Shown: positions 1 to 49,450 of the stretch, one piece after another
How the letters are laid out: each line of letters opens with the position of its first letter
Position numbering within the stretch: the first letter of the stretch is position 1
Origin: Bacilli bacterium
GTDB lineage: Bacteria > Bacillota_I > Bacilli_A > RFN20 > CAG-288
Direction of reading: 5' to 3'
NCBI GenBank assembly: GCA_022652945.1
Contig: JALCRV010000014.1
Location: 1-49,450 of the forward strand
DNA: 49,450 nt
Notes under the pieces: generated by a model
What the model saw: the letters and a program-made list of their open reading frames with translations, nothing else
The model's database searches: none
What the model was told of the DNA's origin: nothing
Translations under genes and position numbers: made by a program

Positions 1-795
1 GAGGAATATCGTGATGATCCGCGCAAGGCTTTTAAACAAAGTAAATTAGAAGAAGCGACTGCGTATCTTTCTTATTCTCTCGGCGAGATAGCTAAAGTCG
101 CTGCGTTGCTCGGAAAAAAAGAAGATTACGTTTATTTCCAAAAGTATTCGCAGGGAGCCAAACATGCATATCAAGGCTTAATTCTGGCTCACGGAGCTCC
201 CGATACCGACAGACAAGCAAAATTGGTAAGGCCATTAGCCCTTGATTTAGCCGATTGCGAAACGAAAAAGGCCTTGGAGGACCGCTTGGCTCAATCGGTC
301 ATTAATAAAGATGCCACAATTCAAACTGGCTTCCTTTCGACAGGCTTTATTCTTCCGGTTCTTCAGAAGGCAGGCCATTTGGATTTAGCTTATCGAATGC
401 TCGAAAATGAAAAAGCGCCATCTTGGCTTTATGAAGTCGATCAAGGGGCTACGACTATCTGGGAAAACTGGATGGCCTCACCGAATAACAAATCAGATGG
501 AGTTGGTTCCCGGAATCATTATTCACCTGGGGCGGTCTGTTCTTGGATGTTCGAAGGGATTTTGGGAATTATTCCAGACGAAAAAAATCATTTTATCTTA
601 GCTCCTGCTCCAGGAGGAAGCCTTACGCACGCAGAAGGTTCTTATCTAAGTGTTTACGGTTCGGTTTCGTCTTCATGGGAGAAGAAGGGAAATGGCTTCA
701 ACTATCATTTTGTAATTCCCTCGAACACCACAGCTGATCTATATTTGCCTGGAAAAGAAAAGGCCATCCTCGAACCTGGAGAGTACAATTTTTAA
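1..795 (+). CDS. alpha-L-rhamnosidase, C-terminal part (5' end outside window)
   Basis: The frame is open from the first base, so this is the last 264 residues of a longer gene. The segments GATTIWENWMA and SRNHYSPGAVCSWMF resemble the end of the (alpha/alpha)6 catalytic barrel of GH78-type bacterial alpha-L-rhamnosidases. The following stretch (ILAPAPGGSLTHAEG, then a beta-rich tail) fits the C-terminal beta-sandwich domain of that family. Such enzymes release terminal L-rhamnose from plant glycosides and pectic side chains. I infer a role in plant-glycan use, alongside the sugar-type aldolase and importer on the opposite strand. The catalytic acids lie upstream of the window, so activity cannot be judged. 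The gene converges on the aldolase gene with 38 bases between them. Confidence 0.85.
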   Translation, partial: EEYRDDPRKAFKQSKLEEATAYLSYSLGEIAKVAALLGKKEDYVYFQKYSQGAKHAYQGLILAHGAPDTDRQAKLVRPLALDLADCETKKALEDRLAQSVINKDATIQTGFLSTGFILPVLQKAGHLDLAYRMLENEKAPSWLYEVDQGATTIWENWMASPNNKSDGVGSRNHYSPGAVCSWMFEGILGIIPDEKNHFILAPAPGGSLTHAEGSYLSVYGSVSSSWEKKGNGFNYHFVIPSNTTADLYLPGKEKAILEPGEYNF

Positions 796-833
796 CACTT
801 GGCAAACGATTGCTTGAAATATGGTTTCAACGC

Positions 834-1487
834 TTATTGTGAGTATTTTTTTGCTTTATCGGATAGGATTTTAGCGTGTTCTTGAACTGTCTTGTAATCT
901 TTTTCCTCAATGTACTTTTTTGCGGAAAGATAAGAGGAGATGCCGGCTCCAGCAAAACCGAGGCTGAAAAAATCATCTATATTATCTGGGGTAATTCCAG
1001 CAGTTGCAATAAAACGTATATTGTTTAAAGGCCCGAGGATATCTTTCATGTATTTGGCTCCCAGATATCCGGCTGGGAAGATTTTGACAAAATCAGCCCC
1101 GGCTTCATGGGCAGCCTCGATTTCCGTGGCTGTCATTGCCCCAGGGATTGAAATTAAACCAAGTTTTTTAGTCTGAGCGATTATTTCTACATTGACATTG
1201 GGCGAAATGATGAATTGAGCGCCGGCATCATAAGCTGCTTGAAGCTGTTTTTTGCTTAAGGTAGTACCAGTTCCTACTTTCATCTGGGCAAAGTTCTTTT
1301 TGATGAGTTTTACCGCTTCGGTCGTTTTGCTGATGCAATCAGGATCGGCTTGGTTGAAAGTCTCTTCTATTAGGCGTATGCCTCCTTGATATAGGGCCTC
1401 CACCAGATTCAGAAGATCTTCTCCGTAAACTCCTCTGATGATTGAAATTATCTTGTGCTCGCTTATATAATCCACTAAATTGTTCAT
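834..1487 (-). CDS. eda: KDPG/KHG-type aldolase (2-dehydro-3-deoxy-phosphogluconate aldolase family)
   Basis: This 217-residue protein has the length and motifs of the class I KDPG aldolase family. The Schiff-base lysine lies in DFVKIFPAG (K135). The proton-shuttling glutamate sits in the IEETFNQ segment (E41), where E. coli Eda has EVTL. GTGTTL and the ATAGITPDN phosphate-binding turn are also present. The family cleaves 2-keto-3-deoxy-6-phosphogluconate or a related acid to pyruvate plus an aldehyde phosphate. E42 and F44 depart from the classical EVTL motif, so the substrate may be a different keto-deoxy acid. The gene lies 14 bases downstream of the permease gene on the same strand. It is probably the last gene of the importer operon, linking uptake to catabolism of a sugar acid; the substrate is inference. 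Confidence 0.85.
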   Translation of the reverse strand: MNNLVDYISEHKIISIIRGVYGEDLLNLVEALYQGGIRLIEETFNQADPDCISKTTEAVKLIKKNFAQMKVGTGTTLSKKQLQAAYDAGAQFIISPNVNVEIIAQTKKLGLISIPGAMTATEIEAAHEAGADFVKIFPAGYLGAKYMKDILGPLNNIRFIATAGITPDNIDDFFSLGFAGAGISSYLSAKKYIEEKDYKTVQEHAKILSDKAKKYSQ

Positions 1488-1501
1488 GTTAATACTCCTT
1501 T

Positions 1502-3151
1502 TTACGCATTGGTCTTTTTCTGCTTATCGGATATCCAGATTGATAGAAGGACGGAAGCGACTGTGAAAATCGTAAGTACGGTGGACAGAGCTGCGGCTAC
1601 CCCATATTTTCCTCTGAGGACCTGAGTATAAATGGCTACTGTCAGCGTTTCAGTTTTTGTCGTATATAGAATGATGGAACTGGATAATTCGGTGATGAGG
1701 GAAATCCAGGAAAGAATTGCTCCAGAGAGGATGCCTGATTTCATCATCGGCATTGTTATCTTAAAAAAGGTGGTCATTTTATTGGCGCCTAATGATCTGG
1801 AGGCTTCTTCAGTAGATAACGGAATTTGCTGCAAGACCGCAGTTGATGAGCGCAATGTGTACTGCATTCTTCTTAAAATCAATGCGATCACAATTAACAT
1901 AAAAGCTGGTATTGCAAGATATTTTGTTTTGAAAGTCATGGCGAAGGCGATGCCAAGGACAGAACCGGGGATGATATATGGAATAATCGTTGAGATCTCT
2001 AATCCTTTTGTAAAAGTATTTCTCTTTCTGACGGTGACATAAGCAATCAGAACTGAGAGCAGAACAATGAAGATTAAAGCCAAGAAGGGAATTAAGAAGG
2101 TGTTCCAAGCGGAATTACCTAGAAGCCGGAAGGCGGTTGTATAGGATTCGAATGAATATCCATCAACAAAGATTAAACCGGATGTTTTTAAGAATGAAGT
2201 ATAAATGACATAAACTTGTGGTAAAACTGCTATAGCAATCACGAGGCAGATATAGAGATAGATGAAAATAGAAGGAACAAGTTTTGGCTTTTTCTCTTGG
2301 ATTGGGTGGAGACTATTGATATTAAAAGATAGTTTTTGTGAAATGAAGGACTGAGTTAAAAAGACCATAGCCATAATGATAATTGAGATAATTGCGATGG
2401 TGGAAGCGAAACCATCATCACCGGAAATCTCCGACATAAATTCGTTATAGATCAAGACTGGAAAAGTCCTGTAAGAGCCGCCGATTAGGCTTGGAGTTCC
2501 GAAGTCGCTCATGGAACGCATGAAGACTAGAACCGATCCCCCTAAAATTGTGGGGACTAAAAGCGGAAGTACGATAGTGAAAAAAGTCTTTATTGGTGAA
2601 TCGCCTAAGTTGCGTGATGCTTCTAACAAAGTTGAATCGATGTTTTTCATCGCCCCGACAACGTAGAGGAAAATCAGTGGGAAGGTCTTAAAAGTCAAGA
2701 CTAAAACGATGCCCCAGAATCCGTAGACCGAAGGCAATTCGACCCCGGCATTAGAGAATATTTTGGTGATTAAGCCGCTGTTGCCGAATAAGAGAATCCA
2801 AGAATAAGCGGAAATAAAAGGAGCTGAGACTTGGGCGATAATGATTAAGGCTTCCATGATTTTCTTGCCGTGCAAACGATAGACAGAGAAGAAATATCCC
2901 ATCGGAGCGCCAATCAGAATAGCCAGGACTGTAACGGTGATGCTTACCGCAAAAGAATTCCAAAGTGTCTGGAAATAATATTTTTCAGAGAAAAACTCTA
3001 CCCAGTATTTTCCGCTGACCTGCCCAGTCTCTTTATCAAAAAACGATTGATAGAAAATCATTCCTAAAGGGAGGAGTAGAAAGAATATATAGAAAAGAGT
3101 CATTCCGATAGTTACGGAAGACCAGACATCAAAATGCTTTTTACTGGTCAT
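1502..3151 (-). CDS. ABC transporter permease with two fused MetI-like domains (FbpB/AfuB type)
   Basis: The 549-residue protein has about 12 hydrophobic segments and two homologous permease halves. Each half carries an EAA loop that docks on the ATPase: EASRNLG at residues 177-183 and EEASRSLG at 448-455. Fused double permeases of this length are typical of the Fe3+/phosphonate/hexose-phosphate (FbpB, PhnV, AfuB) branch of binding-protein-dependent importers. The start codon overlaps the end of the ATPase gene by 11 bases, which points to translational coupling. With the ATPase and the lipoprotein it forms a complete importer in the cytoplasmic membrane. Family membership alone does not fix the substrate. 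The neighbouring rhamnosidase, aldolase and YesMN-type regulators favour a carbohydrate or sugar phosphate over iron. Confidence 0.88.
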   Translation of the reverse strand: MTSKKHFDVWSSVTIGMTLFYIFFLLLPLGMIFYQSFFDKETGQVSGKYWVEFFSEKYYFQTLWNSFAVSITVTVLAILIGAPMGYFFSVYRLHGKKIMEALIIIAQVSAPFISAYSWILLFGNSGLITKIFSNAGVELPSVYGFWGIVLVLTFKTFPLIFLYVVGAMKNIDSTLLEASRNLGDSPIKTFFTIVLPLLVPTILGGSVLVFMRSMSDFGTPSLIGGSYRTFPVLIYNEFMSEISGDDGFASTIAIISIIIMAMVFLTQSFISQKLSFNINSLHPIQEKKPKLVPSIFIYLYICLVIAIAVLPQVYVIYTSFLKTSGLIFVDGYSFESYTTAFRLLGNSAWNTFLIPFLALIFIVLLSVLIAYVTVRKRNTFTKGLEISTIIPYIIPGSVLGIAFAMTFKTKYLAIPAFMLIVIALILRRMQYTLRSSTAVLQQIPLSTEEASRSLGANKMTTFFKITMPMMKSGILSGAILSWISLITELSSSIILYTTKTETLTVAIYTQVLRGKYGVAAALSTVLTIFTVASVLLSIWISDKQKKTNA

Positions 3152-4238
3152 TGGAAACTCCTTTTAAAAGGTTAGTCCAATTCTCATGGCCAAAGACATT
3201 GATGCTCTTAACTTTCAAGGACAAATTGACTGAATCACCCTTCTTGACATTGTCATCGATGGCCGAAATGCTGATAATTTCAATTTTTTCGTTGGTTCCT
3301 TGGATATGACAAAAATAATGGGAGTTTAAACCGAGGAAGACACTATCATCGACAATCGCGGTAATTGTTTTGTTCTCATTTTTCGGAGATAAAAGATACT
3401 CCTCAGGCCTCACGCTTACTTTAACGGCTCCCTGATAATCCTTTTCGACAAGATTATCAAGTTTTATTGAATAGCCATCGTGGAGGGTAAGGATTCCATT
3501 ATTAATCTGGCCATCTAGAACGTTGGAACGTCCAATAAAGGTGGCCACGAAGAGGTTAGAGGGCCGCTGGTAAAGCTCTCTTGAGGTCCCAATCTGCTGA
3601 ATAACCCCTTTATTCATTACTGCAATCCGATCTGAGACCGCCATCGCCTCTTCTTGGTCATGGGTGACATAAACCGTCGTGATGCCCATCTTATTTTGAA
3701 TCTCCCTGATGACTGAGCGCATCTCGACTCTTAATTTTGCATCGAGGTTACTTAAAGGCTCATCCATTAAAAGGACATCAGGAGAAATAACCAAAGCGCG
3801 GGCTAAAGCTACACGTTGTTGCTGGCCGCCAGAAAGGGCATCAGGCATTCTATCGGCGAACTGACGAATTTGCATTAAATCAAGAAATCTATCAGTCTTT
3901 TCCTGAATTGTTTCTTTATCTAAATGTCTGTTATGAAGCCCATATTCAACATTCTTTCTGACTGTCATATGAGGAAAAATGGCATAATTTTGGAAAACCA
4001 TGCCGATATTTCTCTTGCTCGGATCCAGGTCATTTATGACCTTATCATTAAAAAGGATGTCGCCGCCTTCAATTGTGTTGAAGCCGGCAATCATCCGTAA
4101 CAAAGTTGTCTTTCCACAGCCGGAAGGACCGAGCAAGGTAAAGAACTCTCCGCCTTTAACTTTAAGATTCATACCGGAGATAACAGTGTTATTTCCGTAA
4201 CGTTTTACGACATCTTTTATTGTTATATCAATAGGCAT
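3141..4238 (-). CDS. ABC transporter ATP-binding protein (PotA/FbpC/UgpC type)
   Basis: This is a 365-residue ATPase with every nucleotide-binding motif in place: Walker A GPSGCGKTT (residues 37-45), Q-loop Q83, signature LSGGQQQR (135-142), Walker B DVLLMDEP with catalytic E160, and switch H193. About 130 C-terminal residues follow, with the TOBE-like regulatory domain of the CUT1/PotA group (SVRPEEYLL). It powers the adjacent double permease at the inner face of the membrane. It lies between the binding-protein and permease genes, overlaps the permease by 11 bases, and is separated from the binding-protein gene by 63 bases. Nothing suggests loss of function. Confidence 0.93.
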   Translation of the reverse strand: MPIDITIKDVVKRYGNNTVISGMNLKVKGGEFFTLLGPSGCGKTTLLRMIAGFNTIEGGDILFNDKVINDLDPSKRNIGMVFQNYAIFPHMTVRKNVEYGLHNRHLDKETIQEKTDRFLDLMQIRQFADRMPDALSGGQQQRVALARALVISPDVLLMDEPLSNLDAKLRVEMRSVIREIQNKMGITTVYVTHDQEEAMAVSDRIAVMNKGVIQQIGTSRELYQRPSNLFVATFIGRSNVLDGQINNGILTLHDGYSIKLDNLVEKDYQGAVKVSVRPEEYLLSPKNENKTITAIVDDSVFLGLNSHYFCHIQGTNEKIEIISISAIDDNVKKGDSVNLSLKVKSINVFGHENWTNLLKGVSNDQ

Positions 4239-4301
4239 AGAGTTCTCCCTTGCATTTTAAAGCTAAAGCTTAAATTGATAAGCGAAACAGGCTGATAAAG
4301 A

Positions 4302-5306
4302 TTAGGCTAAAGAAGCGTAAAGATCCTTGTAGCGCTTGATGATGTCGGCTTTGTGAGCAAAGACATAGTCGGTATCTTCCACGACAGTCGTAATGTCTTT
4401 GATCGGAGTCATGTAGGAACCGACCTTGGCGTCCGCTAAGACCGGCCTATTTGTCAGAGAAGAGCCTAGGATATTCTGGACTTCAGAAGTGATGATAAAA
4501 TCGATAAATTTTTTCGCATTATCAAGATGCTTTGCGTCCTTGACGATTCCGGCGCAGGAAGGATTGAAGATCGTACCTTCAGTCGGGTAAACGACTTCGA
4601 CGTTGGCTCCATCTTTTACTAATTGAACACACGGATCCTCATAGGAAACACCGACCAACTTCTCGCCATCGGCTACCGATTTATAGACTGCCGAAGAGCC
4701 GGAAGCCATTTCGCAGTTTACCTGCTTTAAGAGATCTTCAACGAATTTCCAAGCGGTGTCCGATTCGTAGCCGCCCATGACGGCTAATTGGTTAGAAAGC
4801 TGATTGAAAGCTGAGGAAGAGTTGGAAGGATCGCCAGCGGAGATTTTACCTTTTAATTCAGGCTTTAATAGATCCGCATATGATTTAACTACGACATCTC
4901 CTATCAACTGTTTATTAACGATTAGGCAACGGCCATCCAAGACATAGGAAGTAGCATAACCTGCTTTGTTCTGGAACGCAGCCGGAAGGTTTTTATCGTT
5001 TCCAGAAACGTAGTTTTGAAATAAATCTTTCTGAGTAAAGTAATTAATTTGGGAACCGCCGAACATAACGTCGCAGGAAGGATCGCTTGCTTCTGCGGCA
5101 ATTCTCTTCATCAAATCGCCAGTGCCAGCTTGAATTAAATCAACCTTGATTCCGGTCTTTTCTTCGAAAAGCGGGATGCAGGCGTTAATCAAACCTTCAG
5201 AGTTGGGGGAATAGACTGTCAGAGCGAGATCTTTGGTCTCAGTTTGTCCGCAGGCCGTTAGCGGCATGACAGAAAGAATCAGCAAGACTTTCAGGAATTT
5301 TTTCAT
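4302..5306 (-). CDS. ABC transporter substrate-binding lipoprotein (Fe/AfuA/2-AEP-like family)
   Basis: The mature protein resembles family 1/6 solute-binding proteins (LTVYSPNSEG near the N-terminus, DVMFGGSQINYF in the middle). I place the start at the ATG ending at 5306. It gives a lipoprotein signal peptide: MKK, a hydrophobic core, and lipobox LTAC with the lipidated Cys about 19 residues in. AAGGAGGAG lies upstream, though about 17 bases away, which is longer than usual. A frame-extended start ending at 5366 would put 20 hydrophilic residues before the signal peptide and has no good ribosome binding site. The product captures the substrate outside the membrane for the downstream ATPase and permease. 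It is the first gene of the leftward operon and divergent from the sensor kinase. Confidence 0.88.
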   Translation of the reverse strand: MKKFLKVLLILSVMPLTACGQTETKDLALTVYSPNSEGLINACIPLFEEKTGIKVDLIQAGTGDLMKRIAAEASDPSCDVMFGGSQINYFTQKDLFQNYVSGNDKNLPAAFQNKAGYATSYVLDGRCLIVNKQLIGDVVVKSYADLLKPELKGKISAGDPSNSSSAFNQLSNQLAVMGGYESDTAWKFVEDLLKQVNCEMASGSSAVYKSVADGEKLVGVSYEDPCVQLVKDGANVEVVYPTEGTIFNPSCAGIVKDAKHLDNAKKFIDFIITSEVQNILGSSLTNRPVLADAKVGSYMTPIKDITTVVEDTDYVFAHKADIIKRYKDLYASLA

Positions 5307-5397
5307 AATATTGAGTTTACACTCCTCCTTGATATTTTCATTGTAAGTTTGATTTTGGACTTCCAAAAGGGTAAAAACAAACAGAATTGGGGAAAAA

Positions 5398-5411
5398 ATA
5401 AAGCGCTTACA
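5398..5411. promoter_or_regulatory. cre-like site (candidate CcpA operator)
   Basis: ATAAAGCGCTTACA lies between the divergent binding-protein and sensor-kinase genes. It agrees with the catabolite-responsive-element consensus TGWAANCGNTNWCA at all but the first two positions and contains the AAGCGCTT core. It abuts a candidate promoter reading toward the kinase (TTACAT, then TATACT at about 5432). CcpA control of the importer and its regulators is inference; no ccpA gene is in the window. Confidence 0.5.
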
Positions 5412-5467
5412 TAAATTCTTACGTGTAGTAGTATACTTTAAAAATAAGGACTAATATATATAGCAGA

Positions 5468-7153
5468 ATGGCCATATTTAAAAAAAACAAGAGTGATTCC
5501 AAGAGCTTCAAGCAATTGCTTACTTCCCAAATGCTGGGTGTCTCTTCGGTTGTCCTGCTTCTTATCACCGCAATCTTTCTGAGTACTTATTTAGTGACTT
5601 CAAATAGAATAATTGATTCCAAAATCGAAACCACCCGTAACAATTTTAAAAAAGATTTTAATAGAGACTACGGGGAGTATTCTTCCTTGGTCTATGACAT
5701 ATCCAAAGATGAGTCCTTCCTTTCGCTTTACGATGGAAAGACAAATTATGAAGTGGCGTATTCTTACCTATATTCTCTTAATAACAAAATCAGGTTGAAT
5801 TTTTCCATGCTTATTTATAAAGGTGAAGATTTGGTTTTTTCTTCTTCGCATGATGCGGTCTCGGCTCTTGAACATTCCTATCTGATGAATGCGGAGAGAA
5901 AAATGGAAGAGTCTTCGGAAGATTTGCCTTCTTATCCGGAAAGCTATTTGGTTGAACGTGGCAACATTACTTCAATCGGCTCAAAACTTAGAGCGAATTC
6001 TTACTTATTTTTATCATTCGACAATTCGGATTTGTCTTCGTATTTTGCAACATCTACCTCTGAGGGATATGTTCTTTTCGACAGAAAGAGAAATGTTTTA
6101 TCGACAAATGAATCTCGCTTGATTGGTAATGTCAACGAATATAATTTCTACGGGGAATCCAATCTGACCTTAAACGGCGTCCGTTATAAAACTGATACCT
6201 CAGAATTCCATCCTGATTACTACCTGGTGGTCATGGCCCTTGATATACAGCCGGTGGAGATTTGGGCGATGTGTATCACCGCTGGTCTGATGATTATCTT
6301 TTTCGGTACTTTGGTCGGCGTTTTTTCGAAAAAGATTGCCGAAAAGGATGCGGAATCTCTCCAATCGATTGTCGATGGAATCAATATCGTCATTTCCGGG
6401 GACTCGGCATATCGTTTTCCAAAGCTAAACGATCAGGAATTTGATAAGATTTCGATGAGTCTTAACACGATGCTCGACGAGAACGACCGTCTCTCGAAAG
6501 AAAAGGAAGAACTGATTGTCTCCAAAGTCGAATCTGAGATGGCCGCTTTGGAAGCGGAGTTGAATCCTCATTTCCTTTTCAACACCTTGGAGACAATTAA
6601 ATACGCCATTTATATCGATAAAAACATGGCTGTCGATTTGATTTATCGAATGAACAAGATTCTTAGATATTCTATCGATGAGAAAGAACGCAATGTCAGA
6701 CTGAAGACTGAAATCATTTATTTAAAGTATTATCTGGAAATTTGTCATGTTAGGTTCGGAGAAAAGTTTTCTTATCATTTGAATCTTCCGGAGGCGGCAG
6801 AGGATTTCGTAGTTCCAAAGCTTTTTTTGCAGCCTTTGGTGGAAAATTCTGTTAAGCATAATTTCAACACCAAAGATTCCTTGGAGGTCGCAGTGGATGT
6901 TAATCTGATTCCTGATGGTTTCCAAATTATCGTCAAAGATGATGGCGATGGGATGAGCGAAGAGAAATTAGAAGAGGTACAAGAAAACCTGGCTTCCAAG
7001 AAGCGGAGTGGCCATTTAGGAATCTTTAGCTCATACAATTTGTTGAAGCTTTATTATCATGAGAATGTCAACTTCACAATCGAAAGCGAACTGGGGAAAG
7101 GGACTACCATTACCATCAATATCAAGGAGCAACCAAAATGTATAAAGTCTTAA
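5468..7153 (+). CDS. YesM-family sensor histidine kinase
   Basis: This 561-residue membrane kinase has a transmembrane helix at about residues 22-45, an extracellular sensor domain to about 262, and a second helix at about 265-287. A linker follows, then the His_kinase motif LNPHFLFNTLE with phospho-accepting H368. The ATPase domain has N-box LVENSVKHNF (N460), DDGDG (491-495), SGHLGIFSS and GKGTT. This is the YesM/LytS-like layout usual for Firmicute kinases that sense extracytoplasmic sugars, often through a binding protein. The stop codon overlaps the regulator gene by 16 bases. Its divergence from the importer operon suggests it controls that operon. The ribosome binding site (AAGGA about 17 bases upstream) is weak. 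Confidence 0.9.
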   Translation: MAIFKKNKSDSKSFKQLLTSQMLGVSSVVLLLITAIFLSTYLVTSNRIIDSKIETTRNNFKKDFNRDYGEYSSLVYDISKDESFLSLYDGKTNYEVAYSYLYSLNNKIRLNFSMLIYKGEDLVFSSSHDAVSALEHSYLMNAERKMEESSEDLPSYPESYLVERGNITSIGSKLRANSYLFLSFDNSDLSSYFATSTSEGYVLFDRKRNVLSTNESRLIGNVNEYNFYGESNLTLNGVRYKTDTSEFHPDYYLVVMALDIQPVEIWAMCITAGLMIIFFGTLVGVFSKKIAEKDAESLQSIVDGINIVISGDSAYRFPKLNDQEFDKISMSLNTMLDENDRLSKEKEELIVSKVESEMAALEAELNPHFLFNTLETIKYAIYIDKNMAVDLIYRMNKILRYSIDEKERNVRLKTEIIYLKYYLEICHVRFGEKFSYHLNLPEAAEDFVVPKLFLQPLVENSVKHNFNTKDSLEVAVDVNLIPDGFQIIVKDDGDGMSEEKLEEVQENLASKKRSGHLGIFSSYNLLKLYYHENVNFTIESELGKGTTITINIKEQPKCIKS

Positions 7154-7992
7154 TTGTTGAAGACGAAGAAATAATTCGGAAAGGCTTAATTTTTTCTTTC
7201 GATTGGGCCCGTTCGAACTGCACGGTTATCGGGGAAGCTGCCAATGGTCAGGAAGGTTTAAAGAAAATCCTTTCCGAGCAACCGGATATCGTCATCACCG
7301 ATATTAAGATGCCGATTCTTTCCGGAATCGAAATGATCAAAAGAGGAAAAATATCTTGTTCTTTCACCGCCATTGTCCTTTCGGGTTATTCTGATTTTGA
7401 TTATGCGAAAGAAGCCATCAGAATAGGTGTTACCGACTATCTTTTAAAGCCGCTGAACAATGATGATTTAGCCAATGCTTTAGAAAATGCGGAAGAAAAT
7501 GTCGATATCATGCGTAATTATGAAAAACTATCCAATAAATTGGCCGATATGAGCAAGGCTAAAATCGTCGAAGATGTGGATGTGGAGAATACTCCGCTTT
7601 TGGTTAAGCAGGTCTTAGATTATCTTCAGAAAAACTATGCTAAAAAAATTCTTTTGGAAGAGATTGCTGAGCAAGTAATTTCCTCGGTTACGACGATTAA
7701 CGATGTCTTTAAAAAGGAAATGGGCGTCACTATCCATGACTATTTATTGCGACTGAGGATTCAAAAATCGATTGATTTAATGAAAAAAGGCGAATTGCAC
7801 CTTTATCAGATTAGCGATTTATGTGGTTTTAACGATACCAAATACTTCCGAAAGGTTTTCCGTAAATACACAGGTGTTTCTTCCACTAAATTTATGGAGA
7901 TTGTTTCGGGGAAAGAAATGGACTTTGAAGCTGAAGATGGCGAAGAAGACGAAAAAGACGAAAAAGAAGGAGATGAAGAGGAGGGGCTTTAA
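7138..7992 (+). CDS. YesN-family response regulator with AraC-type DNA-binding domain
   Basis: The receiver domain (residues 1-120) has the acidic pocket VEDEE, phospho-acceptor D55 in ITDIKMP, and the conserved lysine K104 in LLKPL. An AraC/XylS double helix-turn-helix domain at about 155-255 (KILLEEIAEQV, YQISDLCGFNDTKYFRKVFRK) provides DNA binding. It is the cognate partner of the upstream kinase, since the genes overlap by 16 bases. The likely target is the divergent sugar-importer operon. An odd feature is the strongly acidic C-terminal tail of about 25 residues (EDGEEDEKDEKEGDEEEGL), which is not part of the family fold. Confidence 0.92.
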   Translation: MYKVLIVEDEEIIRKGLIFSFDWARSNCTVIGEAANGQEGLKKILSEQPDIVITDIKMPILSGIEMIKRGKISCSFTAIVLSGYSDFDYAKEAIRIGVTDYLLKPLNNDDLANALENAEENVDIMRNYEKLSNKLADMSKAKIVEDVDVENTPLLVKQVLDYLQKNYAKKILLEEIAEQVISSVTTINDVFKKEMGVTIHDYLLRLRIQKSIDLMKKGELHLYQISDLCGFNDTKYFRKVFRKYTGVSSTKFMEIVSGKEMDFEAEDGEEDEKDEKEGDEEEGL

Positions 7993-8085
7993 GTCTTTCA
8001 GCTTCCCCAGACATCCATTTTTACGCCTTATTTCTTCCGATTTTTAGTTTTTTGGCAAAAAGTGCTTTTTTATAAGCGATTTATT

Positions 8086-8114
8086 TTGACAAGGACAGTC
8101 CGATAGCATAAAAT
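8086..8114 (+). promoter_or_regulatory. promoter of tRNA-His
   Basis: TTGACA at 8086-8091 and TAAAAT at 8109-8114 are 17 bases apart. This near-consensus vegetative promoter lies 24 bases upstream of the tRNA-His gene. Confidence 0.7.
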
Positions 8115-8137
8115 TACATTGCTTGTCACCATGGCAT

Positions 8138-8215
8138 GGCGGATATGGTGAAGTGGTTTAACACAATCGGCTGTGAACCGATCACGCCTGAGTTCGATCC
8201 TCAGTATCCGCCCCA
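8138..8215 (+). tRNA. tRNA-His (anticodon GTG), CCA encoded
   Basis: A cloverleaf can be folded by eye. The acceptor stem GGCGGATA pairs with TATCCGCC, including the extra G at position -1 paired to C73 that marks tRNA-His. The anticodon arm is ATCGG-CTGTGAA-CCGAT with anticodon GTG. The T-arm is CTGAG-TTCGATC-CTCAG, followed by an encoded CCA. Confidence 0.95.
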
Positions 8216-8225
8216 GCAAGCAATG

Positions 8226-8248
8226 GCCCTAGAAATAGGGCTTTTTCT
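8226..8248 (+). terminator. intrinsic terminator of tRNA-His
   Basis: GCCCTA-GAAA-TAGGGC is followed at once by a T-run, 11 bases after the tRNA. A very similar hairpin follows tRNA-Leu(CAG) at about 24987. Confidence 0.85.
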
Positions 8249-8249
8249 T

Positions 8250-9224
8250 TTACTCTTTTTCGAAAGGATAAATGATACCCATCTGTCTTCGGCATTCATC
8301 CAAGACTTTCATGATTTTTAAGGTGTCCTTATGTGTCATCTCAGGGCATTCGAGTTTGTTCTCCTTAAGAGCTTCTGAGCAGGCGAAGAGTTCCCATTCG
8401 TAACCGGAAATTCCAAAGGGCACTTTGATGCTTTGAATTAAATTATGCAACGGATCGAAAACATCAATCCGTTCGGTATTGTTGATATTGATGACCTCGA
8501 TGTAACCCTTGGTCCCGTAAATGATTCCTCTTCGGTCGCTTGGGCCGTCCATCGAGGCAGCTAAGACAGCCTTCTTGTTGTTGGGAAAGTCAAAAATCAA
8601 GGTGTCCGTTTCATCTACTTTCGTTTCACTTAAGGTGCAGCTGGCGTAAATATTGGTAGGGAAGGAAGAAAAAGCCATAGAAGCAAAATTGATCGGGTAG
8701 ACCCCGACATCCAATAAAGCCCCGCCAGCTAATGCCGGATCGACCAATCTGGCATGATTCTTAATCGGATAGCATAGGGAAGCATAAATGAGATATGGTT
8801 CGCCGATCAGACCGCTGGCCAATAAATTATCGAGTGTTTTTCTCGAGGGCATATAGCGGGTCCAAATTGCTTCAGTTAAAAAAACTCCTGAAGTTTCAAA
8901 GCGGGAGATAATATCCTCTGCTTGTTTGGCGTTTGCAGTGAAAGCTTTTTCGCAAAGGACTGGCTTATGGTATTTCAAGGCCAGCTCCATATTTTTGTAA
9001 TGCTCGGAATGGGGTGTTGCAATATAGACCAAATCGACATTAGTGTCTTGGCATAGTTCTTCGTAGGAACCGTAGGCTTTTTGAAAACCTTGCTGCTTTT
9101 TGAACTGTTCAGCTTTTTCCAAAGATCTCGAAGCAATGGCATAATTTTCCATGCCGTCTATAGCTTTGATTGTTGCAGCCATTTTGCTGGCGATACCGCC
9201 CGCACCAATAATCCCAATTTTCAT
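8250..9224 (-). CDS. Gfo/Idh/MocA family NAD(P)-dependent oxidoreductase
   Basis: This 324-residue enzyme has an N-terminal Rossmann fold with dinucleotide-binding GAGGIA (residues 7-12), the family motif CEKAF (91-95; K93 corresponds to the conserved EKP lysine, but proline is replaced by alanine) and the GALLDVGVYP segment of the C-terminal alpha/beta domain. Members oxidise or reduce sugar and inositol derivatives. The GVYP segment is typical of the trans-dihydrodiol dehydrogenase/MviM-like subgroup, but the substrate cannot be assigned. It is transcribed alone, convergent with tRNA-His, and begins after a GGAGAG ribosome binding site. A sugar-metabolic role beside the importer is plausible, but there is no direct operon link. 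Confidence 0.85.
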   Translation of the reverse strand: MKIGIIGAGGIASKMAATIKAIDGMENYAIASRSLEKAEQFKKQQGFQKAYGSYEELCQDTNVDLVYIATPHSEHYKNMELALKYHKPVLCEKAFTANAKQAEDIISRFETSGVFLTEAIWTRYMPSRKTLDNLLASGLIGEPYLIYASLCYPIKNHARLVDPALAGGALLDVGVYPINFASMAFSSFPTNIYASCTLSETKVDETDTLIFDFPNNKKAVLAASMDGPSDRRGIIYGTKGYIEVININNTERIDVFDPLHNLIQSIKVPFGISGYEWELFACSEALKENKLECPEMTHKDTLKIMKVLDECRRQMGIIYPFEKE

Positions 9225-9282
9225 ACGGTTTCTCTCCTTGATTTTTAGTATAACATCACCAGGTTGGCTTCTTAAATAAGAT

Positions 9283-9314
9283 GCAAAAGAAAAAGGCCAT
9301 CTCCCCCGATGGCC
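9283..9314 (-). terminator. intrinsic terminator for the small membrane protein gene
   Basis: Read on the minus strand, GGCCATC-GGGGGA-GATGGCC is followed by TTTTTCTTTTG. It lies 39 bases past the stop codon of the leftward gene. Confidence 0.7.
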
Positions 9315-9352
9315 TTAATCGATTTAAAGGTATTTTGAAATCGATGCGGAAA

Positions 9353-9592
9353 CTACTTAATCCAATCTTCCCAAAGGAAGATCTTGTTGGCGGTGATGGT
9401 ATCGATGATATCCATGATCCAGGTGACAATGGCGAGACCGAAGAAGCAAAGGATATCGAGGATGAGCGGAACAGTCTTGCTGTTCACGACATCATAAATG
9501 ATACGATAGATAATGAAGACGATGTCAACAAAAATGGCGAGTAGGATTTTGACAATCTGGGGAAGACCGTCGATGGCTTTATTGAATTCCAT
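9353..9592 (-). CDS. small hydrophobic membrane protein of unknown function (79 aa)
   Basis: The ATG ending at 9592 is preceded by AAAGGAGC. An in-frame TTG ending at 9616 would place that ribosome binding site inside the gene, so I chose the ATG. The protein has two hydrophobic stretches (about residues 10-30, VKILLAIFVDIVFIIYRII, and about 43-63, LILDILCFFGLAIVTWIMDII) joined by a short polar loop, and a charged C-terminus. This suggests a two-helix membrane hairpin. I do not recognise a family. It has its own terminator downstream and no operon partner. An equally long open frame on the plus strand here is mostly its antisense shadow. Confidence 0.6.
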   Translation of the reverse strand: MEFNKAIDGLPQIVKILLAIFVDIVFIIYRIIYDVVNSKTVPLILDILCFFGLAIVTWIMDIIDTITANKIFLWEDWIK

Positions 9593-9616
9593 AGCTTTTA
9601 AAAAAGCTCCTTTCAA

Positions 9617-10081
9617 TATTTATTATATTATCCATATTGCTTGAAAAAAGGCAAAAAAGGCAAAATTGGCACCTTTTTTTTCGCTATTTTAATAATACTG
9701 TTGTTTACGAATTGAAGAATTGCCTGAAAATAAGCGACATCAACAAAAATAAAAAGCTCCTGATTTGTCCAGCCTTGGTCCATAAAAAGAGCCATTAATC
9801 GGCAAGTTTTATATTCTCTTTTAAATTTTTCAATCTTTAAAATGGAAAGTCGGATTAACCTTCAAGTCCCTGAAATCGACTTCTTTTTGAGCTGTTATTG
9901 AGGGCCGTTTGGAAAATGAGAATTTTTCAAAGGTCAATAATAAGTAAATCAACATGGTTACATCTTAGCAACCTAACTTTTCTTTCTTCACCCGAAGAAA
10001 AGGCCGATTTATAAAACTTTTTTAGATATTTTGAAAACATTAATGATATAATCAAAATAAGAAAAAATAGGGAGGAATATC
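9617..10081. other. AT-rich intergenic region without a recognisable gene
   Basis: These 465 bases between divergent genes contain no plausible reading frame. I see A/T tracts, and near the right end a TATAAT at 10047-10052 and a GGAGG at 10071-10075 that serve the gene starting at 10082. No convincing structured RNA was seen. Confidence 0.5.
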
Positions 10082-11377
10082 ATGATCAAAGATTTCAGTA
10101 AAGATGAGTATGACGAGTTTATCTCCCTCTTCTCTGTAAATAATGTTTGGCACTTGATTAAAAAAATGCTCTCAGAGGTTGATGCCCCATTTTTAGAGCA
10201 GGGTGAACGCCTGGCTTACATCGCCCTGCGTTTAGCTGAAAAGCAGAAGATCGATATGAAGAACACTCGGCACTTGGTCTTTTCCGCCTTATTCCATGAC
10301 ATCGGTCGAATCTGGGCTTCTTCTTCCGATCCCGAACTGACTGGGTTCGACTTCAAGAGTTCCTATGATCATGCTCTTTCTTCCTATTTGTTCCTCAAGT
10401 ACTTCTCCCCTTTAAAGGACTACTCCGATATCGTCTTATTTCAACACGGGCGGGCAGACAGGGAACAAAAGAATACTTACTACCGCTACGGGGTTAAGCT
10501 TAATGTCTGCGACCATGTCGATATGTGGAAGACACAAGGCAAGAGCAAGGATGAAATCATCGCTTTGCTGAAAGGCGGAGAAGGCAGATATTTCTATTCT
10601 AACGATGTCGACGATATGATTTCGCTATTGAACGAAACCAATATACTCGAGCATCTTTCGACCGACATCTGTCACCAATCTGTCGATGAATTCCTTTCCT
10701 CACTATATTTCCGAAGAGATGTAGTCCGGAATTATTTGTTTATGGTCACTTATTGTTTCGAGTTCTATAACGCCGAAACGATGTTCCACGCTAGGATGAC
10801 AGCTTCGCTCTGTTACCTTTTGGGTCGTTATCTCGATCTCGATCTTCATAATCTTTGCATTCTTTATACTGCCGGTCTTTTCGGCGATATCGGGAAAGTC
10901 CGGATTCCTCATGAAATTCTTGAAAAGCCTGGCAAACTGACCAGCGAAGAAACCGAGATGATGAAAAAGCATATCGATTGCACTAAGGAAATTCTCGAAG
11001 GATGTTTCAAGGATAAGGAAGTCATCACTGTGGCTTATGCTCATCATGAAAGAATCGATGGTTCCGGTTATCCTTTAGGCTTGAAGGGCGATCAACTCGA
11101 TATAAAGCAAAGAATTATCCAAGTAGCTGATATCGGAGCCGCTTTGATGGCGAAGAGAACTTATAAGGACGCTTATCCGATGGATAAGACAATTGAAGAG
11201 TTGGAAATCATGAAGAATGATGGCAAACTCGATGAAAAAATTGTTTCTTTATTCTCAGCCAATCAGGAAGAGATTTTTGCCTATTTGCAGAATCATCTTA
11301 ACCGAATGTTGCGCGACATGCAGGCTTTAAGAGCTGAAAGGCAAAGGCTCAAATTCGCTGATGCTTGGGAGAAGTAG
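10082..11377 (+). CDS. tandem HD / HD-GYP-like domain protein, second HD pair altered
   Basis: The 431-residue soluble protein has two HD-type domains. The N-terminal one looks complete: H72-D73 in LFHDIGR, H97, H122 in LFQHGR and D144 in NVCDHVD. The C-terminal one (about 230-375) has HD-GYP hallmarks: GKVRIPHEILEKPGKLTSEE, H297, HHERIDGSGYP (321-331) and VAD (D350). The eponymous histidine before D269 is glycine (LFGDIGK). HD-GYP proteins hydrolyse cyclic di-GMP with a metal centre built from this HD pair, so this domain may bind rather than cut its ligand, or use a different metal set. It is monocistronic with a GGAGG site and a strong terminator. The c-di-GMP-type riboswitch near 32250 makes a signalling role plausible. 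Confidence 0.85.
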   Translation: MIKDFSKDEYDEFISLFSVNNVWHLIKKMLSEVDAPFLEQGERLAYIALRLAEKQKIDMKNTRHLVFSALFHDIGRIWASSSDPELTGFDFKSSYDHALSSYLFLKYFSPLKDYSDIVLFQHGRADREQKNTYYRYGVKLNVCDHVDMWKTQGKSKDEIIALLKGGEGRYFYSNDVDDMISLLNETNILEHLSTDICHQSVDEFLSSLYFRRDVVRNYLFMVTYCFEFYNAETMFHARMTASLCYLLGRYLDLDLHNLCILYTAGLFGDIGKVRIPHEILEKPGKLTSEETEMMKKHIDCTKEILEGCFKDKEVITVAYAHHERIDGSGYPLGLKGDQLDIKQRIIQVADIGAALMAKRTYKDAYPMDKTIEELEIMKNDGKLDEKIVSLFSANQEEIFAYLQNHLNRMLRDMQALRAERQRLKFADAWEK

Positions 11378-11408
11378 AGATTTCCTTCTTCTTTGTTCTG
11401 GGCTTTCT

Positions 11409-11438
11409 GGCTCGGGCTATTAGCCCGTGCCTTTTTTT
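11409..11438 (+). terminator. intrinsic terminator after the HD/HD-GYP gene
   Basis: GGCTCGGGCTA-TTAGCCCGTGCC folds into a GC-rich hairpin (one T-T mismatch) followed by seven T residues, 31 bases after the stop codon. Confidence 0.85.
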
Positions 11439-11532
11439 AGCCTGAAAATTATAAAAGGTTTTTAATTGGGATTAATCGTATATTTCTTATGTTATAATAA
11501 CTAAGTAAATTTGGAATAAGGAGAAACCCATT

Positions 11533-12819
11533 ATGGCCGAAAAGGAAAAAACTGTTACAAAGAAAGCATCGAGCAAGACTTCAGAAAAAGCCGAAAAAAA
11601 GCCTATCGCGAGAAAAAACACTTACGATAAAAAAGCTGAAGAAACCAAAATTGCAGAAACTAAGCCCGAAGTTGCTCCGGTCTTAGAAGAAAACCAAGTT
11701 AAAGCCGAACCAGTCGAGCAAAAGCCTGTCGAAAAGATCGATGAGGCAGAGTTGGCTCAGGCTGCGGAAGCCGATAAAAAGACCGAAGCTCCTGCTCCCG
11801 CTCCGAGCGAGATGGAGAAAAATGTCTATGAGCCGATTCCGGCTCCTTCTTATGAAGGTGATTTATGCGAGCAGGAATTGGAGACAAAGCGAAAGGCTTT
11901 TGCGGATGGAATGAAAAAATCCCGCACGCAATCCACGATCACCGCTGGCGTCTTAATTGTCGGCTTGATCGGAGGATTTGTAGCAAATGCCTATTTGCCC
12001 GAGTCTCTAAAATGGCTGGTCTACGTGATTTTTGGAGTTTTGATTCTCTTTATCATCGTAGAAATGGTTATTTCCTCCCGCTCTCGAAAGAAGCTATACG
12101 CCAACGTTGACGTCTTTGTGAAAGATGCCATTTTGGCGGTCGATTCTTATGTTTTTACCGATCCTGATTTCGTTCAGCCGGTCGTCAGTCGCAACGGGCA
12201 TATCGATATCCCGATGATTGGTCAAGAGTCGCATTATTTCGAGACCATCAACGCCGTCAATTCTCGCAATATCGTCAAGGTGGAATATCTGAATAAGACC
12301 TTGGTTGTCGCTGAGGTGGCGGCTAGAATCCCGTATCAGACTCCTCTCGACGGGAAGGATCACTCCAAGGATGATCCGAAAAAACGTCCGGGAGAATCGT
12401 ACGGTATTTTCGGAAAATTTGTCTCTTATCCGCTTTCGTTGAAGTCAAAAGCTTCTGTAATTATTCTTCTTGGCGGGACTAACGCTTGTTTGCCTACTTT
12501 CCTCGATGGCTACGGTGAGGTGAAGAATGCAGCCTTGAGAGCTGATTATCGCATCTGGGCTACCGATGAAAATGCTGCAACCGAGATGCTGACTCCGGCA
12601 ATCGTAGAGATTCTAAATGGTTTCTCTTCCGATCAGAATATGGAAAACATGTTCTTAAGCATCAATAAGTACGGCCTCAAGATTGCCCTTAACTATAATG
12701 AAACCGTGATGGAAGTTCCGATGGAGAAACCGGTGATTGGAACTCCTTACGTTCATTACAAGGCCGATATCAAGAGAGTTAAAGAGCTGATTAAGGCTCT
12801 GGAAACTGTCGCTGAATAA
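11533..12819 (+). CDS. membrane protein of unknown function with charged, Ala/Glu/Lys/Pro-rich N-terminus
   Basis: The protein has 428 residues. Residues 1 to about 105 are low-complexity and strongly charged (repeated KKAEE, PAPAP and VEQKP patterns) and probably disordered. Two transmembrane helices follow (about 137-155 TITAGVLIVGLIGGF and 160-182 LKWLVYVIFGVLILFIIVEM). The remaining roughly 240 residues look globular and cytoplasmic. I do not recognise the domain. A TAAGGAG site precedes the ATG, and a TATAAT at 11493-11498 could be its -10 element. It lies six bases upstream of the DUF402 gene and probably starts the operon that runs into the tsa cluster. Confidence 0.7.
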   Translation: MAEKEKTVTKKASSKTSEKAEKKPIARKNTYDKKAEETKIAETKPEVAPVLEENQVKAEPVEQKPVEKIDEAELAQAAEADKKTEAPAPAPSEMEKNVYEPIPAPSYEGDLCEQELETKRKAFADGMKKSRTQSTITAGVLIVGLIGGFVANAYLPESLKWLVYVIFGVLILFIIVEMVISSRSRKKLYANVDVFVKDAILAVDSYVFTDPDFVQPVVSRNGHIDIPMIGQESHYFETINAVNSRNIVKVEYLNKTLVVAEVAARIPYQTPLDGKDHSKDDPKKRPGESYGIFGKFVSYPLSLKSKASVIILLGGTNACLPTFLDGYGEVKNAALRADYRIWATDENAATEMLTPAIVEILNGFSSDQNMENMFLSINKYGLKIALNYNETVMEVPMEKPVIGTPYVHYKADIKRVKELIKALETVAE

Positions 12820-12824
12820 CCAAA

Positions 12825-13373
12825 ATGGATTTCGCTTTGATCAAGTCTTTTAAGGGCGATGGGTCCTCCCATCGTATGTGGATGTATCTAACCCCCTTGA
12901 AAGAGGATGAGGAGTTTTATATTCTCGCCGCCAAGAAGGCGAAAGTCATTGAACATGATGGGCGGGAATGGCGCGCTCCGGAAGGTGCGCTATATATTCT
13001 TTCCAAAAAGCGATTTTATAATGCAATTGTGATGTTCTGCCAAGGCGGGGTGTTGGAATATTACGTCAATATTGCTTCTCCTACCATCAAAGCGGAAGGC
13101 GCCTTTGAGTTTATCGATTATGACCTCGATTTGAAAAAAGATGCCCAGGGCACTGTAAGGGAAATCGATTGGGGAGAATATGAAGCCAATGCGGTCCGCT
13201 ATGGCTATTCTCCGACTTTAAAAACCATCTTGGTGAAGACGATGAAAGAAGTTGAGACTTTGCTGAATGAAGAAAGGGCACCTTTTGTCGATGCGGATAA
13301 CAAAGTGCTTTATGAACAATATCTGAGCATGGCTAATGGTTTTAGCCTAAATAAAGCTCCGGAGGAAAGGTAA
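12825..13373 (+). CDS. DUF402 protein, nucleoside tri-/diphosphatase-like
   Basis: This 182-residue protein has the DUF402 signature: an aromatic EYYVNIASP strand, then IDYDLDLKKD and a second acidic segment EIDWGEYE. In Staphylococcus aureus Ntdp and related proteins these carboxylates bind divalent metal and the enzyme hydrolyses nucleoside tri- and diphosphates; that family knowledge is the only basis for function here. The DLDL and D/E residues are all present, so the fold and metal site are probably intact. It lies five bases after the previous gene and nine before tsaE. Its own ribosome binding site is weak, which suggests coupling. Confidence 0.8.
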   Translation: MDFALIKSFKGDGSSHRMWMYLTPLKEDEEFYILAAKKAKVIEHDGREWRAPEGALYILSKKRFYNAIVMFCQGGVLEYYVNIASPTIKAEGAFEFIDYDLDLKKDAQGTVREIDWGEYEANAVRYGYSPTLKTILVKTMKEVETLLNEERAPFVDADNKVLYEQYLSMANGFSLNKAPEER

Positions 13374-13381
13374 AGCAATTT

Positions 13382-13810
13382 ATGGATTTTATATCTCATA
13401 GCCTTAATGAGACGATTCAATTAGGAAAGATGTTTGCCCGTGGCTTAAAAGCTGGAAGCGTGGTGCTGGCTCGTGGTGAGCTGGGCGCCGGGAAAACGGC
13501 GTTCGCTAAAGGTTTGGCTTTGGGTTTAGGAATCAAGCAGATTGTGAACTCTCCGACTTTCAACATCATGAAGGTTTATTTTGGGAAGGAACTGAAGCTT
13601 TATCATATCGATGCCTATCGTCTGGAAGATCCGGCGGCGGTGTCGGATATAGGCTTTGATGAGGCAATCGGCAACAAAGACGGAATTGCCTTTATCGAAT
13701 GGCCGGATTTTATCGCTTCCTATTTTTCTGATGAGCAATTGGTATATTCCGTCAGTATCCGGGAAGGAAAAAATTCTGAGAGGATCATTTCCATCAAGGA
13801 GGGCAGATAG
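13382..13810 (+). CDS. tsaE: tRNA threonylcarbamoyladenosine biosynthesis ATPase TsaE
   Basis: This 142-residue protein has the usual TsaE length and motifs: P-loop GELGAGKT (residues 32-39), SPTF (57-60), the HIDAYRL segment (75-81) and FIEWPD (105-109). TsaE binds the TsaB-TsaD dimer and its ATPase resets the complex that adds threonylcarbamoyl to A37 of ANN-decoding tRNAs. The partner genes tsaB (2 bases downstream) and tsaD follow in the same operon, separated only by rimI, which is the common Firmicute arrangement. Confidence 0.95.
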   Translation: MDFISHSLNETIQLGKMFARGLKAGSVVLARGELGAGKTAFAKGLALGLGIKQIVNSPTFNIMKVYFGKELKLYHIDAYRLEDPAAVSDIGFDEAIGNKDGIAFIEWPDFIASYFSDEQLVYSVSIREGKNSERIISIKEGR

Positions 13811-13812
13811 TT

Positions 13813-14445
13813 ATGGCTGGCTTATTTTTGGATACTTCCGCTGGGGCTTTATCCTTGGCGATTGAGAAGGAAGGCCTTCTCGTCCTGATTAAAGAGGAAA
13901 ACGAATTCAATAAAATGGCCGAAGAAGCAATCCCTCTCATTCAGGAAGCGGCGAAAGAAGCCGGACTTAGTTTCGACGGTTTTTCTTCTTTATTCATTAC
14001 TGATGGACCCGGTTCTTATACCGGGGAAAGAATCGGTCTGACTATCGGGAAGACTTATTGCTTTTTGAAGCCAAGCGTTAGCCTTTATTTAGCTTCGTCT
14101 TTAAAGATAATGTCCGCTGCCGCAAAAGATAGATTGTCCTTGCCGCTGATGGATGCAAGAAATATGGCATGTTTCGGTGGCCTTTATTTAAACGGGGCCT
14201 TGCAAGGTGAGGAAAAGCGTTTGGAAGACGAAGAAATCAGAAAGCTCATCAACGAACATCCTTCGCTGGTCTTGATTGGCATCGGTGATTTCGCTGCTGA
14301 ACTGAAAAAACGTTATCCGGCCAACGAAGTCATTTCGGCGAAGATGACCTCCTGCTTGTTTACGGGGAAGGATTTCTTTTCCAAGGTCGAAGATCCACTG
14401 AAAGTGAAGGCTCGCTATCTCCGCGGCAAAGATGAAAGAAATTGA
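13813..14445 (+). CDS. tsaB: tRNA threonylcarbamoyladenosine biosynthesis protein TsaB
   Basis: The 210-residue protein begins with the ASKHA-fold strand LDTSAGALSLAI. It carries GPGSYTGERIGLTIGK, which matches the TsaB hallmark GPGSFTGLRIG. TsaB is the non-catalytic scaffold that dimerises with TsaD for t6A synthesis and recruits TsaE. The C-terminal half is shorter and more divergent than in E. coli, as in most Firmicutes. It overlaps rimI by 14 bases. Confidence 0.93.
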   Translation: MAGLFLDTSAGALSLAIEKEGLLVLIKEENEFNKMAEEAIPLIQEAAKEAGLSFDGFSSLFITDGPGSYTGERIGLTIGKTYCFLKPSVSLYLASSLKIMSAAAKDRLSLPLMDARNMACFGGLYLNGALQGEEKRLEDEEIRKLINEHPSLVLIGIGDFAAELKKRYPANEVISAKMTSCLFTGKDFFSKVEDPLKVKARYLRGKDERN

Positions 14446-14878
14446 AATCAGGCCTTTCGAAGCCAAGGATTCTTCTCAAGTTGCCGCTTTGGACCAAGAA
14501 AGATTTCAGTTATCTCCTTATCGCGAGAAGACCTTTCTGGATTCTCTTTCCTTGCTCAGGCAGAAAATTCTCCTTGTTAGTTCTGCCAAAGAAGTTCTCG
14601 GCTATCTTTTCTACGGTTGGGTCGAAGATGAGGCGGAAATTTACCGCTTGGCGGTAAAGAAGAAAGAAGAAGGCAAAGGATACGCTACAGCGTTATTAGA
14701 AGAAGGCGAAAGGTTGTTAAAAGAAGAGGGAGTCAAGACTGTTTATTTGGAAGTCAGGAAGAGCAATTTCCGGGCTCAGAAATTATATGCCAAAGAAGGT
14801 TATGTTTTTTACAGGGAACGCAAGGCCTACTACGATAATGGTGAGGATGCTTACTGCCTAAAGAAAGGATTGGAGTGA
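14432..14878 (+). CDS. rimI: GNAT N-acetyltransferase, RimI-like (ribosomal protein S18 alanine acetyltransferase)
   Basis: The 148-residue single GNAT domain has the acetyl-CoA pyrophosphate-binding stretch KKKEEGKGYATALLEEG and the C-terminal EVRKSNFRAQKLYAKEGY, typical of RimI. The family acetylates the N-terminal alanine of S18, though close relatives acetylate other proteins. Its position between tsaB and tsaD is the classical place for rimI in Firmicutes and strengthens the call. It overlaps tsaB by 14 bases and ends three bases before tsaD. Confidence 0.88.
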   Translation: MKEIEIRPFEAKDSSQVAALDQERFQLSPYREKTFLDSLSLLRQKILLVSSAKEVLGYLFYGWVEDEAEIYRLAVKKKEEGKGYATALLEEGERLLKEEGVKTVYLEVRKSNFRAQKLYAKEGYVFYRERKAYYDNGEDAYCLKKGLE

Positions 14879-14881
14879 AAT

Positions 14882-15892
14882 ATGTCCGATGAATATGTCC
14901 TTGGTATCGAATCAAGCTGCGATGAAACTTCCGCAGCTATTCTAAAAAACGGGAGCGAGATTCTTTCTAATATCGTCTCGACTCAAATTGCTACCCACGT
15001 GCTCTATGGCGGCGTCATGCCAGAAATTGCTTCGCGTCTCCATTTGGAGAATATCGGCTATGTTCTTGATCAATGTTTCCAGAAAGCCGGGATTAAGCCG
15101 GAAGAATTATCCGCTGTTGCCGTGACTGGGAAACCCGGTTTAATAGGCGCCTTGCATGTCGGGGTTTTGTCGGCTAAAACCATCGCAGCATTTTATGATA
15201 AGCCTATTATCGATGTTCACCATTTGGCAGGGCATATCTATGCCAACGAATTTTGTGGGGAGTTTAAGTTTCCGCTTTTGGCGGTTGTGGTCTCGGGGGG
15301 CAATTCTGAGTTGGTGTTGATGAAAAAACATCTGGATTTTGAAATTGTCGGGGAAACCCTTGATGATGCGATCGGGGAATCTTTGGATAAAGTCGCCCGG
15401 GCTTTAGGGCTGCCTTATCCCGGTGGGGTGGCGATCGACAAACTAACCAAAGATCAACAAATCGTTCCGCTCCGTCTGCCCCATGTCCATGTGAAGGGTT
15501 ATAATCTTTCTTACTCCGGCATTAAGTCCGCCTTGGTCAGAGAAATCAATGAAAAGAAGGATCAGGGGTTGTTAACTCCTGAATTGGTTAAGCAGTACGC
15601 CTTCTCAGTGGAAAAAGCTTTCGTCGACCAACTGTTAGATAAGGCATTTAAAGCCGCCGAGGAGTATAATGTCAGGCAGATTGTGATGGGTGGAGGAGTG
15701 TCGGCCAATTCTTATTTGCGCAAGGAAATTACTTCCCGTGGTGAGGGAAAGTTCGAAATCCTGATTCCTCCGCTTTGGTGCACTACTGATAATGCGGCAA
15801 TGATTGCTAAAGCTGGTTACCGGATGTGGAAGGAAGGGATGGTATCTACCCTTAGTTTCGCACCGGAAGCTTCCGCCGAATTAGGTCGCTAA
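14882..15892 (+). CDS. tsaD: tRNA N6-adenosine threonylcarbamoyltransferase TsaD
   Basis: At 336 residues this matches the family length. The N-terminal GIESSCDETSAA, the metal-binding HHLAGH (H114 and H118 act as the Fe/Zn ligands by family analogy), VVSGGNSEL, GESLDKVARALGLPYPGG and the C-terminal GGGVSANSYLR and CTTDNAAMIA are all intact. TsaD is the catalytic subunit that transfers threonylcarbamoyl from its AMP adduct to A37 of tRNA. It is the last gene of the tsaE-tsaB-rimI-tsaD run. The enzyme that makes the threonylcarbamoyl-AMP (TsaC/Sua5) is not in this window. Confidence 0.96.
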   Translation: MSDEYVLGIESSCDETSAAILKNGSEILSNIVSTQIATHVLYGGVMPEIASRLHLENIGYVLDQCFQKAGIKPEELSAVAVTGKPGLIGALHVGVLSAKTIAAFYDKPIIDVHHLAGHIYANEFCGEFKFPLLAVVVSGGNSELVLMKKHLDFEIVGETLDDAIGESLDKVARALGLPYPGGVAIDKLTKDQQIVPLRLPHVHVKGYNLSYSGIKSALVREINEKKDQGLLTPELVKQYAFSVEKAFVDQLLDKAFKAAEEYNVRQIVMGGGVSANSYLRKEITSRGEGKFEILIPPLWCTTDNAAMIAKAGYRMWKEGMVSTLSFAPEASAELGR

Positions 15893-15905
15893 ATTAGGTT
15901 TCTCA

Positions 15906-15934
15906 TTTACTGGAAGTCAGTTCTCAACTATAAT
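15906..15934 (+). promoter_or_regulatory. candidate promoter of asnS
   Basis: TTTACT (15906-15911) and a perfect TATAAT (15929-15934) are 17 bases apart, 20 bases upstream of the asnS start. This suggests asnS is transcribed independently of the tsa operon. Confidence 0.55.
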
Positions 15935-15954
15935 CGAAAGAGAGGGAAATAGTT

Positions 15955-17340
15955 ATGGATAAGACAAATTATCTGACAGTCAGGGAAATTTATGAAGGTG
16001 TGGTCGGAAAGACCATTCAGGATGATAGCCCCGTTGAGATTGACGGTTGGGTCATCAATAATCGTTTTATGGGTAAGATGGGCTTCATTTCCTTTAATGA
16101 TGGAACCTGTTTTAAAAATGCACAGTTGGTTTATTCCGATGATAATAAAGATTTCGCTGCGCTTGAGGCTCTGCGCCTCGGAGCTTCGATTTCCATCAAA
16201 GGAAACGTCAAATTGACTCCTGAGGCTAAACAACCCTTCGAAATCCATTTAGCCTCTTTCTTCCTTTATGGGGATGTCGATGATTCCTATCCGCTTCAAA
16301 AGAAAAAGACTTCCTTCGATTACTTGAGGACGATTCCTCATCTGCGTCCAAGGACGAATACTTTCCGAGCGGTGTTCCGGGTCCGTTCGGTCCTCTCGAT
16401 GGCCATCCACGAATTCTTCCAAGGGGAAGGGTTTATTTATGTCCACACCCCGATTCTGACTTCTAACGATGCTGAAGGCGCGGGAGCGACTTTCCAGGTC
16501 GCATCCGATATTTCCCATCCAGAAGAATATTTTGGAAAGAAAGTCACTTTGACAGTGTCCGGCCAGTTGCATGTGGAGCCTTTCTGCATGGCTTATCGAG
16601 ATGTCTACACTTTCGGGCCGACCTTCCGAGCAGAAAAATCTACGACTACCCATCATGCCGCGGAATTCTGGATGATCGAGCCGGAGATTGCGTTCGCTGA
16701 TATCTACGACGATATGGATCTGATTCAGGATTTCCTGAAATATATTGTGAAGTACGTTATGGCTAATTGCCCTGATGAGATTGATTTCTTCGATCAATTT
16801 GTCGAGAAAGGCCTGAAGAAGAGACTTCAGGACTTCGTCGATAAGCCTTTTACCCAAGTTTCATATACCGATGCTATCGAGTTGCTGCTTAAAGCCAAGA
16901 AAGATGGACATGTTTTTAAGAACGATAATATTTTCTGGGGCTTGGATCTTGAATCTGAGCATGAAAGATATCTCACTGAAGAGATTTTCAAAGGACCGAT
17001 CTTCCTCACGGATTATCCTAAGGAAATCAAGTCCTTCTATATGAAGCAGAATCCGGATGGGAAGACCGTAGCCGCTGTCGATCTATTGGTTCCTGAAATC
17101 GGTGAATTGGTCGGCGGTTCGGAAAGAGAGGCCGATTACGATAAGCTGTTGAAACGCATGCAGGAACTGAAGATGAATATTCCGACCTATCAATGGTATC
17201 TGGACTTGAGACGTTACGGGACTTGCCCGCACGCCGGCTTCGGTCTAGGCTTTGAAAGAATGATGCAGTTTGTAACCGGTATGGCGAACATCAGGGATGT
17301 GGAAGCTTATCCGCGAACCTTTAAGGAATGCGATTTCTAA
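15955..17340 (+). CDS. asnS: asparagine--tRNA ligase
   Basis: The 461-residue class II synthetase has an OB-fold anticodon-binding domain (about residues 20-115, VEIDGWVINNRFMGKMGFISFNDG). The catalytic core has motif 2, FGPTFRAEKSTTTHHAAEFWMIEPE, and a C-terminal motif 3, GFGLGFERMMQF, followed by NIRDVEAYPR. The WYLDLRRYGTCPHAGFGLG segment is typical of AsnRS and differs from the QSPQ-type aspartyl enzymes. It charges tRNA-Asn with asparagine. Having AsnRS means this organism need not rely on transamidation for Asn-tRNA. The start follows an AGAGGG site, with a near-consensus promoter just upstream. Confidence 0.95.
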   Translation: MDKTNYLTVREIYEGVVGKTIQDDSPVEIDGWVINNRFMGKMGFISFNDGTCFKNAQLVYSDDNKDFAALEALRLGASISIKGNVKLTPEAKQPFEIHLASFFLYGDVDDSYPLQKKKTSFDYLRTIPHLRPRTNTFRAVFRVRSVLSMAIHEFFQGEGFIYVHTPILTSNDAEGAGATFQVASDISHPEEYFGKKVTLTVSGQLHVEPFCMAYRDVYTFGPTFRAEKSTTTHHAAEFWMIEPEIAFADIYDDMDLIQDFLKYIVKYVMANCPDEIDFFDQFVEKGLKKRLQDFVDKPFTQVSYTDAIELLLKAKKDGHVFKNDNIFWGLDLESEHERYLTEEIFKGPIFLTDYPKEIKSFYMKQNPDGKTVAAVDLLVPEIGELVGGSEREADYDKLLKRMQELKMNIPTYQWYLDLRRYGTCPHAGFGLGFERMMQFVTGMANIRDVEAYPRTFKECDF

Positions 17341-17355
17341 TAACGGAGTAAAAAG

Positions 17356-17772
17356 ATGCTGAAAAAAAAGAAGGAAAAAATTGATCTTAATCAGATGAAT
17401 GAGGCGATGCCCCCTTCTTCTAATCGTGGGATGGCCAATCCTTATCAAAATCAAAATCCTTCTTACCAATATCAGCAAAATAATCCTAATTATCCTCAGT
17501 CTAATCCTTATCAAGGAAACAATGCGCCCGCCAACGGGTACGCTCAACCTAATCGCTATCAGGGACAGCCGAATAATATTCAGGCCGCTCCGACCGGGAG
17601 ACATCAGGCCGAGGAGAAAAAGACCCCGAAGAAAAACGCGACTCTCGATCCTCAGGTCAGAAAAGAAAAGGCTTTGCGACGTATCAAAATAATTTATTCT
17701 TCTTTGTTGGTCTTGATTGCGGTTGGCTTAGTGGTTTACTTGGTGATTGCCTTTATCGGATTTGGCAAGTAA
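17356..17772 (+). CDS. tail-anchored protein with Asn/Gln/Pro/Tyr-rich N-terminal region
   Basis: The 138-residue protein has a low-complexity region from about residue 16 to 75 with repeated NPYQ/NPSYQ/NPNYPQ units. A basic stretch follows (EEKKTPKKN, RKEKALRR), then one C-terminal transmembrane helix (about 113-135, SLLVLIAVGLVVYLVIAFIGF). It is likely anchored with its disordered part in the cytoplasm. It starts 15 bases after asnS and is probably co-transcribed. I recognise no family. It ends at the nested terminator described next. Confidence 0.65.
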   Translation: MLKKKKEKIDLNQMNEAMPPSSNRGMANPYQNQNPSYQYQQNNPNYPQSNPYQGNNAPANGYAQPNRYQGQPNNIQAAPTGRHQAEEKKTPKKNATLDPQVRKEKALRRIKIIYSSLLVLIAVGLVVYLVIAFIGFGK

Positions 17773-17773
17773 T

Positions 17774-17860
17774 AAAAAAGCCTCGGTTTTGATGTGTATC
17801 CCCTTAGGCACTTCATAGTGTCCCCAAAGCGGGTTACACATCTTTTTTTCGAGGCTTTTT
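17774..17860. terminator. nested bidirectional terminator between convergent genes
   Basis: An outer stem AAAAAGCCTCG/CGAGGCTTTTT encloses an inner stem GATGTGTA/TACACATC. The inner stem can extend through CCC/GGG after a T-T mismatch, and itself encloses GGCACT-TCAT-AGTGTCC. The inner hairpin ends in seven T residues on the plus strand, and the outer one gives a T-tract on both strands. It separates the asnS-side membrane protein from the leftward acetolactate decarboxylase gene. Confidence 0.8.
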
Positions 17861-17863
17861 AAC

Positions 17864-18682
17864 TTATTTGGTTTCTTCGACTGGTTCAGCAGCTTCAACA
17901 GGTTCTGCAGCAGATTCGGCTGGAGCTTCCTGAGGCTTAACCTGAGGCTTTAAAGCGGGATGAGGAGCCTTGTAGGCCTTATAGGATTCGGCGACTTTAT
18001 CCGGTGAGAAATCAGCTGACATATACTCCTTGTTGTTAGGGAATTTGATTTCATACTTATCTAAAAGATTCGATTTGACTAAGAGCTTCTCGCCTTTTAA
18101 CTCAGTTACATGCCCGCCCTTGGTTCGATCCGCTGAGATGAAATGCAGGTGCCATCCTTTTACTGAAAGGCCATCAGCGAAAGAAGGAGAATAAACACCG
18201 ACCAAAGTTCCTTCGATGTTTTCGTAAGTAAAATACTTAAGTTCACCGGAAACGATTGACATCGGACGGAATGGCTTTCTTTGTTTATAAGCCGAACGGA
18301 CGGTGATGGATGTAAAAGTGCCGGTGGCTTTAATCATATAGAAGAAATTCGGCCCTTTAACTAAAGCTGGAGCCAATTTTACCGAAAGATCATTGAAATC
18401 TTCGAATGGTCCGACTTCAATCGGAGCTATTTCTGGCAGATCCGCGAATTTGGTAATCTGTCCGAAAGTGACACCGGTCTGAGGGATATCCATGATTTTC
18501 ACTTGGCCGGAGGCGGTTCCGTTATAGGCGATGCCATCCAAGAAGATGGCCTCACCGTTTAAGCCGTTATAGGACCCGATTCCAGTATCGCCGTTTTTCA
18601 AAAAATACTCGATAGAAATGGTGTAATCAAAGTTGCCGTTCAGCAGAGCGAAAATCGTTGATGCTTGGAAAAGTTTACCCAT
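17864..18682 (-). CDS. budA: alpha-acetolactate decarboxylase with acidic Ala/Pro/Glu-rich tail
   Basis: The N-terminal FQASTIFALLNGNFDY, GDTGIGSYNGLNGEAIFLDG and the zinc-site segment GWHLHFISADRTKGGHV (H178, H180, H191) match bacterial acetolactate decarboxylase. This enzyme converts alpha-acetolactate to acetoin, the overflow route that consumes pyruvate without acid production. It is monocistronic, with no acetolactate synthase in the window. The catalytic domain ends at about residue 225; after it come roughly 45 extra residues with repeats such as PAESAAEPVEAAEPVEE, probably disordered and unusual for the family. Start choice: the ATG ending at 18682 gives the standard N-terminus. The coding region ends only four bases from the terminator. 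Confidence 0.9.
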   Translation of the reverse strand: MGKLFQASTIFALLNGNFDYTISIEYFLKNGDTGIGSYNGLNGEAIFLDGIAYNGTASGQVKIMDIPQTGVTFGQITKFADLPEIAPIEVGPFEDFNDLSVKLAPALVKGPNFFYMIKATGTFTSITVRSAYKQRKPFRPMSIVSGELKYFTYENIEGTLVGVYSPSFADGLSVKGWHLHFISADRTKGGHVTELKGEKLLVKSNLLDKYEIKFPNNKEYMSADFSPDKVAESYKAYKAPHPALKPQVKPQEAPAESAAEPVEAAEPVEETK

Positions 18683-18797
18683 AGTTCGCCTCCCGATTTA
18701 TTTTGGACTGATATAATATTAACATATTTAGAAAAAGTAAGTTAATTTCTAATTGCTTTGTTAACTTCTCCATGAAGATTAACAAGCGCTTCTATGA

Positions 18798-18803
18798 TAT
18801 AAT
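18798..18803 (+). promoter_or_regulatory. candidate -10 element for the parA operon
   Basis: TATAAT lies 22 bases before the parA start codon in the gap between divergent genes. No clear -35 is visible; the palindrome AAGCGCTT is at about 18784-18791. Confidence 0.4.
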
Positions 18804-18824
18804 TTCAGAGGAAAAGAGAATAAG

Positions 18825-19592
18825 ATGGGAAAGATTATTGCGGTGGCTAATCAAAAAGGCGGAGTTGGTAAAACAACGACGGCGATAAATCTTGCTTCAG
18901 CTTTAGCGCACTACCAGAAAAATGTTTTGCTGGTTGATATGGATCCGCAAGGAAACTGCTCTAGAGGTATCGGAGTCGATCCCTCCTTGTTGAAATTGAC
19001 GATTGTTAATCTTTTATTAGGTGAGACCAATTTCGATAAAATAGTTAGGAAAACCTCGGCGGATTGTGTAGTCTTGCTGCCGGCTAATCTTTCTTTGGCG
19101 GCTTTTGAATCTGAAGCGGCGGCGAGAGGAATTAAAATTGATCTTTATTCTTTGAAAAAGTGCTTGGATCCTCTTTCGGCCTCTTACGACTACATTATTA
19201 TCGATTGCCCACCTTCTTTGGGCTATCTTTCGCTTAGTTCATTGACAGCAGCGGATGAAGTATTGATTCCTGTTCAATGCGAATATTTTGCGATGGAAGC
19301 GGTGGCTCAGATTCTTTCCGCCATTAATAATATCCGGATGAGCGCTAACCCGAATCTTTCAATCCTTGGTTTCTTGCTTACCATGTATGATAATCGCAAC
19401 AAATTATCGACTGAAGTCTCGTCGGAGGTTATTTCTACTTTTAAGGAAAAAACTTTTGCGACCAGAATTCCGCGAAATATCACTTTAGCTGAAGCGGTAG
19501 CGCTGGGTAAACCGGCGGAGCTTTATAAACCTTCGGCAGCTGGTAGTTTGGCTTACCAAAGTTTAGCCAGGGAGATAATGGCCCATGAGTGA
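18825..19592 (+). CDS. parA: ParA/Soj family chromosome-partitioning ATPase
   Basis: The 255-residue protein has the deviant Walker A motif KGGVGKTTTA at residues 11-20, followed by VDMDPQGNCSRGIG and the Walker B-like IIIDCPPSLG. It matches Soj-type ParA in length and motifs. ParA dimers bind DNA non-specifically and, with ParB, move or orient origin regions. The gene overlaps the ParB-like gene by eight bases. The arrangement parA-parB in a chromosomal context points to the chromosomal system, not a plasmid one. In many Firmicutes this locus lies near the origin; no dnaA or gid genes are visible here. Confidence 0.92.
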   Translation: MGKIIAVANQKGGVGKTTTAINLASALAHYQKNVLLVDMDPQGNCSRGIGVDPSLLKLTIVNLLLGETNFDKIVRKTSADCVVLLPANLSLAAFESEAAARGIKIDLYSLKKCLDPLSASYDYIIIDCPPSLGYLSLSSLTAADEVLIPVQCEYFAMEAVAQILSAINNIRMSANPNLSILGFLLTMYDNRNKLSTEVSSEVISTFKEKTFATRIPRNITLAEAVALGKPAELYKPSAAGSLAYQSLAREIMAHE

Positions 19593-20406
19593 GGAAGAGA
19601 CAAAGTCCTTAATCGCTAAGGACGCTTTAAAATCATTAATCAAAAAATATTCTTCTTCCGAGGCGGTCGCCAGTTTAGAACGTTCCTCCGCTTCCGGGCA
19701 AATCGTTTTATTAAATACGGCAGATCTAGCGCCTTTTCCTCTTTTAGATGAAAAAGATTATTCCTTGAAAGATGTAGAAACATTTAAGGACTCCATCATA
19801 AAAAACGGATATAAGTTTCCTCTTTACGTTTGGTCTTTTAACAATAAGCCGGTTATTGTTAATGGCATCAAAAGATGGATGTTGGCCAAAAGGGAACAGA
19901 TTGCGCGCCTACCTTGCCTATATCTTCAGGGTGAGGAAGAAGAGATGATTATTTATGTCTTGAAGAACGTCATGAACAATTCCGATAATGCTTTAGTTCT
20001 TTCCACCGCCTTCAATCGTTTGTCAGATATTTTTGGCTTGAAAGAGAAAGATATCCGGGATTTGACGGATCTTTCCCATGGTCAAGTCAACAGCATCATC
20101 CATCTGGAAGCTTTGAGCGATGAAGTGAAGCCACTGATTATCGATGGTAGCCTTTCCTTTGCAAAAGCCCGTCTTTTGATTCCTCTGGCACCCAACGAGC
20201 AACTGAGAATGGCCAAAGCAATTATTCCGCTTTCCGTGCGTGAAGCTGAGGAAAAAGCCAGGGAAGTGAAAAATCTAAAATCTCCGCCTGCCCAAGGTAC
20301 TAAGTTCAGTTATCATATAGAGGGCAAGAGGTTGATTATCGATGTCCAAGATGAGAAAGATATTTCTGATTTGCTCGAGCGTTTAAAAGGAGGAAAACAG
20401 CAATGA
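19585..20406 (+). CDS. parB: ParB/Spo0J-like protein with divergent N-terminal domain
   Basis: This 273-residue protein lies directly behind parA with an eight-base overlap. It shows the ParB layout: an N-terminal ParB/Srx domain (ADLAPFPLLDEKDYSLKDVETFKDSIIKNGYKFPLYVW), a central HTH (about 150-190, LTDLSHGQVNSIIHLEAL and SFAKARLLIPL) and a short C-terminal domain. In Spo0J the CTP-binding motif reads like GERRxRA. The matching stretch here is NGIKRWMLAKRE, so the arginine pair and Glu are altered. It could bind CTP weakly or act as a simpler adaptor. It overlaps the pseudouridine synthase gene by four bases. Confidence 0.8.
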   Translation: MSEEETKSLIAKDALKSLIKKYSSSEAVASLERSSASGQIVLLNTADLAPFPLLDEKDYSLKDVETFKDSIIKNGYKFPLYVWSFNNKPVIVNGIKRWMLAKREQIARLPCLYLQGEEEEMIIYVLKNVMNNSDNALVLSTAFNRLSDIFGLKEKDIRDLTDLSHGQVNSIIHLEALSDEVKPLIIDGSLSFAKARLLIPLAPNEQLRMAKAIIPLSVREAEEKAREVKNLKSPPAQGTKFSYHIEGKRLIIDVQDEKDISDLLERLKGGKQQ

Positions 20407-21176
20407 TTGAGCGTTTACAAAAAATCATGTCGGAAAGAGGCTATTGTTCACGGAGGAAGGCTGAAGAGCTGATCCAACTGGGGCAGGTTAAGGTCGATGG
20501 GAAAATAATCACGGAATTAGGAAGCCAGTTTGAATCTGATACCTGTGTAATCACTGTCGGTGAAACAGAGATTAAGCCCAAACAAGCCGGGGTTGGTTTC
20601 CATTATATTATTGTTAACAAACCTTTGGGCTTTATCACCACGCTTTCTGATGATCAAGGAAGGAAAACCGTTGATTTATTGGTTCCGACTGCCTACGGCA
20701 GGCTTTACCCGGTCGGTCGTCTGGACATTAATTCTTCCGGTCTTTTGATTATGACTGATGATGGTGAATTCGCTAATCTGGTATCCCATCCTTCTTCCGG
20801 GATGGAAAAGACCTATCGCGTGACTATCGATGGGATTCTGACTCCGTCGCAACGCAAGCAATTGGAGAATGGGGTGAAGTTGGATGATGGAATGACCGCT
20901 CCTGCCCAAGTAAAAGTAATCTCTTTAATGGAAGATCAATCGGTTTTTGAAATCACAATCCACGAGGGCAAGAATAGGGAAGTCAGACGAATGGTTGAAG
21001 CTTTAGGGCATAATACTCTAAGTCTGGTCCGAACGCGGATCGGGCCGCTGACTTTAGGTTTTCTTCCCCGCGGTGCCTATGATGATATTCCTTTGAAGAC
21101 GGTGGAAGAGATGAAAGACACCTGTCTTTATAATCGCGAGCATAATACATATAAAAAAGATGAAGTGGCAGATTGA
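20403..21176 (+). CDS. rluB: RluB/RsuA-family ribosomal pseudouridine synthase
   Basis: The 257-residue protein has an N-terminal S4 RNA-binding domain (residues 2-60, RLQKIMSERGYCSRRKAEELI). The RsuA/RluB catalytic domain follows, with NKPLGFITT and the conserved aspartate D108 in VGRLDINSSGLLIMTDDG. The family isomerises one uridine in 23S or 16S rRNA; Firmicute members of this length usually act on 23S rRNA, but the exact target cannot be read from sequence. It overlaps the ParB-like gene by an ATGA-type junction and closes the operon. Confidence 0.9.
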   Translation: MIERLQKIMSERGYCSRRKAEELIQLGQVKVDGKIITELGSQFESDTCVITVGETEIKPKQAGVGFHYIIVNKPLGFITTLSDDQGRKTVDLLVPTAYGRLYPVGRLDINSSGLLIMTDDGEFANLVSHPSSGMEKTYRVTIDGILTPSQRKQLENGVKLDDGMTAPAQVKVISLMEDQSVFEITIHEGKNREVRRMVEALGHNTLSLVRTRIGPLTLGFLPRGAYDDIPLKTVEEMKDTCLYNREHNTYKKDEVAD

Positions 21177-21201
21177 TTTCTGGCAGTTTTGAGCGTCTTA
21201 T

Positions 21202-21229
21202 TTGCATTCTCTTTCATACGTGGTATAGT
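21202..21229 (+). promoter_or_regulatory. candidate promoter of the FMN riboswitch-ribU unit
   Basis: TTGCAT (21202-21207) and TATAGT (21224-21229), 16 bases apart, lie directly upstream of the riboswitch aptamer. Confidence 0.55.
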
Positions 21230-21235
21230 TTAACT

Positions 21236-21352
21236 GTGCTTCAGGGTTGGGTGAAATTCCCTCTCGGCGGTAAACCCCGCGGGATTGTCGAGAAATCGAC
21301 GATCAGATATGGTGCGATTCCATAGGCGACAGTAAAGGCTGGATAAAAGCAA
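21236..21352 (+). ncRNA. FMN riboswitch (RFN element)
   Basis: The conserved blocks of the RFN aptamer appear in order: GCTTCAGGG, GGGTGAAATTCCC, CGGCGGTAAA, CCCGCG, GATATGGTGCGATTCCATA, GGCGACAGTAAAGGCTGGAT, and AGC closing P1. It senses FMN. Its position before a riboflavin transporter gene and a transcription terminator implies that high FMN stops transcription. Confidence 0.95.
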
Positions 21353-21382
21353 GCGCTCCTTCGTCTTTTGACGAAAGGATTT

Positions 21383-21414
21383 ACCCCTGGAGCCTTGTAT
21401 CCGGGGGTTTTTTA
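21383..21414 (+). terminator. terminator of the FMN riboswitch expression platform
   Basis: ACCCCTGG and CCGGGGG form a GC-rich hairpin around AGCCTTGTAT, followed by a run of seven T. An upstream stem, TCCTTCGTC/GACGAAAGGA at about 21357-21379, lies between aptamer and terminator and could take part in the switching. Confidence 0.8.
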
Positions 21415-21434
21415 ATCCTTGGAAGGAGGCACCC

Positions 21435-22247
21435 ATGCAGAGAAAAGCTAGCGAGATTGTTTCAAGGATGGCGACGATTGCGATTTTAGCGGCCTTAGGT
21501 TTAGTTTTGATGGCGTACGCTAAATTTCCTTATCCTTTGATGCCTTTTTTAGAGATTGAGTTTTCTGATACCGTGGTTTTGGTGGCTTATGCCTTATACG
21601 GGTTCAGCGGAGCTATCGCCGTAGCGATTTTTAAGACTTTGATGAATCTTTTGATCTTGGGCCCGGTAGGCTTTTATGGAATCGGGCAGATTACGGCCTT
21701 CTTAGCTTCCATGACTTATATTCTCGGTCTCTTCTTATGCTCACACGTCTTTAAATGGTTTAAAAAGGGAATTTTTTGGAGAATACTTTCTTATGTTTTT
21801 ATTACGATTTTAGTAAGCGTAGTGATGACCGGATTGAACTTGCTTTTCATTACTCCGACTTTTGTCGTCCAGACTCGTTTCTCGACTTGCTTTGATCCGG
21901 AAGCGATTCAGGCGGTAGAGGGGTATTTCAGTAAATTCGGCTCCTCATATTTTACGATGGTTGTAGCGGTCTATATGCCTTTTAACTTACTTAAAGGAGC
22001 TTTAGTTACAGCGGTCTATGAGATTATCTTTAACCGTTTGATTTTCGTTTTGATGGCTCGATCCCCGAAAATGCAGAAATATTTCCTCGGGCCGATTATC
22101 GTAAAGAAATCTAAGGAAGGCGAAAAAGGAAAAGCATCCGAGGAAGAACAATCGGATAATAAGTTAGTTAAGGAAGAGAAAAAAGATGATGATGGGGGTC
22201 TGCTTTCTAAACTCTCAAGCGAAGAAAAAGATAATAAGAAAGACTAA
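21435..22247 (+). CDS. ribU: riboflavin ECF transporter S component RibU
   Basis: The first 200 residues or so are a six-helix S-component with the RibU-like N-terminus (MATIAILAALGLVLMAYAKFPYP), FSDTVVLVAYALYG and the MNLLILGPVGFYGIGQ segment. It binds riboflavin and docks on the shared EcfAA'T energising module, which is not encoded here. The upstream FMN riboswitch makes the substrate assignment firm. The protein ends with about 60 extra, highly charged residues (KEGEKGKASEEEQ and a KKDDDGG tract) beyond the usual 190-200. AAGGAGG precedes the ATG. It is monocistronic and followed by a terminator. Confidence 0.94.
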   Translation: MQRKASEIVSRMATIAILAALGLVLMAYAKFPYPLMPFLEIEFSDTVVLVAYALYGFSGAIAVAIFKTLMNLLILGPVGFYGIGQITAFLASMTYILGLFLCSHVFKWFKKGIFWRILSYVFITILVSVVMTGLNLLFITPTFVVQTRFSTCFDPEAIQAVEGYFSKFGSSYFTMVVAVYMPFNLLKGALVTAVYEIIFNRLIFVLMARSPKMQKYFLGPIIVKKSKEGEKGKASEEEQSDNKLVKEEKKDDDGGLLSKLSSEEKDNKKD

Positions 22248-22248
22248 A

Positions 22249-22276
22249 AAACTCTCGGAGTTCCGAGAGTTTTCTT
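22249..22276. terminator. bidirectional terminator between ribU and ferredoxin
   Basis: AAAACTCTCGGA-GT-TCCGAGAGTTTTC is a perfect inverted repeat flanked by A and T tracts. It can therefore terminate transcription from both convergent genes. Confidence 0.8.
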
Positions 22277-22292
22277 AAATAAATATTGTCGA

Positions 22293-22493
22293 TTATTCGA
22301 CTTTGATTGCCTGAACCGGGCACTGAGCAGCGGCATCTTCAACCGCAGCTTCGAGCTCAGCAGGGACAATTCCGTCTTTAAGGACAACTTCAGACTTTCC
22401 ATCATCGCCGATTACGAAGGCATCTCCGCAAACGCCGGTGCAAAGTCCACAACCGATGCAAGCATCCTTATCGACAGTAACTTTCTTTGCCAT
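22293..22493 (-). CDS. single-cluster [4Fe-4S] ferredoxin
   Basis: The 66-residue protein has the motif CIGCGLC (C12, C15, C18) and the distal CP pair (C58 in AQCPVQAIKV), enough for one [4Fe-4S] cluster. C22 is an extra cysteine, probably left over from a two-cluster ancestor. The rest of the sequence is strongly acidic, as in Bacillus-type ferredoxins. It serves as a soluble electron carrier. The ferredoxin-NADP reductase-like gene at 30752 is a possible partner. The start ATG is preceded by GTGGAGGAT. Confidence 0.92.
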   Translation of the reverse strand: MAKKVTVDKDACIGCGLCTGVCGDAFVIGDDGKSEVVLKDGIVPAELEAAVEDAAAQCPVQAIKVE

Positions 22494-22603
22494 AATTTTT
22501 TATCCTCCACTTCCATATTTAAGATAACATTTTAGGAAACCTTATTCAATAGAAAGGCACGTTTCCTTTTTTAATTTTCCTTAATGGAAGAAATCAAATT
22601 AAC

Positions 22604-22680
22604 TGGTACGCCCGAAGGGATTTAAACCCTTGGCCTCAGCCTTCGGAGGGCTGCGCTCTATTCAGCTGAGCTACGGGCGT
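22604..22680 (-). tRNA. tRNA-Arg (anticodon CCG), CCA encoded
   Basis: On the minus strand, acceptor ACGCCCG pairs with CGGGCGT. The D-arm is GCTCAGCTGAATAGAGC, the anticodon arm CAGCC-CTCCGAA-GGCTG gives anticodon CCG, and the T-arm is AAGGGTTTAAATCCCTT. Discriminator A and an encoded CCA follow. Confidence 0.94.
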
Positions 22681-22687
22681 ATAAACA

Positions 22688-22763
22688 TGGCGCTCCAAAG
22701 AGGAATCGAACCTCTGGCCTACCGCTTAGGAGGCGGTCGCTCTATCCCCTGAGCTACTGGAGC
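22688..22763 (-). tRNA. tRNA-Arg (anticodon CCT), CCA encoded
   Basis: On the minus strand, acceptor GCTCCAG pairs with TTGGAGC (one G-T pair). The anticodon arm ACCGC-CTCCTAA-GCGGT gives anticodon CCT, and the T-arm is AGAGGTTCGATTCCTCT, then G and CCA. It is seven bases upstream of tRNA-Arg(CCG) on the same strand, so the two form one transcription unit. TATAAT on the minus strand at 22773-22778 is a likely -10. Confidence 0.94.
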
Positions 22764-22925
22764 GTCTTAAAAATTATATCACGTTAACAAGAAGAGACGA
22801 AGAATTAAAACGGGCCTTTTATAGCATTGTTTTTAGTCTTCATTAATAGCAGACATTGATTTTGAAATTTTTTCCTAAATCATCGATGGCTTTTAGCCGA
22901 TATCTTTCGGAGGGCGTTAAATATT

Positions 22926-24734
22926 ATGCTTAAACATAGAAAAACATTTCTGGCTCTATTGGCGACTTTTTTGACAGCAAGCACTTGTGCCGCGGTGGGA
23001 CTAAGCATTAAACATGGCGAGGAAGTGATTAAATCACAAAGCGGTAAAAGCATGGTCAATTTTACCCTTGATCCTGATTATGTCACTATCTGTGATACGA
23101 CACCTAACTTGCGGACTGTTGAAGATGAAAATAATATGATTCCGACCAATTGCTACACTTATTCGACAGGGCAGGTTGTATCAACAAAAAGCATCATGCT
23201 TGGCGAAGGCACTTATACATTCGCTATCTTTGTCTCTGACGATACGGCTTTATTAGCTGCCGGCGCAGGGGCGAACAAAATAGTAATGCATTGTTCGGAA
23301 GCGATGCAGGGAGCCCCTTACGTTTTTACGGTTGAGGACGCTTTACCTGCTTCTTGCAAACCTTCCGCCTTATTTCCTTCAACCTCAACAAATCTTAGCT
23401 TAAGAAGATTTAACGGTGGTATGGGATGCCTGTTTATTACGGTGACTTTCCCGACGGTAACTAACTCGCAAGGAATAATCACTATTAATGATTTCGATTT
23501 TACCTTCAACGCTAATAAAGATTGTGGAAAGGTTACTGGTTTTCAACTATTTAAAGGTGACTATACAAACTTTCACGGATATTCTGCTTTCGATCATGAG
23601 CCATGTGGACTTTCTTCCGAGATTGAAGGACCTTATTCCGATGGACAGGTTATCCGTCTCGCTGTGCCTTACGGGACTTCCAGCTTAACTGAATCATCAA
23701 TCAAAAGCGCTGTCCAGGCTTATGATACCGGGGATATGAAATATGTTTATGTCAACGTCGTCAAAAACGATTATACAAAAAATCTTTCAGTCTTAAATAA
23801 AGATTTGGACATTGTGATGGCGGCGACTGACAGTTCCGGAAACGTCGCTCAACTTTGTTTCCGCATTACAATTTTCGATCACACCAAGCCAGGCATCCGA
23901 CAGATGACTGATGTAAGAGTGCCTTATACCGCTTCTGTCACCGAGGAAAGCATCCTTTCTCACTTTGCCATTTCCGATAATTATCTACCCACTAATCCGA
24001 CGATTGCTGTCAAGAATTTCGACTTTACTGCTTCACATATTATGATTGGGGAAGTTCCTTTTACGGTTGAAGCCACAGATATTTCTGGAAACGTCCAAAC
24101 CCAGGAAAGCAAAGTAATTTATTATGACAATGTTCCTCCGGAAATCACTGGGCCAGATCAGATCTCTGCTAAGTCAGGGGTTGCTTTAAGCGAAGCAGCG
24201 ATTCTTCAAGAATACACTATTAGCGATACTATCGATAAGAACAATTGCACCGTCTCGATTAAAGATAATGGTTATACGGGGAAAGAGTCGAAACCTGGTG
24301 TTTACTCGTTGATTGTGGATGCTGTCGATAAGTCGGGGAACGAAACGACAAAGACCGTCTTAATGTCTGTCACAGATAAAGATGGGCCAGTCTTCTACGT
24401 CAATAAAACGACAATCACGACTTTCGGAACTCAGACAATCTCCTCTGAAGCCTTGCTTAAGTCGTTGATCAGAAATCAGGTTATGCCTGAAAAACGTTAC
24501 ACTTATTCAGAATACGTGGGCGGGGATTATCCTTTCCAGGACGGGAAAGTCGATCCTGGTTCCTACCAGGCGGTCTTAGCAGCTTACGCTTCGGATGGGA
24601 CGACTGAAATGGCTGAAGTCACAATCAACGTGGAAGAAGAGGTTGCCCAAGAATATAGCGCGTGGGATGAGTTCTGCATCTTCTTCGCTAATATCTTCAA
24701 GGCGATTTCCGGCTTCTTCAGAGAAATCATCTAA
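22926..24734 (+). CDS. secreted protein with repeated Ig-like (DUF5011/HYR-type) domains
   Basis: The 602-residue protein starts with a signal peptide (MLKHRKTFLALLATFLTASTCAA). Residues of about 30-220 are a beta-rich N-terminal region with several cysteines. From about 325 onward come successive Ig-like units with the DUF5011-type opening: DHTKPGIRQMT, DNVPPEITGPDQ and DKDGPVFYV, each followed by the VDAVDKSGNET type of ending. No sortase motif is visible. The C-terminus instead has an amphipathic hydrophobic segment (FCIFFANIFKAISGFF) that may hold it at the membrane. Function is unknown; adhesion or a structural surface role is a reasonable inference. It is monocistronic with its own terminator. 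Confidence 0.75.
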   Translation: MLKHRKTFLALLATFLTASTCAAVGLSIKHGEEVIKSQSGKSMVNFTLDPDYVTICDTTPNLRTVEDENNMIPTNCYTYSTGQVVSTKSIMLGEGTYTFAIFVSDDTALLAAGAGANKIVMHCSEAMQGAPYVFTVEDALPASCKPSALFPSTSTNLSLRRFNGGMGCLFITVTFPTVTNSQGIITINDFDFTFNANKDCGKVTGFQLFKGDYTNFHGYSAFDHEPCGLSSEIEGPYSDGQVIRLAVPYGTSSLTESSIKSAVQAYDTGDMKYVYVNVVKNDYTKNLSVLNKDLDIVMAATDSSGNVAQLCFRITIFDHTKPGIRQMTDVRVPYTASVTEESILSHFAISDNYLPTNPTIAVKNFDFTASHIMIGEVPFTVEATDISGNVQTQESKVIYYDNVPPEITGPDQISAKSGVALSEAAILQEYTISDTIDKNNCTVSIKDNGYTGKESKPGVYSLIVDAVDKSGNETTKTVLMSVTDKDGPVFYVNKTTITTFGTQTISSEALLKSLIRNQVMPEKRYTYSEYVGGDYPFQDGKVDPGSYQAVLAAYASDGTTEMAEVTINVEEEVAQEYSAWDEFCIFFANIFKAISGFFREII

Positions 24735-24741
24735 GTATGTG

Positions 24742-24769
24742 CGGTGGCAAAATTAGCCACCGCTTTTCA
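24742..24769 (+). terminator. intrinsic terminator after the Ig-like surface protein
   Basis: GCGGTGGC-AAAATTA-GCCACCGC is followed by TTTTC, eight bases past the stop codon. Confidence 0.8.
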
Positions 24770-24853
24770 TTTGGTGGGAAAATTGCTTAAATCGAGCGAT
24801 AAAACCATGGCTTTGAGGTTTGGGGGCAAATCGTGAGGGGTGCCATTTTTCTG

Positions 24854-24882
24854 TTGCAAACGACTAGGCCCATTGATAAAAT
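24854..24882 (+). promoter_or_regulatory. promoter of tRNA-Leu(CAG)
   Basis: TTGCAA (24854-24859) and TAAAAT (24877-24882) are 17 bases apart, 11 bases before the tRNA. Confidence 0.6.
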
Positions 24883-24892
24883 GTATTGGCAC

Positions 24893-24977
24893 GGGGTCGT
24901 GGCGAAACTGGTACACGCGCAGGTCTCAGAAGCCTGTGGGTAACTCCTTAGGGGTTCAAGTCCCCTCGACCCCACCA
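24893..24977 (+). tRNA. tRNA-Leu (anticodon CAG), CCA encoded
   Basis: Acceptor GGGGTCG pairs with CGACCCC. The anticodon arm CAGGT-CTCAGAA-GCCTG gives anticodon CAG. A long variable arm (TGGGTAACTCCTTA) marks class II, and AGGGGTTCAAGTCCCCT is the T-arm, followed by A-CCA. Confidence 0.94.
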
Positions 24978-24985
24978 GCAAATAT

Positions 24986-25010
24986 AGCCCTAGAAATGGG
25001 GCTTTTTTTG
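24986..25010 (+). terminator. intrinsic terminator of tRNA-Leu(CAG)
   Basis: AGCCCTAGAAATGGGGCT is followed by seven T. It is almost the same hairpin as after tRNA-His. Confidence 0.8.
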
Positions 25011-25104
25011 TGACTCTAGTTTCTTCTTGATAAAAGCTTTTCAAAAAAGATTAGGAATTCTATCGGTAGCAAAACGCAGAATCAAAAATAAGCCTTTTAA
25101 TTTG

Positions 25105-27045
25105 TCAATCAATTTCAGAATCGGTTTCTTCATCAATTAAAGCGGTTGTGAGGTCGGTGTAGATCTCATGGTATTCTTTTTCTCGGCCATTGCTGACTAT
25201 GTAAGATAAGCGCTTTTGCAGAGAAGCATCTTCTTTGATTAAATTGACGATCAAAGGATTGTACCGAGTGCCTTTCTGATTATCCAATTCCTTCAGCAAA
25301 TCGCCAAAGGATTTGCCCACTGAGTAATTCCTGCCTAATTTATCAGTCCCCGCATCCAAGGAATCCGCAATTGTGACAATATCGGTGAAAAGCCTGTATG
25401 GCGATTTCGTGTTGTCCTGATTTTCCGGATAACCTTTGCTGCCATCGTAAAATTTATGATGGAAGAAAGCTACATCAGCATATTTTTCCAAATCTTTGTT
25501 ATTGCGCAGCAGTTCATATCCCACTCTTGAATGAAGCTTGATGGTGGCAAATTCCGCATCGGTCAGTTTCCGACGTTGAAGGTTGATCAAATCCCAAAAG
25601 GGAGCCTTACCGATGTCGTGTAAGAAGGCGGCATCGCCGATATAATCGATGGCGGCTTTGAAATTATCTTTTTGAGAAGCATCTTTTGAATATATAGGTG
25701 TGTCCTTGAAGAAGTCAGGATTTGATTTTAAGGCGCTTTTAGCAATCGATACGGAAATTAATTGAACCATTTTTGAATGGAGAGCTGTGAAAGTCTGCTG
25801 ATGCAGGAAAAGCTCCTCGATAGCTTTTACAAACTCTTCGCCACCGTGGACAATCGGCAACATGTCATTCAGGTAGTCGCTGGTTACTTGAGACAAATCG
25901 GTGTTTTTGCCACTTTGGGGAATGGAAGACAAATAGGCGATTGTTTCATTGAAGATGCTAGAGATCTTCTCTTGGGAATACTTTGAATCACCATTCTCCA
26001 TCAAGTAGGAATAACAAAGGTCAATCCCGATTGTCAAAAAGTAGATAATTGCATTTGAGTTATAAAGACTTTTTTCCAAAGTTGAGTCTTTTCTTTGCAG
26101 AAAAAGATTCTCAAGTCGTAATTTGTATTCATTTGGTAAAATATGACCCAAGGAAACTGAACAATAAAGATAATGCGAGTAAATCATTAAATGATTAGGA
26201 TCTTGTAAATTATCATTTTGCTCCTTAAAGAACTCATAGCAAATTTTCAACAAGCGCCCCTTTGCTTCAATTTGCGACAAATCAGGAATGGGTAAATCCT
26301 TGTCATAGATTCTCCTTTTACCAAAGGTCATAAAAACATCGGTAATCACAATATATGAATTCAAAAGCATATTATCCATAAAAGCTTTGGTCTTATCAGT
26401 GATATAAGGGCTAACAAAGTCCACCCGTTTCTTGAACAAATTAAAAGCTGTTTCTAAGTCTAAATAATCGTATCGTCGTTTCATCAATTGATATTCCGCA
26501 TGACTGAGGAAGTCATTGAACATCATGGCGATAATTCTGAGTTGGGTATCCGTAGCATAACCTTTAAACCCATCGATAAAAGTCAGCCCATATTCGGCAG
26601 TCTTATATGATTCCTTGACCTTTTCCGCCCAGAGATATTTTGATTGAACCAGGGATAAAAAGTTCGTTAAGAAGATAATGCCTTCGTTGGAGACGTGGTT
26701 GTATTTATAATTGACTAAAATCACTTTTTCAACAAAATCATCCATCAGCAGAAAATCCAGATTGCCACCGTTATAAATTTTGTCAATCATGCTCATAAAA
26801 TCTGAGCATTGCTTTGGTGAAAGGGTAAAAGGGTTGGCGAAAAGCGGCTTAATTACCTCATCAATCATTTTGGTGTTGGAGATGTATTGCCCCCTGACCA
26901 AAGAAGACTTTGTGTGAAGGATAGCAATCCAAGCATCCTCACTTTCCTGTTTCTGATGGAGTTGATTTTCTAAATCATATCTTTTTTCGTCCAAGGAAAA
27001 ATAGTCTTGCAGAAACTGGGCCATTGACAGTTCTTGGGATGACAT
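25105..27045 (-). CDS. large HD-GYP-like domain protein
   Basis: I chose the ATG ending at 27045, because AAGGAGGA lies just upstream; the in-frame ATG 18 bases earlier would put that site inside the gene. The product has 646 residues. About 460 N-terminal residues are mostly helical, TPR-like in feel, but with no motif I recognise. The C-terminal domain has the HD-GYP pattern: LHDIGK (H476, D477), KLH (H505), FFHHKFYDGSKGYP (H529-H530; one residue more than the usual HHERxDGxGYP) and IADSLDAGTD. Unlike the HD-GYP-like protein at 10082, it keeps the full HD pair. Hydrolysis of a cyclic dinucleotide is the family expectation; the insertion in the GYP motif leaves the substrate open. It is followed downstream on the same strand by no other gene. 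Confidence 0.82.
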   Translation of the reverse strand: MSSQELSMAQFLQDYFSLDEKRYDLENQLHQKQESEDAWIAILHTKSSLVRGQYISNTKMIDEVIKPLFANPFTLSPKQCSDFMSMIDKIYNGGNLDFLLMDDFVEKVILVNYKYNHVSNEGIIFLTNFLSLVQSKYLWAEKVKESYKTAEYGLTFIDGFKGYATDTQLRIIAMMFNDFLSHAEYQLMKRRYDYLDLETAFNLFKKRVDFVSPYITDKTKAFMDNMLLNSYIVITDVFMTFGKRRIYDKDLPIPDLSQIEAKGRLLKICYEFFKEQNDNLQDPNHLMIYSHYLYCSVSLGHILPNEYKLRLENLFLQRKDSTLEKSLYNSNAIIYFLTIGIDLCYSYLMENGDSKYSQEKISSIFNETIAYLSSIPQSGKNTDLSQVTSDYLNDMLPIVHGGEEFVKAIEELFLHQQTFTALHSKMVQLISVSIAKSALKSNPDFFKDTPIYSKDASQKDNFKAAIDYIGDAAFLHDIGKAPFWDLINLQRRKLTDAEFATIKLHSRVGYELLRNNKDLEKYADVAFFHHKFYDGSKGYPENQDNTKSPYRLFTDIVTIADSLDAGTDKLGRNYSVGKSFGDLLKELDNQKGTRYNPLIVNLIKEDASLQKRLSYIVSNGREKEYHEIYTDLTTALIDEETDSEID

Positions 27046-27087
27046 TATTCTTCCTCCTTGCAAATCTAATCTTATTTGCTTAAAAGA

Positions 27088-27543
27088 CTATTTTGACATT
27101 TCAGCCTTTTGTGGCCTATCCATCAACTCATAATATCGATGCCAATCTTCAAGGCGTTGAAGGGGAATTGATTCACCTTGGCATTGAATAATCGATCCGA
27201 TATGCGTCTTATCGAATTCGCATTGGTATTCATTGCCGTCTTTAACAATTACGAAGCCTGCCATCAAATCGATATCTACCTCACCGATTTTATATTCTAA
27301 AAAGCACTTTGTTCTATATCTGTTGACTCGATTAGGTGGCTGCAACTGACCCAAGTCATTCATTGCGCTTTTAGTTTTTTCGATATCGTCCTCAGCAATC
27401 ATAATATCTATGTCATGAAAGTCGTCCGTTCTCTTTAAAAAGAAAAGCAGCAGGGAAGCCCCGACAGCCCAAACGATTCCTTTATCGTTGAAGACTTTTG
27501 CAATCTTGCATAAAACGCGCAATTTATCCTCTTGTGTCACCAT
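27088..27543 (-). CDS. nucleotidyltransferase-superfamily protein
   Basis: The 151-residue protein has the beta-polymerase-type nucleotidyltransferase segment GASLLLFFLKRTDDFHDIDIMIAEDD, with the metal-binding aspartate pair D-I-D, and a further acidic strand EVDIDLMAG. The family includes aminoglycoside nucleotidyltransferases, toxin-antitoxin MNT proteins and many uncharacterised enzymes. Its size and lack of other motifs prevent a specific call. It lies 42 bases upstream of the HD-GYP gene on the same strand, so they are probably co-transcribed. Confidence 0.7.
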   Translation of the reverse strand: MVTQEDKLRVLCKIAKVFNDKGIVWAVGASLLLFFLKRTDDFHDIDIMIAEDDIEKTKSAMNDLGQLQPPNRVNRYRTKCFLEYKIGEVDIDLMAGFVIVKDGNEYQCEFDKTHIGSIIQCQGESIPLQRLEDWHRYYELMDRPQKAEMSK

Positions 27544-27767
27544 GTTTTTGACCTTTTATATATATTAAAATTTTAAGGCCAATACCATTATTTGTAAAGA
27601 AAAAAAGCGACTTGGAAGCACCATATAAAAACAAGCTTCCTTTTGTTGAGGAAAACCAATCGATTTTTGCTCAATCTTTTCAATTTTACCGCTACTATTG
27701 CATCTCAAACTTTTTTCTTCGACGAGTCTAAATAGTAATATAATATGGAACGTGTCGGAGGTGTTTT

Positions 27768-29129
27768 ATGAACTTTTTAAGCGTGCTTAGCAGTACAGTA
27801 ACGGCAGGAAATGAACCTTTTGATATTCTCTTGCCTATCGGACTTATTCTTTTGCTTTCGAAGACTTTGGCCTTGGTTTTTTCAAAAATCCACCTGCCCC
27901 AAGTCATCGGATACTTGGTCGCTGGTTTGCTGGTCGGTTTGATTTTCTTTATTCCTAATCAAACGATACTTACGACTTTTACTATCAATGGTATCAATGA
28001 CTTAGCGAAGATCGGCGTGGTTCTGATTCTTTTCACCGCTGGACTTGAGACCGATTTGCAAAAGATAAAAGCCGTAGGTTTCGCTTCGGTCGTCATCACC
28101 TCTTTAGGTGTCTTAGTTCCTCTCGGCTTAGGATTCCTTGTCGCTTGGTCTTTTATGCCGACAAACAGCGTCTATGAGAATCTATATTACGGAGTAATTC
28201 TTTCCGCCACTTCGGTTTCAATTACCGTTGCGACTTTGAAGGAATTGCATAAATTGGATACCCCGGTCGGCTCTGCCATCGTTTCCGCAGCTATTTTGGA
28301 TGATATCATCGGTATCGTTCTTCTTTCCTTAGTAATTTCCTTATCCGGTGGGGATGCTGGGACTAAGTATGTCGAAAACGAAGGATTGAATATTCTTCTG
28401 ATTGTCTTAGTCATGATTGGCTTTTTTGCGGTCTCGGCAGTTTTGGGTTTCTTCATTCGCAAACTATTCGATTGGATGGGGAAGAAATGGCCTCACCATA
28501 TCAGAATCCCGATTTTCTCTTTGGCCTTCTGCTTCCTCTGGGCCTACTGCGCTGAGAAGTTCTTCAACATCGCGGATATTACCGGGGCTTATGTGGCTGG
28601 CTTGATCCTCTCCGCTACTAATTCCAAGCATTATATCGACCACCGTGCCGATACTACTGCCAACTTGCTGTTCACTCCAATTTTCTTCGCCTCGATCGCG
28701 CTGAAGATGTACACCTCCAACCTTGATTTCTCCGATTTGAATTTCCTGTGGTTCGGAATCTGCTGGATTTTCGTCGGGGCTATCGGCAAAGTCATCGGGG
28801 CTGGCTCGGGCGCCTTAATGTGCAAGTTCAACTTCAAAGACTCCTTAAGAATCGGCTTGGGCATGATGGCGAGAGCCGAGGTTCTTATTGTCTGCGCTCA
28901 AAAGGGCGTCGATGCTAACTTGGTTAGCTTAAAGATTATGCCGTTTACTCTCTGCTTGATTATCCTTACTTCCTTCATCACTCCTATTCTTCTTAAGTTT
29001 GCTTATAAAGGAGAATTGGAGGATTCAACCGCTTTAACTAATGGGAGCCCTTCTCCTGTTCCTGCGGTTTCAGGCGCTACACCCAATCCAGAGGTGACTA
29101 CGTCTGATAAAGACAAGGTGGAAAAATAG
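27768..29129 (+). CDS. CPA2-family cation:proton antiporter
   Basis: This 453-residue protein has about 12 hydrophobic helices. It shows the CPA2 motifs: QVIGYLVAGLLVG near helix 2, LFTAGLETDLQ, SATSVSITVATLKEL, and the ion-binding aspartate pair D178-D179 in SAAILDDIIGIV. It exchanges Na+ or K+ for H+ across the cytoplasmic membrane. There is no TrkA-N regulatory domain; instead a short Pro/Ser/Thr-rich tail follows the last helix. It has a GGAGGTG ribosome binding site, no operon partners and a terminator right after the stop codon. Confidence 0.9.
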   Translation: MNFLSVLSSTVTAGNEPFDILLPIGLILLLSKTLALVFSKIHLPQVIGYLVAGLLVGLIFFIPNQTILTTFTINGINDLAKIGVVLILFTAGLETDLQKIKAVGFASVVITSLGVLVPLGLGFLVAWSFMPTNSVYENLYYGVILSATSVSITVATLKELHKLDTPVGSAIVSAAILDDIIGIVLLSLVISLSGGDAGTKYVENEGLNILLIVLVMIGFFAVSAVLGFFIRKLFDWMGKKWPHHIRIPIFSLAFCFLWAYCAEKFFNIADITGAYVAGLILSATNSKHYIDHRADTTANLLFTPIFFASIALKMYTSNLDFSDLNFLWFGICWIFVGAIGKVIGAGSGALMCKFNFKDSLRIGLGMMARAEVLIVCAQKGVDANLVSLKIMPFTLCLIILTSFITPILLKFAYKGELEDSTALTNGSPSPVPAVSGATPNPEVTTSDKDKVEK

Positions 29130-29151
29130 AATCCTTCGGGATTCTTTTTTT
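29129..29151 (+). terminator. intrinsic terminator after the antiporter gene
   Basis: GAATCC-TTCG-GGATTC followed by seven T begins at the last base of the stop codon. Confidence 0.8.
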
Positions 29152-29168
29152 GTTCACCCCTTCTGCTC

Positions 29169-29174
29169 TATAAT
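29169..29174 (+). promoter_or_regulatory. -10 element of thiN
   Basis: TATAAT lies only 13 bases before the thiN start codon, so the transcript would have a leader of about 7 bases. No good -35 is present. The AAGGA site overlaps the promoter region. Confidence 0.45.
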
Positions 29175-29187
29175 TAATAAGGACATT

Positions 29188-29808
29188 ATGATTAATTATT
29201 TAATTTTATCCGGGGCGCCTGGATTAGAGAATTATTCTTTTGCGGAAGGCTCCTTTATCGTGGGTGTAGATCGGGGAGGATTGGAAGCAATCAAGGCTGG
29301 CATCAAGCTTGATTTAGCGTATGGTGACTTTGATTCTGTTGATGAAGAAGAGTTCCACTTGATTGAGAAAGGATCTAAAAAGGTCATTAAACTCGACCCT
29401 GTTAAAGATGTCACGGATACTGAAGGAGCGGTAGATTATCTTACGGGGCAAGGCAAAATTGTTATCCTCGGTGGAATTAAAGGGAAAAGAGTTGAACATT
29501 TTATCGCTAATCTGATCTTGCTTTCACGACATCCTAACGTCGTGATGGAGGATGAAAATTCTTTGCTGATGACTTTGCTGCCTCGTGAAGATAGTTATGT
29601 TTTTAGCTCTTGTCAGTATAAGTATTTTTCCTTCTTTTCCTTCGAGCAATCTTCCTTGACTCTTCAAGGCTTTAAATATCCTTTGGATTCATATGTGCTG
29701 AAAAGAGATGACCCTTTAGGAATCTCCAATGAACTGGAAGATCAAGAAGGCCGGGTAATAGTAAAGGGAGGAAGAATCTTAGCGGTACTAAGCAAGGATG
29801 ACCATTAG
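29188..29808 (+). CDS. thiN: thiamine pyrophosphokinase
   Basis: The 206-residue protein has the thiamine pyrophosphokinase signatures DRGG near the start, YGDFDSVDEEE (the metal/ATP-binding GDFDS) and KDVTDTEGAVDYL. The third motif, usually GGRxDH, reads GKRVEH here, so an Asp is replaced by Glu. The enzyme converts salvaged thiamine plus ATP to thiamine pyrophosphate. It lies just upstream of the TPP riboswitch and the thiamine transporter thiT, which makes the pathway clear: import then activation. It lies before, not behind, the riboswitch, so it does not appear to be TPP-controlled. Confidence 0.92.
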   Translation: MINYLILSGAPGLENYSFAEGSFIVGVDRGGLEAIKAGIKLDLAYGDFDSVDEEEFHLIEKGSKKVIKLDPVKDVTDTEGAVDYLTGQGKIVILGGIKGKRVEHFIANLILLSRHPNVVMEDENSLLMTLLPREDSYVFSSCQYKYFSFFSFEQSSLTLQGFKYPLDSYVLKRDDPLGISNELEDQEGRVIVKGGRILAVLSKDDH

Positions 29809-29852
29809 TCACAGTTGCATTATGTTTTAATTCTGCTTAAGATAGTCATGTC

Positions 29853-29944
29853 GATCTTAGGGGAGCTCTGAATAAGGGCTGAGAGGCTGAATAAGCGACC
29901 CTATAACCTGATCTAGGCAATGCTAGCGAAGGGAAAAGAAAGAT
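29853..29944 (+). ncRNA. TPP riboswitch (THI element)
   Basis: The conserved TPP aptamer parts are present: GGGGAGCTC, GGGCTGAGAGG, CGACCCTATAACCTGATCT, and GCAATGCTAGCGAAGGGAA. It is followed by a terminator and by thiT, so high TPP should stop transcription of the transporter gene. Confidence 0.96.
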
Positions 29945-29966
29945 ATTTAATCCATATCGTCTTTTC

Positions 29967-30002
29967 ACCGCTTTTTGCTTATCAGAAGCGGTTTTCTTTT
30001 TT
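29967..30002 (+). terminator. terminator of the TPP riboswitch expression platform
   Basis: ACCGCTT and AAGCGGT enclose TTTGCTTATCAG, followed by TTTCTTTTTT. It ends 13 bases before the thiT start codon. Confidence 0.8.
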
Positions 30003-30014
30003 CAGGAGGATCTT

Positions 30015-30656
30015 ATGAAAAAAGATCAGATTGTCAGGACAATGTGTGAAGTGGCAGTTTTTGCAGCGTTAGGGTATGGACTGGATATGCTTTCCGGTTT
30101 GTATTCCCATTTCCTCTTTCCAAACGGCGGCTCGATTGGGATCGCAATGGTTTGTGTCTTTTTCATAGCCTTTAGACGCGGGTTAATCAGCGGAATTGCC
30201 ACAGGGTTGATTATCGGTCTGTTGCAGTTAATCGGCGGTGTCTATGTCTCCGGTCTTGCCGATACAGGCTTTAAAGTCTTCTGCCAAATTGCCTTAGATT
30301 ACTGGTTGGCCTATCCTATGGTGGGTTTTGCCGGGGTTCTGACGTGGAAAATAAGAAAGGCCACCACTGGTAAGGAGATGGCCATTTATATTGGGCTGGG
30401 CTGCTTAATCGGCGGTTTATTAAAGTATCTTTGCCATTTTCTTTCCGGTGTGCTTTTCTGGCCTGATGATCTGTGGGGTGTAGGTGGCTCAACCATTTAT
30501 TCTCTTCTTTATAATGGGTCTTATATGCTGCCGAGTATCATCTTATGCGGGGCTATTATGGTCTTCACTGGGTATAAATATCCTTTCTTCTTCGGTAAAG
30601 AGAAAGGCTTTGATAAGGCGGTTAAGGAATCCGAAACTGCTGAAGCCCAAAAATAA
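30015..30656 (+). CDS. thiT: thiamine ECF transporter S component ThiT
   Basis: The 213-residue membrane protein has six hydrophobic helices and the ThiT-like features IVRTMCEVAVFAALGYGLDML, a GGSIGIAMVCVFFIAFRRG segment and a DYWLAYPMVGFAG substrate-pocket helix. It binds thiamine and pairs with the common EcfAA'T module encoded elsewhere. The TPP riboswitch and adjacent thiN support the call. The start codon follows AGGAGG. Confidence 0.94.
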   Translation: MKKDQIVRTMCEVAVFAALGYGLDMLSGLYSHFLFPNGGSIGIAMVCVFFIAFRRGLISGIATGLIIGLLQLIGGVYVSGLADTGFKVFCQIALDYWLAYPMVGFAGVLTWKIRKATTGKEMAIYIGLGCLIGGLLKYLCHFLSGVLFWPDDLWGVGGSTIYSLLYNGSYMLPSIILCGAIMVFTGYKYPFFFGKEKGFDKAVKESETAEAQK

Positions 30657-30688
30657 AAAAGCTTTCTTAAATGTTTCTTTGCCTCCTT

Positions 30689-30715
30689 TTGAAATGGAAT
30701 GGTTTCAAGTATAAT
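30689..30715 (+). promoter_or_regulatory. promoter with inverted repeat upstream of the ferredoxin-NADP reductase-like gene
   Basis: TTGAAA (30689-30694) and a perfect TATAAT (30710-30715), 15 bases apart. TTGAAA-TGGAATGG-TTTCAA is an inverted repeat lying over the -35 and spacer and could be an operator. Confidence 0.5.
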
Positions 30716-30751
30716 CAAAACAGAAGCAGACATTAAAAAGGGGGAGTACCT

Positions 30752-31696
30752 ATGCTAGACATCGTGATTATCGGCGGAGGTCCGATTGGCCTATACGCTG
30801 GAGTTTTAGCTTCGCTTCATAATTTAAACGGTATTATATTCGAAGCGAGAGATGTTAAAGGCGGGCAACTTAATCTCTACCCTGAAAAAACTGTTATCGA
30901 TCTGCCCGGCCATCTTTCTTTAACCGCTGATGAATTTGAAAAGCTGATGGAAAAGCAACTTCTGGAAAAACCAAATCATCCGGAAATTCATATGTGCGAA
31001 TCGGTTGATACTTTCGTTAAAGATGGTGATCATTACATTGTGAAAACGAGGGAAGGGGAATACCAGACCCGAACGATTCTGATCGCCTCCGGCATGGGAA
31101 ACGCTCAACCACGGAAACCCGGTTTGCCAGGTGAAGACCAATACAAAAATATCATCTACGCTTTAAGGGATAAATCGCTTTGTGAAGGTAAGAAAGTCGT
31201 CATTCTGGGTGGAGGTGACTCCGCGGTAGATATGGCTAACCTGGTGGTTGATTTAACCGCTTCGCTTTCGATTGTCCATCGCCGCAACGAATTCCGCGCT
31301 CAGTCCTCCTCAGTCGAGAAACTAAAAGCTAGCCGTGCCAAGATTTATGTTCCGTATAATACTACTGCTTTGATTGGGAAAGACGACCGTCTGACAGGTG
31401 TTGAAATAACTAACAATGAAACCCAGGAGAAGAAGATCTTGGAAGCGGATTTGCTTTTTGTCAACTTCGGTATGGTTCCGGCTCAAAATGATTTTCCGCT
31501 TGAGAAAAACGGGATGAACATTGTCACTTACGATTTCTTTATGACCTCTTTAGAGAATGTCTTCGCTGTAGGCAATACGATTAACTATCCAGGCAAAGTC
31601 AAGAATATTACTTGCGGGATGGGAGAAGCGGTGGTAGCTGTAACGAAGATTGATCAGATTATTAATCCTGGTAAGAATATACCTGTGCATTTTTAA
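30752..31696 (+). CDS. ferredoxin--NADP+ reductase, YumC-like (type 2)
   Basis: The 314-residue flavoprotein has FAD-binding IIGGGPIGLYAG (residues 6-17), a GGQLNLYPEKTVIDLPG segment and an NADPH-binding VVILGGGDSAVDMAN. It also has a C-terminal FAD site with the VFAVGNTINYPGKVKNI stretch. The CxxC redox pair of thioredoxin reductases is absent, as in the YumC/type 2 group, so ferredoxin-NADP reduction is the best assignment. The ferredoxin at 22293 is a possible partner. Own promoter and a GGGGGAG site; no operon partner. Confidence 0.9.
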   Translation: MLDIVIIGGGPIGLYAGVLASLHNLNGIIFEARDVKGGQLNLYPEKTVIDLPGHLSLTADEFEKLMEKQLLEKPNHPEIHMCESVDTFVKDGDHYIVKTREGEYQTRTILIASGMGNAQPRKPGLPGEDQYKNIIYALRDKSLCEGKKVVILGGGDSAVDMANLVVDLTASLSIVHRRNEFRAQSSSVEKLKASRAKIYVPYNTTALIGKDDRLTGVEITNNETQEKKILEADLLFVNFGMVPAQNDFPLEKNGMNIVTYDFFMTSLENVFAVGNTINYPGKVKNITCGMGEAVVAVTKIDQIINPGKNIPVHF

Positions 31697-32189
31697 TTAT
31701 TAGTATTTGTTTAAAAATTTAAGCGCTAATATGAACATATTTGTTTTAATGAAAAGAACTTGATGTAAGCTTCACTTTTGGTTAGCTCTTATGAGAAAAA
31801 ATCAAGCCGAAAAAGGCCTGAAAAATGGCGACAAGATTATAATAAACTGACTTGTCTCCAAAATTTCCCTTATGTCTTATTAAACTAATTATTATTTTTA
31901 TTTAAAATTAAGTGAATGAGAAGAAAATAGCTACATTGCCTTTAAGTTTTGAACACTCACTCCTTTTCATATCTTAACGGCTTTTCCATGAAAAGACGGC
32001 TAATTTTCTGAAAAAAGTTCAAAATTTTACGGCTTTTACAAAACAGCAGCTGATAATGTATTTCTTTTAAGTCGGGAATTAGCTTAGTTTTTTTTCTTCC
32101 TTATTAGGTTGGCGTTGTCTTTGATTGACGTTTCGCTTTTAAGTGGGAAAAATTTCAATTTTAAGATTGGTGGAATATTTTAATGCTTT
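31697..32189. other. AT-rich intergenic region upstream of the GEMM-type riboswitch
   Basis: About 490 bases without a plausible gene. There are short repeats of ACGGCTTTT (about 31978 and 32030) and the small hairpin CTTTTCCATGAAAAG at about 31981. I see nothing else of known class. It may hold operators for the large surface operon downstream. Confidence 0.4.
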
Positions 32190-32218
32190 TTGCTTGCTTT
32201 GAACTAATTAAGTATATT
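32190..32218 (+). promoter_or_regulatory. candidate promoter for the riboswitch-surface protein operon
   Basis: TTGCTT (32190-32195) and TATATT (32213-32218) are exactly 17 bases apart and end just before the riboswitch. Confidence 0.5.
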
Positions 32219-32221
32219 ATT

Positions 32222-32307
32222 TGTGCAAATGTTAATAGCAAAACCAAGGCAACTTGGCGGCGCAAAACTAAAGGGTCCTTAAGGGATAGCCAGTTGCCAA
32301 GTTGCTG
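32222..32307 (+). ncRNA. GEMM-I (cyclic di-GMP class I-like) riboswitch
   Basis: The conserved GEMM-I layout is present in order. AGCAAAACC is followed by a stem CCAAG-GCAA-CTTGG capped by a GNRA tetraloop (32244-32257). Then come CGCAAAACTAAAGGGTCC, the second hairpin region, and GGGATAGCCAGTTGCC, matching the family pattern GCAAACC / GACGCAAAGC / AGGGTCT / GCCAGTTGCCG. The base two before CAAA is A where GG is common in c-di-GMP binders, so the exact ligand (c-di-GMP or cGAMP) stays open. It lies 11 bases before the start of a surface-protein operon, a typical location in Firmicutes. Confidence 0.82.
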
Positions 32308-32317
32308 AAAAGGTTTT

Positions 32318-33244
32318 ATGAAAGCAAGTAAAGCAAAAGCTATTCTTTCCACATTGACCTGTCTTGTTGCTGTTAGCTTCATTATGGCTAGCGCGACTTT
32401 TGCTTGGTTTAATTTCAATATCACCAACAATCAATCGATTGTAGCCACCGCTGGCAACATTTCATTAACTGACTTTTCCGCTAACGCTTTAAAGTATGTT
32501 TATCCGACATACGGCGCTTCCTCTTCTTCCTCCTCTTCAACTTCTTCGGAAGGGGAACCGATGTACAACTATCAGGAAGATGGGACGGTTACGAGCTACG
32601 ATGTTTTGACTCAGGAAGTCAAAATGAATAAATATGATCCTTTCATCCTTTACCTCCGCGGGGAAAAGGTTGATGTTTTGAATACGAACATCGTTTTAAA
32701 ACTGTCATATTCTTGCAAGACTTACACGGATGCGACCATTTCCTTAAAAGCCCAACGTTTAGTTAACTGGCCTTCTTCTAGCAAACGGATCACAGATTAT
32801 CTCGATTACTGGGTCTCTTCTGTCGATTATTCTTCCTTGGCTTCCGTCACCTATAACGGAACAGTTTATAATTCCACAGATACCAATGGTGCACTTAATG
32901 TTCCTTTTTATGGCATGAAAGAAAATGAAAGACTATGCCATAACTCAACTGAGACCATCACCGACACGACTTCTCCCTTGTATTACAGGCATTTTTATGG
33001 TGATAGTTCGATAAATTCATTGACCTTAATGTCGACTGATTATTCTTATAGTTCAATGGTTGCAGGAAGCGTCTCCAACGCAACAGCGACCGGCGATGGT
33101 GGTTTTTCCATCACCGGTAATTTCTACTTGAATGTGGATTATAACCAGTCCACCTTGAATTCCTATTCCACCTCGCTTTCGGCGGATACCACGATTTCCT
33201 TAGGAATGGATTATTCTTTGGTCCTTGAGGCCATCCAGGATTGA
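32318..33244 (+). CDS. secreted or membrane-anchored surface protein, first gene of the riboswitch operon
   Basis: The 308-residue protein has a signal peptide (about residues 1-29, hydrophobic core ILSTLTCLVAVSFIMASATF) directly followed by AWFNFNITNNQSIVATAGN. This layout recalls the N-termini of TasA/camelysin-type matrix proteins, where the region after the signal begins with an aromatic-rich strand. A Ser-rich linker (about 69-78) follows, then a beta-rich, Tyr/Ser/Thr-rich domain of about 220 residues. I cannot name a family with confidence. Its start is preceded by AAAAGG immediately after the GEMM-I aptamer, so its translation or transcription is probably ligand-controlled. Its stop overlaps the next start codon (TGATG). 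Confidence 0.75.
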   Translation: MKASKAKAILSTLTCLVAVSFIMASATFAWFNFNITNNQSIVATAGNISLTDFSANALKYVYPTYGASSSSSSSTSSEGEPMYNYQEDGTVTSYDVLTQEVKMNKYDPFILYLRGEKVDVLNTNIVLKLSYSCKTYTDATISLKAQRLVNWPSSSKRITDYLDYWVSSVDYSSLASVTYNGTVYNSTDTNGALNVPFYGMKENERLCHNSTETITDTTSPLYYRHFYGDSSINSLTLMSTDYSYSSMVAGSVSNATATGDGGFSITGNFYLNVDYNQSTLNSYSTSLSADTTISLGMDYSLVLEAIQD

Positions 33245-36200
33245 TGAGTATGAAACAACATCGCTTATCAAAAGGATTGATTATCGGCCTGATTGCTGGA
33301 GTGAACGCCATATCTCTAGTTATTTTCCAAGCGTACATGGTTTTCCAGACCCAAAATTCGATTGATAACGGGAAAATCCCTGGCACCATCGGTCTAAGAG
33401 AATATTTCGATTCCGGAGATGGCTCTTCAACGGATCCTTATGTCATCACTAGGCCAAGGCATTTTTACAACCTATCAAGACTTCAGGCCCTAGGCGCTTT
33501 CAATTCTCAAAAATATTTCCAACTTGGCAAGACGGCTGCAATCGACGGCACTAACCATTTTTACGCTGATGATATAAATGACACCTCTTCAGCTTATCTT
33601 GATCTTACAGATTACAGTCAGACCATCGTTTCTATCGGGTCTTCTTCTACTCCTTTCTTTGGCGTCTTCGACGGGCAAGGCTTTACGATTAAAGGTCTTT
33701 CGGTTACTAGTGACCCCGAGGATATCGGAGTCTTCGGTTATATCGCCCCCAATGGCAAGGTAAAGAATGTCAATTTTTCCAATCTCACAGTAAACGATAA
33801 TGGTTACGGTGACTTCCAAAGAGAGTTCTACGAGAAGAGCATCGAGAAAAACGATGACCTTCATCTTCTTTCTTATACGGCGGGAGGAACTAGCCTGGCT
33901 TTTTCATCCACGGCTGTTTCCACGACCGATTTAAGCGGGACTTTTAATTTGGATGCTACGGGGATGAGTTCAATTATTTCTTATGCCAATATTTCCTACG
34001 CTATCAGATCGACTAACCCGACGATTTTAGTTCTTTCTGATGATAAACAATCGATTTCTATCGATACAGCAGGGCTTATTGGAACTGAAGGGGCCAGAAC
34101 GGCTTTTTATAATACTTCCGGCAGTCAGGTCTCGACGAGAATTTACGCGACAGCCACGATGATCAAAAATAATATCCAGTACGCGAAGATTATCGGGACT
34201 TGGACTGTAACTTTCGATAATGTCATCTCCGGGACTACCCATACCATTACGATGAATGTGACGAGGGATCGTGATGCTTCCGGGAGCACCTATGAACACA
34301 ATACGAATATCGGCTTTATCTGCGGACACTGCGATGGCTCGATGACCGATGATTATGTTTATTGCGGAAGTCTTAATCTTAATAAGACTACCAGCGTCGG
34401 CGGGGTCACTTATGTCAATCAGGCCGCCGAGACTGAAATGGGATTAATCGGGGAAATCGGTATTAATATTGATAACAATATCTCACCAAAGATCAATTAC
34501 GACGATGCTGGTGATACGGGCATCATCAACTTTACTAATATTTATAAAGACATTATTAATCTTGATGATACCGAATGGGATTCCTCACAGATTTCTACCG
34601 GCAGCAATACGTACACTGTATTTGTCATTAAATACCGCAAAGCCACCAACCATTATGACTCCTTCCTTCGAAAGAGAGTCGCCTCCACTGCCGATCAGAC
34701 CATCAATGGCCAGGATGATACCACCGTTGCGGCTCAGACGCAGACGGGAACTATTGCTCCTGTTACCGATACGACAATCGCCGATGTCGCTGTCACCAAC
34801 GCTAAGAACTCTATCGATTTCCAAGGGCAGAAAATTATTAAAGAAGATGCGGATTATTCTCGAGGCCTTGGTATCTTTAAACTGAACACTTCCGCCACCG
34901 CTTATTCGGAAAGCGATTACGCTTCCGGCATGGGTGACTTTACGATTAAATACGATGCTAATAATGTCTACTCTAACGTCTATTATTCGACGGCGGAATT
35001 CAATGCTACCCTTAATTCTTCTTTAACGCCGCAACAGTATTACAATTCCTTAGGCGGGGATGTGACCAGTTGGAAACCTGATACCTTGGATAAGGATTTC
35101 CGTATTAACCAAGGGACTTTTCTTCCGACTTCCTCCTTCTCTTCGATTTTCCTTTCCAATGGAGACAGCCTGACCCATGCTTCTTCCGGGCTGCTTTCAT
35201 CTTCAAAATTCGAGAAGAATTTCAATTATCTGCTTAAACTTAATTTGGAAGATCTTTCTTCCGCTAACTCCGGCAGTTCAGATAATTACTTCTACAACAC
35301 CGCTAATGGGTTCTTAAGGGACTATTTTACTTATAAGCTTCGTGATAAGAACGGGGAAACAATCGATAAAAGCTCATCGGATTTCGGCTTGATGATTAAA
35401 GAAAAGAACGGCTCTTCCTTCTTGAATACCACCTCTTTTTCCTCTTATTTGGGCTTAAGCCAGCAGCAGGGTGGCGTCATCAATGCGATGACTGTCAGCG
35501 ATACCGATAGCGAAGGCAATACGCAGACAGTGACCGTTCCCACCAAGACTATTGAATTTTCCGTTAAGAATGAATTTGGGGCTAATATTACTTTGATTGC
35601 TTCTTCCGATTCCGCTGAGGAAAGCCATGTCTGTATTTACGATAAGGCCATCACAACCTTCACGGATTCTGGAACCGGTCCGAAGAATTCCACCGGCTTA
35701 TATCCGTCTTATGCGATGTATATCCCGGCTAATACCACCGATGATTCTAGCCAAGCGAAGATGCCTTATTACTTCACTTATGATAATTCTTCTCATAATG
35801 TCACTTCGGCTTTAGCCTCCAAGCTTACTAATCACAGCTCTGAGAATCGTCTTTACGCCCATACTTTCTTCCTTCCGCAAGGGAATTACTATATCGGTTC
35901 TCCCGATGGCAATGAGAAGATTTATTATATGGCAGTCCAAGGCCAGAACGGTTTAGGTAACTTAGGTGGCAAGAAACAGATCTTCTCCGATAACGACGTC
36001 ATTTCTAACGTGGATTTTCTGCTTGATGATCCGGTTACTTCCGCGTTGAACAGGGCTTATGTCGACTTCCAAGCCTCATTCGATGCTTTACCTAACACGC
36101 TTACCGCTTCGATAAACGCTCAGACTTTGTCCTTAAGCTTTACGACGTCTTCGACTGCTTATTCATATTTGGTCTATAACTATTCTAAGGATATCAAGAC

Positions 36201-36273
36201 TAACGATAACGTGTACGTCAACGGCACTAGTTACAACAAGACTTATATAAAGTCAGCTAACTGGGTTGGTTAA
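33244..36273 (+). CDS. large surface protein with GLUG-like repeat segment
   Basis: I place the start at ATG 33244, which overlaps the previous stop in TGATG, not at the TTG three bases earlier; ATG 33250 is also possible. The product has about 1009 residues. It has an N-terminal hydrophobic anchor (LIIGLIAGVNAISLVIFQAYMVF), then TRPRHFYNLSRLQALG and a GLUG-like unit at about residues 130-185 (FFGVFDGQGFTIKGLSV, DIGVFGYIAPNGKVKNV). The rest is Ser/Thr/Asn/Tyr-rich with low charge, as in extracellular beta proteins. No sortase signal is seen. It is probably held at the membrane by its N-terminus and made together with its neighbours. Its function is not known; adhesion or matrix is inferred from context. 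Confidence 0.8.
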   Translation: MSMKQHRLSKGLIIGLIAGVNAISLVIFQAYMVFQTQNSIDNGKIPGTIGLREYFDSGDGSSTDPYVITRPRHFYNLSRLQALGAFNSQKYFQLGKTAAIDGTNHFYADDINDTSSAYLDLTDYSQTIVSIGSSSTPFFGVFDGQGFTIKGLSVTSDPEDIGVFGYIAPNGKVKNVNFSNLTVNDNGYGDFQREFYEKSIEKNDDLHLLSYTAGGTSLAFSSTAVSTTDLSGTFNLDATGMSSIISYANISYAIRSTNPTILVLSDDKQSISIDTAGLIGTEGARTAFYNTSGSQVSTRIYATATMIKNNIQYAKIIGTWTVTFDNVISGTTHTITMNVTRDRDASGSTYEHNTNIGFICGHCDGSMTDDYVYCGSLNLNKTTSVGGVTYVNQAAETEMGLIGEIGINIDNNISPKINYDDAGDTGIINFTNIYKDIINLDDTEWDSSQISTGSNTYTVFVIKYRKATNHYDSFLRKRVASTADQTINGQDDTTVAAQTQTGTIAPVTDTTIADVAVTNAKNSIDFQGQKIIKEDADYSRGLGIFKLNTSATAYSESDYASGMGDFTIKYDANNVYSNVYYSTAEFNATLNSSLTPQQYYNSLGGDVTSWKPDTLDKDFRINQGTFLPTSSFSSIFLSNGDSLTHASSGLLSSSKFEKNFNYLLKLNLEDLSSANSGSSDNYFYNTANGFLRDYFTYKLRDKNGETIDKSSSDFGLMIKEKNGSSFLNTTSFSSYLGLSQQQGGVINAMTVSDTDSEGNTQTVTVPTKTIEFSVKNEFGANITLIASSDSAEESHVCIYDKAITTFTDSGTGPKNSTGLYPSYAMYIPANTTDDSSQAKMPYYFTYDNSSHNVTSALASKLTNHSSENRLYAHTFFLPQGNYYIGSPDGNEKIYYMAVQGQNGLGNLGGKKQIFSDNDVISNVDFLLDDPVTSALNRAYVDFQASFDALPNTLTASINAQTLSLSFTTSSTAYSYLVYNYSKDIKTNDNVYVNGTSYNKTYIKSANWVG

Positions 36274-36283
36274 AGGAGGGGTT

Positions 36284-39200
36284 ATGGAAAAGAAAACGAA
36301 GAAGACAATCGGTATCATCGCTTTATCCTCTTTAGCCTGCGCTTTAATCGGCGGGATTATTTTCGCTTTGCGTCCGAGTGATAAAAAGACCGCTCCTTCT
36401 GTTTCAATCGATGATCAGTACCAGAGATTATTCGAGGGGAGAGAAGTCAAAAAAGCTAATAGTTTCGGGACGGAAGGGACTGACTATACCAGCGATTTAG
36501 TTTACCGTGTTAACGATACGACTTTACAAGCGGCGGTCTCGAAGACTGCCTCGGATGATACTTCGATTGTCATTCCTTATTCTTATTCCGATGGGACGAA
36601 GACTTATACGGTTACCGCTATCGATTATTCGGGGTTTGCTAATTGCCCCAATTTGACCTCGGTGACTTTCCAGACCTATAACGGGCAGTCGGGGGCGGCT
36701 AATATCACTTTGATGGATGCTCAATGTTTCGCTTCCTGCCCGAATTTAGTTAAGTTCAATTCTACAGTCCAAGGGCGTTTCACGATTCCTTCACAAATTA
36801 CCGCTATCCATTCGGCTTCCTTTATGAACTGCCAGTCGATGACGAGTTTAGTCGTCGATAAGACTGCGAATAATCTGGCCTCGATTGGGGATAATGCCTT
36901 TAACGGGTGTATCGCGTGGAATACTTCTTTATCTTTAAATAAGCATACCGCTGGCTTTACCATCGGGGAAGCGGCGTTTGCTAACTGCGTCAAATTGCCG
37001 CAGGCGATGTTGAGAACCGGTGTCACTTCCATCGGAGCTTACGCTTTTTATAATGATACTTCCTTGAAATTGGTCGGCATTCCTTCGACCTGCACCACGA
37101 TTGGAATCGAAGCCTTTAGAAGATGCGAATCGGCAACTGCCTACATCGGCTCTCCTTACCGCTATCAATCCGGTTGGCCTAATCAAGGCAGCCACGCTAC
37201 TGATGCAAATGATGAAATGACCGATTACACTTCTACTCAAATGACCGGCGGGACCTGCGTCGAAGGTGATTGGAATTACGCGAATGCTCAACATGCGATC
37301 AAAATCATCGTCAACAAGGATGATATTTCCATTTCGCCTGATTCGAACTTTATTTATTCGCTTACCCCGTATTCGATTACCGTGGGGAGCGTCACGAAGA
37401 CTTTATTCAGAATCACGATTATTCAGTATATCGGCACGGGTTCAGCTAGTTTAGTTGTGCCGGATAGCTGGGATATCGATGCCGGTGATTCGCTTTCCTG
37501 GCTTAATGATGCTGATGGTAACCCTGTGGGAGTCGTGACCGAAATCGCTTCGAATGCCTTCAACACGACGGAGCTCACTTCCTTGACTCTGCCTTCGACC
37601 ATGGAAAAAATCGACTCCTACGCCTTTAACGGTTCGACCGCTATTTCCTCTTTGACTCTAAGTGAAACTTACGACTCAACTAACGATGTCTTCACGAGCT
37701 TTTTAGCCTCCTATATCGATGGGACTTTAACTAATATTCCTGTCGGAACCTACGCGGTTGGGGCCACGGCTGGCAGCGATAATGATTTTGCTTTAACTGG
37801 TTTAGTGACAATTTCCGATTATGCTTTCGCTAATTCTTGTCAAGCTTTGACTAGCTTAGTAATCCCTCATACTGTCCAGACCATCGGAGTTGGGGCTTTT
37901 GCCGGATACGTGAATTCCATTTACAGTTCCGGTCTGCCTTACTTACGAACACTTTCTTTCAACATGTTCAAAAACCGCTCGTCATTCCTGATGAGAATCG
38001 GGGCTTATGCCTTCTATAAGATGGGCGAAAGCCTGGATGCGGCTTACTATGGAAAATGTGATCTTTTGTTACCAAAGACGATGGCAGGGACGAGCAGTGA
38101 CAACTACATTATCGGAGAATATGCTTTCTTCGATTCTTTGAACCTTGGCACTTTGGTGATGGGAGAGTTATCTAAATCTTCGACTACGACGGCGGGATAC
38201 ACGCATAATAACCTGCTCACTAATGTCTTTAATTACTGCTCCTATCTGAAATGGGCTTATTTAGGTAATGGGATTTATCAAGTCGGTAACTCGGCTTTTG
38301 CTAACTGCACGAGCATGGATTGGCTTTATATCGCTGGCACGGTTGGTTCTTCTGCTTCCAGAGTTGACTCTTCCGTCATCACTGGCAATCTCCACTGTGT
38401 CGTTTACTGTGGAGCCAGCGGCACCAATTTATCGAGTAAGTTTTCGCTAGGTGATCAAGTGATTTATTCCGGAAGTGATGATAAGCAACATTCAAAATCC
38501 AATAAATTTACTTATGCTCCCGTCTACTATGGCATCTACGGGATGAAAGGCATTACCGATGTCACTACCTGGGGTGCTTATTATATTTATACTTATGACG
38601 GTAATCTCGACACGCCTAATGAAGGGGTCCAGATGTATTACACCACCAATGCCAATGCTTGGACTTTGACAAAGGGTCTTTCGTATGCGGGTTCAATCAC
38701 ATCGGATGTCAGCGGATTAGGGCACAATATCACCATCATCGGTGCTAAGTCATTTTACCGAGTGACGAATATTACAGGCTTAGTCGTAACTAATACCGTG
38801 ACAACGATTCAAGAATATGCTTTCTGCTACGCCACCAACTTTGCCACCTTCGGCATTTCCGGCTCTTTAACTACTTGTCCGGTTACTTTAACGACGATTG
38901 CTCAATATGCGTTTACTTTCTCAGGTCTTACCGCATTGACTATCGATGCGGCAATCACCACCTTGGGGACTTCGACTGATATAGGGAATTGTTTCTTCGG
39001 TTGTCTCTCCTTGAATGATCTAAATATCAATACGGCTTCTGGCCAGGCCAGCAATGCTACCTTCTATTGTGACAATGATTCAACAATCGGTGCTTTATAC
39101 ACCACCTCTGATGGTACTTCATTTAATTTATGCATCATCACCGGTTCCGCTACCGGGCATAATAGCGGCAGTACAGCGGAAGGGACCTATACTATAAAAA

Positions 39201-41260
39201 GCGGTACCCTGGTAATTAACTCCTACTGTGTTTTGACTTGTCGCTTAAGTGCAATTATCATTCCTTCTTCGGTGACGACGATTTCTGATTATGCCTTCCA
39301 TATGTTCACCCTTGATCCGGGTGGTCCGACGACAAACGGGGCTAATTGCAACGCGATTATGACTCCGACTTTGACTTCGATTACTTTCGCTGATAAGACC
39401 ACTTCTAATTGTAATTCGATTGGAATTGGTGCTTTTGCTTACCAGACCGCTCTGACCACCCTTGAACTGCCTGATAAACCGGGGAGCACGGTCGTCTTAA
39501 AAGACTACGCTTTCCGTTGCTGTGCTTATCTGCCTTCGTTAACGTTCCCGACTAACGCTAGAATCGATAATGAAACCACCGACACTGATAATTACTATAA
39601 ACTTTCCGGCTATCAGTTCGACCGTTGCTACCGGTTGCAGACCGTGACCATTCCTTCCTCCATTAACTATCTGGGCCGAACGGTTTTCTGGGGCTGTGAT
39701 TTACTGGAAACTGTCAATTGGACTAACATTAAATACATCGATCAGGAGGCATTCTTAGGTTGCCCGAGCCTGGCGACGATTCCGGCCTTTTCGGCCTCTT
39801 TAACATATATAGGCTATAGGGCTTTCTATAACGATACTAAATTAGCGGCTGTAGACTTCTCCGCCTGCACCAGTTTAGCTACGATCGGCTCCGAGGCTTT
39901 CTCGGGCTGCTCGACTTTGGCGAGCCTAGATTTATCTAACTGCACATCCTTAACCGGCGCTACTTCCATTGGAACCACCGCTTTCAATGGATGCAGCGGG
40001 CTAACAAGCGTAACCTATGCCCCTAACGTCACTGCGGTCAATGACAATGTGTTTAAAGGCTGCACGTCTTTAGTGACTTTCACCGGCTCGAGCAATCTAA
40101 CTGCTATCAACACCTCCGCTTTTGAAAATGACAGTAAAATGACAACGGTAAACAGCATCAGCAATGTAAGTTCAATCGGCAACTACGCTTTTAAGAACTG
40201 CACTGTCTTAGCGACTCTTAATAGTGTCAGCAATGTGGAGACAATCGGGACTGAGGCCTTTAATGCTTGCCGTGGGTTAACTAGTTTAACTGACTTCACA
40301 AGTCTGGTATCGATCGGAAGCAGTGCATTTAATAATTGCAGCAATCTGACTCTCTTTGCTTTCCCGACTTCTTTAACGACAATCGATTCTTCCGCTTTCC
40401 AAAACTGCACTAGCTTAGTCGAGACTACTCTTAACAGCAGTAAGCTTGTTATTCCTAATTCTGTGACTTCCATCGGTGCCTCAGCTTTCTATAATTGCCA
40501 GTCTTTGCTAGATGTCCAGTATAGCAGCGGACTGACTTCGATTCCGGATAGCTGCTTCTACACTGATAAAAAGATGACGACGTTCCGCTTTAACTCGACT
40601 TCTATTACTTCTATTGGCGCCCAGGCTTTCCAAGGCTGCTCAGTCCTCGCTAATAATACGGGTTCTGGTACTGTTTTCACTCTCCCTAATTCGGTGACTT
40701 CGATCGGGACTAAATGTTTCAACGGCTGCAGCGCCTTTATTACTGTTAACATCGGCTCCACGGCTGGAGGTTCTCAGTTAGGAGGAATTCCTAGTAATGC
40801 TTTCCAAGGTTGCAACAAGATGACCACCTTCATTTTCAATACGGGGTCTTCTTATATGACAACGATTGGCACTTATGCCTTCGGTGGCTGTTATGCCTTA
40901 ACTAATTCCGGGACTTCAAAGCTGAGCTCGGGAGCGGTTTGCTTCTCTTTGCCTGATTCAGTTACGACCATCGCTGAATATGCCTTCAATAATTGCACCA
41001 ACATTCTGAATTTCTATTTCGGCAGCGGCATCGCTTCCTTAGGCCAAAAGATCATTGGCAATAATACCAAAGTCACGATTTATATCAACCGCTCTTACGG
41101 CCAAGTCACTTCGTATATGAACTCGGCGGCCTTCAACACGCTTTGGTATAATGCCAGACCTTATTATTGCTCCTCGAATAGCGGCAATAAGCCGACCGGT
41201 TGCAGCGGTTATTATGCCACTAATGCTAGCGGTCTTATTACTGGCACGACGGCAGGGTAG
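36284..41260 (+). CDS. giant BspA-type leucine-rich-repeat (LRR_5) surface protein
   Basis: AAAGGAGGGG stands directly before ATG 36284; an in-frame TTG at 36266 would put that site within the gene, so it was not used. The product has 1658 residues. A hydrophobic anchor lies at about residues 8-31 (IGIIALSSLACALIGGIIFAL). Most of the remainder is built from LRR_5 repeats of the form LTSIGxxAFxNCxxLTSVxxP, which become very regular after about residue 1180. BspA-like proteins bind fibronectin, fibrinogen or other cells and are common in gut and oral bacteria. The last 50 residues are repeat-free (YYCSSNSGNKPTGCSGYY). No LPxTG motif is visible. It is the last gene of the operon. Confidence 0.92.
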   Translation: MEKKTKKTIGIIALSSLACALIGGIIFALRPSDKKTAPSVSIDDQYQRLFEGREVKKANSFGTEGTDYTSDLVYRVNDTTLQAAVSKTASDDTSIVIPYSYSDGTKTYTVTAIDYSGFANCPNLTSVTFQTYNGQSGAANITLMDAQCFASCPNLVKFNSTVQGRFTIPSQITAIHSASFMNCQSMTSLVVDKTANNLASIGDNAFNGCIAWNTSLSLNKHTAGFTIGEAAFANCVKLPQAMLRTGVTSIGAYAFYNDTSLKLVGIPSTCTTIGIEAFRRCESATAYIGSPYRYQSGWPNQGSHATDANDEMTDYTSTQMTGGTCVEGDWNYANAQHAIKIIVNKDDISISPDSNFIYSLTPYSITVGSVTKTLFRITIIQYIGTGSASLVVPDSWDIDAGDSLSWLNDADGNPVGVVTEIASNAFNTTELTSLTLPSTMEKIDSYAFNGSTAISSLTLSETYDSTNDVFTSFLASYIDGTLTNIPVGTYAVGATAGSDNDFALTGLVTISDYAFANSCQALTSLVIPHTVQTIGVGAFAGYVNSIYSSGLPYLRTLSFNMFKNRSSFLMRIGAYAFYKMGESLDAAYYGKCDLLLPKTMAGTSSDNYIIGEYAFFDSLNLGTLVMGELSKSSTTTAGYTHNNLLTNVFNYCSYLKWAYLGNGIYQVGNSAFANCTSMDWLYIAGTVGSSASRVDSSVITGNLHCVVYCGASGTNLSSKFSLGDQVIYSGSDDKQHSKSNKFTYAPVYYGIYGMKGITDVTTWGAYYIYTYDGNLDTPNEGVQMYYTTNANAWTLTKGLSYAGSITSDVSGLGHNITIIGAKSFYRVTNITGLVVTNTVTTIQEYAFCYATNFATFGISGSLTTCPVTLTTIAQYAFTFSGLTALTIDAAITTLGTSTDIGNCFFGCLSLNDLNINTASGQASNATFYCDNDSTIGALYTTSDGTSFNLCIITGSATGHNSGSTAEGTYTIKSGTLVINSYCVLTCRLSAIIIPSSVTTISDYAFHMFTLDPGGPTTNGANCNAIMTPTLTSITFADKTTSNCNSIGIGAFAYQTALTTLELPDKPGSTVVLKDYAFRCCAYLPSLTFPTNARIDNETTDTDNYYKLSGYQFDRCYRLQTVTIPSSINYLGRTVFWGCDLLETVNWTNIKYIDQEAFLGCPSLATIPAFSASLTYIGYRAFYNDTKLAAVDFSACTSLATIGSEAFSGCSTLASLDLSNCTSLTGATSIGTTAFNGCSGLTSVTYAPNVTAVNDNVFKGCTSLVTFTGSSNLTAINTSAFENDSKMTTVNSISNVSSIGNYAFKNCTVLATLNSVSNVETIGTEAFNACRGLTSLTDFTSLVSIGSSAFNNCSNLTLFAFPTSLTTIDSSAFQNCTSLVETTLNSSKLVIPNSVTSIGASAFYNCQSLLDVQYSSGLTSIPDSCFYTDKKMTTFRFNSTSITSIGAQAFQGCSVLANNTGSGTVFTLPNSVTSIGTKCFNGCSAFITVNIGSTAGGSQLGGIPSNAFQGCNKMTTFIFNTGSSYMTTIGTYAFGGCYALTNSGTSKLSSGAVCFSLPDSVTTIAEYAFNNCTNILNFYFGSGIASLGQKIIGNNTKVTIYINRSYGQVTSYMNSAAFNTLWYNARPYYCSSNSGNKPTGCSGYYATNASGLITGTTAG

Positions 41261-41288
41261 AGAAAAGAGTAAAACCCATCAGCAATCA

Positions 41289-41324
41289 GAGCACCTTTTA
41301 ATGAGAAAGGTGCTCTTTATTTTA
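41289..41324 (+). terminator. intrinsic terminator of the surface-protein operon
   Basis: GAGCACCTTT and AAAGGTGCTC form a 10-bp stem, followed by TTTATTTTA, 28 bases after the stop codon. Confidence 0.85.
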
Positions 41325-41466
41325 TTGAAGTAATCTTTAAGAAACTTTTGTCTTAATCTTTTTACTAGACTTGTAATCCCATCAGAGGAAACCAAAGATG
41401 AAAATATGAATCATCGCTTATGATCATTCGAACAGGGAACATGTTGTCCTTATTATATTCTCCCGA

Positions 41467-41495
41467 TTGAAAAAGAGGCCTTAAATTGTTATTAT
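41467..41495 (+). promoter_or_regulatory. promoter of tRNA-Leu(TAG)
   Basis: TTGAAA (41467-41472) and TATTAT (41490-41495) are 17 bases apart, nine bases upstream of the tRNA. Confidence 0.6.
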
Positions 41496-41504
41496 CTTCC
41501 TTGC

Positions 41505-41587
41505 GGGGCTATGGCGGAACTGGTAGACGCGTCAGACTTAGGATCTGATGGTAACACATAGGAGTTCGAGTCTCCTTAGCCCCACCA
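41505..41587 (+). tRNA. tRNA-Leu (anticodon TAG), CCA encoded; integration target
   Basis: Acceptor GGGGCTA pairs with TAGCCCC. The anticodon arm TCAGA-CTTAGGA-TCTGA gives anticodon TAG, with a long class II variable arm and T-arm AGGAGTTCGAGTCTCCT, then A-CCA. The gene is complete. Its 3' part is repeated at 49111-49168. Confidence 0.95.
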
Positions 41588-41591
41588 TTAA
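41534..41591 (+). repeat. attachment-site repeat, left copy (3' end of tRNA-Leu)
   Basis: From AGACTTAGGATCTGATGG to CCCCACCATTAA, this is the left copy of a 58-nt direct repeat. It covers the anticodon arm through the CCA end plus four bases. Confidence 0.8.
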
Positions 41592-41895
41592 AATATTAGG
41601 CTCGGTGAAAGCCGGGTCTTTTTAAGTTTGGGAGATTGATGTGCCCGAGTGCGTGCTGAGTTAGGGAGTACCTTATGCTTTAAGGCGGACTCTTTTGAAA
41701 TATTAGAATGAGATTTATGAAGAAAGTTGTCTACCTTTTTTTCTTTTACTTGGATTTTTCATTTTTCTTTAAGAAATAACGAAGAAAATATAAAACATAG
41801 TGCGAAGAAAAACAAAAGCAAAATGCGAAGAAAAAGCAAAGCTAATCATTGATAAATAGCCAAATGGCAGTTATAATAATATCAAGGAGTAACCA
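41588..41895. other. intergenic region after tRNA-Leu(TAG)
   Basis: About 300 bases with no plausible gene. GGCTCGGTGAAAGCCGGGTCTTTTT just after the tRNA may be its terminator (41600-41625). The right side is very A-rich before the AAGGAG site of the DUF4143 ATPase gene. Confidence 0.45.
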
Positions 41896-43176
41896 ATGGA
41901 TTACAAAAAGAGGATTATTGACCAAGATTTGGATCTGAGAACACAGGGCTTCGGTGCAATCCAACTCGTCGGCCCTAAAGGATGCGGAAAAACGAGAACG
42001 GCGAAAGAGAGATGTCGTTCTGTCATTGCTTTTCAGGATGAAGATCGACGTGACTCCTATCTCAAATTGGCATCCAGCGAGCCGTCCGCCTTCTTTGCTT
42101 TCCCAAAACCTATTCTTTTCGATGAATGGCAGGATGCACCGAAGATTTGGGGTGCCGTCCGTCAATCTTGCGACGATAATGAGGATGAACATGGTGCTTA
42201 TTTCCTAACAGGGTCGACCTCAAAAAAGGTGGTTACGCCCCATACGGGCACCCAACGTATTTCGACAGTTGAGATGCAGCCGATGTCACTTTTTGAAACT
42301 GATGAAAGCAACGGATCAATTTCTTTAAGAAAGCTTTTTGCTGGAGAGGAGAGCGTTGCTGGCAAAGAGAGCCAACTTACAGTTTCAGAGCTTTTCTATG
42401 CTGCCTCTAGAGGTGGCTGGCCAAAGACACTTTCAATCTCCAATCCCTCAGCCAAACTATTGATTGCTAAGGATGCCTATAAGCAGATATACAATAAAGA
42501 TATTTCATCAATTGATGGTGTCGAACGAAACCCTGAGATTACAAAGGCGATTTTGAAATCATATGCCCGAAACATCGGAACTCTCTGTAAGAAGAACATT
42601 CTCTATCAGGATGCTGCGAGTTATTATTCTCTCTCGGAGCCGACTTTCGATGACTATGTCGAGAAACTAAAAGAACTTTTTGTTATAAAAGATGTCGATG
42701 CCTGGTGTCCGCAGATTCGAAGTGAAAAATCTTTGCGGGCTCCTAAAAAGCATTTGTTTGTCGACTCTTCCATCGCCATTGCTGCTTTGGGCCTTTCGCC
42801 AGATTATTTTCTTCACGATTTCGATCTCTTCGGACATATTTTTGAATCACTTGTTTTTCGCGACATGCTGGTTTATTCTTCGGCAATGGGTGGGTCTTTC
42901 GAGCATTATCACGATCGCTTTAATTTGGAAGTGGACGGGGTGCTTCATCTTGAAGATGGCCGTTATGCTTTGACGGAAATTAAACTTGGGTCACGTGAAA
43001 TTGAAGATGGGGTCAATAATCTGCTCACCTTAAAAGGGTTGATTCAGAAAGCCAACACTGAAAATAAAAGCCTAACGATTCGAGAACCGGATTTGCTTTT
43101 GGTCATAACCGGAGGAAAAATTGCCTATGAAGATAGAGGAGTAAAAATTATTCCAATTGGTTGTCTGAAAGATTGA
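41896..43176 (+). CDS. AAA_14/DUF4143 family ATPase
   Basis: The 426-residue protein has Walker A GPKGCGKT (residues 26-33), a Walker B-like PILFDEWQ, and a sensor segment FLTGSTS. A C-terminal DUF4143 domain follows (VYSSAMGGSFEHYHDR, YALTEIKLGS) with the Asp/Glu-Lys pattern of a PD-(D/E)XK-like fold. This is a very common archaeal/bacterial family of unknown biochemical role, often found in variable regions. It is the first gene inside the tRNA-bounded island and has a good AAGGAG site. Confidence 0.85.
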   Translation: MDYKKRIIDQDLDLRTQGFGAIQLVGPKGCGKTRTAKERCRSVIAFQDEDRRDSYLKLASSEPSAFFAFPKPILFDEWQDAPKIWGAVRQSCDDNEDEHGAYFLTGSTSKKVVTPHTGTQRISTVEMQPMSLFETDESNGSISLRKLFAGEESVAGKESQLTVSELFYAASRGGWPKTLSISNPSAKLLIAKDAYKQIYNKDISSIDGVERNPEITKAILKSYARNIGTLCKKNILYQDAASYYSLSEPTFDDYVEKLKELFVIKDVDAWCPQIRSEKSLRAPKKHLFVDSSIAIAALGLSPDYFLHDFDLFGHIFESLVFRDMLVYSSAMGGSFEHYHDRFNLEVDGVLHLEDGRYALTEIKLGSREIEDGVNNLLTLKGLIQKANTENKSLTIREPDLLLVITGGKIAYEDRGVKIIPIGCLKD

Positions 43177-43270
43177 TGGTTAGATTCATTTCCAAATTGG
43201 CACATTACTATTAAACAAATTGTATTGGTTTTTTGTCCATTCGTCCTATATTAGACATAGTGAAAAGAAA

Positions 43271-43390
43271 GCTGTTCTCAATGATGGAATTCCGCCCATC
43301 AGGTAGGCCGTTCCGAGGCGTTCAAAAGGCTTCGTTCTTGGGAAGCGGACTTGTCCGCATTCCGTCCGCAAAACACCGGAAAAAGGGATT
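43271..43390 (+). repeat. dispersed repeat with internal hairpin, copy 1
   Basis: This segment matches 48862-48992 over nearly its whole length. The closest part runs from ATTCCGCCCATCAGGTAGG through GGAAGCGGACTTGTCCGC to AAAACACCGGAAAA. It contains the perfect hairpin GCGGAC-TT-GTCCGC. The second copy has about 11 extra bases near the GTCCGC region. Both strands stay open in several frames, but no protein family is recognised. Confidence 0.8.
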
Positions 43391-43468
43391 TTTTCCTCGT
43401 TCGAGATGTTCAGTACAGATTCGCAGTAGGATGGAAAATTCATAATATTTTTAAATGGGAGTGGTATT

Positions 43469-44005
43469 GTGGAGAACTTGCATAATCCAGACAATTTATA
43501 CTATAAGAAGTTTGTTAACGAAGAGAATATCAAAGTAATTTCTGAATTTAAAATCAGGCAACATTTTTGGGTATATTATTTTTCTTTTTATGTATTCTGT
43601 GGTGCTATCCCATTGATTTTTACTTTTGTCGGCTTTAATTTTCAAAATCCCTTTGCTATTGGGATGTTTATTTGGAATTTGTTTTTGCTCTTTTGGCTTG
43701 TTTATTATTGTATAAGATTTAACCTAATTTGTTATAAATATAAAGTGTTTAAAAAGAAAATATCTTCCTATTTATTTTCCGCTGTGCCAATTATATTATC
43801 GATAGTGTTTTCAATATTACCTCTATGGACAACTACTTTTATAGCTGGAGAAAATGGATCTTTTTCAATTCGATTCAATCCTATTTTCTTTTTCTTTATC
43901 TTTTTGCCATTATACTTGGGATATCTAATCTATTGCTATTATGCATTTATGAAATGCTTTGGTAAATTTGCTAACAAGAAAAGCAGTGATGATAACTTCA
44001 ATTAA
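43469..44005 (+). CDS. four-helix membrane protein of unknown function
   Basis: The 178-residue protein starts with GTG after GGGAGTGG, which decides the start. Four hydrophobic segments follow (about residues 25-53, 58-85, 98-125 and 133-165), rich in Phe and Tyr. No family is recognised. It is AT-rich, unlike the GC-rich cargo further right. Its neighbours are the copy-1 repeat upstream and a terminator-like repeat downstream. Confidence 0.65.
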   Translation: MENLHNPDNLYYKKFVNEENIKVISEFKIRQHFWVYYFSFYVFCGAIPLIFTFVGFNFQNPFAIGMFIWNLFLLFWLVYYCIRFNLICYKYKVFKKKISSYLFSAVPIILSIVFSILPLWTTTFIAGENGSFSIRFNPIFFFFIFLPLYLGYLIYCYYAFMKCFGKFANKKSSDDNFN

Positions 44006-44331
44006 TCAAACTAGAATCGTTTATTAAAGGAATCCAAAATTCGATAGAGGTAGCTAAATGTTTTCGTTTGTCGTATCCTCCTTGCAGTAATGCAGGGGCT
44101 ATTTATGACTGACAAAAATGAAGCCAAAGATATTATTCCAAAACCCATAAGACAATCCTTCTTTGTGGAATAAAAGCTGTCCCTCATGAAAAGAATCAGA
44201 GAAGAACACATTTCACTGAGTGGGTTTATGAAAGCAGGTCCACCAACGGCGGGAGTAATTCTCGCCTTTTTCTTGTTATTTACAATGACATTTACAGTGA
44301 CATTTCGTTTAATAGGAAAAGGGCAATAACA
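44006..44331. other. intergenic region with a 33-codon hydrophobic ORF and terminator-like repeat
   Basis: About 325 bases. There is a small open frame at 44228-44329 (MKAGPPTAGVILAFFLLF and onward, a single hydrophobic helix) with no ribosome binding site I trust. It overlaps the repeat GTCCACCAACGGCGGGA with its hairpin. No RNA family is recognised. Confidence 0.4.
44238..44271 (+). repeat. GTCCACCAAC repeat with terminator hairpin, copy 1
   Basis: GTCCACCAAC is followed by GGCGGGA-GTAAT-TCTCGCC and five T. The same arrangement recurs at 49287-49319. The hairpin plus T-run looks like a terminator. Confidence 0.7.
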
Positions 44332-45675
44332 ATTAATATCGGGCAAAAAACTAAAACGATAGAATTCAAGAAATCAACCAGCGAATTAAAAGAAGCGATG
44401 GACAATCTTTCCGCCATACTAAATAAACATGTTGGTGGTGTTTTGTACCTTGGCGTGAAACCTAATGGAGACTTTTGCGGACAGCAAATAGGGAAAGAAA
44501 CCCTAAACCACGTTGCAACTTTTATTAAAACAGCAATTAAGCCAATGATTTACCCGACGATAGAGTTAAAAATCCTGGATGGTTTGCCTATTGTTAAAGT
44601 GACTTTTAATGGAACTGAAATCCCCTATTCGTCTTATGGAAGATACTTCAAAAGAGTTGTTGACCGATCCGAGGAAATGCTACCTCACGAACTTAAAACA
44701 GCAATGTTCAATTCGGATTATTCGTCTGCTTGGGAAAATAATCTCACCACTCATCCGACTGACGACGTTGATTTGAATGCTTTGCAGAAATTTTATGAGC
44801 AGTCCATTTCCAGTGGCCGCTTGGAGCCAATGGATTCGTATGATCCATCTAAACTTCTTCAATTGCTCGGTTTGGCTGAAAATGGGTTTCTAAATAACGC
44901 TGGTTTCTACCTTTTCTCTAAAAGTAGCCCCGTTGTCCTAAAAATGGCCGTATATGCTACCGATGAAAGAATCAATTTTATTGACATCAATCGAGTTGAG
45001 GACAATATCTATAACCTCATTGATACTGGAATGGGCTACGTGAAGGCTCACATCAACTGGTCCGTGTCCTATTCAGGGAAAAGTGCTGCTCGAGAGGAAA
45101 ACCCAGAAATTCCCGTTGAGGCCCTTCGCGAAATCGTCGTCAATGCGTTTGCACACGCCAATTATCGCGGCGATACGGAGCATGAAATTGACATCACGCC
45201 TTCTGTTGTAGAAATCTATAACCCCGGTGAATTTCCAAACAATTTAAAACCCGAGGATTTTTTGGAAGAGCAATTACCATCCATACCTCGAAATAGGAAA
45301 ATTCTGAATGTCTTGTACAGGTGTAAGGATGTCGAGATTCAAGGCACGGGGATTAGAAAAGCACTTCGCCTTTGCCAAGTGAATGGAATAAAAACAGACT
45401 ATGTCGATGGAAACATGGGATTCCGTTTTGTTTTTCATCGCAAAAATGTCACCCAAAATGTCACTGTAAAATTGTCTAAAACAGATTTGCTGGTGGTGAA
45501 GGTACTTCGAGAGCATCCTGAATATACACGAGAGGAAATATCCAAGGTCCTGAAAAAAAACTTACGGACTATCCAAAGATCAATCAACCATTTGAAAGCC
45601 GCAGGTAGAATCGTTCGAATCGGAAGCGACAAAGCTGGTTATTGGGAAATTCTTGAAAATACGCCAGTAGCTTGA
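44332..45675 (+). CDS. AlbA_2-type transcriptional regulator / ATP-dependent helicase-like protein; start codon unusual
   Basis: The domains are an AlbA_2 (Schlafen-like) DNA-binding domain, including EFKKS, GGVLYLGV and the GRYFKRV strand, a GHKL-like region RGDTEHEIDITPSVVEIYNPGEF with QGTGIRKALRLC, and a C-terminal winged HTH (YTREEISKVLKKNLRTIQRSINHL). The first ATG in frame is 44398, but that would cut off the conserved EFK segment. The coding frame continues upstream without ATG/GTG/TTG to an ATT at 44332, with AAAAGGG eight bases before it. I chose that ATT as the start; if ATG 44398 is used, the protein lacks its first 22 residues (425 aa). Possibly a regulator of mobile-element genes. 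Confidence 0.7.
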   Translation: MNIGQKTKTIEFKKSTSELKEAMDNLSAILNKHVGGVLYLGVKPNGDFCGQQIGKETLNHVATFIKTAIKPMIYPTIELKILDGLPIVKVTFNGTEIPYSSYGRYFKRVVDRSEEMLPHELKTAMFNSDYSSAWENNLTTHPTDDVDLNALQKFYEQSISSGRLEPMDSYDPSKLLQLLGLAENGFLNNAGFYLFSKSSPVVLKMAVYATDERINFIDINRVEDNIYNLIDTGMGYVKAHINWSVSYSGKSAAREENPEIPVEALREIVVNAFAHANYRGDTEHEIDITPSVVEIYNPGEFPNNLKPEDFLEEQLPSIPRNRKILNVLYRCKDVEIQGTGIRKALRLCQVNGIKTDYVDGNMGFRFVFHRKNVTQNVTVKLSKTDLLVVKVLREHPEYTREEISKVLKKNLRTIQRSINHLKAAGRIVRIGSDKAGYWEILENTPVA

Positions 45676-45850
45676 TAAATTGCGATTTGTTCCGCCGCCT
45701 CTTCGGATTATCGGCAAAGATATTTGTGCTTGCTTAATGCTGCCGAAAATAGTCGACAAAAAGCGCATAAATCCATCGATTATAGTCGACTTCAATGCAA
45801 GAAATACACAATTAGAAAGTGATGAAAACAGCAAAAAATACATAATTTGA

Positions 45851-46066
45851 ACGAAGATTCGCCTCCACGACCTCCGTCATTCCTGCGCGACCCTGCTTAG
45901 GCACGAGGGGGTGCCGATGGAGGACATCCAGAAGTGGCTAGGCCATTCCGAAATCACCACGACCGAAGGGATCTACGCCCACTTCGACGATACCCAGAAC
46001 GTCAAGACGCTCGCCAAGATCTCTGGCGCGTTGGATGGGAAGCCCAACCAAGGAGAGATGAAATGA
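45851..46066 (+). pseudogene. tyrosine recombinase (integrase) C-terminal fragment
   Basis: A frame of about 71 codons opens right after an in-frame TGA and encodes the end of a phage-type integrase: HDLRHSCATLLRHEG (catalytic H-x-x-R), WLGHSEITTTEGIY (His/Ser box) and the catalytic tyrosine in IYAHF. The N-terminal core-binding region and the first catalytic arginine are missing, and there is no start codon or ribosome binding site. It is the broken integrase of the island. A related C-terminal stretch is at 48513-48608. Confidence 0.8.
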
Positions 46067-46069
46067 ACG

Positions 46070-46099
46070 AAGGCCGCTCAACGACGGGCGGCCTTTTTT
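46070..46099 (+). terminator. terminator after the integrase fragment
   Basis: GGCCGC (46072-46077) and GCGGCC (46088-46093), followed by six T, come directly after the stop codon. A degraded version (GGCTGC/GGTGGC) follows the second recombinase-like tail at about 48610-48650. Confidence 0.75.
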
Positions 46100-46237
46100 G
46101 TCCGGATGCGGGGCGGGATTGCGCATACTTTTCGGGAAAGAAGGGAACCGTTCCATCAAGCCAAGACTGTCTCAGCTTTATCCTCGAGCAGCTGTCTTCT
46201 TTGCCCTGCATCCCCTATCGGCGGGAACCGAAATCAA

Positions 46238-46266
46238 TTGACAATGGTGCGAAATCGCACTATAAT
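46238..46266 (+). promoter_or_regulatory. consensus promoter with inverted-repeat operator for the MarR operon
   Basis: TTGACA (46238-46243) and TATAAT (46261-46266) are 17 bases apart, both perfect consensus. The spacer holds GTGCGA-AA-TCGCAC (46247-46260), an inverted repeat covering almost the entire spacer. A MarR dimer bound there would block RNA polymerase, consistent with autorepression. Confidence 0.75.
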
Positions 46267-46296
46267 TTATCCGAATTGAAAGGACGCGAGGGAAAG

Positions 46297-46746
46297 ATGG
46301 ACAACTCTGAGATGTCGAGGATGATGGACAGACTGAACGGCTATTTGGCTGATGTGGAGAACTGCTATTTGAGAATCGCCAAAGCAAACGGAATGTCCTA
46401 CAACGGGCTGATGCTCCTCATCATGATGGACAGGTCGGAGTATCTGACGCAGAAGGACGTCTGCGATGCCCTGTACCTTTCAAAATCGACCGTCCACAGC
46501 ATCATTTTGGATTTGGTCAAGAGAGGGCTTCTCACATTGGGAAACGGCCGAAACAACAAGGAAAAGAAGATCTCCGCGACCGAAGAAGGCAAAGCCCTGA
46601 TCGAAAAGGCATCGAAAGAAACATCGAGGATAGAGAACAGCACCCTGGGTTCCATCGCGCCCGGCAGGCTGGAAGAATTTACCGCCATCGCCGAAGAGCT
46701 TTCCGCCAACATGGTAAAAGAAACCGAAGAGCAATATGAAAAATAG
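46297..46746 (+). CDS. MarR-family transcriptional regulator
   Basis: The 149-residue protein has the winged HTH of MarR: MDRSEYLTQKDVCDALYLSKSTVHSIILDLVKRGLLTLGNGRNNKEKKI, with the wing DxR/K turn as NNKEKKISATEEG. N- and C-terminal helices form the dimer. I chose ATG 46297, preceded by GAGGGAAAG, because upstream extension of the open frame overlaps the integrase fragment and lacks coding character. It is first in an operon with the membrane acyltransferase and GNAT genes and probably controls them through the palindrome in its promoter. The gene is GC-richer than the chromosomal part of the window. Confidence 0.85.
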   Translation: MDNSEMSRMMDRLNGYLADVENCYLRIAKANGMSYNGLMLLIMMDRSEYLTQKDVCDALYLSKSTVHSIILDLVKRGLLTLGNGRNNKEKKISATEEGKALIEKASKETSRIENSTLGSIAPGRLEEFTAIAEELSANMVKETEEQYEK

Positions 46747-47845
46747 CTTAAGCCTCCCCGTGTTTTCGAATGAAGAGGTCAATGCGAAGCGCCAGTTCGA
46801 GTACGACGTCGCCAAGGCTTTCGCGATTGTCTTCATGATTCTCGTCCACACCGTGGACCAGATCACGGCAGGAGAGGGGGCTTTGTATTGCGCGATCGAG
46901 TTCTTCGGGTGCGCGCCTTCGGCTTGCGTTTTCATGATGTCGATGGGGCTCGGGATCGTGTTTACCAGGCATCGTTCGCCCAGGGATTTCCTCCTAAGAG
47001 GGGCCAAACTCCTGATCGCCGCCTATCTGCTGAACTTCTTCAGAGAGACCCTGCTCTTGATCCTGGGAAACGCACTGAACGTCGAAAACGACTACCAAGG
47101 CGTCTCGCTCTATGCGTCCCTCATGGCCGTCGACATCCTCCATTTCGCCGGGCTCTCCTTCCTGTTCGTGGCTTTGTGCGAGAGGCTGAAGCTGAAGAAT
47201 TGGGCGGTCCTGCTGATCGCCATCGCCTTCAGCGGAATCAGCAATCTGTGCCTGGGCGCGTTCGGCGGGCTCTCCGAATACGCGCAATACCCGTTGGGGC
47301 TGCTGTTCTACGCGAACAGCGAGACCTGCTTCCCGTTCTTCGCCTGGTTCATCTACCCCGCGATCGGCATGTGCCTGGGGTCGCTATTGAGGCACGTGAG
47401 CGACAAGAACAGGTTCTACGCCTGCATCTTCGCGCTCGGCGCTTCGTCTCTGTTCCTGGTTTCTTCCGGGTGCGCCGCCCTCAACATCGACATTGCCGGA
47501 TTGTTCATGACGACGAAGTATTACATGCAGGACCTAGTCACCCTGATGTGGTGCCTAAGCCTCGTCTTCACGCTGCTGCCTCTGTACTATTGGCTCTCGC
47601 TGGTCGTCAGAGGGAAGGCGAAGGACGGGGTTGAGTATTTGTCGGCCAACGTGAACTTGATCTACATCGTCCAATGGCTGGTCATCTGCTATTTCATCGC
47701 GGTACTCGAGATCTTTGACGTCGGCACCTTCCCAACGTGGGCCGGGGCGGGAATCGGCGTCCTCATCATGGCGGCGTGCCTGCTAATCAGCATCGGGGTA
47801 AACAAGATAAAGCAAAACGTAAAGAAGGCAAAGTCCCATGAATGA
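46736..47845 (+). CDS. membrane acyltransferase-like protein (HGSNAT/DUF1624 or acyltransferase-3-like)
   Basis: The 369-residue protein has about 10-11 hydrophobic helices. It opens with RQFEYDVAKAFAIVFMILVHTVDQ, resembling the R..E.D..K..AI..M...H signature of the membrane acyltransferase group that includes DUF1624/HGSNAT and OafA types, and later has CVFMMSMGLGIVFTR. The histidine in LVH would be the acyl-transfer residue by family analogy. The acceptor is unknown; an acetyl- or acyl-modified surface glycan or lipid is possible. It overlaps marR by 11 bases and the GNAT gene by eight. Codon usage is clearly GC-rich, which suggests transfer. Confidence 0.7.
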   Translation: MKNSLSLPVFSNEEVNAKRQFEYDVAKAFAIVFMILVHTVDQITAGEGALYCAIEFFGCAPSACVFMMSMGLGIVFTRHRSPRDFLLRGAKLLIAAYLLNFFRETLLLILGNALNVENDYQGVSLYASLMAVDILHFAGLSFLFVALCERLKLKNWAVLLIAIAFSGISNLCLGAFGGLSEYAQYPLGLLFYANSETCFPFFAWFIYPAIGMCLGSLLRHVSDKNRFYACIFALGASSLFLVSSGCAALNIDIAGLFMTTKYYMQDLVTLMWCLSLVFTLLPLYYWLSLVVRGKAKDGVEYLSANVNLIYIVQWLVICYFIAVLEIFDVGTFPTWAGAGIGVLIMAACLLISIGVNKIKQNVKKAKSHE

Positions 47846-48452
47846 ACTGACGTTTTCCGATCTGAGGAAGAGAGACTACAAGAAAGTCATCGAGCTCGCC
47901 ATCAGGGGGATGAACTTCCGATGGTATTTGAAAGGCCGCTTGCCCCTAAAGATGTACGGGAAGTATTTCTTGTATCTCGAGCTGTCAAAAGCCTCGCAGG
48001 TCATCGCCTGCTATCGCGGCGAGGAGCTCGCGGGCCTGCTCTTGGCCGACATGAAGGGCGAGAGGAAATTCAAACTGAGCCCCCTCAAGCGGCTCTACGT
48101 GCGATTCATCGATTTCGTCCAGCACGCTTTCGTCAAAGGGGGCGTGGAGCCTTACGACGACGCCAACAGAGAAATGCTTGAGTCCTACGAAAGAAGCAAC
48201 GACCCCGACGGCGAAATCTGCTTTTTGGCCGCGAACAAGGATCTGGGCATGAAGGGCATCGGCACCGAATTGCTTGGGGAATTGGCGAAGAGGGAAAAAG
48301 GGAAGGAGATCTATCTCTTCACCGACACCGGCTGCACCTATCAATTCTATGAGCACCGGGGCTTTGAGAGGGCGGGGCAAAAAGATGTCGTGCTGGTCAT
48401 CAGCGGCCATCGGACCGACTTAACTTGCCTCTTATTTAGAAAAACGTTGTGA
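47838..48452 (+). CDS. GNAT-family N-acetyltransferase
   Basis: This 204-residue protein has a GNAT core in its C-terminal half: CFLAANKDLGMKGIGTELLGEL, containing the acetyl-CoA-binding G-x-G-x-G/A type loop, and DTGCTYQFYEHRGFERAGQ for the last motif. The N-terminal half is less conserved. The acceptor is not deducible. It is the last gene of the marR / acyltransferase / GNAT operon, with an eight-base overlap to the preceding gene. Confidence 0.85.
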   Translation: MNELTFSDLRKRDYKKVIELAIRGMNFRWYLKGRLPLKMYGKYFLYLELSKASQVIACYRGEELAGLLLADMKGERKFKLSPLKRLYVRFIDFVQHAFVKGGVEPYDDANREMLESYERSNDPDGEICFLAANKDLGMKGIGTELLGELAKREKGKEIYLFTDTGCTYQFYEHRGFERAGQKDVVLVISGHRTDLTCLLFRKTL

Positions 48453-48512
48453 AAAGTTCGGATTTTTGCGCGGCGTCTCTCTTGTATCCTCCGCTATTTC
48501 TTTTCCGAGCAG

Positions 48513-48608
48513 ATGAATGCCGCCTGGAGCGGCAGCGAGAAAGCCTGGGCTTTGAAAGCAATCGAGAACGCGCTGGACGGGAAGCCCAGCCAAAGCGAGA
48601 TGAAATGA
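48513..48608 (+). pseudogene. second recombinase-like C-terminal tail
   Basis: The end NALDGKPSQSEMK plus stop closely matches the integrase fragment's GALDGKPNQGEMK plus stop, and the following terminator-like bases also match. Only these 13 to 20 residues are related, so it appears to be the remnant of a duplicated or second integrase gene. Confidence 0.55.
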
Positions 48609-48861
48609 ACGAAGGCTGCTCTGATGACGGGTGGCTTTTCTTTTTTACTGATTCTTTTGAAAAAGCTTTATTCTAAAAGTCCAACGTGTTTGCGCAGTTG
48701 GTTGCTCGTTTTCTTTAGTTTGAAAGGGCAAGACTGTGATTGCTGCGGACGGGGCAAAGTGCGGACAAGCGTAAAAAGCATAGACGGCATCGATATTTAT
48801 CTTTATTTTTGCCTTGCTTTTACTCTTCCTTGGACCTATATTTGGAGCCAAGGAACAGGAG

Positions 48862-48992
48862 GCTGTTCCCAAAGGTTGGATTCCGCCCATCAGGTAGGCC
48901 GTTCCGAGGCATTCAAAAGGCTTCGTTCTTGGGAAGCGGACTTGTCCGCATTTCGTCCGCATTCGGTCCGCAAAACACCGGAAAAGGGGATT
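48862..48992 (+). repeat. dispersed repeat with internal hairpin, copy 2
   Basis: This matches 43271-43390 and carries the same GCGGAC-TT-GTCCGC hairpin. Compared with copy 1 it has about 11 extra bases (a duplicated GTCCGCATTC-like unit) and a few substitutions. Confidence 0.8.
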
Positions 48993-49110
48993 CCATCCCC
49001 GTACGAGGCGTTCCCACAGGTTCATGCGGACAAAGCAGAGAAACGAGCCAATTTCGGCACTTTCCGGTAAGAGGTTCCCCATCCTTCCAAGCCGTTCGAA
49101 AAAGACTTAG

Positions 49111-49168
49111 AGACTTAGGATCTGATGGTAACACATAGGAGTTCGAGTCTCCTTTGCCCCACCATTAA
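49111..49168 (+). repeat. attachment-site repeat, right copy (tRNA-Leu 3' fragment)
   Basis: A 58-nt copy of the 3' end of tRNA-Leu(TAG), identical to 41534-41591 except for A to T in the acceptor stem (TTTGCCCC for TTAGCCCC). It has no 5' half, so it is not a functional tRNA. Confidence 0.85.
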
Positions 49169-49450
49169 TATTGAATTTTTCCTAGAATAAGTTGTGATTT
49201 TGAGAATGGTTTGATTCGAGTAGATTGATAATCAGCCTTGATAAATGCGCCATTACATTAAGATGTAAGTGGACTTACGAAAGTATGTCCACCAACGGCG
49301 GGAATAAGTCTCGCCTTTTATTTTCGATAATTGCCATACTAAGCATCCGTTTTAAAACGATGAACCCGTCTTGAGGGCTATTTCCGCTTTTCAGGCAAGT
49401 AACTTTCACATCCGCCATCACGTTTATGCTATATTATGGGTGCCCGGGAA
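49169..49450. other. right flank without a supported gene
   Basis: About 280 bases outside the island. The only clear structure is the GTCCACCAAC/terminator repeat. A TGCTATATT (about 49428-49436), resembling an extended -10, lies near the very end and may serve a gene outside the window. Confidence 0.4.
49287..49319 (+). repeat. GTCCACCAAC repeat with terminator hairpin, copy 2
   Basis: GTCCACCAAC followed by GGCGGGA-ATAAG-TCTCGCC and TTTT matches copy 1 at 44238-44271. It is preceded by GTGGAC-...-GTCCAC (49269-49292), a second hairpin that is poorly kept in copy 1. Confidence 0.7.

Follow-up and report, generated by a model that had tools for sequence, protein, structure and literature searches.

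A c-di-GMP-I riboswitch before an operon of predicted exported proteins, and a probable order-wide ON regulon for SipW-leader surface proteins in uncultured Bacilli

We found that a c-di-GMP-I riboswitch heads a three-gene operon for probably exported proteins in a 49,450-nucleotide stretch of Bacilli DNA (the window, meaning the whole stretch analysed), and that switches of the same class recur before related genes in other genomes of the order. Our preferred reading, which we hold with reasonable though far from complete confidence, is that the locus belongs to an order-wide c-di-GMP ON regulon for surface or matrix proteins with SipW-type leaders. At low c-di-GMP the leader would adopt a long hairpin, at the expense of the aptamer and with the ORF1 ribosome-binding site paired; at high c-di-GMP the aptamer would form and free the leader, allowing translation of ORF1 and of the coupled ORF2 and ORF3. 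Such an ON switch would operate on translation at the window and through terminators in most relatives. ORF1, exported via its SipW-type leader, may form or nucleate a surface or matrix structure, with ORF2 (a GLUG-like giant) and ORF3 (a leucine-rich repeat protein) as partners exported with it that contribute adhesion or bulk. The leaders would be cut by a SipW-type signal peptidase that other riboswitch operons of this genome encode, and negative feedback would come from an EAL phosphodiesterase likewise under riboswitch control.

An earlier note on this DNA had proposed a GEMM-I type riboswitch, and the covariance-model search bore this out: cmscan over the whole window gave RF01051 (E 8e-8) as the sole c-di-GMP-I match. 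The elements of the locus are:

32227-32301, + strand: c-di-GMP-I (GEMM-I) riboswitch aptamer, RF01051, 53.8 bits against a gathering score of 35
32241-32245 with 32312-32316, + strand: anti-Shine-Dalgarno pairing (AAACC with GGUUU) of the ligand-free fold, predicted by folding only
32248-32261 with 32293-32306, + strand: predicted 14-bp anti-aptamer helix, built from aptamer strands and excluding the aptamer
32318-33244, + strand: ORF1, 308 aa, N-terminal segment ending SATFAWF and resembling a SipW-type leader
33244 or 33250 to 36273, + strand: ORF2, 1009 aa (ATG 33244) or 1007 aa (ATG 33250), N-terminal hydrophobic segment, motif YFDSGDGSSTDPYVITRPRHFYNLSRLQALG, GLUG-like domain
36284-41260, + strand: ORF3, 1658 aa, N-terminal hydrophobic segment, BspA-type leucine-rich repeats
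41288-41316, + strand: intrinsic terminator of the operon, 12 bp followed by TTATTTTATT

The aptamer has a GNRA tetraloop (GCAA, 32249-32252) and an A at RF01051 model position 38, the equivalent of A47 in Vc2. At 32237, corresponding to Vc2 position 20, where G (G20) is the criterion for c-di-GMP specificity, it carries A (A20). One detail of the earlier description had to be corrected: the ORF1 start codon (ATG 32318) lies 16 nt past the end of the Rfam match and not 11 nt from the aptamer. The candidate promoter attributed to the riboswitch itself did not stand out, the promoter scan yielding 19 promoter-like sites against 19.0 ± 4.7 in shuffled sequence. The window also holds an FMN riboswitch (21234-21358, + strand) and a TPP riboswitch (29849-29952, + strand), both above gathering, the latter upstream of a ThiT transporter gene.

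The description of three coupled genes with N-terminal export or anchor signals agrees with what we see. The genes lie compactly between 32318 and 41260, the start of ORF2 overlaps the stop of ORF1, and the ORF3 start codon follows 10 bases past ORF2 with AAAGGAGG directly upstream; each product begins with a hydrophobic segment, and the operon does end in a strong hairpin terminator. ORF3 matches PF13306 in 14 stretches (491.5 bits), in keeping with its designation as a BspA-type protein. The operon probably encodes an exported surface or matrix system. To this extent the suggestion of a new adhesion or matrix system is supported, resting on a genuine GEMM-I switch and one compact operon; membership of ORF1 in TasA/camelysin, as opposed to a likeness of its leader motif, is not supported.

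ORF1 matched no Pfam or NCBIfam family, TasA/camelysin (peptidase M73) included, so that what survives of its supposed likeness to these proteins is the leader motif. The SipW-type leader model TIGR04088 was matched by one of 34 ORF1 relatives, and then only at E 0.65, with the motif xA|WF present. In B. subtilis, TasA is cut by SipW and has Phe at P2' of the cleavage site (PMC10269814); a cut at A|WF, which in ORF1 would fall after A29, would likewise leave Phe at P2'. ORF1 belongs to a large superfamily with what we call AWF leaders, its profile matching about 120 proteins among the retrieved loci after three rounds. Of 215 ORFs lying no more than 4 kb downstream of a switch, 112 have a membrane segment ending in A-W/Y-F/Y/L/I, compared with 40 of the 419 ORFs from the rest of the same contigs; in sequence these segments resemble the TasA/SipW leader. 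The AlphaFold model of ORF1 was of low confidence (pLDDT 33 from the single sequence, 49.5 with 34 relatives) and a Foldseek search with the latter gave no significant PDB match; we therefore make no claim on its fold.

No Pfam or NCBIfam model matched ORF2 either. Its family shares the N-terminal block YFxxGxGTxxDPYxIxxPxHLYNLxWLQYLG, and its profile matched PDB entry 3n6z, a GLUG-containing putative IgA1 peptidase, over about 100 residues of the N-terminal domain (E 1.4e-8), in line with the earlier label 'GLUG-like'; the match is confined to those residues, and ORF2 itself carries no evidence of a peptidase. GLUG we take to be the name of the domain in 3n6z. Giant frames of 5,000-6,700 aa elsewhere in the class, outside this order (e.g. 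G502:C2, G331:C1, G445:C1), match the GLUG-like middle of the ORF2 profile weakly at several places.

The link between this family and the riboswitch extends across the order. At least one RF01051 switch occurs in 123 of its 279 genomes, and a strong ORF2-family match in 96, of which 91 also have the switch; 32 genomes have a switch without the family and 151 have neither (p 5e-39, not corrected for kinship). A listed switch lies no more than 6 kb upstream of at least 46 of the 64 best-matching ORF2 genes, which is a lower bound. Roughly one in three of the related genomes searched shows the combination of switch and protein, with two further cases (G510, G607) in another order. Genomes G081, G233 and G238 have strong ORF2-family genes and no RF01051 match, for which loss, incompleteness or other control are possible; in G607, two aptamers (C40, 9559-9638 and 9649-9727) lie 10 bases apart and possibly form a tandem riboswitch. 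The three-gene form with the leucine-rich repeat protein appeared only in the source genome and in G129, from another family of the order. Comparison of synteny, as the earlier note had advised, revealed in G129 (locus L193) a switch followed by two AWF genes, ORF2 and the repeat protein, and in the source genome a paralogue of the window operon (L033, contig C10), headed by the second of two switches, one G20 and one A20, that lie 1.8 kb apart; another ORF2-repeat protein pair follows this paralogue, so that besides the window L033 holds two such pairs.

The source genome (G000, 2.09 Mb) has six RF01051 switches, and others of these precede further genes of the proposed system. At locus L034, two minus-strand switches 1.6 kb apart (C1:123233-123313 and 121564-121646), of which one is G20 and the other A20, flank a gene for a 354-aa exported protein, upstream of an operon whose products are an exported protein of 153 aa and a SipW signal peptidase (L034:14446-14985; NF046067, E 5e-24; TIGR02228, the archaeal/ER-type signal peptidase model, also above cut-off). 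A further switch (L032) heads an operon for AWY proteins, an ATPase-like protein, a SipW-like protein and an EAL phosphodiesterase. The placing of a phosphodiesterase under the riboswitch suggests negative feedback; c-di-GMP riboswitches rarely control c-di-GMP enzymes, according to a review (PMC6366702). The genome has 12 GGDEF and five EAL matches; of the first 59 relatives examined, 12 carry the riboswitch, and every one of these encodes GGDEF. In the window itself, 10082-11377 (+ strand) and 25105-27063 (- strand) match HD-type c-di-GMP phosphodiesterases of the NosR family (E 2e-26 and 1e-9).

Across the order, the aptamer's 3' strand doubles as the 5' arm of an intrinsic terminator in 54 of the 81 switches with sequence context, where shuffling would give 3.8; this is an ON design. 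At the window, the fold constrained to contain the aptamer is 12.6 kcal/mol dearer than the free fold of the leader. When the 34-nt 3' flank was shuffled 500 times, a gap at least this large arose only 4 times (mean 5.6), so the competing fold is unlikely to be accidental. With such a gap the window switch would have to act co-transcriptionally, a point against our preferred reading. In the free fold, the anti-Shine-Dalgarno pairing covers the GG of the ORF1 Shine-Dalgarno sequence (AAGG, 32310-32313), and the pairing of its first G falls from 0.98 to 0.10 when the aptamer is imposed. The second G stays paired, in a weak hairpin, even then, and for this reason we say only that the window switch looks like an ON switch, probably acting on translation, as judged from folding. 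This sequestration was absent from the paralogous leader of the same genome that was folded. An OFF switch was considered as the main reading and rejected, given that the window leader has no terminator separate from the aptamer and that the terminator arm in the order is usually the aptamer strand; it counts against an ON reading here that all functional class I switches of C. difficile are OFF. That the window riboswitch is degenerate or has no control of the operon seems very improbable to us. In C. difficile 11 of 16 c-di-GMP riboswitches are functional, and both A20 and the strong competing fold could be taken as signs of decay, yet the aptamer core has been kept, one of its pairs shows a compensatory C-G swap in the paralogous G20 switch at C1:123233, the expression platform pairs beyond chance, and ON terminators occur order-wide.

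The identity of the ligand turns on position 20. We mapped Vc2 G20 to RF01051 consensus position 11 by its identical 27-nt spacing to position 38, and G11/A38 of Bc1 correspond to G20/A47 of Vc2 (PMC11218506). A20 marks the cGAMP-sensing GEMM-Ib RNAs, and the change A20G turns Gmet_0970 from cGAMP to c-di-GMP (PMC6456294). Since A20 is found in the window and in 46 of the 81 switches of the order, and the source genome mixes both types (A20 at C8, C10b, C1a and the window, G20 at C10a and C1b), it may be that A20 switches sense 3',3'-cGAMP, or cGAMP together with c-di-GMP, as a second channel beside the G20 switches. We think this unlikely. The Ser typical of Hypr enzymes was in none of the GGDEF domains read, all 11 intact domains of the source genome having Asp, and no SMODS cGAMP synthase (PF18144, the one CD-NTase family covered by the search) was found there. 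Moreover, sister orthologous operons of a single genus differ, G20 in G230 and A20 in G232 (support 100/99), as if the position were interchangeable; beyond this pair, the 17 rows compared with the phylogeny, two of them G20, are too few to link position 20 to descent. The lack of a detected synthase, the canonical GGDEF domains and the seemingly interchangeable position together lead us to favour c-di-GMP as the likeliest ligand of the window aptamer, despite A20, with cGAMP or dual sensing as the alternatives. More speculative still, and in our view quite improbable, is an order with two full channels, in which G20 switches would read c-di-GMP and A20 switches cGAMP from an unrecognised synthase, jointly timing SipW-dependent matrix assembly. 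The Geobacter GEMM-Ib riboswitches share with the window A20 and, in pilM, a comparable ON design with an aptamer strand within the terminator (PMC9262584), whereas here no Hypr GGDEF or SMODS synthase was found in the genome and G20 and A20 switches are mixed.

The locus could also be no more than a new member of the c-di-GMP-I adhesin operons familiar from Bacillus and Clostridia, with surface proteins that diverge fast. Known targets of such riboswitches include Cap in B. thuringiensis (Bc2, an ON switch) and sortase-dependent proteins in C. difficile, and Bc2/Cap is indeed similar in its aptamer family, in its ON switch before a surface protein and in its Gram-positive host. We nonetheless regard this as a fairly unlikely account: the superfamily of AWF-leader and GLUG-like giant genes recurs behind the switch across families and orders together with co-regulated SipW and EAL, the window differs from Bc2/Cap in A20 and in its probable translational read-out, and we found no description of such a system in the open-licence literature. 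Nor did we find there a paper joining c-di-GMP riboswitch, TasA and SipW, though papers naming fewer of these could have escaped the search. The SipW-TasA/TapA system of Bacillus and BsaA-SipW of Clostridium perfringens resemble the present one in a leader, putative here, with an aromatic residue at P2', in the SipW-type peptidase gene and in a proposed matrix protein; unlike them, it has no detectable TasA/camelysin homology, is linked to a riboswitch and has giant GLUG-like and leucine-rich repeat partners. Riboswitch class, SipW type and repeats are of known kinds; what appears to be new is the two families, AWF and ORF2, and the way they are coupled.

If the order-wide ON regulon is real, c-di-GMP would be tied by riboswitch directly to SipW-type secretion and to a very large superfamily of unannotated exported proteins, in uncultured bacteria with small genomes. 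The combination of riboswitch, AWF leader and ORF2 family would supply an annotation rule for many hypothetical proteins, and the natural series of A20 and G20 aptamers, sister orthologues included, offers direct test material for ligand specificity. Our data would then point to a widely shared, previously undescribed route to a surface coat or biofilm matrix.
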